From NCBI RefSeq assembly GCF_002217795.2, contig NZ_AP018823.1:4464001-4528000 (forward strand): a stretch of 64,000 nt of DNA. Reading direction: 5' to 3'. The notes under the pieces were generated by a model that worked only from the letters and a program-made list of their open reading frames with translations, was not told where the DNA came from and ran no database searches. Numbering within the stretch: position 1 is the stretch's first letter; every line of letters begins with the position of its first letter. The DNA is from Aquitalea magnusonii. GTDB taxonomy: Bacteria; Pseudomonadota; Gammaproteobacteria; Burkholderiales; Chromobacteriaceae. The position numbers and the translations under genes are program-made. Of the stretch, positions 1 to 64,000 are shown piece by piece.

Positions 1-1479
1 CAGGAAGTCATGGAGTTTGTGGCCAACAATATCGGCACGGCGCTGGCTCGGGTGCGGGCGATGCAGGACCTGCAAGATGCCTATGCCGAACTGGAAGAAC
101 GGGTGCGCGAACGCACCAGCGAACTGGATGCCGTCAATGCACAGCTAGAGTTCGACAGCCTGCACGACCCGCTGACCAAGCTGCCCAACCGCAACTACTT
201 TGCCAAGACCCTGCGGCGTGCCTGGGATGGCTATCTGTCCGGAGCCGGCGCCCGCTTCAGCGTCATTTTCATCGATCTGGACCGCTTCAAACTGGTTAAC
301 GACACCCTGGGCCATCTGGCTGGCGACCATCTGTTGTTCGAAGCCGGTGCGCGTATCCGCTCCTGCCTGCGGCACTATGACTTCCTGGCGCGGCTGGGGG
401 GCGATGAGTTTGCCATCCTGCTGTTTGGCACCGATACGCTGGAAGGCTGCGAAATGATAGCGCGGCGCATTGTCAGCGAATTTGAACGCCCGGTCATCCT
501 GGCTGGCCGCGAGGTATTTTCCACCGCCAGTGTCGGCGTGGTATTGGCCGACCGCGACCACTATCAAAAAGCGGAAGAACTGCTGCGCGATGCCGATCAT
601 GCCATGTACTGCACCAAACAGCAGGGCAGGCAGGGCTATACCGTGTTCAATCACCAGTTGCGTATCAACCAGGCCGACCAGTTGGCGCTGGAAAGCGAAC
701 TGCGCCGGGCGCTGGAGGTGGACGATCAACTGCAGCCTTACTTCCAGCCCTTCATCGATGCCCGCAGCGGAGAACTGGTGGGCTTCGAATCGCTGGTGCG
801 CTGGCTGCATCCGGTGCGCGGGCTGATTTCACCCGCGCTATTCCTGCCGGTGGCGGAAGAAAGCGGCCTGATCACGCGGGTGGACCGCTACATGATCAAT
901 GCCGCCTGCCGGCAACTGCGGCAGTGGCTGGATGAAAACCGGGTGTCGCGCGATATCGCCCTGCATATCAATCTGTCCTCGGCCAATTTCCACGACCCGG
1001 AACTGGTCAGCTGGATGCGCGGCATCATAGAAGCCTACCAGTTGCCGGCGGCAATCCTGCATCTGGAAATCACCGAAAGCGCACTGATAGACGTGCCGGA
1101 AATTGCCGCCACCGTGATGCATGCCTTGCATGAACTGGGGGTCAAACTGGCACTGGATGACTTTGGCACCGGCTATTCCGCACTGTCTTACCTGCATCGC
1201 TACCGCTTTGATGTATTGAAGATCGACCAGAGCTTTGTCTTTGATGTCGATCGCAAGGAGGAGTCTGCCGCCATCGTGCGCGCCATCCTGGCGCTGGCCC
1301 AGGCACTGGGACTGGATGTGGTCGCCGAGGGGGTGGAAACCGCCGCCCAGTTATCCCGCCTGCAGGAAATGGGCTGCGCCAAACTGCAGGGCTATTATTT
1401 CTCCGCGCCGATGTTGGCCCATGCCATCGATTGGGAACGGCTGGCCCGTTTTGTGCAGGAATTCCGCCGTGCTGCCTGA
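1..1479 (+). CDS. GGDEF-EAL cyclic-di-GMP enzyme, C-terminal part (5' end outside window)
   Basis: The frame is open at the window edge, so the protein starts upstream. Counting from the Met at position 10: a helical linker (about 12-47) of the kind joining sensor and output domains, then a GGDEF domain with intact GGDEF (130-134) and an RxxD inhibitory site (RHYD, 121-124), then an EAL domain with ESL (260-262), DDFG (383-386), Lys404 and Glu440. Both catalytic signatures are present, so it could make and hydrolyse cyclic-di-GMP; which activity dominates cannot be read from sequence. The sensor domain is not in the window. It should act at the membrane or in the cytoplasm in motility or biofilm control, which is inferred from the family. 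Confidence 0.93.
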   Translation, partial: QEVMEFVANNIGTALARVRAMQDLQDAYAELEERVRERTSELDAVNAQLEFDSLHDPLTKLPNRNYFAKTLRRAWDGYLSGAGARFSVIFIDLDRFKLVNDTLGHLAGDHLLFEAGARIRSCLRHYDFLARLGGDEFAILLFGTDTLEGCEMIARRIVSEFERPVILAGREVFSTASVGVVLADRDHYQKAEELLRDADHAMYCTKQQGRQGYTVFNHQLRINQADQLALESELRRALEVDDQLQPYFQPFIDARSGELVGFESLVRWLHPVRGLISPALFLPVAEESGLITRVDRYMINAACRQLRQWLDENRVSRDIALHINLSSANFHDPELVSWMRGIIEAYQLPAAILHLEITESALIDVPEIAATVMHALHELGVKLALDDFGTGYSALSYLHRYRFDVLKIDQSFVFDVDRKEESAAIVRAILALAQALGLDVVAEGVETAAQLSRLQEMGCAKLQGYYFSAPMLAHAIDWERLARFVQEFRRAA

Positions 1480-1577
1480 GTCCGGGGTGGCATGCCCTGC
1501 CGCATGGGCGCTGGCGCACGGTTTTCTTTTCATGCCGCTACTTGCGAAAAGCACTCTGCTCCCCCATTTAACTGCCC

Positions 1578-2342
1578 ATGAATCTGTTTGTTGAAAGCCG
1601 CGGCCGCGGGCCGGATGTGGTCATGCTGCATGGCTGGGGCCTGCATGGCGGCGTGTTCGACCGCGTTGCCACGCAACTGGCCGACCATTACTGCGTGCAT
1701 CTGGTCGACCTGCCCGGCCATGGTGCATCCGCCCCCTTGGCGCGCTTTGACGCCGACCAAGTAGCCGACCTGGTCGATGCCCAATTCCCCTTCCCGGTAC
1801 AAGTTGTCGGCTGGTCGCTGGGCGGGCTGATTGCCCAGCACTGGGCTGCCCGTCACCCGGACAAGGTAAAGAGCCTGGCACTGGTGGCCACCAGTCCGCG
1901 CTTTGTGCGTGATGATTCCTGGCCGCATGCCCAGCAGCGTGCCGCCATCGAAGCGGTGGGGGCCAGCCTGGATGGCGCATTCGAGCAAACGCTGGAGCGC
2001 TTTCTGGCCTTGCAGATGATGGGAGCCCCGGCGGCACGCGATACGGTGAAAGCCGTGCGCGAACAATTATTTGCCCATGGCCGGCCACAAGGCTTGTTGC
2101 CCGCACTGCAACTGCTGCTGGAAGCCGACGCCCGTACGCTGGCCGGGCAGATTGCCTGTCCGGTGGCGCTGTTTTTCGGTGTGCGCGACGCCATTACCCC
2201 GATTGGCGCTGGCCGCTGGCTGCAAGCCGCGCTGGCCGATGCCACCTTGCATGAATTCACCCAGGCTTCGCATGCGCCATTTTTGTCCCATCAGGACGAG
2301 TTTGTCGCCAAGCTGGCCCAGCATCTGGAAGCCTCCGCATGA
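1578..2342 (+). CDS. bioH: Pimeloyl-ACP methyl ester esterase BioH
   Basis: Alpha/beta hydrolase of 254 residues, the usual BioH length. It removes the methyl ester from pimeloyl-ACP methyl ester, ending the disguised fatty-acid route to the biotin precursor pimeloyl-ACP in the cytoplasm. The nucleophile elbow GWSLGG gives Ser80, with Asp204 (GVRDA) and His232 (ASHAPF), spaced like the E. coli triad Ser82/Asp207/His235. Its last four bases overlap the start of bioC (ATGA), so the two biotin genes are translationally coupled. No good Shine-Dalgarno lies before the start. The bioC partner makes BioH much more likely than a generic esterase. Confidence 0.93.
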   Translation: MNLFVESRGRGPDVVMLHGWGLHGGVFDRVATQLADHYCVHLVDLPGHGASAPLARFDADQVADLVDAQFPFPVQVVGWSLGGLIAQHWAARHPDKVKSLALVATSPRFVRDDSWPHAQQRAAIEAVGASLDGAFEQTLERFLALQMMGAPAARDTVKAVREQLFAHGRPQGLLPALQLLLEADARTLAGQIACPVALFFGVRDAITPIGAGRWLQAALADATLHEFTQASHAPFLSHQDEFVAKLAQHLEASA

Positions 2343-3253
2343 GCGAAGCGTTTTATACCGACAAAGACCGTATCCGCGCCTCTTTTGAGCGCGCCGCCGC
2401 CAGTTATGATTCCGCTGCCGTCCTGCAGCGCGAGGTGTCCGACCGCATGGCCGAGCGCCTGTCCTACATCAAGCACCAGCCGCAAGTGATTCTGGATGCC
2501 GGCACCGGCACCGGCTATGGTGCCGCCCAGTTGCGCACCCAATACCCCGATGCCCAGATTGTCGAGCTGGACCTGGCCCACGCCATGCTGTGCGCCTCGC
2601 GCGAGCGTCAGCGCGCCGGTGACGGCCTGCTGAAAAAACTGTTCAAGCGCAGCCAGCCCTGGCAGGTGTGTGCCGATGTGGAAAGACTGCCGCTGGCCGA
2701 TAACAGCGTGGACATGATCTGGTCCAACCTCACCATTCAATGGGTGAACATTCCGGACAGCGTGTTCAGCGAATTCGAGCGCGTGCTCAAGCCGGACGGC
2801 ATGCTGATGTTTTCCACCCTCGGCCCCGACACCCTGTTGGAGTTGCGCGAGGCCTTTGGCGGCGTGGACCAGGCCACTCATGTCAACCAGTTCATCGACA
2901 TGCACGACCTGGGCGATGCACTGATGCGGGTAGGCTTTGCCGAGCCGGTGATGGACATGGACAAGATCGTGCTGACCTACGACAAGGTGCGCGACGTGAT
3001 GCACGACCTCAAGGCCATCGGCGCGCACAATGCCACCCGCGACCGCAGTCGCGGCCTGATGGGCAAGCAGGCCTGGCAACGGGTGGAAGCGGCTTATGAA
3101 ACCCGCCGCCGCGACGGCAAGCTGCCGGCCACCTATGAAGTGGTGTATGGCCATGCCTGGAAAAGCACGCTGAAGAAAAAGGGCAATACCCTGCCGGATG
3201 GCCGGCAGGTGATCGAATTCGTCAAACCCGGTAGCTGGCCGGGCAAGGTCTAG
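2339..3253 (+). CDS. bioC: Malonyl-ACP O-methyltransferase BioC
   Basis: Class I SAM-dependent methyltransferase of 304 residues. BioC methylates malonyl-ACP so that it can prime fatty-acid synthesis for pimelate; BioH later removes the methyl. The SAM-binding motif I (ILDAGTGTGYG) is at residues 51-61, and the later LPLADNSVDMIWSNL stretch is the usual motif around the acidic loop. The start overlaps the bioH stop by 4 bp. The length is somewhat above E. coli BioC (about 250), because of a longer C-terminal part ending in a basic tail. The bioH-bioC pairing supports the assignment. Confidence 0.92.
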   Translation: MSEAFYTDKDRIRASFERAAASYDSAAVLQREVSDRMAERLSYIKHQPQVILDAGTGTGYGAAQLRTQYPDAQIVELDLAHAMLCASRERQRAGDGLLKKLFKRSQPWQVCADVERLPLADNSVDMIWSNLTIQWVNIPDSVFSEFERVLKPDGMLMFSTLGPDTLLELREAFGGVDQATHVNQFIDMHDLGDALMRVGFAEPVMDMDKIVLTYDKVRDVMHDLKAIGAHNATRDRSRGLMGKQAWQRVEAAYETRRRDGKLPATYEVVYGHAWKSTLKKKGNTLPDGRQVIEFVKPGSWPGKV

Positions 3254-3405
3254 CTGTTAAGGATGCTTGGTTGCCAGGCCGGTGAGGGAGGCCACTTCCT
3301 GCACCGGCAGGCAGATTTCTGAGCGTTGCCGGGAACCATGTTGCGCTGCAATAATCGAATCAGCCCATTACACATTCAACTCCGTCACTACCCGTACCCG
3401 CTATC

Positions 3406-4296
3406 ATGACGCTCTTACGCCGCCTGATGCCGGCCAGCCTGCTGGTCCTGCTGGCCGCCTGTACCATTACCCAACCCAAAACTGAAATCACTGCCCCCAA
3501 AGTCCCGGTCAAGCCTCGCGTGGCGCTGGCATTGGGTGGCGGCGCGGCCAAAGGCTTTGCCCACATTGGCGTCATCAAGGTGCTGGAAGCCAACGGTATT
3601 GTGCCGGACATCATCACCGGCACCAGCGCCGGCAGCGTGGTGGGCAGCCTGTATGCCTCCGGCCTGAACGGCATGCAGCTGCAAGCCAAGGCCATGCAGC
3701 TGGACGAGTCCGAACTGACCGACTGGACGCTGTCCACCAAGGGCTTCCTCAAGGGGGAGAAGCTGGAAAACTACATCAATACCCAGTTGGGCAACCGCCC
3801 GATCGAAAAGCTGCCGCGCAAACTGGGCATTGTCGCCACCGAGCTGGATTCCGGTCAGAAAGTGGTGTTCCGCATGGGTAATACCGGCCAGGCGGTACGG
3901 GCCTCGGCCAGTATTCCCAATGTCTTCCTGCCGGTGGTGATTGGCGGCAAGCGCTATGTGGATGGCGGCCTGGTCAGCCCGGTGCCGGTTTCGGCCGCGC
4001 GCGAGATGGGGGCGGACTTTGTCATTGCGGTGGATATCTCGGCCAAGCCCAAGCCGGGCAAGGCCACCGGCCTGTTCTCCATGCTGGATCAAAGCTTCAA
4101 CATCATGAGCGGCCCTACCTTGGCGGCAGAGCTGAAGCAGGCCGATGTGGTAATCCGGCCCAATGTGCTGAATATCGGCTCGGCCGATTTCGAGGCCCGC
4201 CATCAGGCGATACTTGAAGGCGAGAAAGCCACCCAGCAGTTGATCCCGCTGCTGCGTAGCCGACTGCAGCAGAAGTCCTTGGCCTTGAGCCGCTAA
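3406..4296 (+). CDS. Patatin-like phospholipase lipoprotein (RssA-like)
   Basis: A 296-residue patatin-fold lipid acyl hydrolase. It starts with a lipoprotein signal peptide ending in LLAAC, so Cys19 should be lipidated and the enzyme anchored on the periplasmic side. The oxyanion loop GGGAAKG is at 44-50, the nucleophile Ser74 is in GTSAG, and the catalytic Asp186 is in DGG, giving the complete Ser-Asp dyad. Substrate is unknown; phospholipid or lysophospholipid is the family expectation. It stands alone between bioC and a hairpin terminator and shows no operon partner. Confidence 0.9.
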   Translation: MTLLRRLMPASLLVLLAACTITQPKTEITAPKVPVKPRVALALGGGAAKGFAHIGVIKVLEANGIVPDIITGTSAGSVVGSLYASGLNGMQLQAKAMQLDESELTDWTLSTKGFLKGEKLENYINTQLGNRPIEKLPRKLGIVATELDSGQKVVFRMGNTGQAVRASASIPNVFLPVVIGGKRYVDGGLVSPVPVSAAREMGADFVIAVDISAKPKPGKATGLFSMLDQSFNIMSGPTLAAELKQADVVIRPNVLNIGSADFEARHQAILEGEKATQQLIPLLRSRLQQKSLALSR

Positions 4297-4337
4297 GCCC
4301 CGCCCGGCTGGCTGCTGCCATGAAAGATGGCATAATG

Positions 4338-4377
4338 CAGGCGTTGTCGGCCAGGGAGGCCAGGCAACGCCTGTTTT
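4338..4377 (+). terminator. Intrinsic terminator after patatin gene
   Basis: A perfect 9-bp stem (CAGGCGTTG with CAACGCCTG) encloses a second GGCC/GGCC stem and is followed by four T. It lies 42 bp after the patatin stop codon and before the GST start, so it most likely ends the upstream transcript. The T-run is short, so read-through is possible. Confidence 0.55.
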
Positions 4378-4447
4378 GCCATGTGCCGCGCACCCGGTAA
4401 CCCAAGGCTCCTATCCACTTCAGGGCCAGGCCCGCAAGGAAATCAGC

Positions 4448-5101
4448 ATGATCAAGCTCTACGGCGTGCCGCTGTCTGCCTACTACAACAAGGTGAAGAT
4501 TGCCTTGCTGGAAAAGGGCGTCAACTTCCAGGAAATACCGACCCGTCCTTCACAGGACCAGGCCGTGCTGGAACACAGCCCGATGGGCAAGATTCCCTAT
4601 GTCGATATCAACGGCCATGCCTTGTCGGAGTCCAGCGTGATTCTGGAGTGGCTGGAAGACGCCTATCCCACCGCCGCCTTGCTGCCGCCCACCCCGAATG
4701 GCCGTGCCAGCGCGCGCGAACTGATGAGCATCATGGATCTGTACCTGATGCCGGCAGTGGGCCCGCTATACCGTCACCTGCTGTTTGGTGCTGCGCTGGA
4801 TGAAGCCGGCAAGGCGACGGCCAAGGCCGCCATCGAGCGCAGCCTCTTGGCCGTATCGCGTCTGGTGCAGTACGGGCCGTGGCTGGCGGGAGAGTATTTC
4901 AGCTTTGCCGACATTTCCGCCGCCTGTGTGCTGCCGCTGGTGGCCTCTTCCACGCGTGATGTTTACGGTGAAGATCTGACCAGCATCATTCCGGGCATCG
5001 AAGACTATCTGCTCCTGCTGGGCAAGCGTGCCAGCGTGGCCCGCATGTGGCAGGACAGCGCTGCCGCGCGCGCGGCGGTGCTGGAAGCTGCCGCGCAGTA
5101 A
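4448..5101 (+). CDS. Glutathione S-transferase family protein
   Basis: A 217-residue soluble GST-fold protein. The N-terminal thioredoxin-like half (1-77) has SPMGKIPYVD (44-53) with the cis-Pro, and the glutathione-binding ESS (61-63). The C-terminal half is the helical domain. The ATG at 4448 is chosen because AAGGAA lies 6 bases upstream and the family start (MIKLYG) matches; an in-frame ATG 24 codons earlier has no family similarity. Substrate is unknown. The stop lies only 3 bp from the convergent dinB stop. Confidence 0.87.
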   Translation: MIKLYGVPLSAYYNKVKIALLEKGVNFQEIPTRPSQDQAVLEHSPMGKIPYVDINGHALSESSVILEWLEDAYPTAALLPPTPNGRASARELMSIMDLYLMPAVGPLYRHLLFGAALDEAGKATAKAAIERSLLAVSRLVQYGPWLAGEYFSFADISAACVLPLVASSTRDVYGEDLTSIIPGIEDYLLLLGKRASVARMWQDSAAARAAVLEAAAQ

Positions 5102-5104
5102 GTG

Positions 5105-6169
5105 TCACAGTTCCACAAACAGCGGTAATTGCTGTGGCTGGTCGGTGTCATCGGCCAGCCTGACGCCCACCCCCACCAGCCGCACCGGGCGCTGGCCGCG
5201 TTCAAAGGCGATGCCCAGCAGTTCGGTATAGGCTGCCGCTGTCAATTGTCGGCCAGTCTGCTCTGCGGTGGTCTGGCTGAAGTCGGCAAACTTCAGTTTC
5301 ACGCTCAGTCCCTTGAATGGCGGGTTCTCCGCCCGTGCAATGCGGCCCTGCAGCTTGGCCATCAGCTCTGGCAGCTTGTCCAGGCAGGCGGCGAGGTCCG
5401 GCAGGTCCTGGGCATAGGTTTCTTCCACGCTGATGGATTTGCGGCTGCGGTCAGTGCTGACCGGCCGCTCGTCACGGCCACGGGCCAGCTCGTACAAGCG
5501 TTCACCAAAGCGACCAAAATGCCGCATCAGGTCGCTCATTTCCCATTGGCGCAGCTCGCTGCAGCGGTGAATGCCCAGCTTTTTCAGATGCGCCGCCGTC
5601 ACCCTGCCCACGCCATGAATCTTTTCCACCGGCAGTTGCAGCACAAAGGCGTCGACATCCTGCGGGCGGATCACGAACTGCCCGTCGGGCTTGTGCCAGT
5701 CACTGGCAATCTTGGCCAGAAACTTGTTGGGCGCAATGCCCGCCGAGGCGGTAATGCCCACTTCGGTCTGGATCTGGCGGCGGATGGCCGCGGCCATCAG
5801 GGTGGCGCTGCCTTGCTCGTGCGGCTGGGTGCTGACATCCAGATAGGCCTCATCCAGCGATAGCGGCTCGATCAGCGGGGTGTAGCGCTCGTAGATGGCC
5901 ATGATCTGCTGGCTGGCCGCGCGGTAGCGGACCATGTCCGGCGGCAGGATCAGCAATTGCGGACACAGGCGCAACGCGCGCGCCGATGACATGGCGCTGT
6001 GTACGCCAAAGCGGCGGGCGATGTAGTTGCAAGTGGCAATCACGCCGCGGCTGTCCGGCTGCCCGCCCACGGCCAGCGGGATATCTCGCAGCGCCGGGTT
6101 GTCACGCATTTCGATGGCGGCATAAAAGCAGTCGCAATCGACATGGATGATCTTGCGTTGGCCGGTCAT
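5105..6169 (-). CDS. dinB: DNA polymerase IV (Y-family translesion polymerase)
   Basis: A 354-residue Y-family polymerase that copies past damaged template bases in the cytoplasm. The catalytic acidic residues are visible in HVDCDCFYA (Asp11) and SLDEAYLD (Asp106, Glu107). The helix-hairpin-helix, little finger and a C-terminal QLPLF (347-351), which matches the sliding-clamp binding motif, are all present, so the protein is complete. It starts 10 bp after the stop of the upstream SelT/SelW-like gene on the same strand, so the two are probably co-transcribed. I saw no clear LexA box upstream. Confidence 0.94.
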   Translation of the reverse strand: MTGQRKIIHVDCDCFYAAIEMRDNPALRDIPLAVGGQPDSRGVIATCNYIARRFGVHSAMSSARALRLCPQLLILPPDMVRYRAASQQIMAIYERYTPLIEPLSLDEAYLDVSTQPHEQGSATLMAAAIRRQIQTEVGITASAGIAPNKFLAKIASDWHKPDGQFVIRPQDVDAFVLQLPVEKIHGVGRVTAAHLKKLGIHRCSELRQWEMSDLMRHFGRFGERLYELARGRDERPVSTDRSRKSISVEETYAQDLPDLAACLDKLPELMAKLQGRIARAENPPFKGLSVKLKFADFSQTTAEQTGRQLTAAAYTELLGIAFERGQRPVRLVGVGVRLADDTDQPQQLPLFVEL

Positions 6170-6179
6170 GCTGCGGTGG

Positions 6180-6500
6180 TCAATCGGCAGCGCGCTCGCT
6201 GTGGCCCAGTGATTTGTCCGGTGCCACCCGGTCGCGCACCCGTTGCTTCAGTTGCTTGATGTCGGGGAAGCCGCCGTCCTGCTTGCGGTCCCAGATTTGC
6301 TCGCCATCCACACAGACACGGAATACGCCGCCGCTGCCGGGGCGCAGCGCCACTTCGGCCAGTTCTTTTTCAAAGGTGGTGAGCAGTTCCTGCGCCATCC
6401 AGGCGGCACGCAACATCCAGCGGCAACCGGTGCAGTATTCGATGCTGATGCGGGGCAGTGCTAAGGGGGAGTGTGTGGTGGCGGTCATGGCTACGGGCAT
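6180..6500 (-). CDS. SelT/SelW/SelH (Rdx) family redox protein, Cys form
   Basis: A 106-residue protein of the Rdx family, thioredoxin-fold proteins named after selenoproteins W, T and H. The redox motif CTGC is at residues 23-26 after a short beta strand, with cysteine where animal members carry selenocysteine. The GSGGVFRV and DGGFPD segments are typical of bacterial members. The biological reaction is unknown. It is the first gene of a likely two-gene transcript with dinB. The start is uncertain; ATG codons at residues 1 and 5 both lack a strong ribosome site. Confidence 0.8.
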   Translation of the reverse strand: MPVAMTATTHSPLALPRISIEYCTGCRWMLRAAWMAQELLTTFEKELAEVALRPGSGGVFRVCVDGEQIWDRKQDGGFPDIKQLKQRVRDRVAPDKSLGHSERAAD

Positions 6501-6903
6501 GGAAAGAAGTGCCGGATAGCATAACGCAGAATGAGGAAAAATCCGCCGGTTCCCTGAGTCGATCTATTATTTGACGGGCCTTGTCAGGCAAGACCCGTTC
6601 TCCTCCATCGTGTTGACTCTTTTGGTGCAGACTTGGCGCTTACTACTGTGTAGGGTAACCGGCGGACTGAGCAGTACAGAGCGTTGTTCAACTCAATTTC
6701 CGGACGCCAGTTTGCCCAAGCTTGGTGCAACGGTAAAGCGAATACTCTAACAAGTAGCGGATGCTGCATTGCACGATGTCACATTGGCGCAACGTTGGGC
6801 CGAAATTGCCCGCTTTGGCGGGCAAGGGGTGGATTCAGCCAGAAAAATCAGCAGCTTGCTAGTGAATTTCACTAGCCGCCCAGCCGGGGGCGGCGAACAA
6901 AGC
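6501..6903. other. 403-bp gap with several inverted repeats, no gene seen
   Basis: No convincing coding frame. It holds a 10-bp stem with one mismatch at 6574-6598, a perfect 8-bp stem with TTTG loop at 6806-6825, a perfect 17-nt palindrome at 6859-6875 and a 7-bp GC stem at 6875-6894. The last three lie just downstream of the minus-strand copper chaperone gene and probably form its 3' end. The promoter of the SelT-like/dinB transcript must lie near 6501-6560 but was not identified. Confidence 0.6.
6806..6894 (-). terminator. Hairpin cluster downstream of copper chaperone gene
   Basis: Read on the minus strand after the stop at 6904: GCCGCCC/GGGCGGC (6894-6875), then the palindrome CTAGTGAA-N-TTCACTAG (6875-6859), then TTGCCCGC/GCGGGCAA (6825-6806) followed by TTTCGG. 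None has a long T-run, so termination may be weak or spread over the three stems. Confidence 0.4.
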
Positions 6904-7377
6904 TTAGTGGCTGCTGTGTTCCATCTCCATCGGCGCGTCTTTTTCGACTTGTACTTCCACGGTGATGCTGCCGGCCTTGGCAAATTTCAGCGTCAGCGGA
7001 AAACGGTCGCCAGCCTTCAGCGGCTGCTTCAGCCCCATCAGCATGATGTGATAGCCACCGGGGGCAAATTTCACCTCGCTGCCAGCGGCAACAGCAACAC
7101 CGCCGCTGACTTCACGCATGCGCATCACGCCGTTGTCGTTGAGGTGGACATGCAGTTCGGCTTTTTCCGCCCGTGGCGTGCTGGCAGAAATCAGCGTATC
7201 GGCTTGTTTGCCGGTGTTCTTGATGCTCAGGTAGGCCGCGCCGGTGGGGCTGGCTTCCGGCATGGCCCGGCTCCAGGGATGGCCCAGTTCCAGTGCGCCC
7301 AGTTTGAAACCGTGGGCAGAGACGGTGGCCGCCAGCATGAGGCCGGCGAACAATGCGAACAGACGGGAAAGGGACAT
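6904..7377 (-). CDS. Periplasmic copper chaperone, PCu(A)C family
   Basis: A 157-residue protein with a Sec signal peptide (1-21, ending VSA-HG). PCu(A)C proteins bind Cu(I) in the periplasm and pass it to cytochrome oxidase. The metal-binding pattern is present: His76 (with His78 where a Met is more usual), Met87, then GGYHIMLMGL with His110, Met112 and Met114. The C-terminus MEMEHSSH adds further Met/His ligands. No Sco or cytochrome oxidase gene is adjacent. It is transcribed away from the MarC-family gene and the candidate Fur box between them. Confidence 0.9.
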   Translation of the reverse strand: MSLSRLFALFAGLMLAATVSAHGFKLGALELGHPWSRAMPEASPTGAAYLSIKNTGKQADTLISASTPRAEKAELHVHLNDNGVMRMREVSGGVAVAAGSEVKFAPGGYHIMLMGLKQPLKAGDRFPLTLKFAKAGSITVEVQVEKDAPMEMEHSSH

Positions 7378-7517
7378 GGACTTCTCCAGAGTTGGGTTGC
7401 GGGCAAATTAGCACAGTTCAGACCGCACGGGCTGCGACAAAGTGCCGCAGCCGGATGGCAACAAGATGCGACACGGCACAGGCACAGACACGACGCCGGG
7501 CTATCATTTGCCAGGCA

Positions 7518-7536
7518 GATCATTATAATCGTTGTC
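7518..7536 (+). promoter_or_regulatory. Candidate Fur box overlapping a TATAAT -10
   Basis: GATCATTATAATCGTTGTC matches 15 of 19 positions of the classical Fur consensus GATAATGATAATCATTATC. A perfect TATAAT (7524-7529) lies inside it, 30 bp before the MarC-family start, so a bound repressor would block this promoter. No good -35 is visible. The box is also 140 bp from the divergent copper chaperone gene. Hand match only. Confidence 0.4.
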
Positions 7537-7559
7537 TTATATTAAATTGCCTTGTCATC

Positions 7560-8204
7560 ATGCTGGAAACCCTGTCGCTGAAGTTCCTGTTTGGTGGTCT
7601 GCTCAGTCTGATCACCATTACCAACCCGCTGTCCAAGATTCCGCTGTTCATCTCGCTCACCCAGGATATGAGCGAAGCCGGACGGGCCAATCAGGCAAGG
7701 CGGGCCTGCCTGTTTGCTGCGTGCATCATGCTGGTCAGCCTGCTGGCCGGTAACCTCATCATGGCGGCCTTCGGTATTTCCTATGGCGCGCTGCGCATTG
7801 CCGGCGGGCTGGTGGTGGCGGTGCTGGGTTACCGCATGCTGTTCTTGTCGCAGGACCCGGGCATGGCACCGAAAACCGGCGAGCGGGAAGACTATGCCTT
7901 TTTCCCCTTGGCCATGCCCGGCATCAGCGGGCCGGGGACCATTGCGGTGGTGATCGGCATTTCCACCGAAATCGCCGAATTGTCGGGCTGGACGGCCAAG
8001 ACACTGGCCTTCGGCATGACCTTTGTCGCCATTGCCGCCACCAGCCTGGGCATGTGGCTGGTGCTGCGTTCCTCGGCCATGATTTCCGCCCGGCTGGGGC
8101 GCGGTGGCCGCGAAGTCACCACCCGGCTGATGGGCTTCTTGCTGATCTGCGTCGGCGTGCAGTTTGTCGGCTCCGGCATCCGTACCTTCATGGCCGGCTC
8201 CTGA
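7560..8204 (+). CDS. MarC-family integral membrane protein
   Basis: A 214-residue protein with about six membrane segments, matching the MarC/YhgN family. The early TNPLSKIPLFISLT signature and the central PLAMPGISGPGTIAVVIG loop are characteristic. Despite the name, the family is not shown to cause multiple antibiotic resistance and its substrate is unknown. The ATG at 7560 is chosen because the membrane domain starts there; a longer frame runs back to 7353 without family character. A candidate Fur box sits just upstream. The next gene, an AraC regulator, follows after about 40-70 bp. Confidence 0.88.
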   Translation: MLETLSLKFLFGGLLSLITITNPLSKIPLFISLTQDMSEAGRANQARRACLFAACIMLVSLLAGNLIMAAFGISYGALRIAGGLVVAVLGYRMLFLSQDPGMAPKTGEREDYAFFPLAMPGISGPGTIAVVIGISTEIAELSGWTAKTLAFGMTFVAIAATSLGMWLVLRSSAMISARLGRGGREVTTRLMGFLLICVGVQFVGSGIRTFMAGS

Positions 8205-8219
8205 GCAAGATCGTTCAAG
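8205..8219. promoter_or_regulatory. Candidate AraC-regulator operator, copy 1
   Basis: GCAAGATCGTTCAAG, repeated exactly at 9107-9121. This copy starts directly after the MarC-family stop codon and lies before the AraC-type regulator gene. Two exact copies, one before the regulator and one before the GFA-azlCD genes, suggest the regulator's own binding site. Confidence 0.5.
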
Positions 8220-8243
8220 TTTTCTGTCCGGGGCTATGCCAGA

Positions 8244-9104
8244 ATGCAAGGGACATCCTTTGTCCCGCGCGCTGCCATGCCCCAATCCGAGCACGAATTT
8301 TCACGTCTCTTCCGCGCCGATGACATCGCGCCGCTGGAATGCCTGGATGCCTTTTACCGCGAACAGGTATTTGCACCGCATTTTCACGAAGAATATGTGG
8401 TGAATGCCCTGCTGGCCGGGGCACAGGCTTACCGCCACCGCGGGGGCAATCATATTGCCGGGGTGGGTGCGCTGGTGTTGATGAACCCCGGCGAGGTCCA
8501 CACCGGCGAGTGTGCGCACCAGCAAGGCTGGGCCTATCGCGGTTTCTATCCGTCAGCCAGCCTGATCGGCCAACTGGCGGCCGAAATCAGCGGCCAGTCT
8601 GGCGGCACACCGTATTTTCGCGACACCGTGGTGCTGGACCCGCAACTGGCCGCGCAACTGAACCAGCTGCATGCGCTGCTGCGTGACAGCCGGGACACCT
8701 TGCAGCGCGAATCGGCGCTGTATGCGGTGTTCAGCCAGGTGGTGTTACGCCATATGCAGATTGCCGAACGACCGCAGCGTCCCTGGCCACAGGCGGTGGA
8801 GCGCGCCCGGCAGATGCTGGCCGACTGTGTGGCGGACAATCTGTCGCTGGCCACGCTGGCGGCGGCCGTGGGCCTGTCGCCCTGGCAGCTCAACCGGCAG
8901 TTCTCCCGGCATCTGGGTTTGCCGCCGGTAGCCTGGCGCAATCAGTTGCGCGTGGTACGTGCCAGGCAAATGCTGGCCGGCGGTCATAGTCCGGCGGCTG
9001 CGGCGCAGGCACTGGGCTTTGCCGACCAGCCACACCTCACCCGTATTTTCCGTCAGGCGCTGGGCATCACCCCGGCGGCCTACCAGCGCAGCCTCCGGCG
9101 CTGA
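8244..9104 (+). CDS. AraC-family transcriptional regulator
   Basis: A 286-residue regulator with an N-terminal cupin-like ligand domain (PHFHEEYVVN, MNPGEVHTGE) and a C-terminal double helix-turn-helix (about 190-286; LSLATLAAAVGLSPWQLNRQ and QALGFADQPHLTRIFRQ), ending GITPAAYQRSLR as usual for the family. It probably controls the downstream GFA-azlC-azlD genes, and the shared 15-bp motif supports this. The start is uncertain: ATG 8277 would give 275 residues and fits the domain start equally well. Neither has a strong ribosome site. A GGGACA/TGTCCC inverted repeat lies at 8250-8266. The effector is unknown, possibly an amino acid. Confidence 0.88.
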   Translation: MQGTSFVPRAAMPQSEHEFSRLFRADDIAPLECLDAFYREQVFAPHFHEEYVVNALLAGAQAYRHRGGNHIAGVGALVLMNPGEVHTGECAHQQGWAYRGFYPSASLIGQLAAEISGQSGGTPYFRDTVVLDPQLAAQLNQLHALLRDSRDTLQRESALYAVFSQVVLRHMQIAERPQRPWPQAVERARQMLADCVADNLSLATLAAAVGLSPWQLNRQFSRHLGLPPVAWRNQLRVVRARQMLAGGHSPAAAAQALGFADQPHLTRIFRQALGITPAAYQRSLRR

Positions 9105-9106
9105 GC

Positions 9107-9121
9107 GCAAGATCGTTCAAG
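9107..9121. promoter_or_regulatory. Candidate AraC-regulator operator, copy 2
   Basis: Second exact copy of GCAAGATCGTTCAAG, two bases after the araC-type stop codon and 57 bp before the GFA start. It fits an activator site for the GFA-azlC-azlD transcript. See copy 1 at 8205. Confidence 0.5.
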
Positions 9122-9177
9122 CTGGCAAGCAATTGGCATGGTAGGGTAGGACTGTTCCCAATCATGATTCCCTGCCC

Positions 9178-9558
9178 ATGTCTTATACCGGCTCCTGTCA
9201 TTGCGGCGCAGTGCGCTTTCGTCTGCATGCCGAACCCGAAGAACTGACTACCTGTGATTGTTCGCTGTGCGTGAAAAAGAATGCGCTGATGACGCGGGTG
9301 CATGAAAGCCAGCTGGAGATCCTGTCCGGTAGCGATGCACTGAGCGAGTACCGCTGGAATACCGGCATTGCCCGCCATTTCTTTTGTCAGCACTGCGGTA
9401 TCTACACCTTCCATCGCAAACGGGCGATGCCGGATCACTACGGCGTGAACATTCATTGCCTGGATGATTTCGATTACCGCCACTTGCCGGTGCGTGCTAC
9501 AGAAGGGGCCAGCATGAGCCTGCATGCGGTATGGCCCGGCCCGCGGGAGGCATCATGA
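9178..9558 (+). CDS. GFA (CENP-V/GFA domain) family zinc protein
   Basis: A 126-residue protein of the GFA family, named for glutathione-dependent formaldehyde-activating enzyme. The zinc cysteine pattern is complete: Cys7 and Cys9 (CHC), Cys26, Cys28, Cys31 (CDCSLC) and Cys70, Cys73 (CQHC). Most small family members have no proven reaction, so formaldehyde chemistry should not be assumed. Its stop overlaps the start of azlC by 4 bp (ATGA), so it is translated together with an amino-acid exporter. The candidate operator at 9107 lies upstream. Confidence 0.88.
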   Translation: MSYTGSCHCGAVRFRLHAEPEELTTCDCSLCVKKNALMTRVHESQLEILSGSDALSEYRWNTGIARHFFCQHCGIYTFHRKRAMPDHYGVNIHCLDDFDYRHLPVRATEGASMSLHAVWPGPREAS

Positions 9559-10271
9559 CGCATGCCCTCAACCGTCGCGCGCTATTGCTGGAAGGTGCGC
9601 GTGATACCGTGCCCATGCTGGTGGGGGCAGCCCCGTTCGGGGTGATTTTCGGCACGCTGGCCATTGCGGCCGGCTTGTCCCCGGCCACTGCGCTTGGCAT
9701 GTCGGTGCTGGTGTTTGCCGGTTCTTCCCAGTTCATCGGCGTCAGCCTGATCGGTGCCGGCACTGCCTTGCCGGTGTTGTGGCTCACCACCTTTGTCGTA
9801 AACCTGCGTCATGCGCTGTACAGCGCCACCTTGCTGCCTTACGCCCGTGACTGGCCCTTGCGCTGGCGCTGGCCGCTGGCTTTCTGGCTGACCGATGAAA
9901 CCTTTGCCGTGGTGGAGCACCGCTTTCGCACCAAGGGGACGGATGGTGGCCAGTGGTACTGGCTGGCGTCGTCACTCGCCATGTATGGCAACTGGTTGTT
10001 CTGGACCATGGTGGGCGTGAGCCTGGGGCAGTCCTTGCCCGGTCTGGCCACGCTGGGGCTGGACTTTGCCATGGGGGCAACCTTTGCCGCCATCGTGGCA
10101 CCGCAGCTCAAACGCCGCCCGGCACTGGGTGCGGCACTGGCTGCCAGTGCGGTGGCCATGCTGGCGCGCGGCCTGCCGTACAAGCTGGACCTGATGCTGG
10201 CAGCCGTGGTGGGCGTGGCCACCGGCCTGCTGCTGGAGCAGTGGCACAAGGGCAAGGAGCAGACAGCATGA
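9555..10271 (+). CDS. azlC: AzlC-family amino acid exporter, large subunit
   Basis: A 238-residue membrane protein of the AzlC/BrnF family, which with AzlD exports branched-chain amino acids. Hallmarks are PMLVGAAPFGVIFGTLA near the start, FAGSSQFIGVSLIGAG, and NLRHALYSATLLPYAR. The ATG at 9555 is chosen because GGGAGG lies 6 bases upstream and it overlaps the GFA stop; an in-frame ATG at 9531 would add eight non-membrane residues. It overlaps azlD by 4 bp. The actual substrate is not readable from sequence. Confidence 0.92.
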   Translation: MTHALNRRALLLEGARDTVPMLVGAAPFGVIFGTLAIAAGLSPATALGMSVLVFAGSSQFIGVSLIGAGTALPVLWLTTFVVNLRHALYSATLLPYARDWPLRWRWPLAFWLTDETFAVVEHRFRTKGTDGGQWYWLASSLAMYGNWLFWTMVGVSLGQSLPGLATLGLDFAMGATFAAIVAPQLKRRPALGAALAASAVAMLARGLPYKLDLMLAAVVGVATGLLLEQWHKGKEQTA

Positions 10272-10588
10272 ATCACTGGCTTGCCATTGGCGGCATGATG
10301 CTGCTGACTGTATTGATTCGCGCCAGTTTTCTGGTGTTCGGCCAGCGACTGGCATTTCCCGACTGGCTGAACCGTGCGCTGCATTATGTGCCGGCCGCCG
10401 TATTGTCGGCACTGGTGGTACCGATGGCGCTGGCACCGGCCGGCACGGTGGACATCAGCCTGCACAACGCCTATTTGCCGGGCATCATCGTGGCGGCACT
10501 GGTGGCATGGAAAAGCGGAAAGACCTTGCTGGCGATTGTGATCAGCTTTGTGGTGTACGGGGCGTGGCGCTGGGGGCTGGGGCTGTAA
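10268..10588 (+). CDS. azlD: AzlD-family amino acid exporter, small subunit
   Basis: A 106-residue protein with about four membrane helices, partner of AzlC (BrnE/AzlD family). The LTVLIRASFLVFG start and the LHYVPAAVLSALVVP segment are typical. The ATG at 10268 overlaps the azlC stop (ATGA), showing translational coupling. It is the last gene of the GFA-azlC-azlD unit and converges on rodA. Confidence 0.91.
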   Translation: MNHWLAIGGMMLLTVLIRASFLVFGQRLAFPDWLNRALHYVPAAVLSALVVPMALAPAGTVDISLHNAYLPGIIVAALVAWKSGKTLLAIVISFVVYGAWRWGLGL

Positions 10589-10689
10589 GACCTGCTGACA
10601 GAACCCCGCTTGCTGTACAGTCTGCATCGGCGCGCCTTGGCGCGGATGCTCTACGCGGTTTGGTCTGCAGCGCCAGGTAACGCGTGATG

Positions 10690-10714
10690 GCCAGACCGGT
10701 GTGGACGGTCTGGC
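10690..10714. terminator. Hairpin between convergent azlD and rodA
   Basis: A perfect 9-bp stem (GCCAGACCG/CGGTCTGGC) with a 7-nt loop lies 6 bp beyond the rodA stop codon. Neither strand has a T-run, so it may act as a 3' stabiliser or need Rho rather than being a simple intrinsic terminator. Confidence 0.4.
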
Positions 10715-10720
10715 GACAGC

Positions 10721-11821
10721 TTAACGCCGGGCATTGCCTATGCTCATCAGCATGCCCATGCCGACAAACAGGGTGACGGTGGCGGTGCCACCATAGGAAA
10801 CAAAGGGCAGCGGCACGCCCACCACCGGCAGGATACCCGCCACCATGCCCATGTTGACGAAGGCATAGACAAAGAAGGACAGGGTGATGGCCCCGGCCAT
10901 GGCGCGGCCGTACAGGGTTTGCGCCCCGGCGGTGATCATCATGGCGCGGCTGAGCACCAGGGTGTACAGCACCACCAGCACGATATTGCCCACCAGGCCG
11001 AACTCCTCGGAATACACGGCAAAGATGAAGTCGGTGGTGCGTTCCGGAATGTAGTCCAGATGGGTCTGGGTGCCATTGAGCCAGCCCTTGCCCCAGGGGC
11101 CGCCGGAACCGATGGCAATCATCGACTGGATGATGTGGTAACCCGCGCCCAGCGGGTCTTCCATCGGGTCTATCATGGTCATCACCCGGCGGCGCTGGTA
11201 GTCATGCAACATGTTCCACACCACCGGCATGCTGGCACCTGCCGCCACCATCCCGCCCAGAATCACCTTCCACGGCAGGCCGACGAAGAACAGCACGAAA
11301 AAGCCGGACGCGGCAATCAGCATGGTGGTGCCAAGGTCGGGCTGCTTCAGCACCAGCGCGCAGGGAATGGCAATCATCACCGCCGCCACCAGGTAATGCC
11401 ACCAGCGCATGGATAGCTCGTATTTCTGGAAGAACCAGGCCAGCATCATCGGCAGGGCAATCTTCATGATTTCCGACGGCTGGATGCGGGTGATGCCCAG
11501 CTCCAGCCAGCGGGTAGAGCCGTTCACCGTCACGCCCTTGAAATGCACCGCCAGCAGCAATACCACGCCGATGCCGTAAATGGGCGGGGCAAAGTTCATG
11601 ATGCTTTGTGGCCGGCTGCGCGCCAGCAGCCACATGATGCCAAGCGACAGCAGGGTGTAGACCAGCTTGTTGTCGATCTTGTCCAGGCCCTGGTTGTTGG
11701 CCGAATACAGCACCACCAGGCTCAGGGCGAAAATCAGGCCCAGAATGATCATCAGCGGGCCATCCAGCGGGGCCTTGATGGCCAGCCACAGGCGTTTAAT
11801 CAGATGCGGCTGCAGCGTCAT
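10721..11821 (-). CDS. rodA: Rod-shape peptidoglycan glycosyltransferase RodA
   Basis: A 366-residue SEDS polymerase with about ten membrane helices. It polymerises lipid II into glycan strands during side-wall growth, paired with PBP2. SEDS signatures seen include TRWLELGITRIQPSEIMKI, a long loop with QRRRVMTMIDP, and the C-terminal GVPLPFVSYGGTATVT. It is last in mreB-mreC-mreD-mrdA-rodA, and its start lies 26 bp inside the mrdA 3' end. Distinguished from FtsW (29204) by this context. Confidence 0.96.
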   Translation of the reverse strand: MTLQPHLIKRLWLAIKAPLDGPLMIILGLIFALSLVVLYSANNQGLDKIDNKLVYTLLSLGIMWLLARSRPQSIMNFAPPIYGIGVVLLLAVHFKGVTVNGSTRWLELGITRIQPSEIMKIALPMMLAWFFQKYELSMRWWHYLVAAVMIAIPCALVLKQPDLGTTMLIAASGFFVLFFVGLPWKVILGGMVAAGASMPVVWNMLHDYQRRRVMTMIDPMEDPLGAGYHIIQSMIAIGSGGPWGKGWLNGTQTHLDYIPERTTDFIFAVYSEEFGLVGNIVLVVLYTLVLSRAMMITAGAQTLYGRAMAGAITLSFFVYAFVNMGMVAGILPVVGVPLPFVSYGGTATVTLFVGMGMLMSIGNARR

Positions 11822-13736
11822 CGGCGGTATCCATTGGCATGGTCTTCATGTCTCCGCTGATGGAGCCGGGGACCTTGCCGGTGATGTAGTAGTCGAACAG
11901 GCCGCGGGCGATCGGCGCGGCAGCGGCGGCACCAAAGCCGGCGTTTTCCACAATGATGGCCACGGCAATGCGTGGTTTCTCCACCGGGGCAAAGGCGACA
12001 AACCAGGAGTGGTCGCGGTATTGCTCGGCCAGGGCCGAAGCGTTGTACTTGGCACCTTGCTTGATGGCCACCACCTGGGCGGTACCGGTTTTGCCCGCCA
12101 TGGTATAGGGCAGGCCCACCCCCAGCCGCCAGGCGGTGCCGCCGGGTTTGAGCACCGACTGCATGGCGGCTTTCACGTACTCGAAGTTTTCCTGCTTGAA
12201 CGGCAGCACCCGGTCAGGCTTGGGGGCAATCAGCCGGCTCTTGCCGCTGCGCGCATCCACCACTTCCTGTACCAGGTGCGGTTTGTAGGCCACGCCGTCA
12301 TTGGCCAGCGTGGCGATGCCATTCGCCATTTGCAGCGGGGTGTAGGAGTTGAAGCCCTGGCCGATGCCGATGCTCACCACATCGGCCGGATACCAGCGGC
12401 GGAATTCTTCCTTGTAGCGGGCAAAGCGCTTGGCTTTCCATTCCTTGGTGGGCAGGACGCCGCTGGCTTCGCCGTCCAGATCGATGCCGGTGGGACGGCC
12501 GAGGCCGAACTGGCCGACGGTGGGCGCAATCTTGTCGATGCCCATGTCCCAGGCCAGCTTGTAGAAGAAGGTATCGCTGGACACCTGGATGGCCTTGGCC
12601 AGGTTGGCCGAGCCGTTGCCGTTCTTGTTACTGTCGCGGAACTGGTGGCTGGAGCCGGGCAGGGTGAAGTAGGCCGGTGCCGGACGTACATCATGCATGC
12701 CGATGGAGTGGGTTTCCAGCGCGGCCATGGCCATGAAGGGCTTGAAGGTGGAGCCGGGCGGGTAAGTGCCGCGCAGCGCGCGGTTGATCATCGGCTTTTG
12801 CCAGTCGTTGTTCAGCGCCGCCCAGCTCTGGCTGTCGATGCCGTCGATGAACAGATTGGGGTCGAAGCCCGGCTTGGACAGGAAGGCCAGCACACCGCCG
12901 GTTTGCGGGTCGATGGCCACCAGTGCGCCACGGCGGTTGCCAAACAATTTGTCGGCCACTTCCTGCAGGCGGATGTCCAGCGCCAGTTTCAGATTGTTGC
13001 CATTGACCGGCGGTGTGCGGCGCAGGCTGCGGATGGCGCGGCCGCCGGAGTCGGTTTCCACTTCTTCAAACCCCACCTGACCGTGCAGATCATCCTCGTA
13101 CACCGCTTCCAGGCCGGTTTTGCCGATGTAGTTGGTGCCCTTGTAATTGGTGGTCTTGTCTTCGTCGTCCAGCCGTTCCTGGTCTTTCTGGTTGATGCGG
13201 CCGATATAGCCCAGCACATGGCTGGTGAGTTCCTTGTACGGGTAGTCGCGGAACAGCCGCGCTTTCACCTGCACGCCGGGAAAGCGCCAGGCATTGGCCG
13301 CCACGCGGGCGGCTTCTTCCTCGGACAGCTTCACCTTGAGCGGGATGGATTCGAAATCCTTGGATTCACCCAGCAGCTTCTTGAACAGCTTTTCATCGCG
13401 CGGGGTGATGCTGACCAGTTTTTTCAGTTCGGCAATGGCACCGTTCATGTCCGGCATCTTGCTGGGCACCAGCTCCAGCGTGTAGGCGGAATAGTTTTGC
13501 GCCAGGATCACCCCGTTGCGGTCCATGATCAGGCCGCGGTTGGGCAGGATGGGCAGCAAGGAGATGCGGTTGTTTTGCGCCAGCGTGGAAAAGTGTTCGT
13601 ACTGGTACACCTGCAGCCAGACAAAACGGGCAAGCAGGATGCAGAACATCAGCAGCATGAAGACATAAGCCACAATCAGCCGAAGCTGGAACTGGCCGTC
13701 TTCCGCCTGCGGATTCTTGAAACGGGTAGGGCGCAC
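11796..13736 (-). CDS. mrdA: Penicillin-binding protein 2 (elongasome transpeptidase)
   Basis: A 646-residue class B PBP that cross-links peptidoglycan in the periplasm during elongation. One membrane helix (about 19-41) is followed by the pedestal domain and the transpeptidase domain with all motifs: SxxK at Ser329-Lys332 (STFK), SSD at 386-388 and KTGT at 549-552. It starts 3 bp after mreD ends and overlaps rodA by 26 bp, so it is translated with its SEDS partner. It ends in a charged Asp/Ala-rich tail. Confidence 0.96.
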   Translation of the reverse strand: MRPTRFKNPQAEDGQFQLRLIVAYVFMLLMFCILLARFVWLQVYQYEHFSTLAQNNRISLLPILPNRGLIMDRNGVILAQNYSAYTLELVPSKMPDMNGAIAELKKLVSITPRDEKLFKKLLGESKDFESIPLKVKLSEEEAARVAANAWRFPGVQVKARLFRDYPYKELTSHVLGYIGRINQKDQERLDDEDKTTNYKGTNYIGKTGLEAVYEDDLHGQVGFEEVETDSGGRAIRSLRRTPPVNGNNLKLALDIRLQEVADKLFGNRRGALVAIDPQTGGVLAFLSKPGFDPNLFIDGIDSQSWAALNNDWQKPMINRALRGTYPPGSTFKPFMAMAALETHSIGMHDVRPAPAYFTLPGSSHQFRDSNKNGNGSANLAKAIQVSSDTFFYKLAWDMGIDKIAPTVGQFGLGRPTGIDLDGEASGVLPTKEWKAKRFARYKEEFRRWYPADVVSIGIGQGFNSYTPLQMANGIATLANDGVAYKPHLVQEVVDARSGKSRLIAPKPDRVLPFKQENFEYVKAAMQSVLKPGGTAWRLGVGLPYTMAGKTGTAQVVAIKQGAKYNASALAEQYRDHSWFVAFAPVEKPRIAVAIIVENAGFGAAAAAPIARGLFDYYITGKVPGSISGDMKTMPMDTADDAAAASD

Positions 13737-13739
13737 GAC

Positions 13740-14243
13740 TTACACCGAGTGATGACGGTAAGGCAGCAGCAGCAGCTTGGTCAGCAGCGGCCACAGCAAA
13801 GCCCCGATCAGGGGTGGCAGGAAATAGCTCCAGCCGACAAAGGCAGAGCCGGTGAGCATGCGTGCCACCACCATGATGCTCTGGTTGCAGGCCATCAGCC
13901 CCAGCACGCTGAGCGCCTGCTGGCCGAGGTTGAACATGATCAGCTGGCGCTGGCGGCTCAGTGCCAGATAGGCGGTGACGGAGTAGGCCAGTGCGTGCTG
14001 GCCCAGCATGCCGGCGGTGGCGATATCCGCCACCAGCCCCATCAGGAAGGCAATGCCCACATTGACCCGGCGCGGCTGATTGATCAGCCAGTACAGCAAT
14101 ACCAGGCTGATGAAGTCCGGCAGCCAGCGGGTGGAGCCAAGCGGCAGCGGAATCATCTCCACCAGTACCGCCAGCAGCAGGGTCATGAAAATAAAGCGGC
14201 GCTTGACCGGCTTGAGCAATTCCTTGGGGCGGTCGAACGACAT
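13740..14243 (-). CDS. mreD: Rod shape-determining protein MreD
   Basis: A 167-residue integral membrane protein with about five to six helices, the usual MreD size. It is part of the MreBCD-RodA-PBP2 elongasome. Sequence conservation of the family is low, so the assignment rests on length, the membrane profile (MTLLLAVLVEMIPLPLG, YWLINQPRRVNVGIAFLMG) and its place directly between mreC (2 bp upstream) and mrdA (3 bp downstream). Confidence 0.93.
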   Translation of the reverse strand: MSFDRPKELLKPVKRRFIFMTLLLAVLVEMIPLPLGSTRWLPDFISLVLLYWLINQPRRVNVGIAFLMGLVADIATAGMLGQHALAYSVTAYLALSRQRQLIMFNLGQQALSVLGLMACNQSIMVVARMLTGSAFVGWSYFLPPLIGALLWPLLTKLLLLPYRHHSV

Positions 14244-14245
14244 GC

Positions 14246-15151
14246 TTACTCCGAATCGGCGGGCTTCTTGCCCTTGGTCTTTTTCACAGGCACGACCGGC
14301 TCGGCCGGGCGTGGCGGTGTCTGGCCCTTTTGCTGCAATACCAGCACATAGCGGGTTTGCTGCACACCGGCCAGCGGTTCGGTGGTGATGCGGCTGAAGG
14401 CCGCGCCGGCATTGCGTTCTACCTTGCTGACCCGCGCCACCGGCGTGCCTTCCTGGTACAGGCCGTCAATGCCAGAGGTGACAATGCTGTCACCTTCGCG
14501 CACATCGGCATGCAGCGGCAAGTAGCGGATTTCCACCCCGCCGCCATAGCCGTACAGGATGGCGCGCTCGCCGGTACGGGCAATCATCACCGGCACCATC
14601 TGGTTCTTGTCGATGATCAGCGTGACTTCGGCCGTCAGCGGCTGAACACGGGTAATCTGCCCCAGCAGGCCGCGCGCATCCACCACCGGTTGGCCCGCTT
14701 GCAAATTGGCATCGGCACCCTTGTCGATGATGATCTTGTAGGAGAAGGGGTCGCGACCGGTGTACAGGATTTCTGCCAGTTGGGCGGCATCGCTGCGTCC
14801 GGCCTTGATGGTATTCAGGTTGCGCAGTTCGGCCAGTTCGCGTTCCACGGTTTCCAGCCGGGCCAGGCGGGCGGACATTTCCAGCTGACGGGTACGCAAC
14901 TGCTCGTTTTCGCTTTTGAGATCGGCCTGCACGGTGAAGTAGTCGCCGACATGGCGCACGATGCCCAGCGGCATGTTGACAACACGCTGTAAGGGATAGA
15001 GCACCAGCGACATGCCATCGCGGGCCTGTTCCATCAGGCCGTAACGGCTATCACCCACCAAGAGCGCGATGGAGGCCAGCGCGCACAGGAACAGGCGCGT
15101 GCCGGGCTTGGGCCCGGAACGGAAAAAGCTGGGGGTGTTGGCGAAGTCCAT
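14246..15151 (-). CDS. mreC: Rod shape-determining protein MreC
   Basis: A 301-residue bitopic protein: a short cytoplasmic start, one helix near residues 19-37, a coiled coil (about 65-110), then the periplasmic beta-barrel domains with the conserved GLLGQITRV and a late TSGIDGLYQEG. It ends in a Lys/Pro-rich tail. It links MreB to PBP2 and RodA. The ATG at 15151 is chosen because an earlier in-frame ATG at 15187 would place coding sequence through the mreB-mreC hairpin. The spacing to mreB is 53 bp. Confidence 0.94.
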   Translation of the reverse strand: MDFANTPSFFRSGPKPGTRLFLCALASIALLVGDSRYGLMEQARDGMSLVLYPLQRVVNMPLGIVRHVGDYFTVQADLKSENEQLRTRQLEMSARLARLETVERELAELRNLNTIKAGRSDAAQLAEILYTGRDPFSYKIIIDKGADANLQAGQPVVDARGLLGQITRVQPLTAEVTLIIDKNQMVPVMIARTGERAILYGYGGGVEIRYLPLHADVREGDSIVTSGIDGLYQEGTPVARVSKVERNAGAAFSRITTEPLAGVQQTRYVLVLQQKGQTPPRPAEPVVPVKKTKGKKPADSE

Positions 15152-15161
15152 CAGGTGGTAT

Positions 15162-15182
15162 GCCGCCCCTTGACGGGGCGGC
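15162..15182 (-). promoter_or_regulatory. GC-rich hairpin between mreB and mreC
   Basis: An 8-bp perfect stem (GCCGCCCC/GGGGCGGC) with a 5-nt loop sits 10 bp before the mreC start on the minus strand. There is no T-run, so it is unlikely to end transcription outright. It could protect the mreB 3' end or lower mreC translation, giving more MreB than MreC. Confidence 0.45.
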
Positions 15183-15204
15183 AGCAACTCCGTTTAGGCA
15201 ACAA

Positions 15205-16558
<1,354 letters not shown>

Positions 16559-16846
16559 ATGTCTCTGACGCACCAGGATGTCGCGCGGATTGCCAAGCTT
16601 GCCCGCATCAACGTAAGCGATGAAGAAATCGCGGCAGTCGGCAACCAGCTTAACAATATTTTTGGCCTGATCGAGAAGATGCAGGCTGTCAACACCGATG
16701 GCATCGAACCGATGGCCCATCCGCAGGACGTAAGCCTGCGCCTGCGTGAAGACATCGTGACCCAGACCAATCAGCGGGAGGCTTTTCAGGCCATTGCCCC
16801 GCAGGTGGAAAAGGGCCTGTTCCTCGTTCCCAAGGTGATCGAGTGA
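16559..16846 (+). CDS. gatC: Asp/Glu-tRNA amidotransferase subunit C
   Basis: A 95-residue GatC, the small chaperone-like subunit that wraps around GatA and GatB. The family pattern is visible: [17 protein letters not shown] at the start, then [20 protein letters not shown]. With GatA and GatB it converts Glu-tRNA(Gln) or Asp-tRNA(Asn) to Gln-tRNA or Asn-tRNA. It is the first gene of gatC-gatA-orf-gatB; a terminator-like hairpin follows it before gatA. Confidence 0.96.
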
Positions 16847-16871
16847 GTTTCAGAGCAATGGTGTTTCGGAT

Positions 16872-16897
16872 GGTTCCCAAGGGGAAACCGCTTTTTT
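16872..16897 (+). terminator. Terminator-like hairpin between gatC and gatA
   Basis: GGTTCCC pairs with GGGGAAACC (7 bp, one bulged A, 3-nt loop) and is followed by GC and six T. It lies 25 bp after the gatC stop inside the operon, so it could be a partial terminator or attenuator. A second small stem (GCCCG/CGGGC, 16911-16930) follows. Confidence 0.4.
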
Positions 16898-16973
16898 CGG
16901 AAACATCATTGCCCGCCCGACTTGCCGGGCGTACCCGCTCATCGATCCCAGCTTAACCGGATATCAAGACAAA

Positions 16974-18425
16974 ATGACGAACGCCACCCTCAAGCAACTG
17001 TCGCAACAACTGGCGGCGGGTGCGGTGTCGAGCGTGGAATTGGCCACGCAATACCTCGACCGCATCGAGGCGCTGAACCCGCAGCTGAACGCCTTCATTA
17101 CCGTGGACCGCGCCCGCACCCTGGCCGATGCCGCGGCGGCCGACGCTGCCCGTGCCGCGGGCAATGCCGGTCTGCTCACTGGTGTACCGATGGTACACAA
17201 GGACATCTTCTGCCAGCAGGGCTGGAAAACCAGTTGTGGCTCGAAGATGCTGGACAACTTCATCTCGCCCTATAACGCGCATGTGGTGGAGCAGTGCAAT
17301 GCCGCTGGCCTGATCACGCTGGGCCGCGCCAATATGGACGAATTCGCCATGGGCTCGTCCAATGAAAACAGCTACTACGGTGCCGTGAAAAACCCGTGGG
17401 ACCTGAACGCCATTCCCGGCGGCTCGTCCGGTGGTTCCGCCGCTGCTGTCGCTGCACGCCTGACGCCGGTGGCCACCGCCACCGACACCGGCGGCTCCAT
17501 CCGTCAGCCGGCCAGCCATTGCGGCGTCACCGGCATCAAGCCCACTTATGGCGTGGTATCGCGTTACGGCATGGTGGCTTATGCCTCCTCGCTGGATCAG
17601 GGCGGCCCGATTGCCCAGACGGCAGAAGACTGCGCGCTGATGCTGAACGTGATGGCCGGTTTCGACGAGCGTGACTCCACCAGCCTGGAACGTGCCCGTG
17701 AAGACTACACCCGCGAGCTGAACCAGCCGCTGGCCGGTTTGCGCGTGGGTCTGCCGCGCGAGTACTTTGCCGACGGCCTGGATGGCGACGTGGCTAAGGT
17801 GATTGAAGACGCTGTGGCCGAGCTGAAAAAGCAGGGCGCACAGGTGGTGGACATCAGCCTGCCCAACACCGAGCTGTCCATCCCGGCCTACTACGTGATT
17901 GCCCCGGCCGAGGCCTCCACCAACCTGTCGCGTTACGATGGCGTGCGTTACGGCCACCGTGCGGCAGAGTACAAGGACCTGGTGGACATGTATGAGAAGA
18001 CCCGCGCCGAAGGTTTTGGCGCCGAGGTCAAGCGCCGCATCCTGGTGGGCAGCTATGTGCTGTCGCACGGCTATTACGATGCCTACTACCTGAAGGCACA
18101 AAAGATCCGCCGCCTGATTGCCAATGACTTCACCGCCGCGTTCGCGCAGTGCGACGTGATCCTGGGGCCGGTGGCGCCGACTGCCGCCTTCAATATCGGC
18201 GAGAAATCCGGCGATCCGGTGCAGATGTACCTGTCGGACATCTACACCCTGTCGGTCAACCTGGCCGGCCTGCCCGGCATGAGCGTGCCCGCCGGTTTCG
18301 ACCGCCAGGGCCGCCCGGTGGGTTTGCAGATCATCGGCAATTATTTTGGCGAAGCAAAAATGCTGAATGTGGCGCACCAGTTCCAGTTGGCTACCGACTG
18401 GCATTGCCGTATGCCTAATCTCTAA
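16974..18425 (+). CDS. gatA: Asp/Glu-tRNA amidotransferase subunit A
   Basis: A 483-residue amidase-signature enzyme that releases ammonia from glutamine for the GatCAB transamidation. The Ser-cisSer-Lys triad is intact: Lys76 (VHKD), Ser151 (PGGSSGGSA) and Ser175 ([11 protein letters not shown]). It also has the oxyanion region and the late [11 protein letters not shown] motif. The spacing to gatC is 127 bp with a hairpin, and 25 bp separate it from the next small ORF. The C-terminal few residues (HCRMPNL) differ from common GatA endings. Confidence 0.97.
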
Positions 18426-18450
18426 ATTCAGAGTTTGTGAGAGGATTGAG

Positions 18451-18636
18451 ATGAAAAAATACTTGGAAGAACAACTGACTGCAGAGTATGGCGTGGGCGG
18501 ATGGTCCGAGCGTAATTGTGGCGATGGCTGGGTTGAGGTTGACGTCAGGCGGCCTGACGGAGAAGTGGAAGTTGACCGTGTTTATTATGACAGCAATGGA
18601 GAAATCACTAGCATTGAAAAGGTAATTGCCTCATGA
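18451..18636 (+). CDS. 61-residue uncharacterised protein embedded between gatA and gatB
   Basis: I do not recognise this protein. It is an acidic 61-residue soluble chain ([20 protein letters not shown] at the start) with a [18 protein letters not shown] centre that looks like beta hairpins. GAGAGG lies about 6 bases before the ATG, and its stop overlaps the gatB start (ATGA), so it has the marks of a real, translationally coupled gene. Codon choice is less GC-biased than in its neighbours, hinting at later arrival. GatCAB operons normally lack such a gene. A frame extending back into gatA (18367) is not used because the ribosome site favours 18451. Confidence 0.72.
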
Positions 18637-20060
18637 AATGGGAAGTCGTCATCGGTCTTGAGGTGCATGTGCAGCTCAACACCGCTACCAAGATTTTTTC
18701 CGGCACCAGCACCGCCTTTGGTGCCGAGCCGAACACCCAGGCCTCGGCCGTGGAACTGGCCTTTCCCGGCGTGCTGCCGGTGATGAACAAGGCCGTGGTG
18801 GAAAAAGCCATCCGCCTGGGCCTGGCACTGGGCTCGAAAATCAACCAGAAGAACGTATTTGCGCGCAAAAACTACTTCTACCCCGACCTGCCCAAGGGCT
18901 ACCAGATCAGCCAGATGGAGCTGCCTATCGTCGAAGGCGGCGTATTGCCGATTCTGGTGGGCGAGGAAGAAAAGCTGGTCAAGCTGACCCGTGCCCACAT
19001 GGAAGAAGATGCCGGCAAATCGCTGCATGAAGACTTCAGCGGCATGACCGGCATCGACCTCAACCGCGCCGGCACCCCGCTCTTGGAAGTGGTGTCCGAG
19101 CCGGACATGCGCTCACCGGAAGAAGCCGTGGCCTATGCCCGCGCCCTGCACAGTCTGGTGATGTGGCTGGGTATTTGCGACGGCAACATGCAGGAAGGCA
19201 GCTTCCGCGTGGATGCCAACGTTTCGGTGCGCCCGTTCGGCCAGCAGGAATTCGGCACCCGCCGTGAAATCAAGAACCTGAACTCCTTCCGCTTCCTGGA
19301 GCAGGCCATCAAGTATGAAATCCAGTGGCAGATCGACACCCTGGAAGATGGCGGCCGCGTGGAACAGGCAACCGTGCTGTTCGACCCGGACAGCGGCGAA
19401 ACCCGCATGATGCGCAGCAAGGAAGACGCGCACGACTACCGCTACTTCCCCGATCCGGACTTGCTGCCGGTACGCATCAGCGACGAGCAGATCGCCCGCA
19501 TCCGCAGCGAAATGCCGGAACTGCCCAGCGCCATGAAGGCCCGCTTTGTCGAAGCCTTCGGCGTGTCGGCCTACGACGCGGCCCTGCTGACCGGCAGCCG
19601 TGCCACGGCGGAATATTTCGAAGCCGTTGCTCAGGGCTCCGGCCAGGGCAAGCTGGCCGCCAACTGGGTGAACGGTGAAATCGCCGCCCGTCTGAACCGC
19701 GAAGGCAAGGATATTGGCGACTGCCCGATTTCCGCCGAACGCCTGACCGGCCTGATCCAGCGCATTGCCGACAACACCCTGTCCAGCAAGCTGGCCAAGC
19801 AAGTGTTCGATGCCTTGTGGGATAGTGATCTGTCTGCCGATGCCATCATCGAGCGTGACGGCCTGAAACAGGTGTCCGACGTGGGGGCCATCGAGAAAAT
19901 GGTGGAAGAAGCCATTGCCGCCAACCCCAAGGCGGTGGAGGAGTTCCGCGCAGGCAAGGAAAAGGCACTGAATGCCTTGGCCGGTCAGGTGATGAAAGCT
20001 TCCAAGGGCAAGGCCAACCCGGCACAGGTGCAGGAAATCCTGAAGCAGAAGCTGGCTTGA
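18633..20060 (+). CDS. gatB: Asp/Glu-tRNA amidotransferase subunit B
   Basis: A 475-residue GatB that binds misacylated tRNA and activates its side chain with ATP before amidation. The start [15 protein letters not shown] and the central [17 protein letters not shown] motif are diagnostic. The C-terminal YqeY-like helical domain that binds tRNA (about 330-475) is complete. It overlaps the 61-residue ORF stop by 4 bp, and its transcript ends at the terminator at 20098. Confidence 0.98.
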
Positions 20061-20097
20061 TGATTGGCTGAGGCACTGTTCCGGACAGTGTCGGTAC

Positions 20098-20131
20098 GAA
20101 CGGCATGCTACGGCATGCCGTTCTGTTTTTT
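20098..20131 (+). terminator. Intrinsic terminator of the gatCAB operon
   Basis: A perfect 10-bp stem (GAACGGCATG/CATGCCGTTC, 6-nt loop) is followed by TG and six T, 38 bp after the gatB stop. A smaller CACTGT/ACAGTG stem precedes it at 20074-20090. This isolates gatCAB from the dcw promoter. Confidence 0.85.
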
Positions 20132-20342
20132 CATTTTCAAGCGCACATTGCAAGCGCCGCGCGATGCAATGCCTGATCCTCAATGTCCATGTCATTAAAA
20201 ATCATTGTGTTGTCTTCCTGCACCATTCCAGTTCATAGCTCACTTTGACTGCTGTTATTAACTCACTGATTTGACACGGAAAGCACATTTTCACCGTGCC
20301 GCTAAGTCATTGTCGCAAAAGGTGAATTAGCGCCGAGTGATG
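20132..20342. other. AT-richer upstream region of the dcw promoter
   Basis: No gene is seen in these 211 bp. Two TTGAC-like -35 boxes occur (TTGACT near 20244, TTGACA near 20274), but neither has a -10 at correct spacing. The stretch could hold additional regulator sites for the dcw operon; none was recognised. Confidence 0.4.
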
Positions 20343-20371
20343 TTGACCATGGTGAAGTTCTTTCTTATAGT
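20343..20371 (+). promoter_or_regulatory. Sigma70 promoter of mraZ and the dcw cluster
   Basis: TTGACC (20343-20348) and TATAGT (20366-20371) are separated by exactly 17 bp. They lie about 70 bp before mraZ and run directly into the MraZ box array, as expected for the autoregulated Pmra promoter. Confidence 0.82.
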
Positions 20372-20409
20372 GGCGGAAAGTGGGGTGAAGTGGGTAAAAG
20401 TGGGGCGAC
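20370..20409 (+). promoter_or_regulatory. MraZ operator: four 10-bp direct repeats
   Basis: GTGGC, GTGGG, GTGGG and GTGGG start at 20370, 20380, 20390 and 20400, each followed by five variable bases. This matches the known MraZ target of TGGG-type repeats with 10-bp period downstream of its own promoter. The first repeat overlaps the end of the -10, so a bound MraZ oligomer would block initiation. The first copy is degenerate (GTGGC). Confidence 0.82.
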
Positions 20410-20442
20410 GGCCCCTCAACTTTCAGCGGTGGTGTCCAGGTC

Positions 20443-20889
20443 ATGATTGGTGGAGTCAGCATTGTCTCTCTTGATAGCAAGGGTCGTTTGGCCATTCCGG
20501 CCAGACACCGTGAGACACTGCTGTCCGCGTTTGGCCACAAGCTGGTCGTTACCCTTGAGTCCCCCGACCATCTGCTGATTTACCCCGAACCCAACTGGCG
20601 TCCGGTCGAAGCCCGCCTTCTCGCCCTTCCCACCGGCAATCCCACGCTCAAACGCTACCAGCGCCTCGTGCTTGGCCACGCAGAAACGCTGGAAATGGAC
20701 AGCGCCGGACGCATCCTGCTTCCCTCCCGCCTGCGCGACCTGGTCGGCCTCGACAAGGACGTGGCCCTGGTGGGCATGGGTAACCGCTTCGAGCTGTGGA
20801 ATGCCGAGGAATGGGACAGCCAGACCAATGACGCCCTGGCGATAGACCAAGCCGACCTGGCACAACATCTTGGAGACTTTACGCTGTGA
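20443..20889 (+). CDS. mraZ: Transcriptional regulator MraZ
   Basis: A 148-residue AbrB/MraZ-fold DNA-binding protein that forms a ring and represses the dcw promoter. Both DxxxR motifs are present: [10 protein letters not shown] (Asp11-Arg15) and [10 protein letters not shown] (Asp86-Arg90). It is the first dcw gene, preceded by its promoter and four operator repeats. Its stop overlaps the GTG start of rsmH (GTGA). Confidence 0.97.
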
Positions 20890-21848
20890 ACCCCACCCCG
20901 TTCGTGCATCGCACGGTGCTGCTTGCCGAGGCTGTCGAAGCACTCGCCATCAAGCCTGATGGCGTGTACGTCGATTGCACCTTTGGCCGAGGTGGTCATA
21001 GCCGCTTGATCCTGTCACGGCTGGGCCCCACGGGCCGGCTGATTGCCTTTGACAAGGATCCGGAAGCCATCGCCGAAGCCGAACGGCTGGCGGCAGAAGA
21101 CAGCCGTTTCACCATTGTCCACAACGGTTTCGAGACCCTGGGTCAGGAACTGGCCCGCCTGGGTGTGGCCACGGTGAATGGTGTATTGATGGATCTGGGC
21201 GTGTCCTCGCCACAGATTGACGATGGCCGTCGCGGATTCAGCTTCCGCTTTGACGCGCCGCTGGACATGCGCATGGACACCACCCGCGGCATTACCGCCG
21301 CCCAGTGGCTGGCCAGTGCGGAAGAAGACGAAATCAAAGAGGTCATCAAGACTTATGGTGAAGAGCGGTTTGCTCGCAAGATCGCAGCAGCCATTGTTGC
21401 GCAACGGGAGCTCGCTCCCATCCAGACCACGCGTGAGCTCGCCTTGCTCGTTGGGCAAAACGTCCGTACTCGGGAACCGGGTCAGGACCCAGCCACGCGT
21501 ACCTTCCAGGCGATCCGGATCTTTGTGAACCGCGAGCTGGACGAGCTGAAAGCGGTGCTGCCGCAGGCGGCGCGTCATCTGGCGGAAGATGGCCGTCTGG
21601 CCATCATCAGCTTTCATTCACTGGAAGACCGTATCGTCAAACAATACCTGCGTGATGCCAGCAGTGTGGAAAAACTGCCCAGTTGGGTGATGGTGCGTGC
21701 CGAAGACATGGCCCGCCCGCCGCTGGAAACCGTTGGCAAACCGGTGCGTGCCTCGGAAGAGGAAGTGCGTGACAACGCCCGTTCGCGCAGCGCCATCATG
21801 CGTATTGCCCAGCGTACCGCCGCACCGTGGCGTGAGGGGGATGCATGA
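20886..21848 (+). CDS. rsmH: 16S rRNA (cytosine-1402-N4)-methyltransferase RsmH
   Basis: A 320-residue SAM-dependent methyltransferase (formerly MraW) that methylates N4 of C1402 in the ribosomal P site. The start is GTG and overlaps the mraZ stop by 4 bp. Family marks are [39 protein letters not shown] and the late [16 protein letters not shown]. Its stop overlaps the ftsL start (ATGA). Confidence 0.97.
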
Positions 21849-22117
21849 ACCGTCTGTGCGCGATTCTTCTGGTGCTTGTGGTGGTGTCCGCCTGGTCGGT
21901 GGTCACCTCGCAGCACGTATCGCGCAGGCTGTACAGCGACCTGCAGAAAGAGCAGAAGTCCGCTCAGCAGCTGGAAGTGGAATACGGTCAATTACAGCTG
22001 GAGCAAAGCACCTGGGGAGCGCATGCGGTGATTGAAAAGGCCGCCGGCACCCGCCTGGGCATGCACACGCCAGACCCGCGTCAGATTCAGGTGATTTCAC
22101 CGCGGGGAGGTGCCTGA
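21845..22117 (+). CDS. ftsL: Cell division protein FtsL
   Basis: A 90-residue bitopic protein: a very short cytoplasmic start, a membrane helix (about 3-21), then a periplasmic leucine-zipper coiled coil ([20 protein letters not shown] onward). With FtsB and FtsQ it recruits and activates FtsW-FtsI at the septum. It overlaps rsmH by 4 bp and ftsI by 1 bp. Sequence conservation is low, so the call rests on length, topology and place. Confidence 0.94.
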
Positions 22118-23868
22118 TGCGCACCAGCTACTCCGCCCACCAGCGTGAACGCATCGCCGATGCCAGCCCTGCCCTGAAAATGACGGCAGGGCGTGTGCGT
22201 TTTGTATTGCTGATGCTGGGCATGCTGTTTCTGGCGCTGATTGGCCGGGCCATTTATCTGCAAGTGGTGCAGCAGGACTTCCTGCAAGGCCAGGGCGAGG
22301 CACGTTTCCGCCGCGCGATGACGCTGGAAGCCAATCGCGGGGTGATTACCGATCGTAACGGCGAACCGCTGGCCATCAGCTCGCCGGTACAAACCATCTG
22401 GGCCAGCCCGGCCGACATGGAGCCGGTGCCACCGGCCAAGCTGCGTGATCTGGGCAAGCTGCTGGACATCAGCCCGGAAGAACTGGCCACCAAGCTGTCC
22501 GATCACAAGAAGGAATTTGTCTACATCAAGCGCCAGATCAGCCCGGAGCTGGCGGACAAGGTGATGGCGCTGGGCATTCCCGGCATTGCCAAGCAGCAGG
22601 AATACCGCCGTTTCTACCCGGCTGGCGAAATCATCTCCCACATCATCGGTTTTACCGGGGTGGATGGCAAAGGCCAGGAAGGGGTGGAGCTGGCGCGCGA
22701 AAAAATGCTGGCTGGCAAGGATGGTCGCCGCGTGGTGATCAAGGATCGCCGTGGCCACATCATCGAGGATGTCGCCGCCATTGAACCGCCCAAGGATGGC
22801 CAGACCCTGGCCCTGGCGGTGGATCATCGCATCCAGTATCTGGCGTATCGCGAAATCAAGGCGGCGGTGGAAGAGAACAAGGCCAAGGCCGGCAGCGTGG
22901 TGGTGCTGGATGCCAAGTCCGGCGAGTTGCTGGCATTGGCCAACTATCCCTCGTTCAATCCCAACAACCGGGTGGGCACCACACCGGAAATGCTGCGCAA
23001 CCGTGCGGTGATCGACCTGTTCGAGCCCGGTTCCACCATGAAGCCGCTGTCCATCTCGCTGGCGCTGGAACATGGCAAGGCCACGGTCAATACCGTACTG
23101 GATACCCATAGCTACATGATTGGCCCGGCCACCATCCGCGATGTATCGGCCCAGCCCAGCCTCAACATCCTGGGCATCATCCAGAAGTCGTCCAACGTCG
23201 GCACCAGCAAGCTGGCGCTGTTGAGCAGCCCGCAGGATTTCTGGACTTACTACGATGCGCTGGGCTTTGGCCGTCCGCCTAATACCGGCTTCCCCGGCGA
23301 GGCGGCAGGCCGCCTGCGCGACTGGAAAAACTGGCGGCCCATCGAACAGGCCACCATGTCTTTCGGCTATGGCGTGTCGGTAAGCCTGCTCCAGATGGCG
23401 CGGGCTTACACCATTTTTACCAATGACGGCGTGATGCTGCCCATCTCGCTGTACAAGACCAATAACCCGATGCCGGGCAAGCGGGTGCTGAGCGAGAAAA
23501 CCGCCCACGAAATGCACGACCTGCTGGTGGCCAACAGCGAACCGGGCGGCGGTGCCGTCGGTGGCCGCATCATCGGTTACAGCATCGGTGGCAAGAGCGG
23601 TACCGCGCGCAAGCTGGAAGGCCGCACCTATGTGGCCAACAAGCACCGCGCGCTGTTCATCGGCTTTGCCCCGGGCAAGAACCCCAAACTGATTGTGGCC
23701 GTGATGATTGACGAACCCACGGCTGGCAAATACTACGGCGGTGCCATTTCCGCACCGGTGTTTTCCCAGGTGGCTGGCGGCGCGCTGCGCGTGCTGAATG
23801 TGCAGCCGGACGAGCCGTCCAACAACAGCTTGCTGCCGGATTCCACCCCGGTCCCTGCGGATTTTTGA
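22117..23868 (+). CDS. ftsI: Penicillin-binding protein 3 (septal transpeptidase)
   Basis: A 583-residue class B PBP that cross-links septal peptidoglycan. One membrane helix (about 27-48) is followed by the pedestal domain (RGVITDRNGEPLA) and the transpeptidase domain with STMK (Ser306-Lys309), SSN (358-360) and KSGT (493-496). It starts on the last base of the ftsL stop, so translation is coupled. Confidence 0.97.
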   Translation: MRTSYSAHQRERIADASPALKMTAGRVRFVLLMLGMLFLALIGRAIYLQVVQQDFLQGQGEARFRRAMTLEANRGVITDRNGEPLAISSPVQTIWASPADMEPVPPAKLRDLGKLLDISPEELATKLSDHKKEFVYIKRQISPELADKVMALGIPGIAKQQEYRRFYPAGEIISHIIGFTGVDGKGQEGVELAREKMLAGKDGRRVVIKDRRGHIIEDVAAIEPPKDGQTLALAVDHRIQYLAYREIKAAVEENKAKAGSVVVLDAKSGELLALANYPSFNPNNRVGTTPEMLRNRAVIDLFEPGSTMKPLSISLALEHGKATVNTVLDTHSYMIGPATIRDVSAQPSLNILGIIQKSSNVGTSKLALLSSPQDFWTYYDALGFGRPPNTGFPGEAAGRLRDWKNWRPIEQATMSFGYGVSVSLLQMARAYTIFTNDGVMLPISLYKTNNPMPGKRVLSEKTAHEMHDLLVANSEPGGGAVGGRIIGYSIGGKSGTARKLEGRTYVANKHRALFIGFAPGKNPKLIVAVMIDEPTAGKYYGGAISAPVFSQVAGGALRVLNVQPDEPSNNSLLPDSTPVPADF

Positions 23869-23879
23869 AGAAACAGAAC

Positions 23880-25358
23880 ATGAAAAGTCGCCTGACAAGC
23901 TTGCCGGACTGGGATCCGGCACAACTGAACCTGCTGGGCTTCCCCATCAAACGGGTAGAAGCTGACAGCCGCCGCGTACTGCCCGGCGATGTCTTCCTGG
24001 CCTGCCATGGCGAATATGCCGATGGCCGCGACTTCATCCCTGCCGCGCTGGAAAAAGGTGCGGCGGCGGTGCTGTGGGATGCTGCCGACGGTTTTTGCTG
24101 GAACCCCGACTGGCAACTGCCCAACCTGCCTGTCCCGGCGCTGCGCGAGCGTGCCGGCATGGTGGCGGCACACGTCTATGGCCAGCCCAGCCAGGCGATG
24201 ACCGTAATCGGCATTACCGGCACCAATGGCAAGACTTCCATCTCGCACTGGCTGGCGCAGGCGTTTTCGTTGCTGGGGCAGAAAGCCGCCTTGATCGGCA
24301 CCGTGGGCAATGGTTTTTATGGCGAACTGACCCAAACCACGCACACCACGCCAGACCCGGTTACCGTACAGCAAAAGCTGGCCGAATACCGTCGTCAGGG
24401 TGCGCATGTGGTGACCATGGAAGTATCCAGCCACGGTCTGGACCAGGCGCGGGTGAACGGCGTGAGTTTTGCCACCGCGGTATTCACCAACCTGACCCGC
24501 GATCATCTGGATTACCACGGCAGCATGGAAGCCTATGGTGGGGCCAAGGCCAAGCTGTTTCACTGGGAAGGCCTCAAGCATGCGGTCATCAATGTGGATG
24601 ACCCGTTTGGCCGCCAACTGGTGCAGGACATCGATGCCAGCCAGACCCAGGTGGTGAGCTATGGCCTGACCCAGGGCGATGTGCGCCCGCTCAGCCTGAC
24701 GGCCAATCTGGATGGCCTGCAATTGCGGGTTGCCACGCCGTGGGGCGAGGTGGAGGTGCGTACCGGTCTGGTGGGCCGTTTCAATGCCAGCAATCTTTTG
24801 GCCTGTCTGGCCACCTTGTGCGTCAACGGCATCAGCCTGACTGATGCCGCCGCCGTGATGGCGCGCATCCAGCCGGCGCGTGGCCGTATGCAAAGCATTG
24901 GCGGCAGCCACGAACCGCTGGTGGTGATTGACTACGCCCATACCCCGGATGCGCTGGAAAAGGCACTGGCCACGCTGGCCGACATCCGTCCGGCAGGCAG
25001 CAAGCTGTATTGCGTGTTCGGCTGCGGCGGCGACCGCGATCCGGGCAAGCGCCCGATGATGGGCGAAATCGCCCAGCGCATTGCCGATGTGGCAGTGGTG
25101 ACCAGCGACAATCCGCGCACCGAAAACCCGCAAACCATCATCGAGCACATTCTGGCCGGCATGAGCCAGCCCGGCCATGTGGATGCCGACCGTGCCGCCG
25201 CCATTCACTGGGCGGTGAGCCAGGCGCAGGCGGGCGACATCGTGCTGATCGCCGGCAAGGGTCACGAGGAATACCAGGACATCGGCGGGGTCAAGCACCC
25301 GTTCTCCGATTTCCGCATTGCCGAAGAAGCGCTGACGGCCTGGGGAGACAAGGCATGA
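23880..25358 (+). CDS. murE: UDP-MurNAc-tripeptide synthetase, meso-DAP adding
   Basis: A 492-residue Mur ligase that adds meso-diaminopimelate to UDP-MurNAc-L-Ala-D-Glu in the cytoplasm. The ATP-binding GTNGKT is at 114-119, and the substrate signature DNPR (SDNPRTENP) shows meso-DAP rather than lysine specificity. The ATG at 23880 is preferred, although a TTG at 23865 overlapping the ftsI stop would add five residues. It overlaps murF by 4 bp. Confidence 0.97.
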   Translation: MKSRLTSLPDWDPAQLNLLGFPIKRVEADSRRVLPGDVFLACHGEYADGRDFIPAALEKGAAAVLWDAADGFCWNPDWQLPNLPVPALRERAGMVAAHVYGQPSQAMTVIGITGTNGKTSISHWLAQAFSLLGQKAALIGTVGNGFYGELTQTTHTTPDPVTVQQKLAEYRRQGAHVVTMEVSSHGLDQARVNGVSFATAVFTNLTRDHLDYHGSMEAYGGAKAKLFHWEGLKHAVINVDDPFGRQLVQDIDASQTQVVSYGLTQGDVRPLSLTANLDGLQLRVATPWGEVEVRTGLVGRFNASNLLACLATLCVNGISLTDAAAVMARIQPARGRMQSIGGSHEPLVVIDYAHTPDALEKALATLADIRPAGSKLYCVFGCGGDRDPGKRPMMGEIAQRIADVAVVTSDNPRTENPQTIIEHILAGMSQPGHVDADRAAAIHWAVSQAQAGDIVLIAGKGHEEYQDIGGVKHPFSDFRIAEEALTAWGDKA

Positions 25359-26731
25359 TGACCTTGCAGCAGGCCGCGCAATGGGCAGTTGGCACCCTAT
25401 CGGGCGCAGGCAGGCAAGTCCGTCTTACCCGCGTGGTGACTGACAGCCGTGCGGTGCAGCCGGGCGATTTGTTTGTCGCGCTCAAGGGCGAACGCTTTGA
25501 TGCGCACGACTTTGTAGCCGACGTGCTGGCGCGCGGTGCCGCCGCTGCGCTGGTGGCCGAGGATTTTGCGCTGGACAACGCCAGTCTGATCAAGGTGGAC
25601 GACACCCGGCTGGCGCTGGGCCGTCTGGCTGCTGGCTGGGCTGGCGCACTGCCTGCGCTGCGCGTGGGCATTACCGGTTCCAACGGCAAGACCACGGTCA
25701 AGGAAATGCTCAGCGCCATTCTCAAGGCCCATGCCGGAGAGCAGGCGGTGCATGCCACCGCCGGTAACTTCAACAACGACATCGGCCTGCCGCTGACCTT
25801 GCTGGGGCTGACTGCCGCCCATCGCTATGCGGTGCTGGAAATGGGCATGAACCACCACGGCGAGCTGACTTATCTGAGCAAGATGGCCCGGCCGCAAGTG
25901 GCACTGGTCAACAATGCCATGCGTGCCCACCTGGGCCATTTTGCCGATACCGCCGACATCGCCCGTGCCAAGGCGGAAATCTTCTGCGGCCTGCAGGCGG
26001 ATGGTGTGGCCATCGTCAATGCCGATGACGCCAATATCGCGCTGTTCCGTGCCGCCGCCGGTGCGCATCGCATCTGCAGTTTCGGCCTGCAGCAGATAGC
26101 AGACATCCGCGCGCGTGACATCAGCCTGCAGGCGCTCGATAGCCAGTTCATCCTGTGCAGCCCGCAAGGCGAGCAGGCCATCAGCCTGCCGGCACCGGGC
26201 GAACACAATGTGCGCAATGCGCTGGCCGCTGCGGCCATGGCGCTGGCACTGGATGTGCCGCTGGCCGCCATCGCTGCCGGTCTGGCGGTGTTCGGCAATG
26301 CCAAGGGCCGTCTGCAACAGAAAACCGGTCGTCACGGCGGTGTGCTGATTGATGACAGCTACAACGCCAATCCGGATTCGATGAAAGCCGGTATCGACGT
26401 GCTGGCCGGCCTGCCGGCACCGCATTGCTTTGTGATGGGTGATATCGGCGAGCTGGGAGATACCGCGCCGCAACTGCACCGCGAGGTGGGTGAGCATGCC
26501 CGCCAGCGCGGTATTGCGCAGTTGGTGACGTTGGGCGAACTCAGCCGTCACGCCGCCGCCGCCTTTGGTGACGGCGCACACAGTTTTGATGATTTCGCGG
26601 CGCTGGCCAGCTGGCTGGACGCCAATTTGCAAGCGGGAGCTTCCGTGCTGGTGAAAGGCTCGCGCTTCATGCGTATGGAACGGGTGGTGGAACACCTGAC
26701 GACCGCAAAACAACAAGAAGAGGGAGTGTAA
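25355..26731 (+). CDS. murF: UDP-MurNAc-pentapeptide synthetase MurF
   Basis: A 458-residue Mur ligase that adds D-Ala-D-Ala to the UDP-MurNAc tripeptide. GSNGKTT (108-114) binds ATP, followed by the conserved [14 protein letters not shown] and later [15 protein letters not shown]. The ATG at 25355 overlaps the murE stop, and a second ATG follows at once. One base separates its stop from the mraY GTG start. Confidence 0.97.
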
Positions 26732-26732
26732 G

Positions 26733-27818
26733 GTGCTGCTCTGGCTAGCCGATCTGCTGGGTTCTCATATCCGGACTTTCAACGTTGTCTACTACGTCAC
26801 CCTGCGTGCGGTGATGGCGGCGCTTACCTCGCTGACCATCTCGCTGCTGATGGGGCCGTGGGTGATTCGCAAACTGACCGAGCTGAAAGTCGGCCAGGCC
26901 GTGCGTAACGACGGTCCGCAAAGCCATCTGGTCAAGGCCGGTACGCCCACCATGGGTGGTTCGCTGATCATGCTGTCCATCACCATCACCACGTTGCTGT
27001 GGGCGGATCTGTCCAACAAATACGTCTGGCTGCTGCTGGCGGTGATGCTGGGTACCGGCGCGCTGGGCTTTTACGACGACTGGCGCAAGGTGGTGTACAA
27101 GGACCCGAAAGGCGTGTCGGCCAAATTCAAGATGGTATGGCAATCCACCATCGCCATTGCCGCGGGCATCTTCCTGATTGCCACTGCCAAGCTGCCGGCC
27201 TCCACCGAGTTCATCGTGCCCTTCTTCAAGACCGTGGCCTATCCGCTGGGCGTGGTGGGCTTCTGCGTGCTGACCTATCTGGTGATTGTAGGCACCTCCA
27301 ATGCGGTCAACCTGACCGACGGTCTGGATGGTCTGGCGGCGTTGCCGGTGGTGATGGTGGCTTCCGGCCTGTCCATCTTCGCTTACGTGGCTGGCCACGT
27401 GGTGTTTTCCAAATATCTGGGCCTGCCCTTCATTCCCGGCGCGCATGAAGTCGTGGTGTTCTGTGCCGCCATCTGCGGGGCCTGCCTAGGCTTCTTGTGG
27501 TTCAACGCCTATCCGGCGCAGGTGTTCATGGGCGATGTCGGCGCACTGGCGCTGGGCGCGGCACTGGGCACCGTGGCGGTGATCGTGCGTCAGGAAATCG
27601 TGCTGTTCATCATGGGCGGTCTGTTCGTGATGGAAGCACTGTCGGTGATGATCCAGGTGGCTTCGTTCAAGCTAACCGGCAAGCGCGTGTTCCGCATGGC
27701 ACCGCTGCATCACCACTACGAATTGAAGGGCTGGAAGGAAACCCAGGTGGTGGTGCGCTTCTGGATTGTCACCATGATGCTGGTGCTGGCTGGCCTGGCT
27801 TCGTTGAAATTGCGTTAA
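26733..27818 (+). CDS. mraY: Phospho-MurNAc-pentapeptide transferase MraY
   Basis: A 361-residue polytopic membrane enzyme (about ten helices) that joins the MurNAc-pentapeptide to undecaprenyl phosphate, giving lipid I. Diagnostic stretches are [21 protein letters not shown] with the catalytic Asp region, [10 protein letters not shown] and [14 protein letters not shown]. The start codon is GTG, 1 bp after murF, with AGGGAG upstream. Confidence 0.98.
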
Positions 27819-27830
27819 GGACAAGGGCTC

Positions 27831-29207
27831 ATGAACTTTGCTGATCGACACATCGCGGTAGTGGGGCTGGGAGGCTCGGGGCTGGCTGCCGCGCGCTATC
27901 TGGCTGCCCACGGCGCACGCGTGGTGGTGGCCGACAGCAAGCCCGCGCCCGAGCGCGTGGCCGAACTGCAGCGCCATGTGCCGCATGCCGAGCTGCGCGT
28001 TGGTGCGTTTGATGCCAGCACCTTTGCCGGCGTCGACATGCTGGTGCTCAGCCCTGGCGTGCCGCTGAAAAACCCGGCGGTGGATGCTTTCCGTCGCGCC
28101 GGTGGTGAAGTGGTGGGCGATGTGGAACTGCTGGCCCGCGCCATCAGGGGCAATGGCAGCAAGGTGATTGCCATTACCGGTTCCAATGGCAAGACCACCG
28201 TCACCAGTCTGGTCGGCCATCTGTGCCAGCAGGCCGGGCTGGATACCATCGTGGCCGGCAATATCGGTCTGGCGGTACTGGAAGCCCTGCTGGAACGCGA
28301 ACAGTCCGGCAAGCAGCCGGACGTGTGGGTGCTGGAGTTGTCCAGCTTCCAACTGGAAACCACGTACAGCCTCGCCGCCGATGCCGCCACCGTGCTGAAT
28401 ATTTCCGAAGACCATCTGGACCGCTACAACGACCTGCTGGACTACGCCCACGCCAAGACCGCCGTGTTCAACGGCCAGGGCGTGCAGGTGCTGAACCGCG
28501 ACGACATCCTGGCCCCGGCCATGGTGCGCCCCGGCCATGTGGTCAAATGGTTCTCGCTCAAGCAGCCGGTGGAATACAGCCTCACTCAGCAGGATGGCCA
28601 ATACTGGCTCAGCGCACAGGGCAAGGCCGTGCTGCCGCAAGCCAGCCTGCAACTGCAAGGCCTGCACAATGCCGCCAACGCCCTGGCCGCGCTGGCCTTG
28701 TGCGACAGCATCGGGCTGGACCGCACTGCCCTGCTGCAAGGCTTGCAAAGCTTTGAGGGCCTGGCCCACCGCGTGGAGCTGGTGGACGAATTTGACGGCA
28801 TCGCCTGGATTGACGATTCCAAGGGCACCAATGTCGGCGCTACCGAGGCCGCCCTCAATGGCATGACCCGCAAGGTGGTGCTGATAGCAGGTGGCGATGG
28901 CAAGGGCCAGGATTTCAGCCCGCTGGCACCGGCTTGCCAGCGCATTGCCCGCGCCGTATTGCTGATTGGCCGCGATGCCGGCCGTATCCGTGCCGCACTG
29001 GCCGACAGCGGCGTTGCGCTGCACGACTATGCCACGCTGGAAGAAGCCACCCGCGCCGCCGCCGCGCTGGCCCAGCCGGGTGATGTGGTGCTGCTGTCGC
29101 CCGCCTGCGCCAGCCTGGACATGTTCCGCAACTACGCCCATCGCGCCCAGGTGTTTATCGACACCGTGGCGCAGATCAAGGCCGCGACCGGAAAGGGGCA
29201 GCCATGA
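27831..29207 (+). CDS. murD: UDP-MurNAc-L-alanine:D-glutamate ligase MurD
   Basis: A 458-residue cytoplasmic Mur ligase adding D-glutamate to UDP-MurNAc-L-Ala. A Rossmann-like start ([15 protein letters not shown]) binds the uracil nucleotide, GSNGKTT (117-123) binds ATP, and ELSSFQLE with [10 protein letters not shown] marks the central domain. Its stop overlaps the ftsW start by 4 bp. Confidence 0.97.
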
Positions 29208-30361
29208 TCGTGCATTCGGCGCGTCGCTACACCGCCATCAAACCGTTTGACGAGGCATTGGCCTGGGCCTTGGCCCTGCTGCTGTCCATCAGTCTGGTGA
29301 TGGTGTATTCGGCGTCGATTGCCTATGCCGAGGCCGATGTGGCCACGCAAAACCGCTATTTCTACCTGATCCGCCACATCATTTTCATGGTGATCGGCCT
29401 TTCCGCATCCTACGTGATGTTCCAGGTACCTACCCGCATCTGGCAGAAATACGCCGGCAAGTTGTTCCTGCTGGGCATCGTACTGCTGGTGCTGGTGCTG
29501 ATTCCCGGTATTGGCCGGGTGGTGAACGGTTCGCGCCGCTGGATCAACCTGTTTGTGCTCAACCTGCAGCCATCGGAAATCATGAAGTTCGCCACGGTGA
29601 TTTATGCCGCCGACTACACCGTGCGCAAAACCCACAAGCTGCACAGCCTGAAAGAAGGCTTTGCCCCGATGTTTGCCGCCATGGTGATGGTGGCCTTCCT
29701 GTTGCTGCGCGAGCCGGACTTCGGTGCCTTGATGGTGGTGATGTCCATTGCCATGGGCGTGCTGTTCCTCGGCGGCATCAATATGCGCATTTTCTCCGGT
29801 CTGGCGGTGATGGCGGCGGTGGCCATCGTGCTGCTGATCATCTCCTCGCCATACCGGCTCAAGCGGGTGCTGGGCTTTATGGACCCGTGGGACGACCCCT
29901 ATGGCAAGGGCTACCAGCTATCACACTCGCTGATCGCCATTGGCCGTGGCGAGTGGTATGGCGTGGGGCTGGGCTCCAGCATTGAAAAGCTGTTCTACCT
30001 GCCCGAGGCGCACACCGACTTCATCATGGCGGTGATTTCGGAAGAATTCGGCTTTGTCGGCATCTGCGTGGTGATCGGCCTGTATGCCTGGGTGGTGCGG
30101 CGCGCGTTTCACATCGGCGTGGAATCGAAAAAGCTGGAACGGTTCTTCCAGGCGCTGGTGGCGCAGGGCATGGGCATCTGGCTGGGGATTCAGGTGTTTT
30201 TCAACATCGGCGTGAACATGGGCCTGTTGCCCACCAAGGGCCTGACCCTGCCGCTGATGTCGTTTGGTGGTTCGGCCATGTTGATGAACCTCATCGCCAT
30301 GGCCGTGCTGCTGCGGGTGGACTATGAAAACCGCCGCATCATGCGCGGCTACAAAGTGTAG
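29204..30361 (+). CDS. ftsW: Septal peptidoglycan glycosyltransferase FtsW
   Basis: A 385-residue SEDS protein with about ten membrane helices that polymerises lipid II at the septum with FtsI. Marks include [21 protein letters not shown], the [19 protein letters not shown] loop and the C-terminal [19 protein letters not shown]. Start overlaps murD. The 3' end is odd: the stop codon lies in a perfect 12-bp hairpin (30342-30368) that is also the beginning of a tandem repeat array, and a diverged second copy of the last nine codons occurs at 30674-30700 directly before murG. Confidence 0.96.
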
Positions 30362-30368
30362 CCGCGCA
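30342..30368 (+). repeat. Perfect hairpin enclosing the ftsW stop codon
   Basis: TGCGCGGCTACA and TGTAGCCGCGCA form a 12-bp stem with loop AAG; the UAG stop is in the right arm. There is no T-run. Nine base pairs of the same stem recur at the start of the second and third tandem repeat units (near 30459 and 30572). Confidence 0.8.
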
Positions 30369-30673
30369 GGACCAGCGCCGCAGGTGCGTGAGGGCGCAAG
30401 CCCGGCGGTGGCGGTTTCTGCGAGGCCAAAGGCCGAAGCTAAAACCGGAGCGAAGGGCGGCTACAAAGTGTAGCCGCGCAGGACAAGCGCCGACAGGCGC
30501 GTGAGGGCGCAAGCCCGGTGGTGGCGGTTTCTGCGAGGCCAAAGGCCGAAGCTAAAACCGGAGCGAAGGGCGGCTACAAAGTGTAGCCGCGCAGGACCAG
30601 CGCCGCAGGTGCGTGAGGGCGCAAGCCCGGTGGTGGCGGTTTCTGCGAGGCCGCAGGACGAAGCAAAAATCAG
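30347..30673 (+). repeat. Tandem repeat array of about 112 bp units between ftsW and murG
   Basis: Three units start with GGCTACAAAGTGTAGCCGCG at 30347, 30459 and 30572. Units 1 and 2 (112 and 113 bp) differ at four places; unit 3 agrees for about 80 bp and then diverges (GCAGGACGAAGC instead of AAAGGCCGAAGC) and is shorter. Each unit holds the GGCTACA/TGTAGCC stem, a GGGC/GCCC stem, and a CGGTTT/AAACCG stem enclosing GGCC/GGCC. The array begins inside the last codons of ftsW and ends in a second ftsW tail. Neighbouring dcw genes overlap or sit within a few dozen bases, so this 338-bp spacer is exceptional. Confidence 0.88.
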
Positions 30674-30700
30674 CGCATCATGCGCGGTTACAAGGTTTGA
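30674..30700 (+). pseudogene. Diverged duplicate of the ftsW 3' end ([12 protein letters not shown])
   Basis: These 27 bases read Arg-Ile-Met-Arg-Gly-Tyr-Lys-Val-stop, identical in protein to the real ftsW end at 30335-30361 but differing at 5 of 27 bases, including a different stop (TGA for TAG). Its TGA shares its last base with the murG ATG (TGATG). The simplest reading is that this is the original ftsW/murG junction, left behind when repeat DNA was inserted upstream. Confidence 0.75.
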
Positions 30701-31794
30701 TGAAGATGACGAACAGAACGGTCATGGTAATGGCAGCAGGTACGGGTGGACACATCGTCCCCGGCCTTGCCGTGGCCAAAGCGCTGCAAGCGCGTGGCTG
30801 GAAAGTGGTGTGGCTGGGTACCGAGCGCGGCATGGAAAACAAGCTGGTACCGCCCACCGGCATTCCGCTGGAGCGGTTGGCGTTTCATGGCGTGCGCGGC
30901 AAGGGCTTGCTGGGCTCGCTCAAGGGTGTGCTGCAGTTGTGCGGCGCTTTTGTACGCTCGGCACAACTGTTGCTGCGTCATCGGCCGGATGTGGTATTGG
31001 GCATGGGCGGCTATGTCTGCCTGCCTGGCGGCGTGGTGAGTGGCCTGTTATGGAAGCCGCTGGTACTGGTGAATGCCGATGCCAGCCTGCTGTTGAGCAA
31101 CAAGGCCTTGCTGCCGTTTGCCCGCAAGCTGGTGTGCGGTTTTGACGGCAGCGCCGCCAAGAGCGGGGCCAAGGCGCTGGTGACGGGTAACCCGGTACGG
31201 CAGGAAATCGAAGCCCTGCCGGCTCCGGCACAGCGCATGGCCGGTCGCAGCGGCCCGCTGCGCGTGCTGGTAGTGGGTGGGAGCCTGGGGGCGCGGGTGC
31301 TGAACCAGACCCTGCCGCAGGCGCTGGCACTGCTGCAGCAGGAACAGCGCCCGCAGCTGACCCACCAAACTGGTGAGGCCAACTTTGCCGAGGTGCAGGC
31401 AGCGTACCGGGCCGCCGGACTGGGACAGGATGTGACGCTGTTGCCGTTTATCGATGACATGCCCAGCCGGCTGGCCGACTGCGACCTGATCATCTGCCGC
31501 GCCGGTGCCATTACGGTAAGCGAGCTGTGCGCAGCAGGCGTGGCCAGCATTCTGGTGCCGCTGGTGGTGTCCACCACGGCGCACCAGCGCGACAACGCCA
31601 AGTGGATGGCAGCGGCAGGCGCGGCGATTCATTTGCCGCAGCAGGAAATGACAGCACAAAAGCTGGCAGACGTGCTGGCTGGTCTTGACCGGCCCCGTCT
31701 GCTGGAACTTGCCAGTCAGGCACATGCATTGGCCAGACCGGGGGCAGCGTCCCGAGTGGCCGATGTGTGTGAAGCACTGGCAGACGAACAGTAA
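30700..31794 (+). CDS. murG: Lipid II synthase MurG (GlcNAc transferase)
   Basis: A 364-residue GT-B glycosyltransferase at the inner face of the membrane that adds GlcNAc to lipid I. The glycine-rich [13 protein letters not shown] near the start and the donor-site [13 protein letters not shown] and [14 protein letters not shown] stretches are typical. The ATG at 30700 has AAGG 4 bases upstream and overlaps the duplicate ftsW stop; an ATG at 30706 is also possible. The frame is open upstream to a GTG at 30613 inside repeat unit 3, which would add 29 residues; this is thought unlikely. Confidence 0.95.
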
Positions 31795-31831
31795 TACGGC
31801 GGTCCAACTGCCGGAAGCAACGAGAAAGAAC

Positions 31832-33226
31832 ATGAAACACAGGGTCAAACACATTCACTTCGTCGGCATCGGTGGTGTCGGCATGTGCGGCATTGCCGAG
31901 GTTCTGCTGAACCTCGGCTACACCGTGTCCGGTTCGGACATGGCCGATGGTGCCGCCACCCAGCGCCTGGCTAGCCAGGGCGCACGCGTGTTCTTTGGCC
32001 ATGATGCAACCTATATGGAAGGTGCCGACGTGGTGGTGACCTCCACTGCGGTGAAGGCGGACAACTCGGAAGTGCTGCGCGCCCGCGAGCGCCGCATTCC
32101 GGTGATTCCGCGTGCCATGATGCTGGCCGAGCTGATGCGCTTCAAGCAGGGCATTGCTATTGCCGGCACCCACGGCAAGACCACCACCACCAGCCTGACG
32201 GCATCGGTGCTGGCGGCTGCCGGACTGGATCCCACTTTCGTGATCGGCGGCAAGCTGACCGCGGCTGGCACCAATGCCAAGCTGGGTTCCGGCGAGTTCC
32301 TGGTGGCGGAGGCCGACGAATCGGACGCGTCCTTCCTGCACCTCACCCCGGTGATGGCGGTGGTCACCAATATCGACGCCGACCACATGGACACCTACGA
32401 CCACAGCTTCGACAAGCTCAAACAGGCTTTTGTCGACTTCCTGCACCGCCTGCCCTTCTATGGCCGTGCCGTGCTGTGCGTGGATGACCCGAACGTGCGC
32501 GAAATCCGCAGCCGCATCACCAAGCCTGTTACCACTTACGGCCTGGACGATTCGGCCGACATCTATGCCGAAAATGTGGTGGCCGCCGGTGGCCAGATGC
32601 ATTTTGACGTGGTGGTCAACAACGGCAGCCAGCAGCGCTTCCCGGTGGTGCTCAACCTGCCGGGCCGTCACAACGTGCTGAACGCCTTGTCGGCCATTGC
32701 CATCGGCCTGGAGTGTGGTGCCGATATCCCATCCATCCAGCGCGGGCTGGCCGAATTTGCCGGCGTGGGCCGTCGCTTCCAGCGTTATGGCGAAGTGGCC
32801 CTGCCTGCTGGTGGCAGCTTCACCCTGGTGGACGACTACGGCCACCACCCGGTGGAAATGGCCGCCACGCTGTCCGCGGTACGCGGTGCCTTCCCGGACA
32901 AGCGGCTGGTGCTGGCCTTCCAGCCGCACCGTTACAGCCGTACCCGCGATCTGTTTGAAGACTTTGTCAAAGTGCTGAACGGCGTGGATGCGCTGCTGCT
33001 GTCCGAAGTCTATGCCGCCGGCGAAGCGCCCATCGTGGCCGCCGATGGCCGGGCACTGGCACGCGCGGTGCGCGTGTCGGGCAAGGTGGAGCCGCTGTTT
33101 GTCGAACAGATTGCCGACATGCCGCGCACCATCATGGACATCGCCCGCGATGGCGATGTGGTGATCACCATGGGTGCCGGTTCCATCGGTGCGGTGCCGG
33201 GCAAACTGGTGGCCGGCAAGCTGTAA
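31832..33226 (+). CDS. murC: UDP-MurNAc:L-alanine ligase MurC
   Basis: A 464-residue Mur ligase, first of the four peptide-adding enzymes. The start [18 protein letters not shown] and ATP-binding GTHGKTT (112-118) are diagnostic, as is DDYGHHPVE in the C-terminal domain. The ATG at 31832 is chosen by the family start; the spacing to murG is 37 bp. The next gene is ddl rather than murB, which many clusters place here. Confidence 0.97.
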
Positions 33227-33279
33227 GCGCCAGGCGAATTTTGGCGGGAGGGGACAGGCCCTCCCAGTAAGGAAGAGAA

Positions 33280-34191
33280 ATGAAGCAGTACGGCAAAGTG
33301 GCAGTGATGATGGGTGGCAGCTCCGCCGAGCGTGAAATCTCGCTGATGAGCGGTAACGGCGTATTGAATGCCTTGCGTTCGCGCGGCGTGGACGCCCATG
33401 CCTTCGACCCGGCGGAAAAGCCGCTGGCAGCGCTGAAAGAAGAAGGCTTCGAGCGCGTGTTCATCATCCTGCACGGCCCGTTTGGCGAAGACGGCACCTT
33501 GCAAGGCGCACTGGAAACCCTGGGCATTCCGTATACCGGCTGTGGGGTGATGGCTTCGGCCATCTGCATGGATAAATGGCGTACCAAGCTGTTGTGGCGC
33601 GGTGCCGGCCTGCCGATTCCCGACTTCGAACTGCTGGACGAGAACAGCGATTTTGCCGCGGTGGAAGCACGGCTGGGCCTGCCCTTGTTTGTGAAGCCGG
33701 CGACCGAAGGCTCCAGCATTGGCGTGACCAAGGTCAAGCAGCCGGGTGAACTGAAAGCAGCGTTTGAAGAAGCCCGCAAGTACGACCCGCTGGTGCTGGC
33801 CGAGCGTTTTGTCGGCGGTGGCGAATACACCTGTGCCGTGATTGATGGCCAGGCCTATCCCACCATCAAGATTGAACCGGCCACCGAGTATTACGACTAC
33901 CAGGCCAAGTATTTCCGTGACGACACGGTATACCGCTGCCCGTCCGGCCTGAGCGCAGAAGTGGAACAGCGCGCCCGCGCACTATGCCTGCAAGCCTTCC
34001 AGGTATTGGGTGGCCAGGGCTGGGGCCGGGTGGATTTCCTGATGGATGAAGAGGGCGGCATCTATTTGCTGGAAGTGAATACCAATCCGGGCATGACCAG
34101 TCACAGCCTGGTGCCGATGGCGGCGCGCGCCCAAGGCATCAGCTATGAGGATCTCTGTCTGAACGTGCTGGATATGGTGCATGTGGGATAA
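33280..34191 (+). CDS. ddl: D-alanine:D-alanine ligase
   Basis: A 303-residue ATP-grasp ligase that makes D-Ala-D-Ala for MurF. The N-terminal [20 protein letters not shown], the central [14 protein letters not shown] loop, and the metal-binding [15 protein letters not shown] are all present. Length equals E. coli DdlB (306). AGGAAGAG lies before the ATG. Its last 11 bp overlap ftsQ. Confidence 0.97.
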
Positions 34192-34906
34192 CCATCAGCT
34201 GCTCAAAGGCCTGGCCAATTTCCTGCTGGGTGCCTCGCTGCTGATGTTGTTGTACGCAGGTGGATTCTGGGTGACGCATGCACCGGTGTTTCCGGTGAAG
34301 AAAATCCAGATCCAGGGACAGATGAAAAGAGTGACGCCGGAACAGCTGCGCTTCATTGCCGAACATGAGCTGACCGGAACTTTCTTCACGCTGGACATCG
34401 ACAAGACGCGGGCGGCATTCGGCAAGCTGCCCTGGGTGCGGGATGCCCAGGTGCGCCGGCGTTGGCCGGATGCGCTGGAAATTGCAGTGGAAGAACACGT
34501 GGCGCTGGCGCGCTGGGGCGAAAACGGGCTGGTGGACAGCCACGGCGACCGCTTTGATGCCGCCAGCGACCAGCAACTGCCGGTGTTTCATGGCCCGGCA
34601 GGGGCGGAAAAAGACATGACAGCCATGCTGGCGCGTTTGCGCCAGGGCCTGAAACCGACGGGACTGGCGCCCAAGGACATCTGGCTGTCGCCACGTCGGG
34701 CCTGGCAGGTAGGGCTGGACAACGACCTCAAGCTGGATCTGGGGCGTGGCGACGTGGAATTGCGGGTGGAGCGATTCGCCCTGTACTGGAAAGACAAGCT
34801 GGCAGCGCTGCCGTACCACATCGATTACGTGGACATGCGCTACCCCAATGGATTTGCCGTGCGGATGCCTGATTACAAGGCGCCGCCGGCACAAGTGAAA
34901 AAGTAA
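34181..34906 (+). CDS. ftsQ: Cell division protein FtsQ
   Basis: A 241-residue bitopic protein: short cytoplasmic N-terminus, one membrane helix (about 11-29), then a POTRA domain ([20 protein letters not shown]) and the FtsQ beta domain. It bridges early and late division proteins by binding FtsB-FtsL. It starts inside the ddl 3' end (11-bp overlap), so translation is coupled. It ends with a Lys-rich tail. Confidence 0.96.
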
Positions 34907-34925
34907 TACCTAGCTGGAGCGACAG

Positions 34926-36164
34926 GTGAGCAAACCTAAGGAAAGCAAGAACATGCTGGTCGGCCTGGACATTGGTACGTCCAAGATCGTGGCGATTGTC
35001 GCGGAGGTCCTGGATGACGGCCAGCTCAACATCATCGGCATGGGCCAGACCCCGTCACGTGGTCTGAAGCGCGGCATGGTGGTGAATATCGAATCCACCG
35101 TGCAAGCCATCCAGCGCGCACTGGAGGAGGCCGAACTGATGGCCGACTGCAAGATTCACGAGGTGTTTGCCGGCATTGCTGGCAGTCACATCAAGAGCAT
35201 CAACTCGCACGGCATGGTGGCCATCAAGGACCGTGAAGTCACCCAGATGGATATCGACCGCGTGATTGAAACCGCGCGTGCCGTCACCATCCCGCCGGAC
35301 CATCAGGTGCTGCACATCCTCACCCAGGAATACAGCATTGACGGCCAGGAAGGCGTGCGCGAACCGCTGGGCATGAGCGGCGTGCGTCTGGAAGCCAAGG
35401 TACACATCGTCAGCGGCGCGGTGTCTGCTGCGCAAAACGTCACCAAATGCGTGCGTCGTTGCGGGCTGGAAGTATCCGACCTGGTGCTGCAACCGATGGC
35501 CTCGGCCATTGCCGTGCTGTCGGAGGACGAAAAAGACCTGGGCGTGTGCCTGATCGACATCGGTGGCGGCACCACCGACATCGCCGTGTATGCCAATGGC
35601 GCCATCCGTCATACCGCGGTGATTCCGATTGCCGGTGATCAGATCACCAACGACATCGCCATGGCGCTGCGCACCCCCACCAAGGAAGCGGAAGACATCA
35701 AGATCCAGCACGCGGTGGCGCTGGTCACCATGGCCGATCCAGGCCAGATGATCGAAGTACCGGGCGTGGGCGAGCGCGGGCCGCGTCAGATGTCGCGCGC
35801 CACGCTGGCCGAAGTGGTGGAGCCTCGGGTGGAAGAACTGTTCCAGCTGGTACAGCAGGAACTGCGCCGCAGCGGCTTCGAGGACCTGCTGTCCTCCGGC
35901 ATCGTGCTGACCGGCGGTGCCAGCCTGATGCCGGGCATGGTGGAACTGGCAGAAGAAGTGTTCCACATGCCGGTGCGCGTGGGCGTGCCCAAGTATGTAG
36001 GCGGCCTGGCCGAGGTGGTGAAGACGCCACGTTTCTCGACCGGTGTCGGCCTGTTGTTGTACGGCAAGGACCAGATCCAGACCCATAGCGGACCCAAAGT
36101 GGAAAGCGCGGGTGTGGGCCAGTTGTTTGGCCGCATGAAGGCCTGGTTCGCCGGTAATTTCTAA
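34926..36164 (+). CDS. ftsA: Cell division protein FtsA
   Basis: A 412-residue actin-like protein that anchors FtsZ to the membrane. ATP-binding motifs are VGLDIGTSKIVAIVAEV and CLIDIGGGTTDIAVYANG; the C-terminal amphipathic helix (GQLFGRMKAWFAGNF) is the membrane-targeting sequence. The GTG at 34926 is chosen because it has an AGGAG-like site and the family start; an ATG at 34953 is an alternative. ftsZ follows after 95 bp. Confidence 0.97.
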   Translation: MSKPKESKNMLVGLDIGTSKIVAIVAEVLDDGQLNIIGMGQTPSRGLKRGMVVNIESTVQAIQRALEEAELMADCKIHEVFAGIAGSHIKSINSHGMVAIKDREVTQMDIDRVIETARAVTIPPDHQVLHILTQEYSIDGQEGVREPLGMSGVRLEAKVHIVSGAVSAAQNVTKCVRRCGLEVSDLVLQPMASAIAVLSEDEKDLGVCLIDIGGGTTDIAVYANGAIRHTAVIPIAGDQITNDIAMALRTPTKEAEDIKIQHAVALVTMADPGQMIEVPGVGERGPRQMSRATLAEVVEPRVEELFQLVQQELRRSGFEDLLSSGIVLTGGASLMPGMVELAEEVFHMPVRVGVPKYVGGLAEVVKTPRFSTGVGLLLYGKDQIQTHSGPKVESAGVGQLFGRMKAWFAGNF

Positions 36165-36170
36165 GCAATG

Positions 36171-36205
36171 GCGGCCAGGTGGCCGCTGCTGTGTTTTTTG
36201 TTTTT
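36171..36205 (+). promoter_or_regulatory. Hairpin and T-rich tract between ftsA and ftsZ
   Basis: GCGGCC/GGCCGC (6 bp, loop AGGT) is followed four bases later by a T-rich stretch with six and five T. It starts 6 bp after the ftsA stop. It resembles a weak intrinsic terminator or a processing site, which could separate ftsZ mRNA from the upstream cluster. Confidence 0.4.
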
Positions 36206-36259
36206 CGGGCAGCAGTAAATAGTGGAATGCAAGCTCATCTTAAACTTGAGGAGAGGCAA

Positions 36260-37444
36260 ATGAGCGGAATGGTTTTTGAAGTAATGCAAGAGACCGCCAA
36301 CGCGGCTGTGATCAAAGTGATCGGTGTAGGTGGCGGCGGTTGCAATGCCATCGACAACATGATCAGCAGCCATGTGCATGGTGTCGAATTCATCTGCGCC
36401 AATACCGACGCGCAATCCCTGCAGCGCAACAAGTCGCCGCAGAAGCTGCAACTGGGCAACAACCTGACCCGTGGTCTGGGCGCCGGTGCCAACCCGGAAG
36501 TGGGCCGCAGCGCCGCACTGGAAGACCGCGAACGCATTGCCGACGCGCTGCGTGGTGCCAATATGGTATTCGTGACTGCCGGCATGGGCGGTGGTACCGG
36601 TACCGGTGCTGCCCCGGTGGTGGCTGAAGTGGCCAAGGAACTGGGCATCCTGACCGTAGGTGTGGTCACCCGCCCGTTCGAGCACGAAGGCAAGCGCCTG
36701 AAAGTGGCCCAGAGCGGTATCGAAGACCTGAAAAAGCATGTTGACTCGCTGATCGTCATCCCCAACGAAAAGCTGATGGAAGTACTGGGCGACGACGTGA
36801 CCATGCGTGAAGCCTTCCGTGCTGCCGACGACGTGCTCAAGGGCGCAGTGGCCGGTATCGCCGAAGTGATTACCTGCCCCGGCCTGATCAACGTCGACTT
36901 TGCCGACGTACGCACCGTGATGGGTGAAATGGGCCTGGCGATGATGGGTTCTGCCTACGCCTCCGGCATCGACCGTGCCCGCGTGGCCGCCGAGCAAGCC
37001 GTGGCCAGCCCGCTGCTGGACAACATCACCCTGGAAGGCGCACGTGGCGTGCTGGTGAACATTTCTACCGCACCGGGTTGCCTGAAGATGAGCGAATACC
37101 GCGAAATCATGGGCATCATCCGTCAGTACGCCGATGAAGATGCACAGATCAAGTTCGGTACCGCCGAAGTGGAAGAAATGCCGGAAGACACCATCCGTGT
37201 CACCCTGATTGCCACCGGCCTGGGCCAGCAAAAGCCGGTACGCGAAGAGCGTCCGGAATACATCAAGATCGTCAAGACCGGCACCGACGACCGTGCGGTG
37301 GAAGTCATCAACTACGACGATTTCGATACCCCGGCCATCATGCGTCAGGGCCGTCGCCGCGCTGCGCCGTCCACCGACTTCTCCAACCCGGAAGTGAGCG
37401 ACAGCTATGATATTCCGGCCTTCCTGCGCAAGCAGGCCGATTGA
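36260..37444 (+). CDS. ftsZ: Cell division GTPase FtsZ
   Basis: A 394-residue tubulin homologue that forms the Z ring. The nucleotide loop GVGGGGCNAI is at 22-31, the tubulin signature GGGTGTGAAP at 110-119, and the synergy-loop NVDFADVRTVM follows. The C-terminal DIPAFLRKQ (384-392) is the peptide that binds FtsA and ZipA. The ATG at 36260 has GAGGAGAGG just upstream; a frame open back to 36179 is not used. Confidence 0.98.
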   Translation: MSGMVFEVMQETANAAVIKVIGVGGGGCNAIDNMISSHVHGVEFICANTDAQSLQRNKSPQKLQLGNNLTRGLGAGANPEVGRSAALEDRERIADALRGANMVFVTAGMGGGTGTGAAPVVAEVAKELGILTVGVVTRPFEHEGKRLKVAQSGIEDLKKHVDSLIVIPNEKLMEVLGDDVTMREAFRAADDVLKGAVAGIAEVITCPGLINVDFADVRTVMGEMGLAMMGSAYASGIDRARVAAEQAVASPLLDNITLEGARGVLVNISTAPGCLKMSEYREIMGIIRQYADEDAQIKFGTAEVEEMPEDTIRVTLIATGLGQQKPVREERPEYIKIVKTGTDDRAVEVINYDDFDTPAIMRQGRRRAAPSTDFSNPEVSDSYDIPAFLRKQAD

Positions 37445-37519
37445 GAAAGGCCATTCAGGATAAATAGTTAAATACTATTAACGTGTGACGAGCAATCAAT
37501 AAAGCATGGCGCAAGCCTG

Positions 37520-37528
37520 TGCTAGAAT
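37520..37528 (+). promoter_or_regulatory. Extended -10 promoter before lpxC
   Basis: TGCTAGAAT fits an extended -10 (TGnTANAAT) about 31 bp before the lpxC start. No matching -35 was seen, which such promoters can lack. A small AATAGT/ACTATT inverted repeat (37463-37479) lies between ftsZ and this box. Confidence 0.45.
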
Positions 37529-37558
37529 CGGGTCTTCCCGATTGCCTGAGAGCTTCAC

Positions 37559-38473
37559 ATGATATTCCAGCGCACGCTAAAACAAGCGATCAGCGCCACA
37601 GGTGTCGGCTTGCATTCTGGCGAGCGGGTGAAACTCACCCTGCTGCCGGCAGCCCCCGACACCGGCATCGTCTTTCGCCGTACCGACTTGCCCGAGCCGG
37701 TAGAGGTGAAGGTCGAGCCTGCGCTCGTCAACGACACGCGCCTCTCCTCCACGCTGGTGACAGACACCGGCGTGCGTGTCGGCACGATCGAGCATTTGAT
37801 GTCAGCCTTTGCCGGTTTTGGCATCGACAACCTTGTAGTCGAGGTGACGGCGGCGGAAATTCCCATCATGGATGGCTCCGCCGCCCCCTTCATTTACCTG
37901 CTGCAAAGCGCTGGTGTGGTCGAGCAGTCCGTACCCAAGCGCTTTATCCGGGTGAAACAGCCGCTGGAAATCATCGAAGGCGACAAATGGGTCAGACTGG
38001 AGCCGTTGGATGGCTTCAAGATCACCCTGTCCATCGAATTCAATCACCCCGCTTTCAACCTGGCACCGCAGAAAGTCGAAATCGACTTTGCCAACAGCTC
38101 TTATCTGGACGAGATCAGCCGCGCCCGTACTTTCGGCTTCATGCATGAAGTGGAATACATGCGCCAGCATGGTCTGGGACTGGGTGGCAGCCTGGATAAC
38201 GCCATCGTCATCGATGACGAGTACGTGCTCAACCCGGAAGGTCTGCGCTTCCCCGATGAATTCGTGCGCCACAAGATCCTGGATGCCATCGGTGATCTCT
38301 ACATCATTGGCCATCCGCTGATTGCGGCTTTCTCCGGCCACAAATCCGGCCACGCGATGAACAACAAGCTGCTGCGCAAGCTGCTGGAAACCCCGGATGC
38401 CTGGGAATACGTCAGCTATAGCGATCCGCTGGATGCACCGTCCAGCTTCCATCGCCTGCCCGAGGTGGTGTAA
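37559..38473 (+). CDS. lpxC: UDP-3-O-acyl-GlcNAc deacetylase LpxC
   Basis: A 304-residue zinc deacetylase, the committed step of lipid A synthesis. The zinc site is visible: His79 in TIEHLMSA, then [12 protein letters not shown] (second His and Asp), and the catalytic His in [11 protein letters not shown]. LpxC after ftsZ is the normal end of the dcw cluster and joins septum and outer-membrane synthesis. A separate promoter at 37520 probably adds transcription. Confidence 0.97.
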
Positions 38474-38475
38474 GC

Positions 38476-38655
38476 ATGCTGTGGTGGCGGCTGTGGGCGA
38501 TTGTCATCATCCTGGCGTTTGGCTGGGCATCCATCAGCTATGCACTTACCCGCAACCCGCGCTACCTCCGGCTTTGCCTGCGTCTGTGCAAATGGACGGG
38601 TGCGCTGGGGCTGTTGCTCACCCTCTTCTGGCTAATTGGCAAATTGATCCGTTAG
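38476..38655 (+). CDS. 59-residue two-helix membrane mini-protein
   Basis: The frame starts at ATG 38476, 2 bp after the lpxC stop, and ends at TAG 38655. It reads MLWWRLWAIVIILAFGWASI at the start, a central basic loop with RNPRYLRLCLRLCKW, then a second hydrophobic stretch GALGLLLTLFWLIG and a KLIR end. This gives two membrane helices with positive loops. Function unknown. The tight spacing to lpxC suggests co-transcription and coupled translation. I do not recognise a family, but the composition is far from random for this GC content. Confidence 0.68.
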   Translation: MLWWRLWAIVIILAFGWASISYALTRNPRYLRLCLRLCKWTGALGLLLTLFWLIGKLIR

Positions 38656-38718
38656 CCGCACACTGCCAGCCATCTTAATCTGATGGCAGCTCACGGCTGC
38701 CGCTTGCGGGAGGTTTAC

Positions 38719-39198
38719 ATGTCCGGACTGACTCATTTTGACGCCAGCGGCCAGGCCCACATGGTGGACGTGGGGGACAAAGAGGTCAGTCGCCGCCGCG
38801 CGGTGGCACAGGGCAGCATCCGCATGCTGCCTGCCACCCTGGCCTTGATTCGCGATGGCCATCATAAAAAGGGCGACGTGCTGGGCATTGCCCGCATCGC
38901 CGCCATCATGGCTTCCAAACGCACTGCCGACCTGATTCCGCTGTGTCACCCGATTGCGCTCACCCGCGTTGCTGTCGAATTTGCGCTGGACGAAGCCGCC
39001 AGCAGCGTCAGCATTGCCGTGACCGCTGAGTGCAGCGGTCAGACCGGAGTGGAAATGGAAGCGCTCACCGCAGCCAGCGTCGGCCTGCTCACCATCTACG
39101 ACATGTGCAAGGCGGTGGACCGTGGCATGGTGATTTCCGCCGTGCAGTTGCTGGAAAAAGAAGGCGGCAAGAGCGGGCACTGGAAAGCCGGGGCCTGA
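38719..39198 (+). CDS. moaC: Cyclic pyranopterin monophosphate synthase MoaC
   Basis: A 159-residue enzyme of molybdenum cofactor synthesis that forms cyclic pyranopterin monophosphate together with MoaA. Family marks are [16 protein letters not shown], the [12 protein letters not shown] loop, and [20 protein letters not shown] with the catalytic Lys in DMCKAVD. GGGAGG lies 6 bases before ATG 38719. No other moa gene is in the window. Confidence 0.97.
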
Positions 39199-39280
39199 GT
39201 CGCCGGCAGGGGCATGCAGCCAAGCAGGCAGTTTCTTACGTCGCGTATTCCCAGCTTCAGGCAGGCTGCCAGCCACTGTT

Positions 39281-39679
39281 TTATTGCAGCGAAGGGCAGT
39301 CCAGCTCGCCTTCCTTGCATTGCATCAGTTTTTGCAACTCCTTGATGCGCGTCTCCGTCTTGCCGGTCAGGCACTGCAACCAGATGGTGGGGAAGATGCT
39401 GCCACCACTGACCTGTGCGGTTTCAAAACGGCAAGCGGCATCGCGGTAGCCTACCCAGGCCCGCTGGGCAACAGTCAGCCGTTGCTGGTCGTCGGCAGCC
39501 AGCCGCTGGCGATATTGCTGGTAGAGGCTGTTCAGTCGGCTATCGGCCAGAGCATGCGCTTTGGCCGCGCAGACATTCATCTCCGCCTGCGTCATGGCAT
39601 CCTGGCAGTTATCGCTGGCCGCCAGTGCCATGCTGCTGCACAGCCCTGCCAGCAGCAGGCCGCTCAGACCGTATTTCAT
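39281..39679 (-). CDS. LprI-family (DUF1311) secreted protein
   Basis: A 132-residue protein with a Sec signal peptide (1-20, cleavage after ALA-A). The mature part has the LprI pattern: DCQ-like DNCQDAMTQAEMNVCAAKA, a helical LNSLYQQYRQRL, then AQRAWVGYRDAACRFE and IWLQCLTGKTETRIKEL, with paired cysteines for disulfides. Some family members inhibit lysozyme; others have no known role. It converges on moaC, and the EamA gene lies 26 bp upstream on the same strand. Confidence 0.86.
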   Translation of the reverse strand: MKYGLSGLLLAGLCSSMALAASDNCQDAMTQAEMNVCAAKAHALADSRLNSLYQQYRQRLAADDQQRLTVAQRAWVGYRDAACRFETAQVSGGSIFPTIWLQCLTGKTETRIKELQKLMQCKEGELDCPSLQ

Positions 39680-39705
39680 TGAGGTTCCCTTTGTATCGCC
39701 CGGTT

Positions 39706-40620
39706 TCAGTCATGCAGCTCGGTCAGTTGCACCTGCTCCGGCCGCGCTTCGCGGCTGATCAACACCACCGCTGCCAGAATCAGCCCGCCACCCAGCACCT
39801 GGCTCCAGCCCAGCGGTTCGCCCAGTAACAGCCAGGCCAGCAGGATGGTGACCACTGGTTCTGCGGTGGAAATCAGCGAGGCCTGGGTGGCACCAGTTTT
39901 GGCCAGTCCGGACAGGAACAGTGCCAGTGCCGCCACTGTGCCAAAGCAGGCAATGCCCAATACCGACAGCCAGCCGTGCAGGCTGGCCGGGCCGTGAAAG
40001 CCGGTGATGGCCAGGTAAATGCCATAGCAGCTGGCGGCAGCAAACACCACCACACAGGCCGAGGTCAGCGGGTCACAGTCCGCGGTATAACGGCTGCCGG
40101 CCAGGATGTACAGCGAGTAGATCAGTGCAGAAGTCAGTCCCAGCAGCAGTCCCAAGGGTTGTGCGGAGAGCTCCAGCCCGATGGTGACGGCCAGTCCGCC
40201 AAGGGCCAGCGCCAGTGCCAGCATGCGTCTGCTGCTAAAGCGTTCGCCCAGCAGCAGGGTGGACAGCACCAGCACGATGGCGGGAAACAGATACAGCAGC
40301 AAGGCGATGGTGCCGGCGCTGGCGTAGTGCAGGCCGGAGAAATAGCAGGCGGCCATGCCGGCATAGCCCAGGCTGCCCATGGCGATCAGCACCAGCAGCG
40401 CCCGGCCGCGTGGCCACGGCAGTTTTTTCCATAACACCCAGGGCAGCAGTAACATCCCGGCCAGGAAAAAGCGCAGAAACAGCAGGCTGGGGGTGGAAAC
40501 ACCATCGGCATAGGCAAAGCGCGCCAGGATGGCCATGCTGCCAAAACCGATGGCGGAGAGCAGGATTTTGAACTGGGCCAGCGTCAGTGCGTGGCGTGAG
40601 GCGGAAGGGCTGGAAGACAC
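39706..40620 (-). CDS. EamA-family (DMT) membrane transporter
   Basis: A 304-residue protein with about ten membrane helices in two EamA repeats (roughly 15-140 and 155-290). These drug/metabolite transporters usually export amino acids or metabolites; the substrate is not readable. The second repeat has the usual STAEPVVTILLAWLLLGEPL end. It is probably co-transcribed with the LprI-like gene downstream. Confidence 0.9.
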   Translation of the reverse strand: MSSSPSASRHALTLAQFKILLSAIGFGSMAILARFAYADGVSTPSLLFLRFFLAGMLLLPWVLWKKLPWPRGRALLVLIAMGSLGYAGMAACYFSGLHYASAGTIALLLYLFPAIVLVLSTLLLGERFSSRRMLALALALGGLAVTIGLELSAQPLGLLLGLTSALIYSLYILAGSRYTADCDPLTSACVVVFAAASCYGIYLAITGFHGPASLHGWLSVLGIACFGTVAALALFLSGLAKTGATQASLISTAEPVVTILLAWLLLGEPLGWSQVLGGGLILAAVVLISREARPEQVQLTELHD

Positions 40621-40757
40621 GATGCGGCCAGAGGCAGGGGAAAGACTTATTGATACCGCAATTTCACCTGCTTGTCATGGCGCTTGCACCGGGCTGGTGC
40701 AAAACAGGGTGGACAGCGGGCGCTGGGCTGGCCCTGGCTGTCCACGCCCGGCCTGCG

Positions 40758-41279
40758 CTAGCGCCAGGGTGCTGCGCGCAGCAGCTTGACAGCCTGCTCG
40801 GCGGATTTCGGCGCTGTCTTGTCCACGCACAGGTCCTCGCGCAGTGCGCGGCGTGCCTTGTCGTCGTATTCGATCTTGCGCCAGTCGGCGCGCATGGATT
40901 CAATCCAGCGCTTGTTGATGGCATCGCCAAAGGCGTAGCTGCGGTATTTGCCCTCGCTGCACTGAATGCCTTCGATGCTCAGGTTTTCAGCCCCTGCCGG
41001 GCTTTGCACGCGCAGGATCAGCCGCACCACGCCATCTTCACCTACGCTCATGCTCTTGCTGTCGGCAAAGTATTTGTTGACCACTTCCGGGCCAATATAA
41101 AAACCGATCCAGTCCGGTGCCGCCGGGTAGTCCGGCAGGGTGTACTTGCCTTCCTCCCAGGGTTTGACATCTTCCATGGCGTAATTGGTGTTGTTGAAAC
41201 CCTTGTTGTATTCGCTGGCCTGGGCAGCCAGGGCCAGCAGCAGTCCGGCCAGGGCCAGACCAAATCGGGACAGTTTCAC
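40758..41279 (-). CDS. CNP1-like secreted protein
   Basis: A 173-residue protein with a signal peptide (1-21, LALAAQA-SE). The mature part (YNKGFNNTNYAMED, PWEEGKYTLPDYP, FYIGPEVVNKYFAD) resembles the betaproteobacterial CNP1-like family, whose function is unknown. The GTG at 41279 is chosen because AGGAG is exactly 6 bases upstream; an in-frame ATG at 41285 would directly touch that site. It follows the NRDE-family gene by 13 bp on the same strand, so they likely share a transcript. Confidence 0.82.
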   Translation of the reverse strand: MKLSRFGLALAGLLLALAAQASEYNKGFNNTNYAMEDVKPWEEGKYTLPDYPAAPDWIGFYIGPEVVNKYFADSKSMSVGEDGVVRLILRVQSPAGAENLSIEGIQCSEGKYRSYAFGDAINKRWIESMRADWRKIEYDDKARRALREDLCVDKTAPKSAEQAVKLLRAAPWR

Positions 41280-41292
41280 GCACATCTCCTGC

Positions 41293-42072
41293 TCAAGGCT
41301 TGGCCGGGTGCTGGATCTGCCCCGGCCGGATGGTATAACGGCGGCGGCCGGCTTCACGGCCAGCCAGCCCCCAGGAAAGTTCGGACAAGCTTACATCACC
41401 GCGCGCTGATACGTTGAGCAAGATCGATGCGCGGGTGCCATAGTCGCGTCCCTGGATGAAGATGGGGGAGAGGGTTTTTTCCAGCGCCAGCCCCACCCCG
41501 GTATTGGGCAACTGGCCAGGTCCGGCGGCGGTGGCATCGGCCAGCCAGCCAAAGGCTTCGTCTTCGCCAGGCGGGCGGCGCAGGCCGCGCAGGTGTTCGG
41601 CCAGCCGTTCGCTCTTGAACCAGGGCGTATCCAGCGTGGCATTGGACAGGGTATGAATGCCGGGCGTCACCCGGGCAATGCGCGCGCCGCGGCTGTGAAA
41701 GTGGAACAGGTCGTCCACCTGGCCGTACAGCAGGTTGAACGGCGCATAATGCTGGTGGTTGTCGCGCAGCCAGTCGGCAAAGGCAAACGGGTCGTCATCG
41801 CCGGTGACAAAGCGCGGCACCAGTTCACCACGCGAACGCTCGCCGCTCTTGCCATAGCCTTCGCGGAAATTGGTCAGCGCGGCAAAGCGACCGCGGCCAT
41901 CCACCATCAGCCAGCTGCCACCGGCCTGCAGGTCGCGTCCGCCCAGGGTATCGGTATAGTCATCCCACCAGTCCAGCGGTGCCGCCGGGCGGGCATAGTA
42001 TTCGTCACGGTTGGCCAGCAAAACCAATTGGCCCAGGCCGGGCATCTTGTAGGCAAAAGCGATCACGCACAT
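41293..42072 (-). CDS. NRDE/TANGO2-family protein
   Basis: A 259-residue member of the NRDE family, homologous to eukaryotic TANGO2. The namesake LLANRDEYYARP is near residues 18-29, and the protein starts Met-Cys (MCVIAF), as expected of an Ntn-hydrolase-like fold with an N-terminal Cys. The ATG at 42072 is chosen for this reason; a frame open to 42183 does not resemble the family. Its biochemical role is unproven (proposed heme or acyl-CoA handling in eukaryotes). Confidence 0.88.
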   Translation of the reverse strand: MCVIAFAYKMPGLGQLVLLANRDEYYARPAAPLDWWDDYTDTLGGRDLQAGGSWLMVDGRGRFAALTNFREGYGKSGERSRGELVPRFVTGDDDPFAFADWLRDNHQHYAPFNLLYGQVDDLFHFHSRGARIARVTPGIHTLSNATLDTPWFKSERLAEHLRGLRRPPGEDEAFGWLADATAAGPGQLPNTGVGLALEKTLSPIFIQGRDYGTRASILLNVSARGDVSLSELSWGLAGREAGRRRYTIRPGQIQHPAKP

Positions 42073-42188
42073 GACGGGCATTCCGATTTGGGAGGGGCTT
42101 GACGGGTGGCGTACACTAGTCGGATGGATAGCCGGTAGAATACCGCCTTCATTTGGCATTGTAACGTAAAGACTGAGCGACACACCTG

Positions 42189-42419
42189 ATGACTCCAGAC
42201 CGCCTGATTGACCTGTCCGGCCTCAACTGCCCCTTGCCCATCCTGCGCGCCAAGAAAGCGCTGGCCGATATGGCAAGCGGCAGCGTGCTGGAAGTGATTG
42301 CCACCGATGCCGGTGCGCCCAAGGATTTCGAGGCCTTTTGCCGCCAGACCGGCAATGCGCTGCTGGAGTCCACCACCACGGCGGAAGGCAAGTTCCGCAT
42401 GGTGCTGCGTCGCAAGTAA
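42189..42419 (+). CDS. TusA/SirA-family sulfur carrier protein
   Basis: A 76-residue protein of the TusA family. The defining CPxP motif (NCPLPILRAKKAL) contains the persulfide-carrying Cys14. TusA proteins pass sulfur to tRNA thiolation or cofactor synthesis; no tusBCDE genes are near, so its partner is unclear. It diverges from the NRDE gene and lies 69 bp before pyrC. Confidence 0.93.
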   Translation: MTPDRLIDLSGLNCPLPILRAKKALADMASGSVLEVIATDAGAPKDFEAFCRQTGNALLESTTTAEGKFRMVLRRK

Positions 42420-42488
42420 GCCTGCCGCCCGGACGGGATGATCCCGGCCTGCCCCGATACTGCTAGCCCCGACAAAGAGCCCAAGCGC

Positions 42489-43523
42489 ATGACGACACTG
42501 ACCCTGATCCGCCCCGACGACTGGCACCTGCACCTGCGCGATGGCGCAGCCCTGGCTGCCGTACTGCCCGACACCGCCCGCCAGATGGGCCGCGCCATCA
42601 TCATGCCCAATCTGAAACCGCCGGTGACCACGGTGGAAGCTGCCGCCGCCTACCGCGCGCGTATTCTGGCCGCGCTGCCGGCCGGCAGCCGTTTTGAGCC
42701 GCTGATGACGCTTTACCTCACCGACAACACCAGTGCGGAAGAAGTGCGCAAGGCGCGCGCCAGCGGTTTCGTGCATGGCATCAAGCTGTATCCGGCCGGT
42801 GCCACCACCAATTCCGACTTTGGCGTCAGCAGCATTGATAAAGCCATGCCGGCACTGGAAGCCATGGCCGAATGCGGCATGCCGCTGCTGGTACATGGTG
42901 AAGTGACCGATCCGGCCATCGACATTTTCGACCGCGAAGCGGTGTTCATCGAACAGGTATTCCAGCCGCTGTTGGCCCGCCTGCCGTCCTTGCGCGTGGT
43001 GTTCGAACACATCACCACCAAGGATGCCGCCGAATACGTGGCCAGCGCGCCGGACAACATCGCCGCCACCATTACCGCGCACCACCTGCTGATGAACCGC
43101 AACGCCATCTTTGTTGGCGGCATCCGCCCGCATCATTACTGTCTGCCGGTGCTCAAGCGCGAGCTGCACCGCCAGGCGCTGGTGCAGGCTGCCACCTCCG
43201 GTTCGGCCAAGTTCTTCCTTGGCACCGACAGCGCGCCGCATGCCCGTCACGCCAAGGAAGCCGCCTGTGGCTGTGCCGGCATGTACACCGCCAATGCCGC
43301 CATCGAGCTGTATGCCGAAGCCTTCGAGGACGCCGCTGCGCTGGACAAGCTGGAAGCCTTTGCCAGCTTGAACGGCCCGGCTTTCTACGGTCTGGCCCCC
43401 AATGCCGACACCATCACCCTGGTGAAGGAAAGCTGGACCGTGCCGGCCGAACTGAGCTATGGCGATGAGGTGCTGGTGCCGCTGCGTGCTGGCGAAGCCA
43501 TTCACTGGCGCATGCAGGACTGA
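42489..43523 (+). CDS. pyrC: Dihydroorotase PyrC
   Basis: A 344-residue class II dihydroorotase, third step of pyrimidine synthesis. The zinc-binding HLHLRDG (His13, His15) and the [14 protein letters not shown] stretch with the carboxylated lysine are clear; later [15 protein letters not shown] and [13 protein letters not shown] hold the remaining ligands. The ATG at 42489 fits the family start. A strong terminator follows. Confidence 0.97.
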
Positions 43524-43550
43524 TTCCTTCCGCTCCTCGCCGCTGTAATG

Positions 43551-43575
43551 AAGCTCCCGCACGGGAGCTTTTTTT
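43551..43575 (+). terminator. Intrinsic terminator after pyrC
   Basis: AAGCTCCC/GGGAGCTT (8 bp, loop GCAC) with seven T at 43569-43575, starting 28 bp after the pyrC stop. A textbook Rho-independent terminator. Confidence 0.92.
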
Positions 43576-43633
43576 ACGCCTGCTGCCTGGCTATCCCGGC
43601 CATATCTGAATCTGGCTGGCGCTGATTAAGAGT

Positions 43634-43699
43634 GGCTAACAAGCAGGTTGTGTCTCTTGGGCCAGGAGGCGCAACGCCGCCGCAGGTTTATTGTTAGCG
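43634..43699. repeat. GGCTAACAA hairpin element, copy A
   Basis: Starts GGCTAACAA and ends TTGTTAGCG; the ends pair as GCTAACAA (43635-43642) and TTGTTAGC (43691-43698). The inner part holds GGCGCAAC before GCCGC. A longer relative sits at 57078-57181 with the same ends and the same GGCGCAAC core. Lies in the pyrC-oppA gap. Looks like a dispersed, non-coding element. Confidence 0.65.
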
Positions 43700-43960
43700 T
43701 CCCTAAGCCAGGGCTGGATTTAACTGCTGCAGAAGCCAGCCGCCATCCGGCCGGGATAAATCACTAATACAAGCTGGCAAACGGCTTAAATGTGCAACGC
43801 ATGCAAGATATTAATACCAGCCAATATAAATACTCATGATGCAGGCGAATGATATTGCCTGGATGCCAATTTTTTTGTGAATAAATGCTCTGGAAATGGC
43901 TATCGTCGTTGAAATGACACGGATTTTGCAAAACGATTGTCATATTGTTCTGACTCGGGC

Positions 43961-43990
43961 TTGAGAAATCCAAAAGCGACAGCGCATAAT
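43961..43990 (+). promoter_or_regulatory. Candidate sigma70 promoter for oppA
   Basis: TTGAGA (43961-43966) and CATAAT (43985-43990) with 18-bp spacing, giving a leader of about 100 nt before oppA. Confidence 0.45.
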
Positions 43991-44023
43991 GGCCCGGCCC
44001 GTTTCTGACAGTTAAACGGTAGT

Positions 44024-44040
44024 TCCGAACATAATTCGGA
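44024..44040. promoter_or_regulatory. Inverted repeat in the oppA leader
   Basis: TCCGAA-CATAA-TTCGGA, perfect 6-bp arms, 42 bp before the oppA start code and just after the probable transcription start. Could be an operator or a leader hairpin. Confidence 0.35.
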
Positions 44041-44097
44041 TAAAAGAATTTACACACCCGCAATAAGCGGGGCATTTCAGTACAGGAGAATAGGCGA

Positions 44098-45711
44098 ATG
44101 AAACATCATAAATCGCTGCGCGTGGCGGCTGCTGCCGTTGCCCTGGCCTTGGCAGGTAGTGCTGCTCTGGCCGCCCAGGTTCCGGCTGGTGTCAAGCTGG
44201 CAGCCAAGCAGGAACTCACCCGCAACACCGGCTCCGAGCCCGAGTCGCTGGACCCGGTACTGGCCGAATCGGTTCCGGCCAACACCATTACCGCCGACCT
44301 GTTTGAAGGCCTCACCGCCACCGACAGCTTTGGCAAGGTTGTGCCGGGTGTGGCCGAGTCCTGGAAGCAGACCAGCCCCACCACCTGGGTATTCAAGCTG
44401 CGCAAGAATGCCAAGTGGTCGGATGGTTCCGCGGTGACCGCGAGCGATTTCGTCTATGGCTGGCAGCGTTTTGTCGAGCCCAAGACGGCATCTCCCTATG
44501 CCTCTACCTACGGCATCTTCATCCTCAACGGCAAGGAAATCACCGAAGGCAAGAAGCCCGCTTCTGCGCTGGGTGTGAAGGCCGTGGACAAGTACACGCT
44601 GGAAGTACAAACCCCGTACCCGGTACCGTTCATGCCGTCGCTGGTAGCCAACACCCAGCTGGCTCCGCTGCCCAAGGCCACCATCGACAAGTTCGGCAAG
44701 GACTGGACCAAGCCGGGCAAGATGGTTTCCAACGGCGCTTTTGCGCTGAAGGACTGGCAGGTCAACAGCAAGGTGGTGGTGGAAAAGAACGCCCAGTACT
44801 GGGACGTGAAAAACGTGCAGCTGGGCAAGATCACCTATCTGCCGATCGAAGACCACAACGCCGACGTGAAGCTGTATGAATCCGGCGAAAACGACTGGGT
44901 ACTGGAACTGCCGTCCGGCACTTACGACAAGTACAAGACCCAGTATCCGAAGGAAATCCGCAATGCGCCTTTCCTGGGCCTGCGTTACTACTCGCTGAAC
45001 AACAAGGACCCGCTGCTGAAAGACGTGCGCGTGCGCAAGGCACTGTCCATGGTGATCGACCGTGACATCCTGGCCAAGAAAGTGACTGCCGACGGCCAGG
45101 CTCCGGCCTACAGCGCCATCGTGGCCGGTACTGCCGGTGCCGATGTCACCAGCTACGACTGGGCAAAATGGCCGATGGCCAAGCGGGTGGAAGAGGCCAA
45201 GAAGCTGCTGGCCCAGGCCGGTGTACAGCCCGGCACCAAGCTGAAGTTTGCCTACAACACCAGTGACTACCACAAGAAGATGGCCATTTTTGCCGCTTCC
45301 GAATGGAAATCCAAGCTGGGCCTGAACACCGAGCTGGAAAGCCTGGAATTCAAGGTGCTGCTGAAGAAGCGTCACGATGCCGATTACCAGATCGCTCGTA
45401 ACGGCTGGGTGGCAGACTACAACGACGCCACCACCTTCCTCGCGCTGGTGCAGTGTGACAACGACCAGAACGACAACAAGAACTGCAATGCCAAGGCCGA
45501 AGCGCTGATCAAGCAGGGTAGCGATAGCACCGATCAGGCCAAGCGCAAGCAACTGTTCACCCAGGCGGTGAAGATGATCATGGATGACTATCCGATGATC
45601 CCGCTGCTGCAATACACCGCACCGCGTCTGGTGAAGTCCTATGTGGGTGGCTACGGCAAGAACCCGATGGACCGCTACCGCGGCAAGGACCTCTACATCA
45701 TCCAGCACTAA
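44098..45711 (+). CDS. oppA: Oligopeptide ABC transporter, periplasmic binding protein
   Basis: A 537-residue SBP_bac_5 family protein with a Sec signal peptide (cleavage near residue 27, ALAAQ). It captures peptides in the periplasm for the OppBCDF importer. Typical stretches are TRNTGSEPESLDP at the start, LRKNAKWSDGSAVTASDFVY, and VRKALSMVIDRDIL. AGGAGAATAGGCGA precedes the ATG. It is first of oppABCDF; two strong hairpins separate it from oppB. Confidence 0.95.
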   Translation: MKHHKSLRVAAAAVALALAGSAALAAQVPAGVKLAAKQELTRNTGSEPESLDPVLAESVPANTITADLFEGLTATDSFGKVVPGVAESWKQTSPTTWVFKLRKNAKWSDGSAVTASDFVYGWQRFVEPKTASPYASTYGIFILNGKEITEGKKPASALGVKAVDKYTLEVQTPYPVPFMPSLVANTQLAPLPKATIDKFGKDWTKPGKMVSNGAFALKDWQVNSKVVVEKNAQYWDVKNVQLGKITYLPIEDHNADVKLYESGENDWVLELPSGTYDKYKTQYPKEIRNAPFLGLRYYSLNNKDPLLKDVRVRKALSMVIDRDILAKKVTADGQAPAYSAIVAGTAGADVTSYDWAKWPMAKRVEEAKKLLAQAGVQPGTKLKFAYNTSDYHKKMAIFAASEWKSKLGLNTELESLEFKVLLKKRHDADYQIARNGWVADYNDATTFLALVQCDNDQNDNKNCNAKAEALIKQGSDSTDQAKRKQLFTQAVKMIMDDYPMIPLLQYTAPRLVKSYVGGYGKNPMDRYRGKDLYIIQH

Positions 45712-45742
45712 GCCTTGCGCTTGACTGAGTGATGCAAGAGGA

Positions 45743-45799
45743 GGGGGCTGCGGCCCCCGGTTGAACAGAGGCCGGATGTCCGCCAGACGGACATCCGGC
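45743..45799 (+). promoter_or_regulatory. Two strong hairpins between oppA and oppB
   Basis: GGGGGC/GCCCCC (45743-45758) then a perfect 12-bp stem GCCGGATGTCCG/CGGACATCCGGC (45771-45799, loop CCAGA). Only two T follow, so they are better read as 3' stabilisers or partial terminators, which would raise oppA mRNA over oppBCDF. Confidence 0.6.
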
Positions 45800-45895
45800 T
45801 TGTGATGTAGCGCATCATGCCGGCGCACCGTGCCGTGCAGCCATGTTCACAAGACGTGTGCTGCGCTGGCGGACGAGCCTGGCTGGAGTATCCCC

Positions 45896-46816
45896 ATGTG
45901 GTCCTATACTTTCCGACGCGTGCTGGCGACCATTCCCACACTGCTGGCCGTCATTACCGTTTGCTATCTGCTGCTGCACCTGACCCCGGGCGGCCCGTTT
46001 GACGGGGAACGCAAGGTGTCTGCTGCCGTGCTGGCCAATTTGCAGGCCAAATACCATCTCGACCTGCCGCTGTGGCAGCAATACCTGTATTACATCAAGA
46101 GCCTGTTGCAGGGCGATCTGGGTGCTTCCTTCCGTTATGCCGACTGGAGCGTGAACGACCTGGTGGGCAAGGCCCTGCCGGTGTCTGCCGCCATCGGTGG
46201 CGGTGCCATCGTGATTTCCCTGTTCATCGGCGTGGCGCTGGGCATTGTGGCCGCACTGCGCCAGAACAGCCTGATCGACTATCTGGTGATGCTGCTGGGC
46301 AATATCGGCGGCGCTTTTCCGTCCTTCGTGCTGGGCCCGGTGCTGGTGATGGTGTTTGCCATCGGCCTGGAATGGTTGCCGGCCGGCGGCTGGGATGATT
46401 TCTCGCTGCGCTACATGGTGCTGCCGATTGCCCTGCTGGTGTTCATCAACATCTCCACCATCGGCCGTGTGATGCGCGGCAGCATGATCGAGGTACTGGG
46501 CAGCAACTTCATCCGTACCGCCCGCGCCAAGGGCCTGCCCATGCGCACCATCGTGCTGCGCCATGCGCTCAAGCCGGCCTTGATGCCGGTGGTGTCGGTG
46601 ATCGGCCCGCTGGCCATTTCCTCGATTACCGCTGCGGTAGTGACCGAAACCGTGTTCGGCCTGCCCGGTCTTGGCAAGCTCATCGTCAATGGTGCCGCCA
46701 ACCGCGACTACACGCTGGTACTGGGCCTGGTGGTACTGGTGACGGTGATTACCGTTGTTCTCAACCTGCTCGTGGATCTGGCCTATGCGCTGCTGGACCC
46801 GAAGATTCGCTACTGA
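45896..46816 (+). CDS. oppB: Oligopeptide ABC transporter permease OppB
   Basis: A 306-residue permease with six membrane helices that forms the channel with OppC. The start MWSYTFRRVLATIPTLLAVI and the LTPGGPFDGER loop match the OppB family, and the EAA loop is visible near FIRTARAKGLPMRTI. ATG 45896 is preferred, with TGGAG 7 bases upstream; a frame open to 45830 is not used. oppC follows after 14 bp. Confidence 0.96.
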   Translation: MWSYTFRRVLATIPTLLAVITVCYLLLHLTPGGPFDGERKVSAAVLANLQAKYHLDLPLWQQYLYYIKSLLQGDLGASFRYADWSVNDLVGKALPVSAAIGGGAIVISLFIGVALGIVAALRQNSLIDYLVMLLGNIGGAFPSFVLGPVLVMVFAIGLEWLPAGGWDDFSLRYMVLPIALLVFINISTIGRVMRGSMIEVLGSNFIRTARAKGLPMRTIVLRHALKPALMPVVSVIGPLAISSITAAVVTETVFGLPGLGKLIVNGAANRDYTLVLGLVVLVTVITVVLNLLVDLAYALLDPKIRY

Positions 46817-46830
46817 GCGGGAGCAAAATC

Positions 46831-47745
46831 ATGATGCAAAGCAAACAGAAAGCCATGACGGCTGCGCTGGACAATGGCCTGACCGATGCCGCCGTAGAAG
46901 GCCGCAGCCTGTGGCGTGATGCGCGGCTGCGTTTTTTCCGCAACAAGGCCGCCGTGCTCAGCCTGATCGTGCTGGCCTTCATCACCCTGGCCTGTGTGTT
47001 CGGGCCGATGGTGCTGCCGCACACTTATGAAGACACCGACTGGGACGCAATGGGCATTGCCCCGACGCTGCTGAATACCCACTGGTTCGGTACCGATGCA
47101 CTGGGACGTGACCTGCTGGTGCGCTGCCTGATCGGCGGGCGCATTTCGCTGATGGTGGGCGCGCTGGCCACCATCGCCTCGGTGGCACTGGGCATTGTCT
47201 GGGGTGCGACGGCCGGCTTCATGGGCGGCAAGGTGGATGCGCTGATGATGCGTATTGTCGACATGATGTATGCCGTGCCCTACCTGCTGATTGCCATCCT
47301 GATGGTGACCCTGCTGGGCCGCGACTTCTACCTGGTGGTGCTCACCATTACCGTGTTTTCCTGGATGGACATGGCACGGGTGGTGCGCGGCCAGACACTG
47401 GCAATCAAGTCCAAGGAATATGTCGAGGCGGCGCACGCCATCGGCGTGTCCACGCCCAAGATCATCTTCCGTCACATCGTGCCCAACCTCTTGGGCATCG
47501 TGGTGATCTACACCACCGTCACCGTGCCGGGTGTGATCCTGACCGAATCGGTGCTGTCCTTCCTGGGCCTGGGGGTGCAGGAGCCGATGACCAGCTGGGG
47601 TGTGCTGATTCAGGACGGTGCCGGCGTGATGGATGCCAGCCCGTGGATTCTGCTGTTCCCGGCCGGCATGCTGTCGGTCACCCTGTATTGCGCCAACTAT
47701 ATCGGCGACGGCCTGCGCGATGCGCTCGATCCGAAAGATCGTTGA
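46831..47745 (+). CDS. oppC: Oligopeptide ABC transporter permease OppC
   Basis: A 304-residue permease with six helices, partner of OppB. Marks are FFRNKAAVLSLIVLAFI in the first helix, WFGTDALGRDLLVR, and the EAA-type loop EYVEAAHAIGVSTPKIIFRH contacting the ATPases. Starts 14 bp after oppB; oppD follows after 11 bp. Confidence 0.96.
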   Translation: MMQSKQKAMTAALDNGLTDAAVEGRSLWRDARLRFFRNKAAVLSLIVLAFITLACVFGPMVLPHTYEDTDWDAMGIAPTLLNTHWFGTDALGRDLLVRCLIGGRISLMVGALATIASVALGIVWGATAGFMGGKVDALMMRIVDMMYAVPYLLIAILMVTLLGRDFYLVVLTITVFSWMDMARVVRGQTLAIKSKEYVEAAHAIGVSTPKIIFRHIVPNLLGIVVIYTTVTVPGVILTESVLSFLGLGVQEPMTSWGVLIQDGAGVMDASPWILLFPAGMLSVTLYCANYIGDGLRDALDPKDR

Positions 47746-47756
47746 GGTAGCAACAG

Positions 47757-48758
47757 ATGAGTCTATTGAAAGTAAGTAATCTGGGCGTACAGTTCCAGAC
47801 CAACGACGGCGTGGTCAGCGCCGTCAACGGCGTCAGCTTCGAGCTGGAAAAAGGCCAGACCCTGGGCATCGTCGGCGAATCCGGTTCCGGCAAGAGCCAG
47901 ACCGTGCTGGCCATGATGGGCCTGCTGGCGCGTAACGGCAAAACCACGGGCGAGGCGCTGTATCAGGGCCAGAACCTGCTGGCCATGAGCCCGACCTCGC
48001 TCAACCGCATCCGCGGTGACCGGCTGGCAATGATCTTCCAGGACCCGATGACCTCGCTCAACCCCTATCTGACGGTAGAGCGCCAGATGACCGAGGTACT
48101 GGAGCTGCACAAGGGCATCAGCCGCCGCGATGCCAAAAAGCGCGCCATCGAGCTGCTGGACGCAGTGCGCATTCCGGAAGCCGCCCGTCGCATCAATATG
48201 TATCCGCACGAATTTTCCGGCGGCATGCGCCAGCGGGTGATGATTGCCATGGCCCTGCTGTGCGAACCGGAAGTGCTGATTGCCGACGAACCCACCACCG
48301 CGCTGGACGTGACGGTACAGGCGCAGATCCTCACCCTGCTCAAAGACCTGCAGCGTGATTTCGGCACCTCCATCGTGATGATCACCCACGATCTGGGCGT
48401 GGTAGCCGGCCTGTGCGAGAAAGTGATGGTGATGTATGGCGGCCGCGTCATGGAATACGGCACGGCGGACAATATCTTCTATCAGCCCAGCCACCCCTAT
48501 ACCATCGGCCTGCTCGGCGCACTGCCCCGGCTTGACCACGACGGCAGCGAGCTGGTGAGCATTCCGGGTAATCCGCCCAATATGGCGCACATGCCCAAGG
48601 GCTGCCCGTTCTCTGAGCGTTGCACCCATGCCAGCAGCCGCTGCGCCGACGAACTGCCGGCACTGGCTGCCAGCACCAGTAATCCGCAGGTACTGCGCGC
48701 CTGTCACAAGCCGGTAGCCGAATTGCAGCTGGCCGCACAGGAGGTGGCACATGTCTGA
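47757..48758 (+). CDS. oppD: Oligopeptide ABC transporter ATPase OppD
   Basis: A 333-residue ATPase. Walker A GESGSGKSQ, the signature FSGGMRQRVMIAM and Walker B VLIADEPTTALD are intact, followed by the oligopeptide-specific C-terminal domain with cysteines (GCPFSERCTHASSRC) that bind an iron-sulfur cluster in some relatives. It overlaps oppF by 8 bp. Confidence 0.97.
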   Translation: MSLLKVSNLGVQFQTNDGVVSAVNGVSFELEKGQTLGIVGESGSGKSQTVLAMMGLLARNGKTTGEALYQGQNLLAMSPTSLNRIRGDRLAMIFQDPMTSLNPYLTVERQMTEVLELHKGISRRDAKKRAIELLDAVRIPEAARRINMYPHEFSGGMRQRVMIAMALLCEPEVLIADEPTTALDVTVQAQILTLLKDLQRDFGTSIVMITHDLGVVAGLCEKVMVMYGGRVMEYGTADNIFYQPSHPYTIGLLGALPRLDHDGSELVSIPGNPPNMAHMPKGCPFSERCTHASSRCADELPALAASTSNPQVLRACHKPVAELQLAAQEVAHV

Positions 48759-49743
48759 ACAAGCCAAGCAGCCGATTCTGTCGGTACGTGATGTCAAAGT
48801 GCATTTTCAGGTGAAGGGCGATGGCCGCTGGCCGTGGAGCGCCAGGCGCACGCTCAAGGCGGTGGACGGGGTCAGCTTCGACTTGTACGCCGGTGAAACC
48901 CTGGGTGTGGTGGGCGAGTCCGGCTGTGGCAAGTCCACCCTGTCGCGCGCCATCCTCAACCTGATTCCGGCCACCGCTGGTGAAATCGTGTGGATGGGCA
49001 AGGACCTGACCCGTGGCAGCGACAAGGACTGGCACGCGGTGCGCAAGGATATCCAGATGATCTTCCAGGATCCGCTGGCCTCGCTCAACCCGCGCATGAC
49101 CGTGGCGCAGATCATTGGCGAACCGCTGCGCGTGCATAAGCCGGAGCTGTCCGCCGACGACATCATGCAGCGCGTGCGCAGCATGATGCGCAAGGTGGGC
49201 CTGCGCGAGCAGATGATCAACCGCTATCCGCACGAATTTTCCGGTGGCCAGTGCCAGCGTATCGGCATTGCCCGTGCGCTGATTCTGGAGCCCAAGCTGA
49301 TCATCTGCGACGAACCGGTGTCGGCGCTGGACGTGTCGATCCAGGCACAGATCATCAACCTGCTGAAGGAGTTGCAGCGCGAGATGGGGCTGGCGCTGAT
49401 CTTCATCGCCCACGACCTGGCGGTGGTGAAGCATATTTCCGACCGCATCCTGGTGATGTATCTGGGCCGCGAGATGGAGCTGGCGCAAAAGCATGCCTTG
49501 TACGACGCGCCTGCCCATCCTTACACCCGCGCCTTGCTGTCGGCCATCCCCATTCCGGACCCGAAGCTGGAAAAGGGCAAGGTGATCCAGATCCTGCAAG
49601 GCGATCTGCCCAGCCCGATCAATCCGCCGTCCGGCTGTGTGTTCCGCACCCGCTGCCCGCAGGCCGAAGCGCGTTGCAGCAAGGAAACCATCCAGCTGCG
49701 CCGTATCAGTGAAGCAAGCCAGAGTTCCTGCCTGCTGGCCTGA
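48751..49743 (+). CDS. oppF: Oligopeptide ABC transporter ATPase OppF
   Basis: A 330-residue ATPase pairing with OppD. Walker A GESGCGKST, signature FSGGQCQRIGIAR and Walker B LIICDEPVSALD are intact, with the C-terminal CVFRTRCPQAEARC Cys segment. Starts 8 bp inside oppD, and a strong terminator follows, closing oppABCDF. Confidence 0.97.
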   Translation: MSEQAKQPILSVRDVKVHFQVKGDGRWPWSARRTLKAVDGVSFDLYAGETLGVVGESGCGKSTLSRAILNLIPATAGEIVWMGKDLTRGSDKDWHAVRKDIQMIFQDPLASLNPRMTVAQIIGEPLRVHKPELSADDIMQRVRSMMRKVGLREQMINRYPHEFSGGQCQRIGIARALILEPKLIICDEPVSALDVSIQAQIINLLKELQREMGLALIFIAHDLAVVKHISDRILVMYLGREMELAQKHALYDAPAHPYTRALLSAIPIPDPKLEKGKVIQILQGDLPSPINPPSGCVFRTRCPQAEARCSKETIQLRRISEASQSSCLLA

Positions 49744-49764
49744 TTCAGCTCCTGTTGGCTACTC

Positions 49765-49794
49765 GGCCCCGCATTGACCATGCGGGGCCTTTTT
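49765..49794 (+). terminator. Intrinsic terminator of the opp operon
   Basis: GGCCCCGCA/TGCGGGGCC (9 bp, loop of 7) followed by five T, 22 bp after the oppF stop. Confidence 0.9.
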
Positions 49795-49883
49795 CATTGC
49801 TGCAGGCTGCTTATGCCAGGATGACTGTTAAATACTGAAAAATTACGTTAGCATCATGGCGCATTTTAAAAAGGAATTTTGAT

Positions 49884-50624
49884 ATGAAAAAATTGTCCCT
49901 TGCTCTCGTTTTTGCATTGTCCCTGTCTGGCACCGCCCAGGCTTTCGACCTCAACGGCATGCTCAGTTCCGGCAGCGACCTGCTCAAGGCCGCCACGCTC
50001 AGCGATGCCGATGTGAAGAACCTGGCTGCTGAATCCAGCGCCGTGATGGACAAAAAGAACAAGATTGCCCCGCCTTCCAGCGCTTATGGCAAACGTCTGG
50101 CCAAGATCGTCAAGGGTCTGGACAGCGAAGACGGCACCAAGCTCAACTTCAAGGTTTACCAGACCAAGGAAGTCAACGCCTTCGCCATGGCCGATGGCAC
50201 CGTGCGCGTGTACAGCGGCCTGCTGGACAAGATGGATGACGACCAGGTGCGCTTCGTGATTGGCCATGAAATCGGCCACGTCAAGCTGGGTCACAGCAAG
50301 AAGGCCATGCAATTGGCTTACGCAGCCTCCGGTGCGCGCAAGGCTGCTGGCAGCAGCGGCAACAGCACCGCCGTAGCCCTGAGCGAGTCCGATCTGGGCA
50401 ATTTTGCCGAAGCCATCGTCAATGCCCAGTTCTCGCAATCGCAGGAAAGCGATGCCGATGCCTACGGCGTGGGCTTCCTCAAGCGCCACAACTACAATGT
50501 GCAAGGCGCACCGTCGGCCCTGCGCAAGCTGGCCGAGCTGTACGGCAACGACAGCAGCATGCTGGCCAGCCATCCGGCGCCGGGCGAACGCGCTGCCAAG
50601 GTGGAAAAGCTGATCGCCAACTGA
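49884..50624 (+). CDS. M48-family periplasmic metalloprotease (YggG/LoiP-like)
   Basis: A 246-residue protein with a Sec signal peptide (1-20, AQA-F). The zinc motif HEIGH is at 128-132 with the third ligand Glu188 in QESDADAYG, so the site is complete. Length and layout match YggG/LoiP, but that protein has a lipobox Cys and here none is present, so it should be soluble in the periplasm. Ribosome site AAAGGA lies just upstream. Probable role: proteolytic quality control of envelope proteins (from family). Confidence 0.88.
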   Translation: MKKLSLALVFALSLSGTAQAFDLNGMLSSGSDLLKAATLSDADVKNLAAESSAVMDKKNKIAPPSSAYGKRLAKIVKGLDSEDGTKLNFKVYQTKEVNAFAMADGTVRVYSGLLDKMDDDQVRFVIGHEIGHVKLGHSKKAMQLAYAASGARKAAGSSGNSTAVALSESDLGNFAEAIVNAQFSQSQESDADAYGVGFLKRHNYNVQGAPSALRKLAELYGNDSSMLASHPAPGERAAKVEKLIAN

Positions 50625-50639
50625 TCAGGCGACTGACGT

Positions 50640-50664
50640 AAAAAAGGCCTCCGCATGGAGGCCT
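50640..50664 (-). terminator. Terminator for tcdA (minus strand)
   Basis: AGGCCTCC/GGAGGCCT (8 bp, loop GCAT) preceded on the plus strand by six A, which read as a T-run on the minus strand. It lies near the end of the plus-strand protease gene, so tcdA mRNA would run some 220 nt past its own stop. Confidence 0.8.
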
Positions 50665-50837
50665 CAGGCTGCTGACAAAGTTATTTGGTTCGATTGCACT
50701 GGACCCGGCGAAGCCGGGCCATCCGACTAAGTAATTGATTCCGCAGCCTTCCCATCTATTCCCAATCCCCCCGCCCTTGCCCTGCAAGGGAGCCCTGCTT
50801 TCTTTCCAGAAAGCGAGAGGGATTTATCAATAATCTG

Positions 50838-50861
50838 AAGCCTCCGCATGGGGGCTTTTTT
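50838..50861 (+). terminator. Terminator for the M48 protease gene (plus strand)
   Basis: AAGCCTCC/GGGGGCTT (8 bp, one G-T pair, loop GCAT) followed by T-run 50856-50861. It lies 213 bp after the protease stop and just before the tcdA stop. It shares the CCTCCGCATGG core with the minus-strand terminator at 50640. Confidence 0.82.
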
Positions 50862-50880
50862 CATGCCGGGTCGGCGAGGT

Positions 50881-51666
50881 TCAGCGTTTCTTTGGCGGCT
50901 TGGCCAGTTGCTTGAGCGCATGGGAAACCGCCACCAGCCCGAAGCTGGCGGTCACCACCATGCCGGCACCAAAGCCGGCGCAGGACAGGCCTTGCGGGCC
51001 ACGGCTGCTGTCGGCATCGCAGCTTTGCGTGTCGGGATAAACCAGCTGTTCGGTGGAAAACACGCAGGGAACATGCAGCTTCTTGCCGGCATCACGCGGA
51101 AAACCGTGATAGCGGCGCAGGTTATAACGCAGCTTGGACAACAGCGGGTCGTAAGTCACTTCACCCAGATCAGCCAGCTTGATCAGGGTGGGGTCCATCT
51201 GGCCACCGGCACCGCCGGACACGATAAACGGCTGGCGACGGCGCACGCACCAGGCCGCCATGGCGGTTTTGACGCGCAGATTGTCGATGCAGTCGATGAT
51301 GAAGTCGAAGCCCTGGCCCAGCATGGCGTCCAGATTGTCTTCGGTAACGAAGTCCTCGATTTCCTGCACCACGCAGGCCGGGTTGATGGCGCGCACCCGC
51401 TCGGCCAGCGCCGTCACCTTGGCCATGCCGTAGTGCGGGTCCAGCGCCGGTAACTGGCGGTTGGTGTTGGATTCGGCAATATTGTCCAGATCAATCAGCG
51501 TCAGGCGACCGATTGCGCTACGGGCCAGCGCCTCCACCGCCCAGGAACCCACGCCACCCACCCCCACCACACAGACATGGGCTGCCTGAAAGCGGCTGAG
51601 TGCATCGGGGCCATACAAGCGGCCAATACCGCCAAAGCGGCGGTCAAGATCTGCGTCGTGCGACAT
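50881..51666 (-). CDS. tcdA: tRNA threonylcarbamoyladenosine dehydratase TcdA
   Basis: A 261-residue E1-like enzyme that cyclises t6A37 in tRNA to ct6A with ATP. The nucleotide-binding CVVGVGGVGSWAVEALARS, DLDNIAESNTNRQ and DCIDNLRVK stretches are diagnostic; the late DGP-like SRGPQGLSCAGFG region follows. ATG 51666 fits the family start (MSHDADLDRRFGG); frame is open to 51807, adding non-homologous residues. Convergent with the M48 protease gene. Confidence 0.94.
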   Translation of the reverse strand: MSHDADLDRRFGGIGRLYGPDALSRFQAAHVCVVGVGGVGSWAVEALARSAIGRLTLIDLDNIAESNTNRQLPALDPHYGMAKVTALAERVRAINPACVVQEIEDFVTEDNLDAMLGQGFDFIIDCIDNLRVKTAMAAWCVRRRQPFIVSGGAGGQMDPTLIKLADLGEVTYDPLLSKLRYNLRRYHGFPRDAGKKLHVPCVFSTEQLVYPDTQSCDADSSRGPQGLSCAGFGAGMVVTASFGLVAVSHALKQLAKPPKKR

Positions 51667-51867
51667 CTGCTGTATATCCGGAACCAAAAAACGGCCAAGC
51701 ATAACCAACAGCGCCGAGACTGACCAGTGTTTGTCCGGAAAAAAGCAAGCAACTGATTTACTGGAACTTTCCGCCAGCTTGCCTATCCTTCTGCATAGGT
51801 CCGTCACGAATGCATGTCGGCATTCCTCTGATCCGGGCCGGCCTGAGTGATCTCAAGGGAGTTCCCC

Positions 51868-52092
51868 ATGAAGCACCCGCGTTTCGATATCGATCTGGAC
51901 AAGCATTACAACGCCACCGTGGTGATTGCCTGCGTGGCATGCGGTCACGAAAACCGCCATCATCTGAAATCCCTCTCCCCCGACCATAGCTTGCGCTGCC
52001 AGTGCGGCAACGACATCTCCATGACCCATACCGCCATGCAGGCGGCCCAGCGCCGAGTGAGCGAATTGAAGCAGGCTTATCGAATATCCTGA
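51868..52092 (+). CDS. 74-residue protein with CxxC and CxC pairs
   Basis: I do not recognise this small protein with certainty. Cys22, Cys25 (CVAC) and Cys44, Cys46 (CQCG) lie on beta strands and could bind zinc like a ribbon; the C-terminal part is helical (AAQRRVSELKQAY). AAGGGAG lies before ATG 51868; an in-frame GTG at 51847 would add seven residues. It diverges from tcdA. No function is claimed. Confidence 0.72.
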   Translation: MKHPRFDIDLDKHYNATVVIACVACGHENRHHLKSLSPDHSLRCQCGNDISMTHTAMQAAQRRVSELKQAYRIS

Positions 52093-52222
52093 TGCAGTGA
52101 CGCCGACAATTTGTGTATCACCCCCGGCAAGCAGTTTGCTGGCACAATCAGGCAAGGCCTGATCTGGCATTTCCCTTCACGGCGGCCTCTCTGGCCGCCG
52201 CTTTCATTTGCAGGAGCACAAC

Positions 52223-53251
52223 ATGCAGTGGATTGATATGCGCAGCGATACCGTCACCCAGCCCACCCCGGCCATGCGCCAGGCCATGGCCCATGCCGTG
52301 GTGGGGGACGATGTCTATGGTGACGACTCGACCGTGGCCGAACTGGAAGCACTGGCCGCCCGCCTGCTGGGCAAGGAAGCCGCCTTGTTTGTGCCCACCG
52401 GCAACTTTGGCAACCAGTTGGCCATCTTCACCCACTGCCAGCGCGGCAACGAGGTGATCCTGGGCGACGACTGCCATATCGTGTGGCACGAAACCGGCGG
52501 CGCGGCGGTGATTGCCGGGGTGCAATTGCGCACCATCGCCGGTGACAAGGGGGTGATGGACCCGGACGAAATCGCAGCGCGCATCCGGGTGGGCCACGAT
52601 GTCCACTGGCCGCAAACCGGGCTGATTTGCCTGGAAAACGCTCACAGCAATGGCCGGGTGATTCCGCTGGACATCATGCAGCGCACTGCCGACATCGCCC
52701 GCCGCCACGGCGTGCCGGTGCATCTGGATGGTGCGCGCGTGTTCAATGCCGCCACCTATCTTGGCTGTGAGGTGCAGGACATCACCCGCCATGCCGACAG
52801 CGTGATGTGCTGTCTGTCCAAGGGACTGGCCGCACCGGTGGGCTCCATCCTGGCCGGTTCGGCCGACTTCATCGCCCGTGCCCGCTACAAGCGCAAGCTG
52901 CTGGGCGGCGGCTGGCGTCAGGCTGGCGTGCTGGCCGCGCCGGGCATTCTGGCACTGACCGAGATGACACAGCGGCTGGGCGAGGACCATGCCAATGCCC
53001 GCTATCTGGCCGAGCGCCTGCACGGCATGCCCTGCATCGAAGTCGAGCTGGATGATGTCCACATCAATATGGTGTGGTTCCGTTTTCTGGCCGATATCGA
53101 TGTCAGCGAACTGATGGCCGCGCTGACTGCGGCCGGCATCAAGGTGAATCCGCCCGAGGGTGGCCGCATGCGGCTGGTGACGCACTGGCAGACCAGCCGC
53201 AGCGACATCGACCGGGTGCTGGAGGTATTCCAGCGCGTATTGAGTGACTAG
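52223..53251 (+). CDS. ltaE: Low-specificity L-threonine aldolase
   Basis: A 342-residue PLP enzyme that cleaves threonine and allo-threonine to glycine and acetaldehyde. The start MRSDTVTQPTPAM is diagnostic; HLDGARVFNA binds the cofactor and Lys200 in CLSKGLAAPVGS forms the Schiff base. ATG 52223 is chosen because CAGGAG lies upstream; a TTG start 15 bp earlier is unlikely. Confidence 0.95.
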   Translation: MQWIDMRSDTVTQPTPAMRQAMAHAVVGDDVYGDDSTVAELEALAARLLGKEAALFVPTGNFGNQLAIFTHCQRGNEVILGDDCHIVWHETGGAAVIAGVQLRTIAGDKGVMDPDEIAARIRVGHDVHWPQTGLICLENAHSNGRVIPLDIMQRTADIARRHGVPVHLDGARVFNAATYLGCEVQDITRHADSVMCCLSKGLAAPVGSILAGSADFIARARYKRKLLGGGWRQAGVLAAPGILALTEMTQRLGEDHANARYLAERLHGMPCIEVELDDVHINMVWFRFLADIDVSELMAALTAAGIKVNPPEGGRMRLVTHWQTSRSDIDRVLEVFQRVLSD

Positions 53252-53332
53252 GCGTCACCGATAAAAAACGGCTGCCACCTTCGCCTTTCCGCCTTGGCAA
53301 ACCTTGTCCCGCAAATGCTTGCCGGAGGAACC

Positions 53333-54097
53333 ATGCAACACATGCTGATAGCCTTATTGGTCTTGTTTTGTGGAGCCGTGCAGGCCCAGGAGCAGATGCT
53401 GACGCTGCAAACCAGGCCATCCGTCACGCTGCGCCTGTTGCTGCTGGAGCCGGAAGGCAAAGCGCAGGCCAGCCTGATTCTGTTTACCGGCGGCGAGGGT
53501 GTGCTCAGGCTGGGAGACGACGGCCAGCTACATGCCGGTGCTGGCAATTTCCTGGTGCGTACCCGCCAGCAGTGGGCCGCGCAGGGCTTTCAGGTGGCGG
53601 TGGTGGATGCGCCGTCCGACCATGCGGACAATCTCAACCAAGGAGATTTCCGCAGCAGTGCCGAACACGCACAGGACATCGCGCTGGTCATCGCCCAGCT
53701 ACGCCAGCGCGCCGCTGTACCAGTATGGCTGGTGGGCACCAGTCGCGGCACCACCTCGGCAGCAGCCGTGGCCATACGCCTGCAGGACAAGGTGGACGGT
53801 GTGGTGCTGACCTCAACCATCAATCGCGGACGTGGCAGCGTGGCAGACCTGGCTTTGCCACAGCTGACTCAGCCGGTGCTGGTGGTGCAGCACCAGCATG
53901 ACCAGTGCAAGGTGACGCTGTATCAGCATGTCCAGCCGGTGATGGATGGCTTGCAGTCATCGCGCAGCAAGGAATTGCTGCTGCTGGATGGCGGCGTGGA
54001 CAAGGGCGACCCGTGCCAGCCGTGGGCCGCACATGGCTATAACGGTATCGAAGCGGAAGTGGTGGAAAAGGTGGCGCGCTGGATTCGTCAGCACTGA
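53333..54097 (+). CDS. Secreted alpha/beta hydrolase
   Basis: A 254-residue protein with a signal peptide (1-18, VQAQE). The mature part has an alpha/beta hydrolase fold: LFTGGEG near 51-56, VVDAPSDHAD, and the nucleophile elbow GTSRG (Ser137). The probable Asp is in HQHDQC and the His in WAAHGYNG. Substrate unknown. GGAGG lies 5 bases before ATG 53333; an in-frame TTG at 53294 is ignored. A bidirectional terminator follows. Confidence 0.83.
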   Translation: MQHMLIALLVLFCGAVQAQEQMLTLQTRPSVTLRLLLLEPEGKAQASLILFTGGEGVLRLGDDGQLHAGAGNFLVRTRQQWAAQGFQVAVVDAPSDHADNLNQGDFRSSAEHAQDIALVIAQLRQRAAVPVWLVGTSRGTTSAAAVAIRLQDKVDGVVLTSTINRGRGSVADLALPQLTQPVLVVQHQHDQCKVTLYQHVQPVMDGLQSSRSKELLLLDGGVDKGDPCQPWAAHGYNGIEAEVVEKVARWIRQH

Positions 54098-54228
54098 CTG
54101 GCAAACCGGGCCTGCACCCGGCGGGAGGGCAGCTTGGTCTGATCACAGCATGTGCGGCAGCAGACGCTGACGCGCTGTTGCAACAGCGCTGAGCCAGGTA
54201 TGCCGATGTCCGCACTCAGCGTCGGACA

Positions 54229-54272
54229 CAAAAAAGGACCTGCAACAGGAATGTTGCCAGGTCCGTTTTTTT
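54229..54272. terminator. Bidirectional terminator
   Basis: GGACCTG and CAGGTCC with an inner CAAC/GTTG stem; six A precede and seven T follow, so it works from both sides. It serves the convergent alpha/beta hydrolase gene (plus) and the fimbrial-like gene (minus). Confidence 0.88.
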
Positions 54273-54305
54273 GCGTGTGTTTCATGCCGGTCTTGATCGT
54301 GTCGC

Positions 54306-54620
54306 TCAATTGTAAATCACAGTAACCCATCTACTGCCCGCCTCAGAAACCTGCTCAATCTGTTTGGATGCTGATGAGAAGTTGCGCGATACACGGACCG
54401 ATTGTGTGGCAGAAACGTCGGCACAACTCGGATTGAGCTTGCCATGACGGGCGCTATGGTAAGCCGCGGGGTGCTCGGCATAGTGCAGCCAGGTTGCTGC
54501 AGGAATGACGCAGGGAGAATTCACGATGCCACCACGAAACGTGATGGTTCCACTACTGGCTTTGGCAAATGGGCAGGCCAACACAATGAGGCAAAACACT
54601 GCAAGACGAGCTGGTTTCAT
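54306..54620 (-). CDS. Small secreted fimbrial-like protein
   Basis: A 104-residue protein with a signal peptide (1-21, AKA-SS). The mature start SGTITFRGGIVNSPCVIP resembles the first beta strand of type 1 pilins, and Cys37 with Cys66 could form the usual disulfide. It ends SRWVTVIYN, like a pilin terminal strand. It is only about half the length of a pilin, and no usher or chaperone gene is near, so it may be a shortened or free-standing relative. It sits at the edge of an AT-rich patch, suggesting horizontal origin. Confidence 0.62.
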   Translation of the reverse strand: MKPARLAVFCLIVLACPFAKASSGTITFRGGIVNSPCVIPAATWLHYAEHPAAYHSARHGKLNPSCADVSATQSVRVSRNFSSASKQIEQVSEAGSRWVTVIYN

Positions 54621-54989
54621 GATTTTTCATCCCTTTGCTAAGAATAATTACTTCATTGTTAGGAAATTTCTCTTCAATTTATAGGAAATTATTTAGCCAC
54701 TATTGCTTAATCATGATGAAATTATTATTAAGCAATTAGTTTTAAATAAGTGAGTAACTCAATATATAAAATCTTTTGATTTAATATAAGAAGCCAACTT
54801 GAAAGGTATCGGTTTAATTTCGAGGTAAATATAAAATGCGCAGCGCCGTTGTGTCGCAAGAAAATGCTTTGTCATGACCACGTGCAGTACTAAAGAACGG
54901 CTCACTGAGGTGCCGCGAAATTGATGCTGTTTTAGATCAATACCGATGCAGTGCTAAGCTGTATGCCTGTTTGCATTTCTGGTTCCCTC
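54621..54989. other. AT-rich gene-free patch
   Basis: About 370 bp, strongly AT-rich against GC-rich surroundings. It contains a perfect 10-bp inverted repeat (54702-54736) and ATTGAT-N10-ATCAAT (54920-54941). The promoters of the fimbrial-like gene (leftward) and prolyl oligopeptidase (rightward) must lie here. Such patches are typical targets of silencing proteins; none was identified. Confidence 0.55.
54702..54736. repeat. 10-bp inverted repeat upstream of fimbrial-like gene
   Basis: ATTGCTTAAT (54702-54711) and ATTAAGCAAT (54727-54736) are perfect complements, 15 bp apart. They could be an operator, since they lie about 80 bp before the fimbrial-like start. Confidence 0.5.
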
Positions 54990-57023
54990 ATGTCCCACCT
55001 TCCCGATTCCCACCTGTGGCTGGAAAGCCTGGATGATCCCGCTGTCGATACCTGGGTTGCCGCACAGAACAAGCGCACCCAGGCCGTACTGGATGCCGAT
55101 GAACGCTATGCGCCCTTGCGCCAGGAAATCCTCGATCATCTGCGCGATACCCGGCAGATTCCCTTCTTTTCCGAACACGCCGGCTGGCTGTACAACTTTC
55201 ATCAGGATGAACACCACCCGCGCGGCATTTACCGCCGCACCACGCTGGCGGACTATCAGGCGGCCAGCCAGCAATGGCATACCGTGCTGGACGTGGATGC
55301 CGTTGCCGCCGCCGCCGGCAAGGATTGGTATCTGGATGGGGTGGCGCACTGCACGGTGCAGCCCTCCCGTGTGCTGGTGCATTTGAGTGAGGGCGGCGGC
55401 GATGCCAGTCTGGCTTGGGAGTACGATCTGGAAACCGCCAGTTGGGTGGAGCAGGGCTTTCGTTTTCCGCACGGCAAAAACCACATTGCCTGGCGCGACC
55501 CGGACAGCGTGCTGGTATGCCCCGGCTGGAAGGGCGCGCCACTGAGCCGTTCCGGCTACCCGCGCGAAGTGTGGCTGGTGGAACGCGGGGCCGACGGCCA
55601 GCATCAATGGCAGCAGCTATTTGTAGCGGACCAAGATGCCATGATGGTGGCCGCCTGGCGTTATCTGGACGGTCCGGATGGCTGGCTGGACCTGATCGAA
55701 GCGGCTGACGGCTTTTACAGCAAGACTTACCACCTGATCGACGCTGATTTGCAGACCCATCCGCTGCCGTTGCCGCCTAAGGCGGATATCGAGGCTTATC
55801 TGCACGGCCAGTTCATCGTCAAGTTGGCGGAAGACTGGTGCTGGCAGGGAGAAACCCATGCCGCCGGCAGCCTGTTGGCGGTGCCGCTGGCCTGCCTGCT
55901 GGGCGATGCGGGTGGCATCCAGTTGCTGGTGGCTCCGGCAGCCAGGCTGGCGGTGGAGTCGGTGGAAACCACCCGTAGCAGCGTGGTGGTGAACCTGATC
56001 GACAATGTGCGCAGTCGCCTGCAAGCCTTCGACTGGCAAGGCGGTAGCTGGCACGCGCGCAGCCTGCCGGTGCCCGACAGCGGGGTGATCGAATTTGCCG
56101 ACCAGCCCTGGAACAGCGATGTGCTGTGCTACAGCTTCAGCGACTTCCTCACCCCCACCGGCCTGTACCGGCTGAATGTGGCTACCGGTGAGCAGGACTG
56201 CCTGCGCCAGCAGCCCGCCGCATTCGATGCCAGCGGCTTTGTGGCCGAGCAATGCTGGGCCACCGCGTCCGATGGTGTGGACATTCCCTATTTCGTGGTG
56301 CGCGCTCGCGATACGGTATTTGATGGCCAAACCCCGACGCTGTTGTACGGCTATGGCGGTTTTGAAGTGCCGATGATGCCCTACTACGTGGAAAACTTCG
56401 GCGCGCACTGGCTGGAAAAGGGCGGTGCCTTTGTGCTGGCCTGCATTCGTGGTGGCGGCGAGTTTGGCCCCGGCTGGCATCAGGCCGCGCAGGGCATCAA
56501 GCGCCCGGTGTCGTTTGATGATTTTTGCAGCGTGGCCGAGGCGCTGATCGGCAGCGGCCTCACCCGCCCGGACAAGCTGGGCATAGAAGGCGGCAGCAAT
56601 GGCGGCCTGCTGGTGGCCGCCTGCATGGTACGTCGCCCAGAGTTGTTCAAGGCCGTGGTGTGCGAGGTGCCGCTGCTGGACATGCTGCGCTACACCGAGC
56701 TGCTGGCCGGTGCCAGTTGGATAGACGAATACGGCGACCCGGCCGACCCGCAACAGGCGGCAGCCTTGCAGGCGTATTCGCCCTATCACCAACTGCAAGC
56801 CGCTGCGCGCTACCCGCTGCCCTTGTTCACCACCAGCACGCGCGACGACCGGGTACACCCCGGCCATGCGCGCAAGATGGTGGCGCAGATGCAGGCACTG
56901 GGGCATCCGGCCTTGTTGATGGAAACCGATGCCGGTGGCCATACCGGCAATGCCGGTCAGGAGCAGACCGCAGCGGAACTGGCGCGGGTACTGGTGTACC
57001 TGTATCAGCAACTGATGGATTAA
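54990..57023 (+). CDS. Prolyl oligopeptidase family serine protease (S9A)
   Basis: A 677-residue enzyme: N-terminal seven-bladed propeller and C-terminal hydrolase domain. The triad is clear: Ser536 (GGSNGG), Asp620 (TRDDRVHP) and His651 (AGGHTG), close to mammalian POP (554/641/680). It should cut short peptides after proline in the cytoplasm; no signal peptide is seen. ATG 54990 is chosen for the family start; a frame open to 54951 has no family character. Confidence 0.92.
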   Translation: MSHLPDSHLWLESLDDPAVDTWVAAQNKRTQAVLDADERYAPLRQEILDHLRDTRQIPFFSEHAGWLYNFHQDEHHPRGIYRRTTLADYQAASQQWHTVLDVDAVAAAAGKDWYLDGVAHCTVQPSRVLVHLSEGGGDASLAWEYDLETASWVEQGFRFPHGKNHIAWRDPDSVLVCPGWKGAPLSRSGYPREVWLVERGADGQHQWQQLFVADQDAMMVAAWRYLDGPDGWLDLIEAADGFYSKTYHLIDADLQTHPLPLPPKADIEAYLHGQFIVKLAEDWCWQGETHAAGSLLAVPLACLLGDAGGIQLLVAPAARLAVESVETTRSSVVVNLIDNVRSRLQAFDWQGGSWHARSLPVPDSGVIEFADQPWNSDVLCYSFSDFLTPTGLYRLNVATGEQDCLRQQPAAFDASGFVAEQCWATASDGVDIPYFVVRARDTVFDGQTPTLLYGYGGFEVPMMPYYVENFGAHWLEKGGAFVLACIRGGGEFGPGWHQAAQGIKRPVSFDDFCSVAEALIGSGLTRPDKLGIEGGSNGGLLVAACMVRRPELFKAVVCEVPLLDMLRYTELLAGASWIDEYGDPADPQQAAALQAYSPYHQLQAAARYPLPLFTTSTRDDRVHPGHARKMVAQMQALGHPALLMETDAGGHTGNAGQEQTAAELARVLVYLYQQLMD

Positions 57024-57077
57024 ACCCATCGTCATCGGTTGGCGGCGGTGCTAGTCTGGGCGTTTATTACCAAGAGC

Positions 57078-57181
57078 GGCTAACAAAACCGCGTAGAGAA
57101 GCCGGGCCAAGGCGCGCCGACGCAGACCGTACAGCGAGTACGGCAAGGTGGCGCAACACAGGAGCGGCGGTTTTGTTAGCG
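57078..57181. repeat. GGCTAACAA hairpin element, copy B
   Basis: About 104 bp bounded by a perfect 14-bp inverted repeat: GCTAACAAAACCGC (57079-57092) and GCGGTTTTGTTAGC (57167-57180). Inside is CCGTAC-N5-GTACGG (57127-57143) and GGCGCAAC, shared with copy A at 43634. It ends 6 bp before the ribosome site of the following GST, so its fold could affect that gene. Confidence 0.72.
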
Positions 57182-57198
57182 AGTCTGAGGAGACGCCC

Positions 57199-57909
57199 GT
57201 GATCACCCTGTATACCTTCGGGCCGGCATTCGGCCTGCCCGACCCCAGCCCCTTTGTCATCAAGGCCGATATGCTGCTCAAGCTGTCCGGCCTGCCTTAC
57301 CGCAAGCAGCGCGGCAGCATGCGCACCGCGCCCAAGGGCAAGCTGCCCTTTATTGACGATGACGGCACGCAAGTACCGGATTCCACCCTGATTCGCCTCT
57401 ATCTGGCCAGCAAGCATGGCATCACGCTGGATGCCGGACTGTCCGAGGTCGACAAGGCCGTGGCCTGGAGCATGGAGTGCCTGTGCAGTGACCATCTGTA
57501 CTGGTGCATCGTGCATGAGCGCTGGCTGGATGATGCGGTGTTTGCCCGCGGTCCGGGGGTGTTTTTCCAGCGCGTGCCATTCTTGCTGCGCGGCATGGTC
57601 ATCCGCATGATCCGGCGCAAGGTGCGCGGCAATCTGCACGGCCAGGGCCTGGGCCGCTTCAGCCCGGAAGAACGCCAGCGCCTGCTGCAACTGGATATCG
57701 CCAGCTTGTCCACCCTGCTGGCCGACCAGCCCTATATGCTGGGTGCGGCCCCGTGCTGGCTGGACGCCACCGTGTTTGCCTTTCTTGCCTCGGCCCTGCT
57801 GGCCAATATGGGCGATACCCCCAGCCGGCAGTGCGTCAGCCAGTACCCTAATCTGGTGGCCTATGTGGCCCGTTTACGCCAGCAGTACTTCCCGGAATGG
57901 CAGGGGTAG
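57199..57909 (+). CDS. Fax/metaxin-like glutathione S-transferase family protein
   Basis: A 236-residue GST-fold protein of the failed-axon/metaxin branch. The start ITLYTFGPAFGLPDPSPFVIK, the APKGKLPFIDDDG cis-Pro loop and PDST are the thioredoxin half; the helical half ends LVAYVARLRQQYFPEW. The start codon is GTG 57199 with GAGGAG 5 bases upstream. No enzymatic reaction is established for bacterial members. Repeat element B lies directly upstream. Confidence 0.82.
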   Translation: MITLYTFGPAFGLPDPSPFVIKADMLLKLSGLPYRKQRGSMRTAPKGKLPFIDDDGTQVPDSTLIRLYLASKHGITLDAGLSEVDKAVAWSMECLCSDHLYWCIVHERWLDDAVFARGPGVFFQRVPFLLRGMVIRMIRRKVRGNLHGQGLGRFSPEERQRLLQLDIASLSTLLADQPYMLGAAPCWLDATVFAFLASALLANMGDTPSRQCVSQYPNLVAYVARLRQQYFPEWQG

Positions 57910-57968
57910 TGATGACTGGCGTGATTCTTGCAAGCCATGCTGACCCCAGTCAGCCTGAAAGCCTTGCC

Positions 57969-58502
57969 ATGAGCCGTGACATCCTGATCCGCCCCGCCAC
58001 ACCTGCTGATGCCGCGGCGATGGCCGCCATCTACAACCCCTACGTGCTGGACAGCACCATCAGCTTCGAAGAAGAAGCGGTGACGGTTGAGGAAATGGTG
58101 GCACGGCTGGAAAAAGTGCAGCAGCAAGGGCTGCCCTGGCTGGTGGTGGAGCTGCACGATGAGGTGCTGGGTTATGCCTATGCCACCCGCTGGCGGGTGC
58201 GTCATGCCTATCGCTATGCGGTGGAGACCTCGGTCTATTTTGCTGCGGAAGCGCGTGGGCAGGGCCTGGGAGGCCGTTTGTACCGCAGCTTGCTGCAAGC
58301 GCTGCGTAGCCTGGGGCTGCATATGGCGATTGCCGGCATCGCCCAGCCTAATCCGCCCAGCATCGCCCTGCATGAGAGCCTGGGGTTCCGCCAGGTAGCC
58401 ACTTTTCATGAAGTAGGCTGGAAGGCCGAGCACTGGCTGGATGTGGGCTATTGGGAGTTGCGCCTGAACGAGGGGCCGCCCGCTGAGTCGGGCAATGCAT
58501 GA
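57969..58502 (+). CDS. GNAT acetyltransferase (phosphinothricin acetyltransferase-like)
   Basis: A 177-residue GNAT protein resembling PAT/MnaT. Marks are IRPATPADAAAMAAIYNPYV, SFEEEAVTVEEM, the acetyl-CoA loop ARGQGLGGRLY and the late LHESLGFRQVATFHEVGWK. Relatives acetylate amino acids such as methionine sulfoximine. ATG 57969 is chosen because the domain starts there; ATG 57912 is possible. It is 59 bp after the GST. Confidence 0.85.
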   Translation: MSRDILIRPATPADAAAMAAIYNPYVLDSTISFEEEAVTVEEMVARLEKVQQQGLPWLVVELHDEVLGYAYATRWRVRHAYRYAVETSVYFAAEARGQGLGGRLYRSLLQALRSLGLHMAIAGIAQPNPPSIALHESLGFRQVATFHEVGWKAEHWLDVGYWELRLNEGPPAESGNA

Positions 58503-58608
58503 GGCATGCCCGGTCCTGGCCCTTCCTTCACCAGTCTGGTGCGCATGGGATTTGCAGCATGGCCCGGTTTTGTGCAGAATTTGATCAAATAAAACAGGAG
58601 GCATTGTC

Positions 58609-58971
58609 ATGACCCAGGCCAGCGACATCATTGTTTTCCAACGCAGCCCGGTACGGGTGGAGCAGTTTGCCGCAGCAGCGGACCGCCGCATCGAAGGTGA
58701 GTGCGTCCAGACGGTGGAAAACCATTATTCCGACCCCAGCGGTCAGTTCCATGCCGGTATCTGGAGTGGGGGCCGCGGCAGTTGGCGGGTGAAATATCAT
58801 GAGCATGAGTTTTGCACCCTGCTGGAAGGCTATGTCCGCCTGACCGATACCCAGGGGGACAGTGTGGAACTGTTTGCCGGTGATCATTTTGTCATTCCAG
58901 CCGGCTTTGAAGGCGTGTGGGAAGTGCTGGAACCGGCGCGCAAGACCTACGCCATTTTCGAGCCCAAGTAA
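58609..58971 (+). CDS. Cupin-domain protein
   Basis: A 120-residue small cupin. The barrel motifs are visible: FHAGIWSGGRGSWRVKYHEH, FCTLLEGYVRLTD, and FAGDHFVIPAGFEGVWEV, with metal-ligand His/Glu in HEHEF. It resembles DUF861-type cupins of unknown substrate. ACAGGAGG lies well placed before ATG 58609. Confidence 0.86.
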   Translation: MTQASDIIVFQRSPVRVEQFAAAADRRIEGECVQTVENHYSDPSGQFHAGIWSGGRGSWRVKYHEHEFCTLLEGYVRLTDTQGDSVELFAGDHFVIPAGFEGVWEVLEPARKTYAIFEPK

Positions 58972-58993
58972 GCCATTCCGGCCAGACAGACAA

Positions 58994-59031
58994 AAGCCCC
59001 GCAGCGGCTGATACCGTGGCGGGGCTTGTTT
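58994..59031. terminator. Terminator between cupin gene and yceH-like gene
   Basis: AAGCCCCGC/GCGGGGCTT (9 bp, 16-nt loop) followed by GTTT on the plus strand and by TTTTG on the minus strand. It probably serves both convergent genes but both T-runs are short. Confidence 0.65.
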
Positions 59032-59047
59032 ATGCTGCGCCTGCCTG

Positions 59048-59677
59048 TCATTCGCCCAGGCTTTGCTCCAGTTGCTGCAGGCGCGCCTTGAGGGCGGCAA
59101 CTTCGGCTTCCAGCGCGGCTACCCGCCCGGCAACGCCCACATCAATGACGGAGCCGGCGCTGATTTCCTGCGGGCTGGGTTCGCCACTGAGCAGATGGCA
59201 CCAGCGTGCCTCGCGTTCCCCAGGCTGGCGTGGCAGTTTCTGTACCAGTGGCGGATATTTGTCGGCCAGTGCTTCCAGTGCCGTTTCCACTTCCTCCACG
59301 CCGGTAAAGCTGTAGATGCGGCCGGAGCGGGTGCGGATTTCGGCGCTGGTCTGCGGCCCGCGCAGCATCAGCAAGGCCAGCGCGGCCAGCCGCGCACCAT
59401 CGATATTCCACTCATAATTCAGCCGGTGCTCATACTTGGCCACCCGGCTGCCGGCGGGCAGACGCTCGGCAATCAGTTTTCTGGCCTGCAAGCTGTCCAG
59501 CGCCCGGCTCAGGTCGGCATCGGACAACTGCATCACCGGCTCGCGGCTGGTGAGCTGATTGCAGGCGGAGGACAGACTGTTGAGCGTCAGCGGATAGGCG
59601 TCCGGCGTCAGCGCCTGTTTTTCGATCAGTGCGCCCAGCACGCGGACTTCGGCTGCGTCCAGTTGGTGTGTGTCCAT
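59048..59677 (-). CDS. YceH-family (DUF480) winged-helix protein
   Basis: A 209-residue protein. The start (LDAAEVRVLGALIEKQALTPDAYPLTLNSL), the CNQLTSREPVM stretch and the later LALLMLRGPQTSAEIRTRS match the YceH family, which has two winged-helix domains (about 1-90, 91-170). It ends in a coiled coil (AALEAEVAALKARLQQLEQS). Function unknown. It diverges from tlyA across 164 bp. Confidence 0.9.
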   Translation of the reverse strand: MDTHQLDAAEVRVLGALIEKQALTPDAYPLTLNSLSSACNQLTSREPVMQLSDADLSRALDSLQARKLIAERLPAGSRVAKYEHRLNYEWNIDGARLAALALLMLRGPQTSAEIRTRSGRIYSFTGVEEVETALEALADKYPPLVQKLPRQPGEREARWCHLLSGEPSPQEISAGSVIDVGVAGRVAALEAEVAALKARLQQLEQSLGE

Positions 59678-59841
59678 CGTTGGCTCCTTGTTGCAATCTC
59701 TACATCATCGCACCAAGCAGGGCAGGCTACCAAGCCTTGTTCTCCCATGCTTGGCCGCTGGCCTGACACGGGTTGGCGCTTGACAGGCCGCGGCGGACTG
59801 GCCACCCTGTCGCCTTTTGAAAGACAAGCAAGGAAAACAGG

Positions 59842-60591
59842 ATGAAGCGGGTAGATCTTCTGTTGGTGGAACAAGGACTTGCCACTTCGCGCACGGCGGC
59901 CCAACACCTGCTGGAATCCGGCCGGGTCAGCCTGAATGGGCAGACCATCAGCAAGGCCAGCAGCAAGTTTCCGGCGGGGACGCCGCTGGAAGTGCGGCCG
60001 GACCCGTCCGACCGCTTTGTCTCACGCGGTGGGCAGAAGCTGGATGCCGCCCTGCAGGCAGCCGGGCTGGATATCCAAGGCTGGCGGGTGCTGGACGTGG
60101 GCCAGTCCACTGGCGGGTTTACCGACTGCGTGCTGCAAGCCGGGGCTGCCCATGTGGTTGGCGTGGATGTGGGGCATGACCAGTTGCATCCGCGGCTGTG
60201 GGATGACCCGCGCGTACGTTGCTTTGAAGGGGTGAATGCGCGTGAGCTGGATCGCCAGCGCCTGTTGCAGGCCAATGACGGATTGCCTTTCGACCTGATG
60301 GTGTGCGATGTGTCCTTTATTTCGCTCACCCTGATCCTGCCATCTGCCTTGCCCTTGCTGGCTGACAACGGCTGCCTGCTGGGCCTGGTGAAACCGCAGT
60401 TCGAGGTGGGGCGCGGTGCCTTGGGCCATGGCGGCATCGTGCGCGATGAAAGCCTGTTTGACGGGGTGAAAGACAAGATCACCGACTGTCTGGACGAGCT
60501 GGACTGGAAGGTTGAGCGCTGGCTTGACAGCCCGATTACCGGTGCCGATGGCAACAAGGAATTCTTTGTGCTGGCCCGTCCGCTGTTCTGA
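59842..60591 (+). CDS. tlyA: TlyA-family rRNA 2'-O-methyltransferase
   Basis: A 249-residue protein: N-terminal S4 RNA-binding domain (MKRVDLLLVEQGLATSRTAA, 1-60) and a FtsJ-type methyltransferase domain with the SAM motif DVGQSTGGFTDCVL and VKPQFEVGRG. TlyA methylates 2'-O of cytidines in 16S and 23S rRNA; older names call it a hemolysin. A shorter TlyA (type I) would modify only 23S; this cannot be decided here. Confidence 0.93.
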   Translation: MKRVDLLLVEQGLATSRTAAQHLLESGRVSLNGQTISKASSKFPAGTPLEVRPDPSDRFVSRGGQKLDAALQAAGLDIQGWRVLDVGQSTGGFTDCVLQAGAAHVVGVDVGHDQLHPRLWDDPRVRCFEGVNARELDRQRLLQANDGLPFDLMVCDVSFISLTLILPSALPLLADNGCLLGLVKPQFEVGRGALGHGGIVRDESLFDGVKDKITDCLDELDWKVERWLDSPITGADGNKEFFVLARPLF

Positions 60592-60600
60592 ACCGGCAAA

Positions 60601-60633
60601 GAAAATCCGCAGAGGCATTGGCACTCTGCGGAT
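60601..60633 (-). terminator. Terminator for universal stress protein gene
   Basis: ATCCGCAGAG/CTCTGCGGAT (10 bp, loop of 9). Read on the minus strand it is followed by TTTTC, 58 bp after the uspA-like stop. On the plus strand there is no T-run after it, though it is just past tlyA. Confidence 0.7.
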
Positions 60634-60690
60634 GGCACCCGCCACCTTGCCTGTGGCGTTGTGGTGCGGTGGGATGACAAAACCGATCTA

Positions 60691-61149
60691 TCAGTCTTCG
60701 CTGCCGCGAACCACCAGCAAGGGGCAATGTGTCTTGCGCATGACATTTTCGGCAAAGCTGCCCAGCAGCAAATGCGCGAGGCCGGTACGGCCATGGGTGC
60801 CGATAACAATGAGTTCGGCATGACGGCTGTCGGCAAAGCGGATCAGTGCATCCGCCATATCCTTGCCGCCCTCCCAGCTTTCTGCAATATGGCAGTCTAC
60901 CCGGCTGACCCCTTCATTGATTGCGCGCTTCTGCGCCTTGTCCAGCAAATCCCGCGCCTGGCGAAAGGCCAGATCGTGCAATTGATGGGTGTCCAGCGCA
61001 CCCACTCCTTCGATGGCCATATCGCGCAAGCTGGCGACATGTACCAGGGAAATGGCAGAGGACGCAATTTTTGCAATCCTTATTGCTTCATCTAGTGCTT
61101 TTTCTGCGGTCTTGCTACCATCAACAGCAATCACGATATGTTGATACAT
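60691..61149 (-). CDS. Universal stress protein (UspA family)
   Basis: A 152-residue USP. The start YQHIVIAVDGSKTAEKALDE and the ATP-binding VIGTHGRTGLAHLLLGS (GxxGxxxxxxxxxGS pattern) are intact, so it should bind ATP. Such proteins respond to stress or low oxygen. An FNR-like box (61315) lies upstream. Confidence 0.94.
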   Translation of the reverse strand: MYQHIVIAVDGSKTAEKALDEAIRIAKIASSAISLVHVASLRDMAIEGVGALDTHQLHDLAFRQARDLLDKAQKRAINEGVSRVDCHIAESWEGGKDMADALIRFADSRHAELIVIGTHGRTGLAHLLLGSFAENVMRKTHCPLLVVRGSED

Positions 61150-61314
61150 GGCACACTCCTCGTAAAACCATCATGTCAGCCAGCCTGTTGTGCAGGTCGG
61201 CGCTGTCCGGGCGCCTGACTCGGGAGTCATCAGAAGGGCGCGACAGAATATTGTCTTTGTTTTTTTAGCATACTAGCCAGCGCTGGGCGGCTTCCCGAAC
61301 TATTTGTTGGCCGC

Positions 61315-61328
61315 TTGATCTATAACAA
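61315..61328. promoter_or_regulatory. FNR/ANR-like box
   Basis: TTGAT-CTAT-AACAA matches 9 of 10 positions of TTGAT-N4-ATCAA. It lies between the divergent USP gene and the small membrane protein gene, in the 275-bp gap. Usp genes are often under FNR/ANR control, but the exact promoter was not placed. Confidence 0.35.
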
Positions 61329-61424
61329 GTTCAAGCAAAAAGTGCTGCCATTTGGTACTAATACGACAAATTGCATTATGATATTGGCTTGCGCCCAACC
61401 GATCAGGGAGACTGGTTTCACATC

Positions 61425-61739
61425 ATGATGATCTTTGCTTTACTGTGTTTGCTGGCCATCGCAGCCATTGTTGCCTGGGGCCTGCAGTCCGGAAAACGTA
61501 AAAAAAACCAGCAAGTGGCCGATAGCCGCATTTACGCTGCACACACCCAGTCACGTCCGCTGGAGCCATTGGAGCACAGCACGGGCCACGCCTTTGGCCT
61601 GCTGCTGAAAGCCGCGCGGGGGGACCGCTCGGTGGTGGAAAAATGGATTACCAGCGAGCAACACCAGAATGTCCCGCCGCTTACCCGCGAGGGTGCGATC
61701 GAACAATTGGCACGCCGCCTGCAGGCCTCGCGTCGCTGA
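61425..61739 (+). CDS. 104-residue single-pass membrane protein, function unknown
   Basis: One membrane helix (about 2-20, MIFALLCLLAIAAIVAWGL) followed by a basic stretch (GKRKKNQQ) and a soluble helical part ending EQLARRLQASRR. No family recognised. The ATG at 61425 is chosen because the helix starts there, although GGGAG is 14 bases upstream; a TTG at 61371 would add 18 residues. The stop is only 5 bp from the convergent gamma-glutamyltransferase stop. Confidence 0.62.
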   Translation: MMIFALLCLLAIAAIVAWGLQSGKRKKNQQVADSRIYAAHTQSRPLEPLEHSTGHAFGLLLKAARGDRSVVEKWITSEQHQNVPPLTREGAIEQLARRLQASRR

Positions 61740-61744
61740 CAGCC

Positions 61745-63469
61745 TTAATCTCCCAGCACCACGCCCTCGCGCCGCGGGTCGGCACCACCGACATAGCCAT
61801 TTGTTGTCCTGACAATGGCCGACAGGCCACTGGTCATCTCGGTTTCTTCCACGCGATGGCCCAGTGCGCCCAGGCGCGCGCGCGCTGGCGTCAGCCCGCG
61901 CCCGCTTTCCAGTTCGGTTACGCCGTTGCGGTTGCCATAATGCGGCAGGCTGACCGCTTGCTGCGGGTCCAGTTTCCAGTCCAGCAGGCCCAGTAGCGTC
62001 TGGCTGACATAGCCGATGATCTGGCTGCCGCCCGGTGAGCCGGTGGCCAGCAGGAACTGCCCGCGGGCATCGAATACCACGGTAGGGGACATGCTGCTGC
62101 GTGGGCGCTTGCGTGCTTCCACCCGGTTGGCCACCGGCCTGCCGTCTTCATCCGGGCGGAAGGAAAAGTCGGTGAGCTGATTGTTGAGCAAAAAGCCCTT
62201 CACCATCAGCCGGCTGCCAAACTGGTCTTCGATGGAGCTGGTCATGCTGACCACCCGCCCGGCGCGATCCACAATGTTCAAATGCGAGGTAGAGGGCAGT
62301 TCCGGCGCGCTGTCCCGCCCATAGCGGCTGAGCCGGACGCCGGCGGGTTCCCCTGCCGTGGCGCGCCCCATGCTGCGGTCCGGGGCGATCAGCAGGCTGC
62401 GTTGTTGCAGGTAGTCGCGGCTGACCAGCGCCTGGCTGGGGACGGCGACAAAGTCAGGATCGGCCAGATAGCGGTTGCGGTCGGCAAAAGCCAGCTTGTT
62501 GGCCTCGGCAAACAGGTGGATGGTGTCACTGCCGGTGGGTGACATGCTGGCCAGGGGGAAGCGCTGCAGCATGCCCAGCATTTGCAAAACCGCAACCCCG
62601 CCGGAGCTTGGCGCATCCATGCCGCACACCTGCCAGCTACGATACGGGCCGCACAGCGGTTGGCGTTCGATGGCCTGGTAGGCTGCCAGATCCGCCGCCA
62701 GCATGCGGCCGGGGTTGACCGGATGCTGGTTGACTGCGCTGATGATGGCGCTGGCGATTTCTCCCTGGTAAAACGCTGCCGGGCCTTGTCTGGCCAGTAG
62801 TTCCAGCGTGGCGGCATAGTCCGGGTTTTTCAGCAGGCTGCCCACCGGCAGCGGCTTGCCATCAGCCTGATAGAAATAAGCCCGCGCCTGTGGGTCTTGT
62901 TGCAAGAAGCGCTCCTTGCCCAGCAAGGCATGCAGGCGCGGTGATACGGCAAAACCATTGCGCGCCAGCGTAATGGCCGGCTGGAACAGGCTGGCCCAGG
63001 GCAGTTTGCCGCCACGTTGATGCGCCAGCTTCAGCATGGCCACCACACCGGGTACGCCAACCGAACGCCCGCCCACCACGGCGCGGTAAAAATCCATGGT
63101 CTTACCGTCGGCCTGCAGAAACAAGCGGCTATCTGCCGTGGCTGGTGCCGTTTCGCGGCCATCAAAGCTGGTGAGCTTGCGGCCATCGAAATACAGCATG
63201 AAAGCACCGCCGCCGATGCCGGAGGATTGTGGCTCGGTCAGCCCCAGCACCAGTTGTGCGGCGATGGCAGCGTCAATGGCACTGCCGCCACGGCGCAAGA
63301 TATCGCGCGCCGCTGCACTGGCGTAGGGATTGGCCGTGCTGACCATGCTGTGACGGCTGTAAACGGCAGGGCGGGTCTGAAAGCCGCTGGCCGCTTCCGG
63401 TGCCGCGGTATCGGCCTGTGCGCACAGCGGCAGCAGCAACAAGAGCAGGGCAGTAAAACGCATGGTCAT
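61745..63469 (-). CDS. ggt: Gamma-glutamyltransferase
   Basis: A 574-residue periplasmic Ntn hydrolase with a signal peptide (1-19, CAQA-D). It self-cleaves before Thr394 (STSH), giving large and small subunits, and hydrolyses glutathione or transfers its glutamyl group. Arg105 (DGRETAP) binds the glutamate carboxyl, and SPGG forms the oxyanion hole; both are present. It lies next to a glutamine-synthetase-like gene on the same strand. Confidence 0.95.
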   Translation of the reverse strand: MTMRFTALLLLLLPLCAQADTAAPEAASGFQTRPAVYSRHSMVSTANPYASAAARDILRRGGSAIDAAIAAQLVLGLTEPQSSGIGGGAFMLYFDGRKLTSFDGRETAPATADSRLFLQADGKTMDFYRAVVGGRSVGVPGVVAMLKLAHQRGGKLPWASLFQPAITLARNGFAVSPRLHALLGKERFLQQDPQARAYFYQADGKPLPVGSLLKNPDYAATLELLARQGPAAFYQGEIASAIISAVNQHPVNPGRMLAADLAAYQAIERQPLCGPYRSWQVCGMDAPSSGGVAVLQMLGMLQRFPLASMSPTGSDTIHLFAEANKLAFADRNRYLADPDFVAVPSQALVSRDYLQQRSLLIAPDRSMGRATAGEPAGVRLSRYGRDSAPELPSTSHLNIVDRAGRVVSMTSSIEDQFGSRLMVKGFLLNNQLTDFSFRPDEDGRPVANRVEARKRPRSSMSPTVVFDARGQFLLATGSPGGSQIIGYVSQTLLGLLDWKLDPQQAVSLPHYGNRNGVTELESGRGLTPARARLGALGHRVEETEMTSGLSAIVRTTNGYVGGADPRREGVVLGD

Positions 63470-63561
63470 TCCTCGGGGACAGGGTTGGCAGTCTGGTCTG
63501 GACAGGACAACAGCATGGTGGCTCAGGTGTGCGGCAGGGTCAATCCAGCGTGGTCGGCATG

Positions 63562-63599
63562 AAAAAAGCTGCCAGCCGCAACAGGGCGGCGGGCAGCTT
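63562..63599 (-). terminator. Terminator of the glutamine-synthetase-like gene
   Basis: AAGCTGCC/GGCAGCTT plus inner GCC/GGC pairs; on the minus strand it is followed by six T. It lies 18 bp after the stop at 63617, so ggt is likely transcribed on its own. Confidence 0.85.
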
Positions 63600-63616
63600 G
63601 GCAGGCTGGCGGAGGA

Positions 63617-64000
63617 TCAGGCCAGCGTGGTCAGGTACTGGCGTTCCCAGGCGGTAATCTGGTTGTGATAGTGGCTCAGCTCGATGTCCTTCACTGCCAG
63701 ATAGGCATCGGTGAATGCCTGACCGAACAGCCGCTTGGCGGTGTCGTGCGCGGCCATCAGGGCGCAGGCGGCATCCAGGGTGTTGGGCAGGGTGGCAGCG
63801 TCGTCGCTGTTGAAGACATTGCCCACCGCAGCCTCAGTCGGGCTGCGCTTTTCTTCCACACCCAGCAGGCCGGCGCCCAGGCTGGCGGCCAGCGACAGAT
63901 AGGGGTTGGCATCGCAGCCGGGCAGGCGGTTTTCCACGCGGCGGGCGGCCGGGCCGGATACCGGCACGCGGATGCCCACCGAGCGGTTATCCACCCCCCA
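63617..64000 (-). CDS. Glutamine synthetase family protein, C-terminal part (5' end outside window)
   Basis: The last 127 codons of a GS-fold enzyme. WGVDNRSVGIRVP matches the conserved end of the catalytic barrel with its NRS/R, and RRVENRLPGCDANPYLSLAA is the family's ENR-x-PGxDANPYL motif. The spelling (RLPGCDANPYL) resembles gamma-glutamylpolyamine synthetases (PuuA) more than GlnA, but the N-terminal part is missing. The frame is open at the window edge. Confidence 0.87.
   Translation of the reverse strand, partial: WGVDNRSVGIRVPVSGPAARRVENRLPGCDANPYLSLAASLGAGLLGVEEKRSPTEAAVGNVFNSDDAATLPNTLDAACALMAAHDTAKRLFGQAFTDAYLAVKDIELSHYHNQITAWERQYLTTLA

Follow-up and report, generated by a model that had tools for sequence, protein, structure and literature searches.

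REP and REPIN sequences are GC-rich intercistronic hairpins dispersed in many copies. Some integrative elements enter a gene, restore its 3' end with an equivalent, displace the old end downstream and accrete in tandem. MIRUs and other intercistronic VNTRs vary in tandem number. The review PMC12548453 describes MIRUs as repetitive, apparently mobile sequences found in many mycobacteria.

We analysed a 64,000-nucleotide stretch of the Aquitalea magnusonii genome (the window), in which a tandemly repeated unit separates ftsW from murG. Like MIRUs and other intercistronic VNTRs, as PMC12548453 describes them, the unit is a short operon repeat at a gene start, tolerated since translation of the downstream gene survives. 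As with MIRUs, it is seated at an operon stop/start junction, from the ftsW stop to the TGATG of murG; unlike them, it is found at a single junction, includes the 3' end of the preceding gene and has a fold that covaries. Like a variable-number tandem repeat, it stands in head-to-tail copies whose number differs between genomes, with 0 to 3 full units among nine Aquitalea junctions, compared between species. REPIN-like inverted repeats are even present in the ftsW-murG junction of some Chromobacterium, but the unit, unlike REPs and REPINs, has one site and uses host codons as arms. As in integrative elements, the 3' end of ftsW is replaced by a unit-borne equivalent, the tail is displaced downstream and units stand in tandem; in contrast to these elements, the unit measures 110-125 bp as a rule, with no integrase seen and no larger relative at 58 junctions. 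Finally, it shares with the cis-regulatory structured RNAs of Rfam a conserved fold, compensatory changes and a place in an operon, and differs from them in overlapping a coding end and a stop codon, in being tandem in some genomes and in having no family match in the loci tested (0 Rfam matches at E up to 1 in window positions 30000-31000 and the loci of six relatives). No description of this element was found among the publication titles searched. What lies here is a family-wide, locus-bound, covarying module that carries a gene end, rather than a local repeat insertion.

The features of the junction are collected in Table 1. Tandem Repeats Finder delimited an array at 30345-30669 with a period of 113, 2.9 copies and 94% matches, and a repeat search gave spacings of 112 and 113. 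Both bear out the three units (112, 113 and 100 bp as cut) that a sequence-only reading of the window had seen starting inside the last ftsW codons. The second ftsW tail that it reported is also there: the last nine codons including the stop (30335-30361) recur at 30674-30700 with the same peptide, 22 of 27 nucleotides identical (5 mismatches), and the TGA of this copy (30698-30700) overlaps the murG ATG (30700-30702). Besides itself and the distal copy, the 27-nt tail matched no place with 6 mismatches or fewer on either strand of the window. Both copies can be read in a 33-nt frame, giving 10 residues each. The supposed 12-bp palindrome at the ftsW end does consist of 12-bp arms (b and b' in Table 1), which form an inverted repeat round a 3-nt loop. 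The FtsW of the window is 100% identical to that of Aquitalea pelogenes. An assembly artefact, which the earlier reading had named as a way in which it could fail, left no sign: the genome is one 4.85-Mb contig and other Aquitalea have 1, 2 or 3 units. The murG reading frame is open upstream to 30613, through unit 3, so that automatic annotation may start murG too early; MurG would have 393 aa from the GTG at 30613 versus 364 aa from 30700, that is, 29 extra residues. Between 30200 and 30800 of the window, no intrinsic terminator (stem-loop and T run) was found on the plus strand and two such patterns were found on the minus strand. The minus-strand sequence of each ftsW tail (30333-30349 and 30673-30685) fits a simple intrinsic-terminator pattern of a stem and then a T run. 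The window has a second tandem repeat at 55858-55916, with a period of 25, 2.5 copies and 75% matches.

Table 1. Features of the ftsW-murG junction in the window (positions counted from its first nucleotide).
Feature	Position	Strand	Remarks
ftsW	29204..30361	+	from 30326 on, the codons also form the 5' part of fold module 1
Tandem unit 1 (112 bp)	30345..30456	+	repeat search, Tandem Repeats Finder
Tandem unit 2 (113 bp)	30457..30569	+	repeat search, Tandem Repeats Finder
Tandem unit 3 (100 bp)	30570..30669	+	repeat search, Tandem Repeats Finder
Distal ftsW tail, unit-free type	30668..30700	+	holds the AAGG before murG and the TGA of TGATG
murG	30700..31794	+	ATG at 30700 or 30706
Fold module 1	30326..30445	+	ftsW tail to end of hairpin e plus UAAAAC; R1 141.7 bits (L002:1927-2046)
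Arm a (ftsW codons)	30328..30337	+	pairs with a' 30408-30417
Arm b (ftsW codons)	30342..30353	+	pairs with b'
Arm b'	30357..30368	+	ftsW stop codon 30359-30361 and first non-coding bases
Hairpin c	30375..30387	+	4/5 pairs changed on both sides across 30 units
Hairpin d	30392..30403	+	4/4 pairs changed on both sides
Arm a'	30408..30417	+	closes four-way junction with ftsW codons; prefers own tail
Hairpin e	30420..30439	+	GCGAG...CGAAGC frame; 4/6 pairs changed on both sides
Fold module 2	30440..30558	+	inner tail degenerate, GYKV* alone kept
Fold module 3	30553..30670	+	inner tail degenerate

Across 61 genomes of the family Chromobacteriaceae, 58 ftsW-murG junctions were read and classed by our own inspection: 26 hold at least one full unit, 5 have a unit that is partial or decayed, 10 are clean and short, with at most 32 nt to the murG motif, and 17 have another spacer. 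Since 27 of the 58 junctions are without a full or recognised partial unit, the unit is dispensable. Within Aquitalea, three units were found in the window genome (G000) and A. palustris, two in G004, one plus a fragment in A. magnusonii DSM 25134 and one each in A. pelogenes, G001 and LB_tupeE; A. aquatica has none (junction TTTGATGAAGATG) and one Aquitalea MAG has a different 61-nt spacer. Related units occupy the same junction in Aquitalea, Chromobacterium, Pseudogulbenkiania, Vogesella and Crenobacter, which is at odds with a single entry of repeat DNA in the window genome. Expansion from one insert is likewise too simple, because the array of P. subflava holds different unit types side by side. 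The tail beside ftsW, formerly taken for a plain duplicate, belongs to the unit, and it is the distal tail that preserves an old junction, as had been proposed: it is identical to A. aquatica for 40 nt counted from CGCATC.

On a tree of ftsW and murG without the tail (quick IQ-TREE), the presence or absence of units required 15 changes, 12 of them forced by starred branches, against an average of 19.6 for shuffled labels, so that presence is only weakly clustered; the final classes required 16 changes, or 7 when just full units and clean empty sites were counted, and such counts cannot separate gain from loss. A. aquatica, which is empty, is nested among unit carriers beside the three-unit A. 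palustris, and its state may thus be a clean loss. An ancestral order ftsW-TGATG-murG finds its counterpart in the unit-free junctions of relatives (the 10 clean ones, of which G006 (A. aquatica), G036 and G066 have TGATG), but with A. aquatica nested in this way an empty ancestor cannot be read from them. Overall, the observation that started this work is confirmed and the single-entry history attached to it is only partly supported.

Other sequences also occupy this spacer. REPIN-like inverted elements of the form GGCGGAAGCCC... / ...GGGCTTCCGCC, or variants, lie in it at four loci of Chromobacterium and a relative (L143, L154, L157 and L159). In G067 such elements follow directly on the GTAG made by the ftsW stop and the unit is decayed by them, and in G071 one follows the GTAG of the second tail. 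The Craterilacuibacter spacer (L165 / L076) contains a seven-base array, GGGAGTA, in 7 full copies and a partial one, of which a relative (L164, G017) has one copy. Four Vogesella loci (L020, L021, L025 and L167) carry the palindrome GCGGCCAACGTTGGCCGC in the murG leader, even where there is no unit (L021 and L167). The unit of Vogesella G079 (L168, 267-428) is about 40 nt longer than those of its relatives and contains an additional GCGAAGC motif; it may represent two units merged into one.

The unit folds over about 120 nt into a four-way junction, made of a closing stem a/a' and hairpins b, c and d, followed by hairpin e. Its 5' arms a and b are the last ftsW codons, and b', c, d, a' and e are non-coding; the 10-residue tail peptide at the unit start varies by L or V for I and F for Y. 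As a rule a further ftsW tail, often degenerate, comes after a unit; 6 of 30 unit-bearing genomes had no second tail within 13 mismatches of 33. Fold module 1 of the window has a z of -4.6, and none of 60 shuffles was as stable. Each of the 25 first units with a length of 95-130 nt beat all 60 of its dinucleotide shuffles (z -2.8 to -10.8), and inner units fold less well, with z between -1.7 and -4.4 for seven of eight and -9.0 for one. A covariance model was built from 15 units, and the 30 matches aligned to it (alignment A5) were used for counting; RNAalifold on a plain MAFFT alignment (A2) gave a poor consensus because the hairpins were out of register. In A5, 94.7% of 1067 cells were paired versus 79.6% in shuffles, 22 of 37 pairs had changed on both sides versus 12.3 in shuffles and 7 to 12 in slid controls, and the covariation score was 0.361 versus 0.113 shuffled and 0.027-0.080 slid; having been fitted to the model, the alignment favours that structure, and the shuffles take no account of relatedness, so that none of these figures is a probability. 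The stems that join coding to non-coding positions, a and b, taken alone had 10 of 22 pairs changed on both sides (54 cells) and a score of 0.292, versus 0.123 shuffled and 0.022-0.100 slid. The fold is thus conserved with covariation across genera, and the compensatory changes between species by which structured RNAs are recognised appear in this model-fitted alignment. Departures from Watson-Crick pairing on the gene strand were mostly G-U (41 cells, 17 pair columns) and not A-C (6 cells, 5 columns); although drawn from related sequences, this excess points to a fold at the RNA level. The greater stability of sense over antisense (33 of 33 units, mean -6.4) was dropped as support, because 400 coding windows of ftsW and murG were more biased (mean -8.2, 89% negative).

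The covariation bears directly on the possibility that the units are neutral debris without RNA function, left by a template switch that copied the tail backwards (b', a') and then forwards, followed by quasi-palindrome correction and slippage. An origin by template switching, as suggested in the sequence-only reading, is possible, since the tail recurs in b' and a' as its reverse complement, correctly ordered and followed by a forward tail (a b b' a' a b), but by itself it leaves the conserved hairpins c, d and e unexplained: these are not tail copies, yet keep their position and pairing across genera with different sequences. Debris would also fit the freely varying number and presence of units and the decay of inner tails in Aquitalea. 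It would not lead one to expect G-U above A-C, if DNA hairpins were being perfected, nor a steady body length: the distance from the stop to the start of the next tail is 80-89 nt in 21 of the 24 genomes with such a tail (exceptions G002, in which later tails alone matched, G020 and G012). We consider this explanation unlikely.

The pairing reaches into codon and stop-codon choice in ftsW. The codons CGA AGG stand in every one of the eight type-B tails (those of seven full-unit genomes and of the decayed G067), although CGA and AGG make up 1.7% and 3.4% of the Arg codons in ftsW and murG of type-B genomes. The type-B a' arm, where present, reads (T/C)CCTT(T/C)GGTT and that of Aquitalea G(C/T)GGCGGTT. 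After the final Tyr of ftsW, the stop is TAG in 21 of 21 unit-bearing genomes, in keeping with the TAG needed to pair with GGCTA; in unit-free genomes it is TAG in 9 of 24, TGA in 14 and TAA in 1. Arm a' pairs better with its own tail than with the next in 16 of the 17 first units scored for both, matching 10-12 positions versus 4-9, with one tie (G022, 5 and 5); three further first units had no scorable second tail, and four Vogesella and G020 were left out because the anchor failed. A bistable switch of a' between its own and the next tail was considered, and conservation was too low to claim it.

The last ten or so codons of ftsW differ as a block, far beyond their flanks, with the FtsW peptide kept. 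Three pairs of sister genomes show this. Between G063 (clean) and G067 (decayed unit), 4 of 300 positions differ in ftsW before the tail, 10 of 36 in the tail and 0 of 300 in murG; the corresponding figures are 9/300, 8/36 and 9/300 for P. ferrooxidans (G010) and P. subflava (G019), and 13/300, 8/36 and 23/300 for G061 and G064. Among 27 genomes (19 with units, 8 empty; pairs with upstream difference below 12%, which are not independent), the ratio of tail to upstream difference was 2.76 in mixed pairs (76), 0.98 where both genomes had units (71 pairs) and 0.70 where both were empty (21 pairs). Sites that tell G064 from Aquitalea G000 are of the Aquitalea type at 8 of 8 in the tail of C. alkanivorans (G061), while G061 follows G064 at 71 and Aquitalea at 10 of 85 sites in the last 600 nt of ftsW, and at 65 and 11 of 79 in the first 400 nt of murG. 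Donor-type sites in the tail number 8/8 in G061, 8/8 in G070, 7/8 in G019 and 9/10 in G067; the last 100 nt of ftsW before the tail hold 1, 0, 0 and 2 of them, beside 16, 17, 17 and 7 native-type sites. Over 33 nt, the second tail of P. subflava, which is now non-coding, is identical to the tail of ftsW in P. ferrooxidans.

Module a-a' and hairpin e do not share one history: between G061 and G064 the difference is 4.9% in the genes, 36% in a-a' and 0% in hairpin e, and between G061 and Aquitalea G000 it is 20.4% in the genes and 11% in a-a'. Type-A modules in three genera differ by 11-17% versus 20-29% in the genes, a-a' including the coding tail, and this closeness suggests exchange between species. 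Short-tract homologous recombination could have swapped whole junction alleles, with and without units, between species, the unit itself being inert. The 36-nt unit-free tail is identical in G032, G062 and G063, whose genes stand apart on the tree (a murG leader is common to G062 and G063, not G032), and G067 has an old decayed unit beside flanks near-identical to those of G063, both as such swaps would have it. But the flanks are mostly native, so that tracts would need to end near the tail every time, and the covariation is left unexplained; we regard this account as quite unlikely. Tail-to-tail recombination in a mixed array would also yield separate histories of a-a' and e.

The unit is confined to this one place in the searches made. 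The sequence-only reading had left room for a unit dispersed in the genome, and BLAST of the own genome found one site. Model R1 against 61 family genomes at E up to 0.05 gave 34 of 35 matches at ftsW-murG, the one in G082 being assigned to the junction by its murG; the match off the junction (G072) resembles an ordinary hairpin of the terminator kind. In 41 family genomes searched with R2 at E up to 1, 33 of 38 matches lay at the junction, and the other five had E between 0.054 and 0.535 (G006:C1, G011:C17, G003:C102, G000:C1:1749240 and G030:C12). When 399 genomes of the order were searched with R2 (E up to 0.01), seven Chromobacteriaceae accounted for 12 of the 14 matches; the remaining two (G046 and G224) had E 0.004, with about 4 chance matches expected. 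The hairpin e pattern was discarded as a dispersed repeat, as among its 21 matches in 61 genomes those off the junction were unlike the hairpin. A scan for other tail-duplicating zigzag loci over 864 kb (the window and 800 kb, about 18% of the genome) recovered the window locus; its other matches had spacings of at least 260 or lay in one CAC/CAT-rich stretch (L304, 180-225). A small mobile element (MITE-, satellite- or att-site-like) that inserts at the ftsW end alone, brings its own tail and is served by an enzyme in trans would account for tails replaced together with units, for type-A modules closer across three genera than their surrounding genes and for the several unit types in one P. 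subflava array, but we hold it to be very improbable, as the 61 family genomes gave no convincing copy at other sites, the window's unit had no match in phage records and matches at E 0.3 alone in plasmids, neither a recombinase nor anything larger was found at the 58 junctions (longest spacer to the murG motif 428 nt), and tail recombination could explain the swaps without an enzyme.

The end of the array that faces murG is kept almost unchanged in Aquitalea. Six of the seven unit-bearing Aquitalea share the 30 nt GCGCATC...TTTGATG exactly and the seventh departs from them at one base, although the stretch no longer encodes FtsW there; such conservation would follow if murG depends on it. Where relatives have no unit, the AAGG and the stop next to the murG start come from the ftsW tail itself. 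Inner tails are degenerate in Aquitalea. The keeping of a tail copy by murG is not family-wide, since the later tail has changed more, or stands further from murG, in Chromobacterium, Vogesella and others.

We infer a route for the tail swaps and a function for the fold as follows. Tails would act as direct repeats, between which recombination or replication slippage deletes, adds or exchanges units, always leaving ftsW with a working tail, while murG of Aquitalea would keep a tail copy with the Shine-Dalgarno-like AAGG and the TGATG start; the second tail would make the insert tolerable to both essential genes. Mixed arrays would sort differently in each lineage, and exchange between species would be a further route. 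In the mRNA, module 1 would fold at the ftsW stop codon once ribosomes leave the last codons. Structure immediately downstream of the upstream stop correlates negatively with coupling, according to PMC12548453. The folded module 1 may weaken translational coupling from ftsW to murG, unit-free relatives keeping the tight junction, and it may also mark a boundary of mRNA processing or stability. On balance we favour, at somewhat better than even confidence, an RNA module bound to this locus that carries the ftsW tail, expands, contracts and is exchanged by recombination between tails, and has as its probable effect the uncoupling of murG from ftsW.

In this fold, codons of a gene essential for cell division pair with non-coding DNA, with compensatory synonymous and stop-codon changes, and they differ as a block between sister genomes in which the rest of the gene has hardly changed. 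A bolder reading, which we put forward tentatively and would not yet bet on, is that of a gene-end cassette: an RNA-folding module that has the last codons and stop of ftsW in its own structure and is swapped, multiplied and lost together with them, across genera as well, which would give the 3' end of ftsW a history separate from the rest of the gene. If this is right, swapped gene ends have to be reckoned with in gene trees, codon-usage statistics and 'conserved C-termini', and the junction, with its 0, 1, 2 or 3 units and several fold types, would be a natural series for relating structure at a stop codon to the ratio of neighbouring proteins in a division and cell-wall operon.
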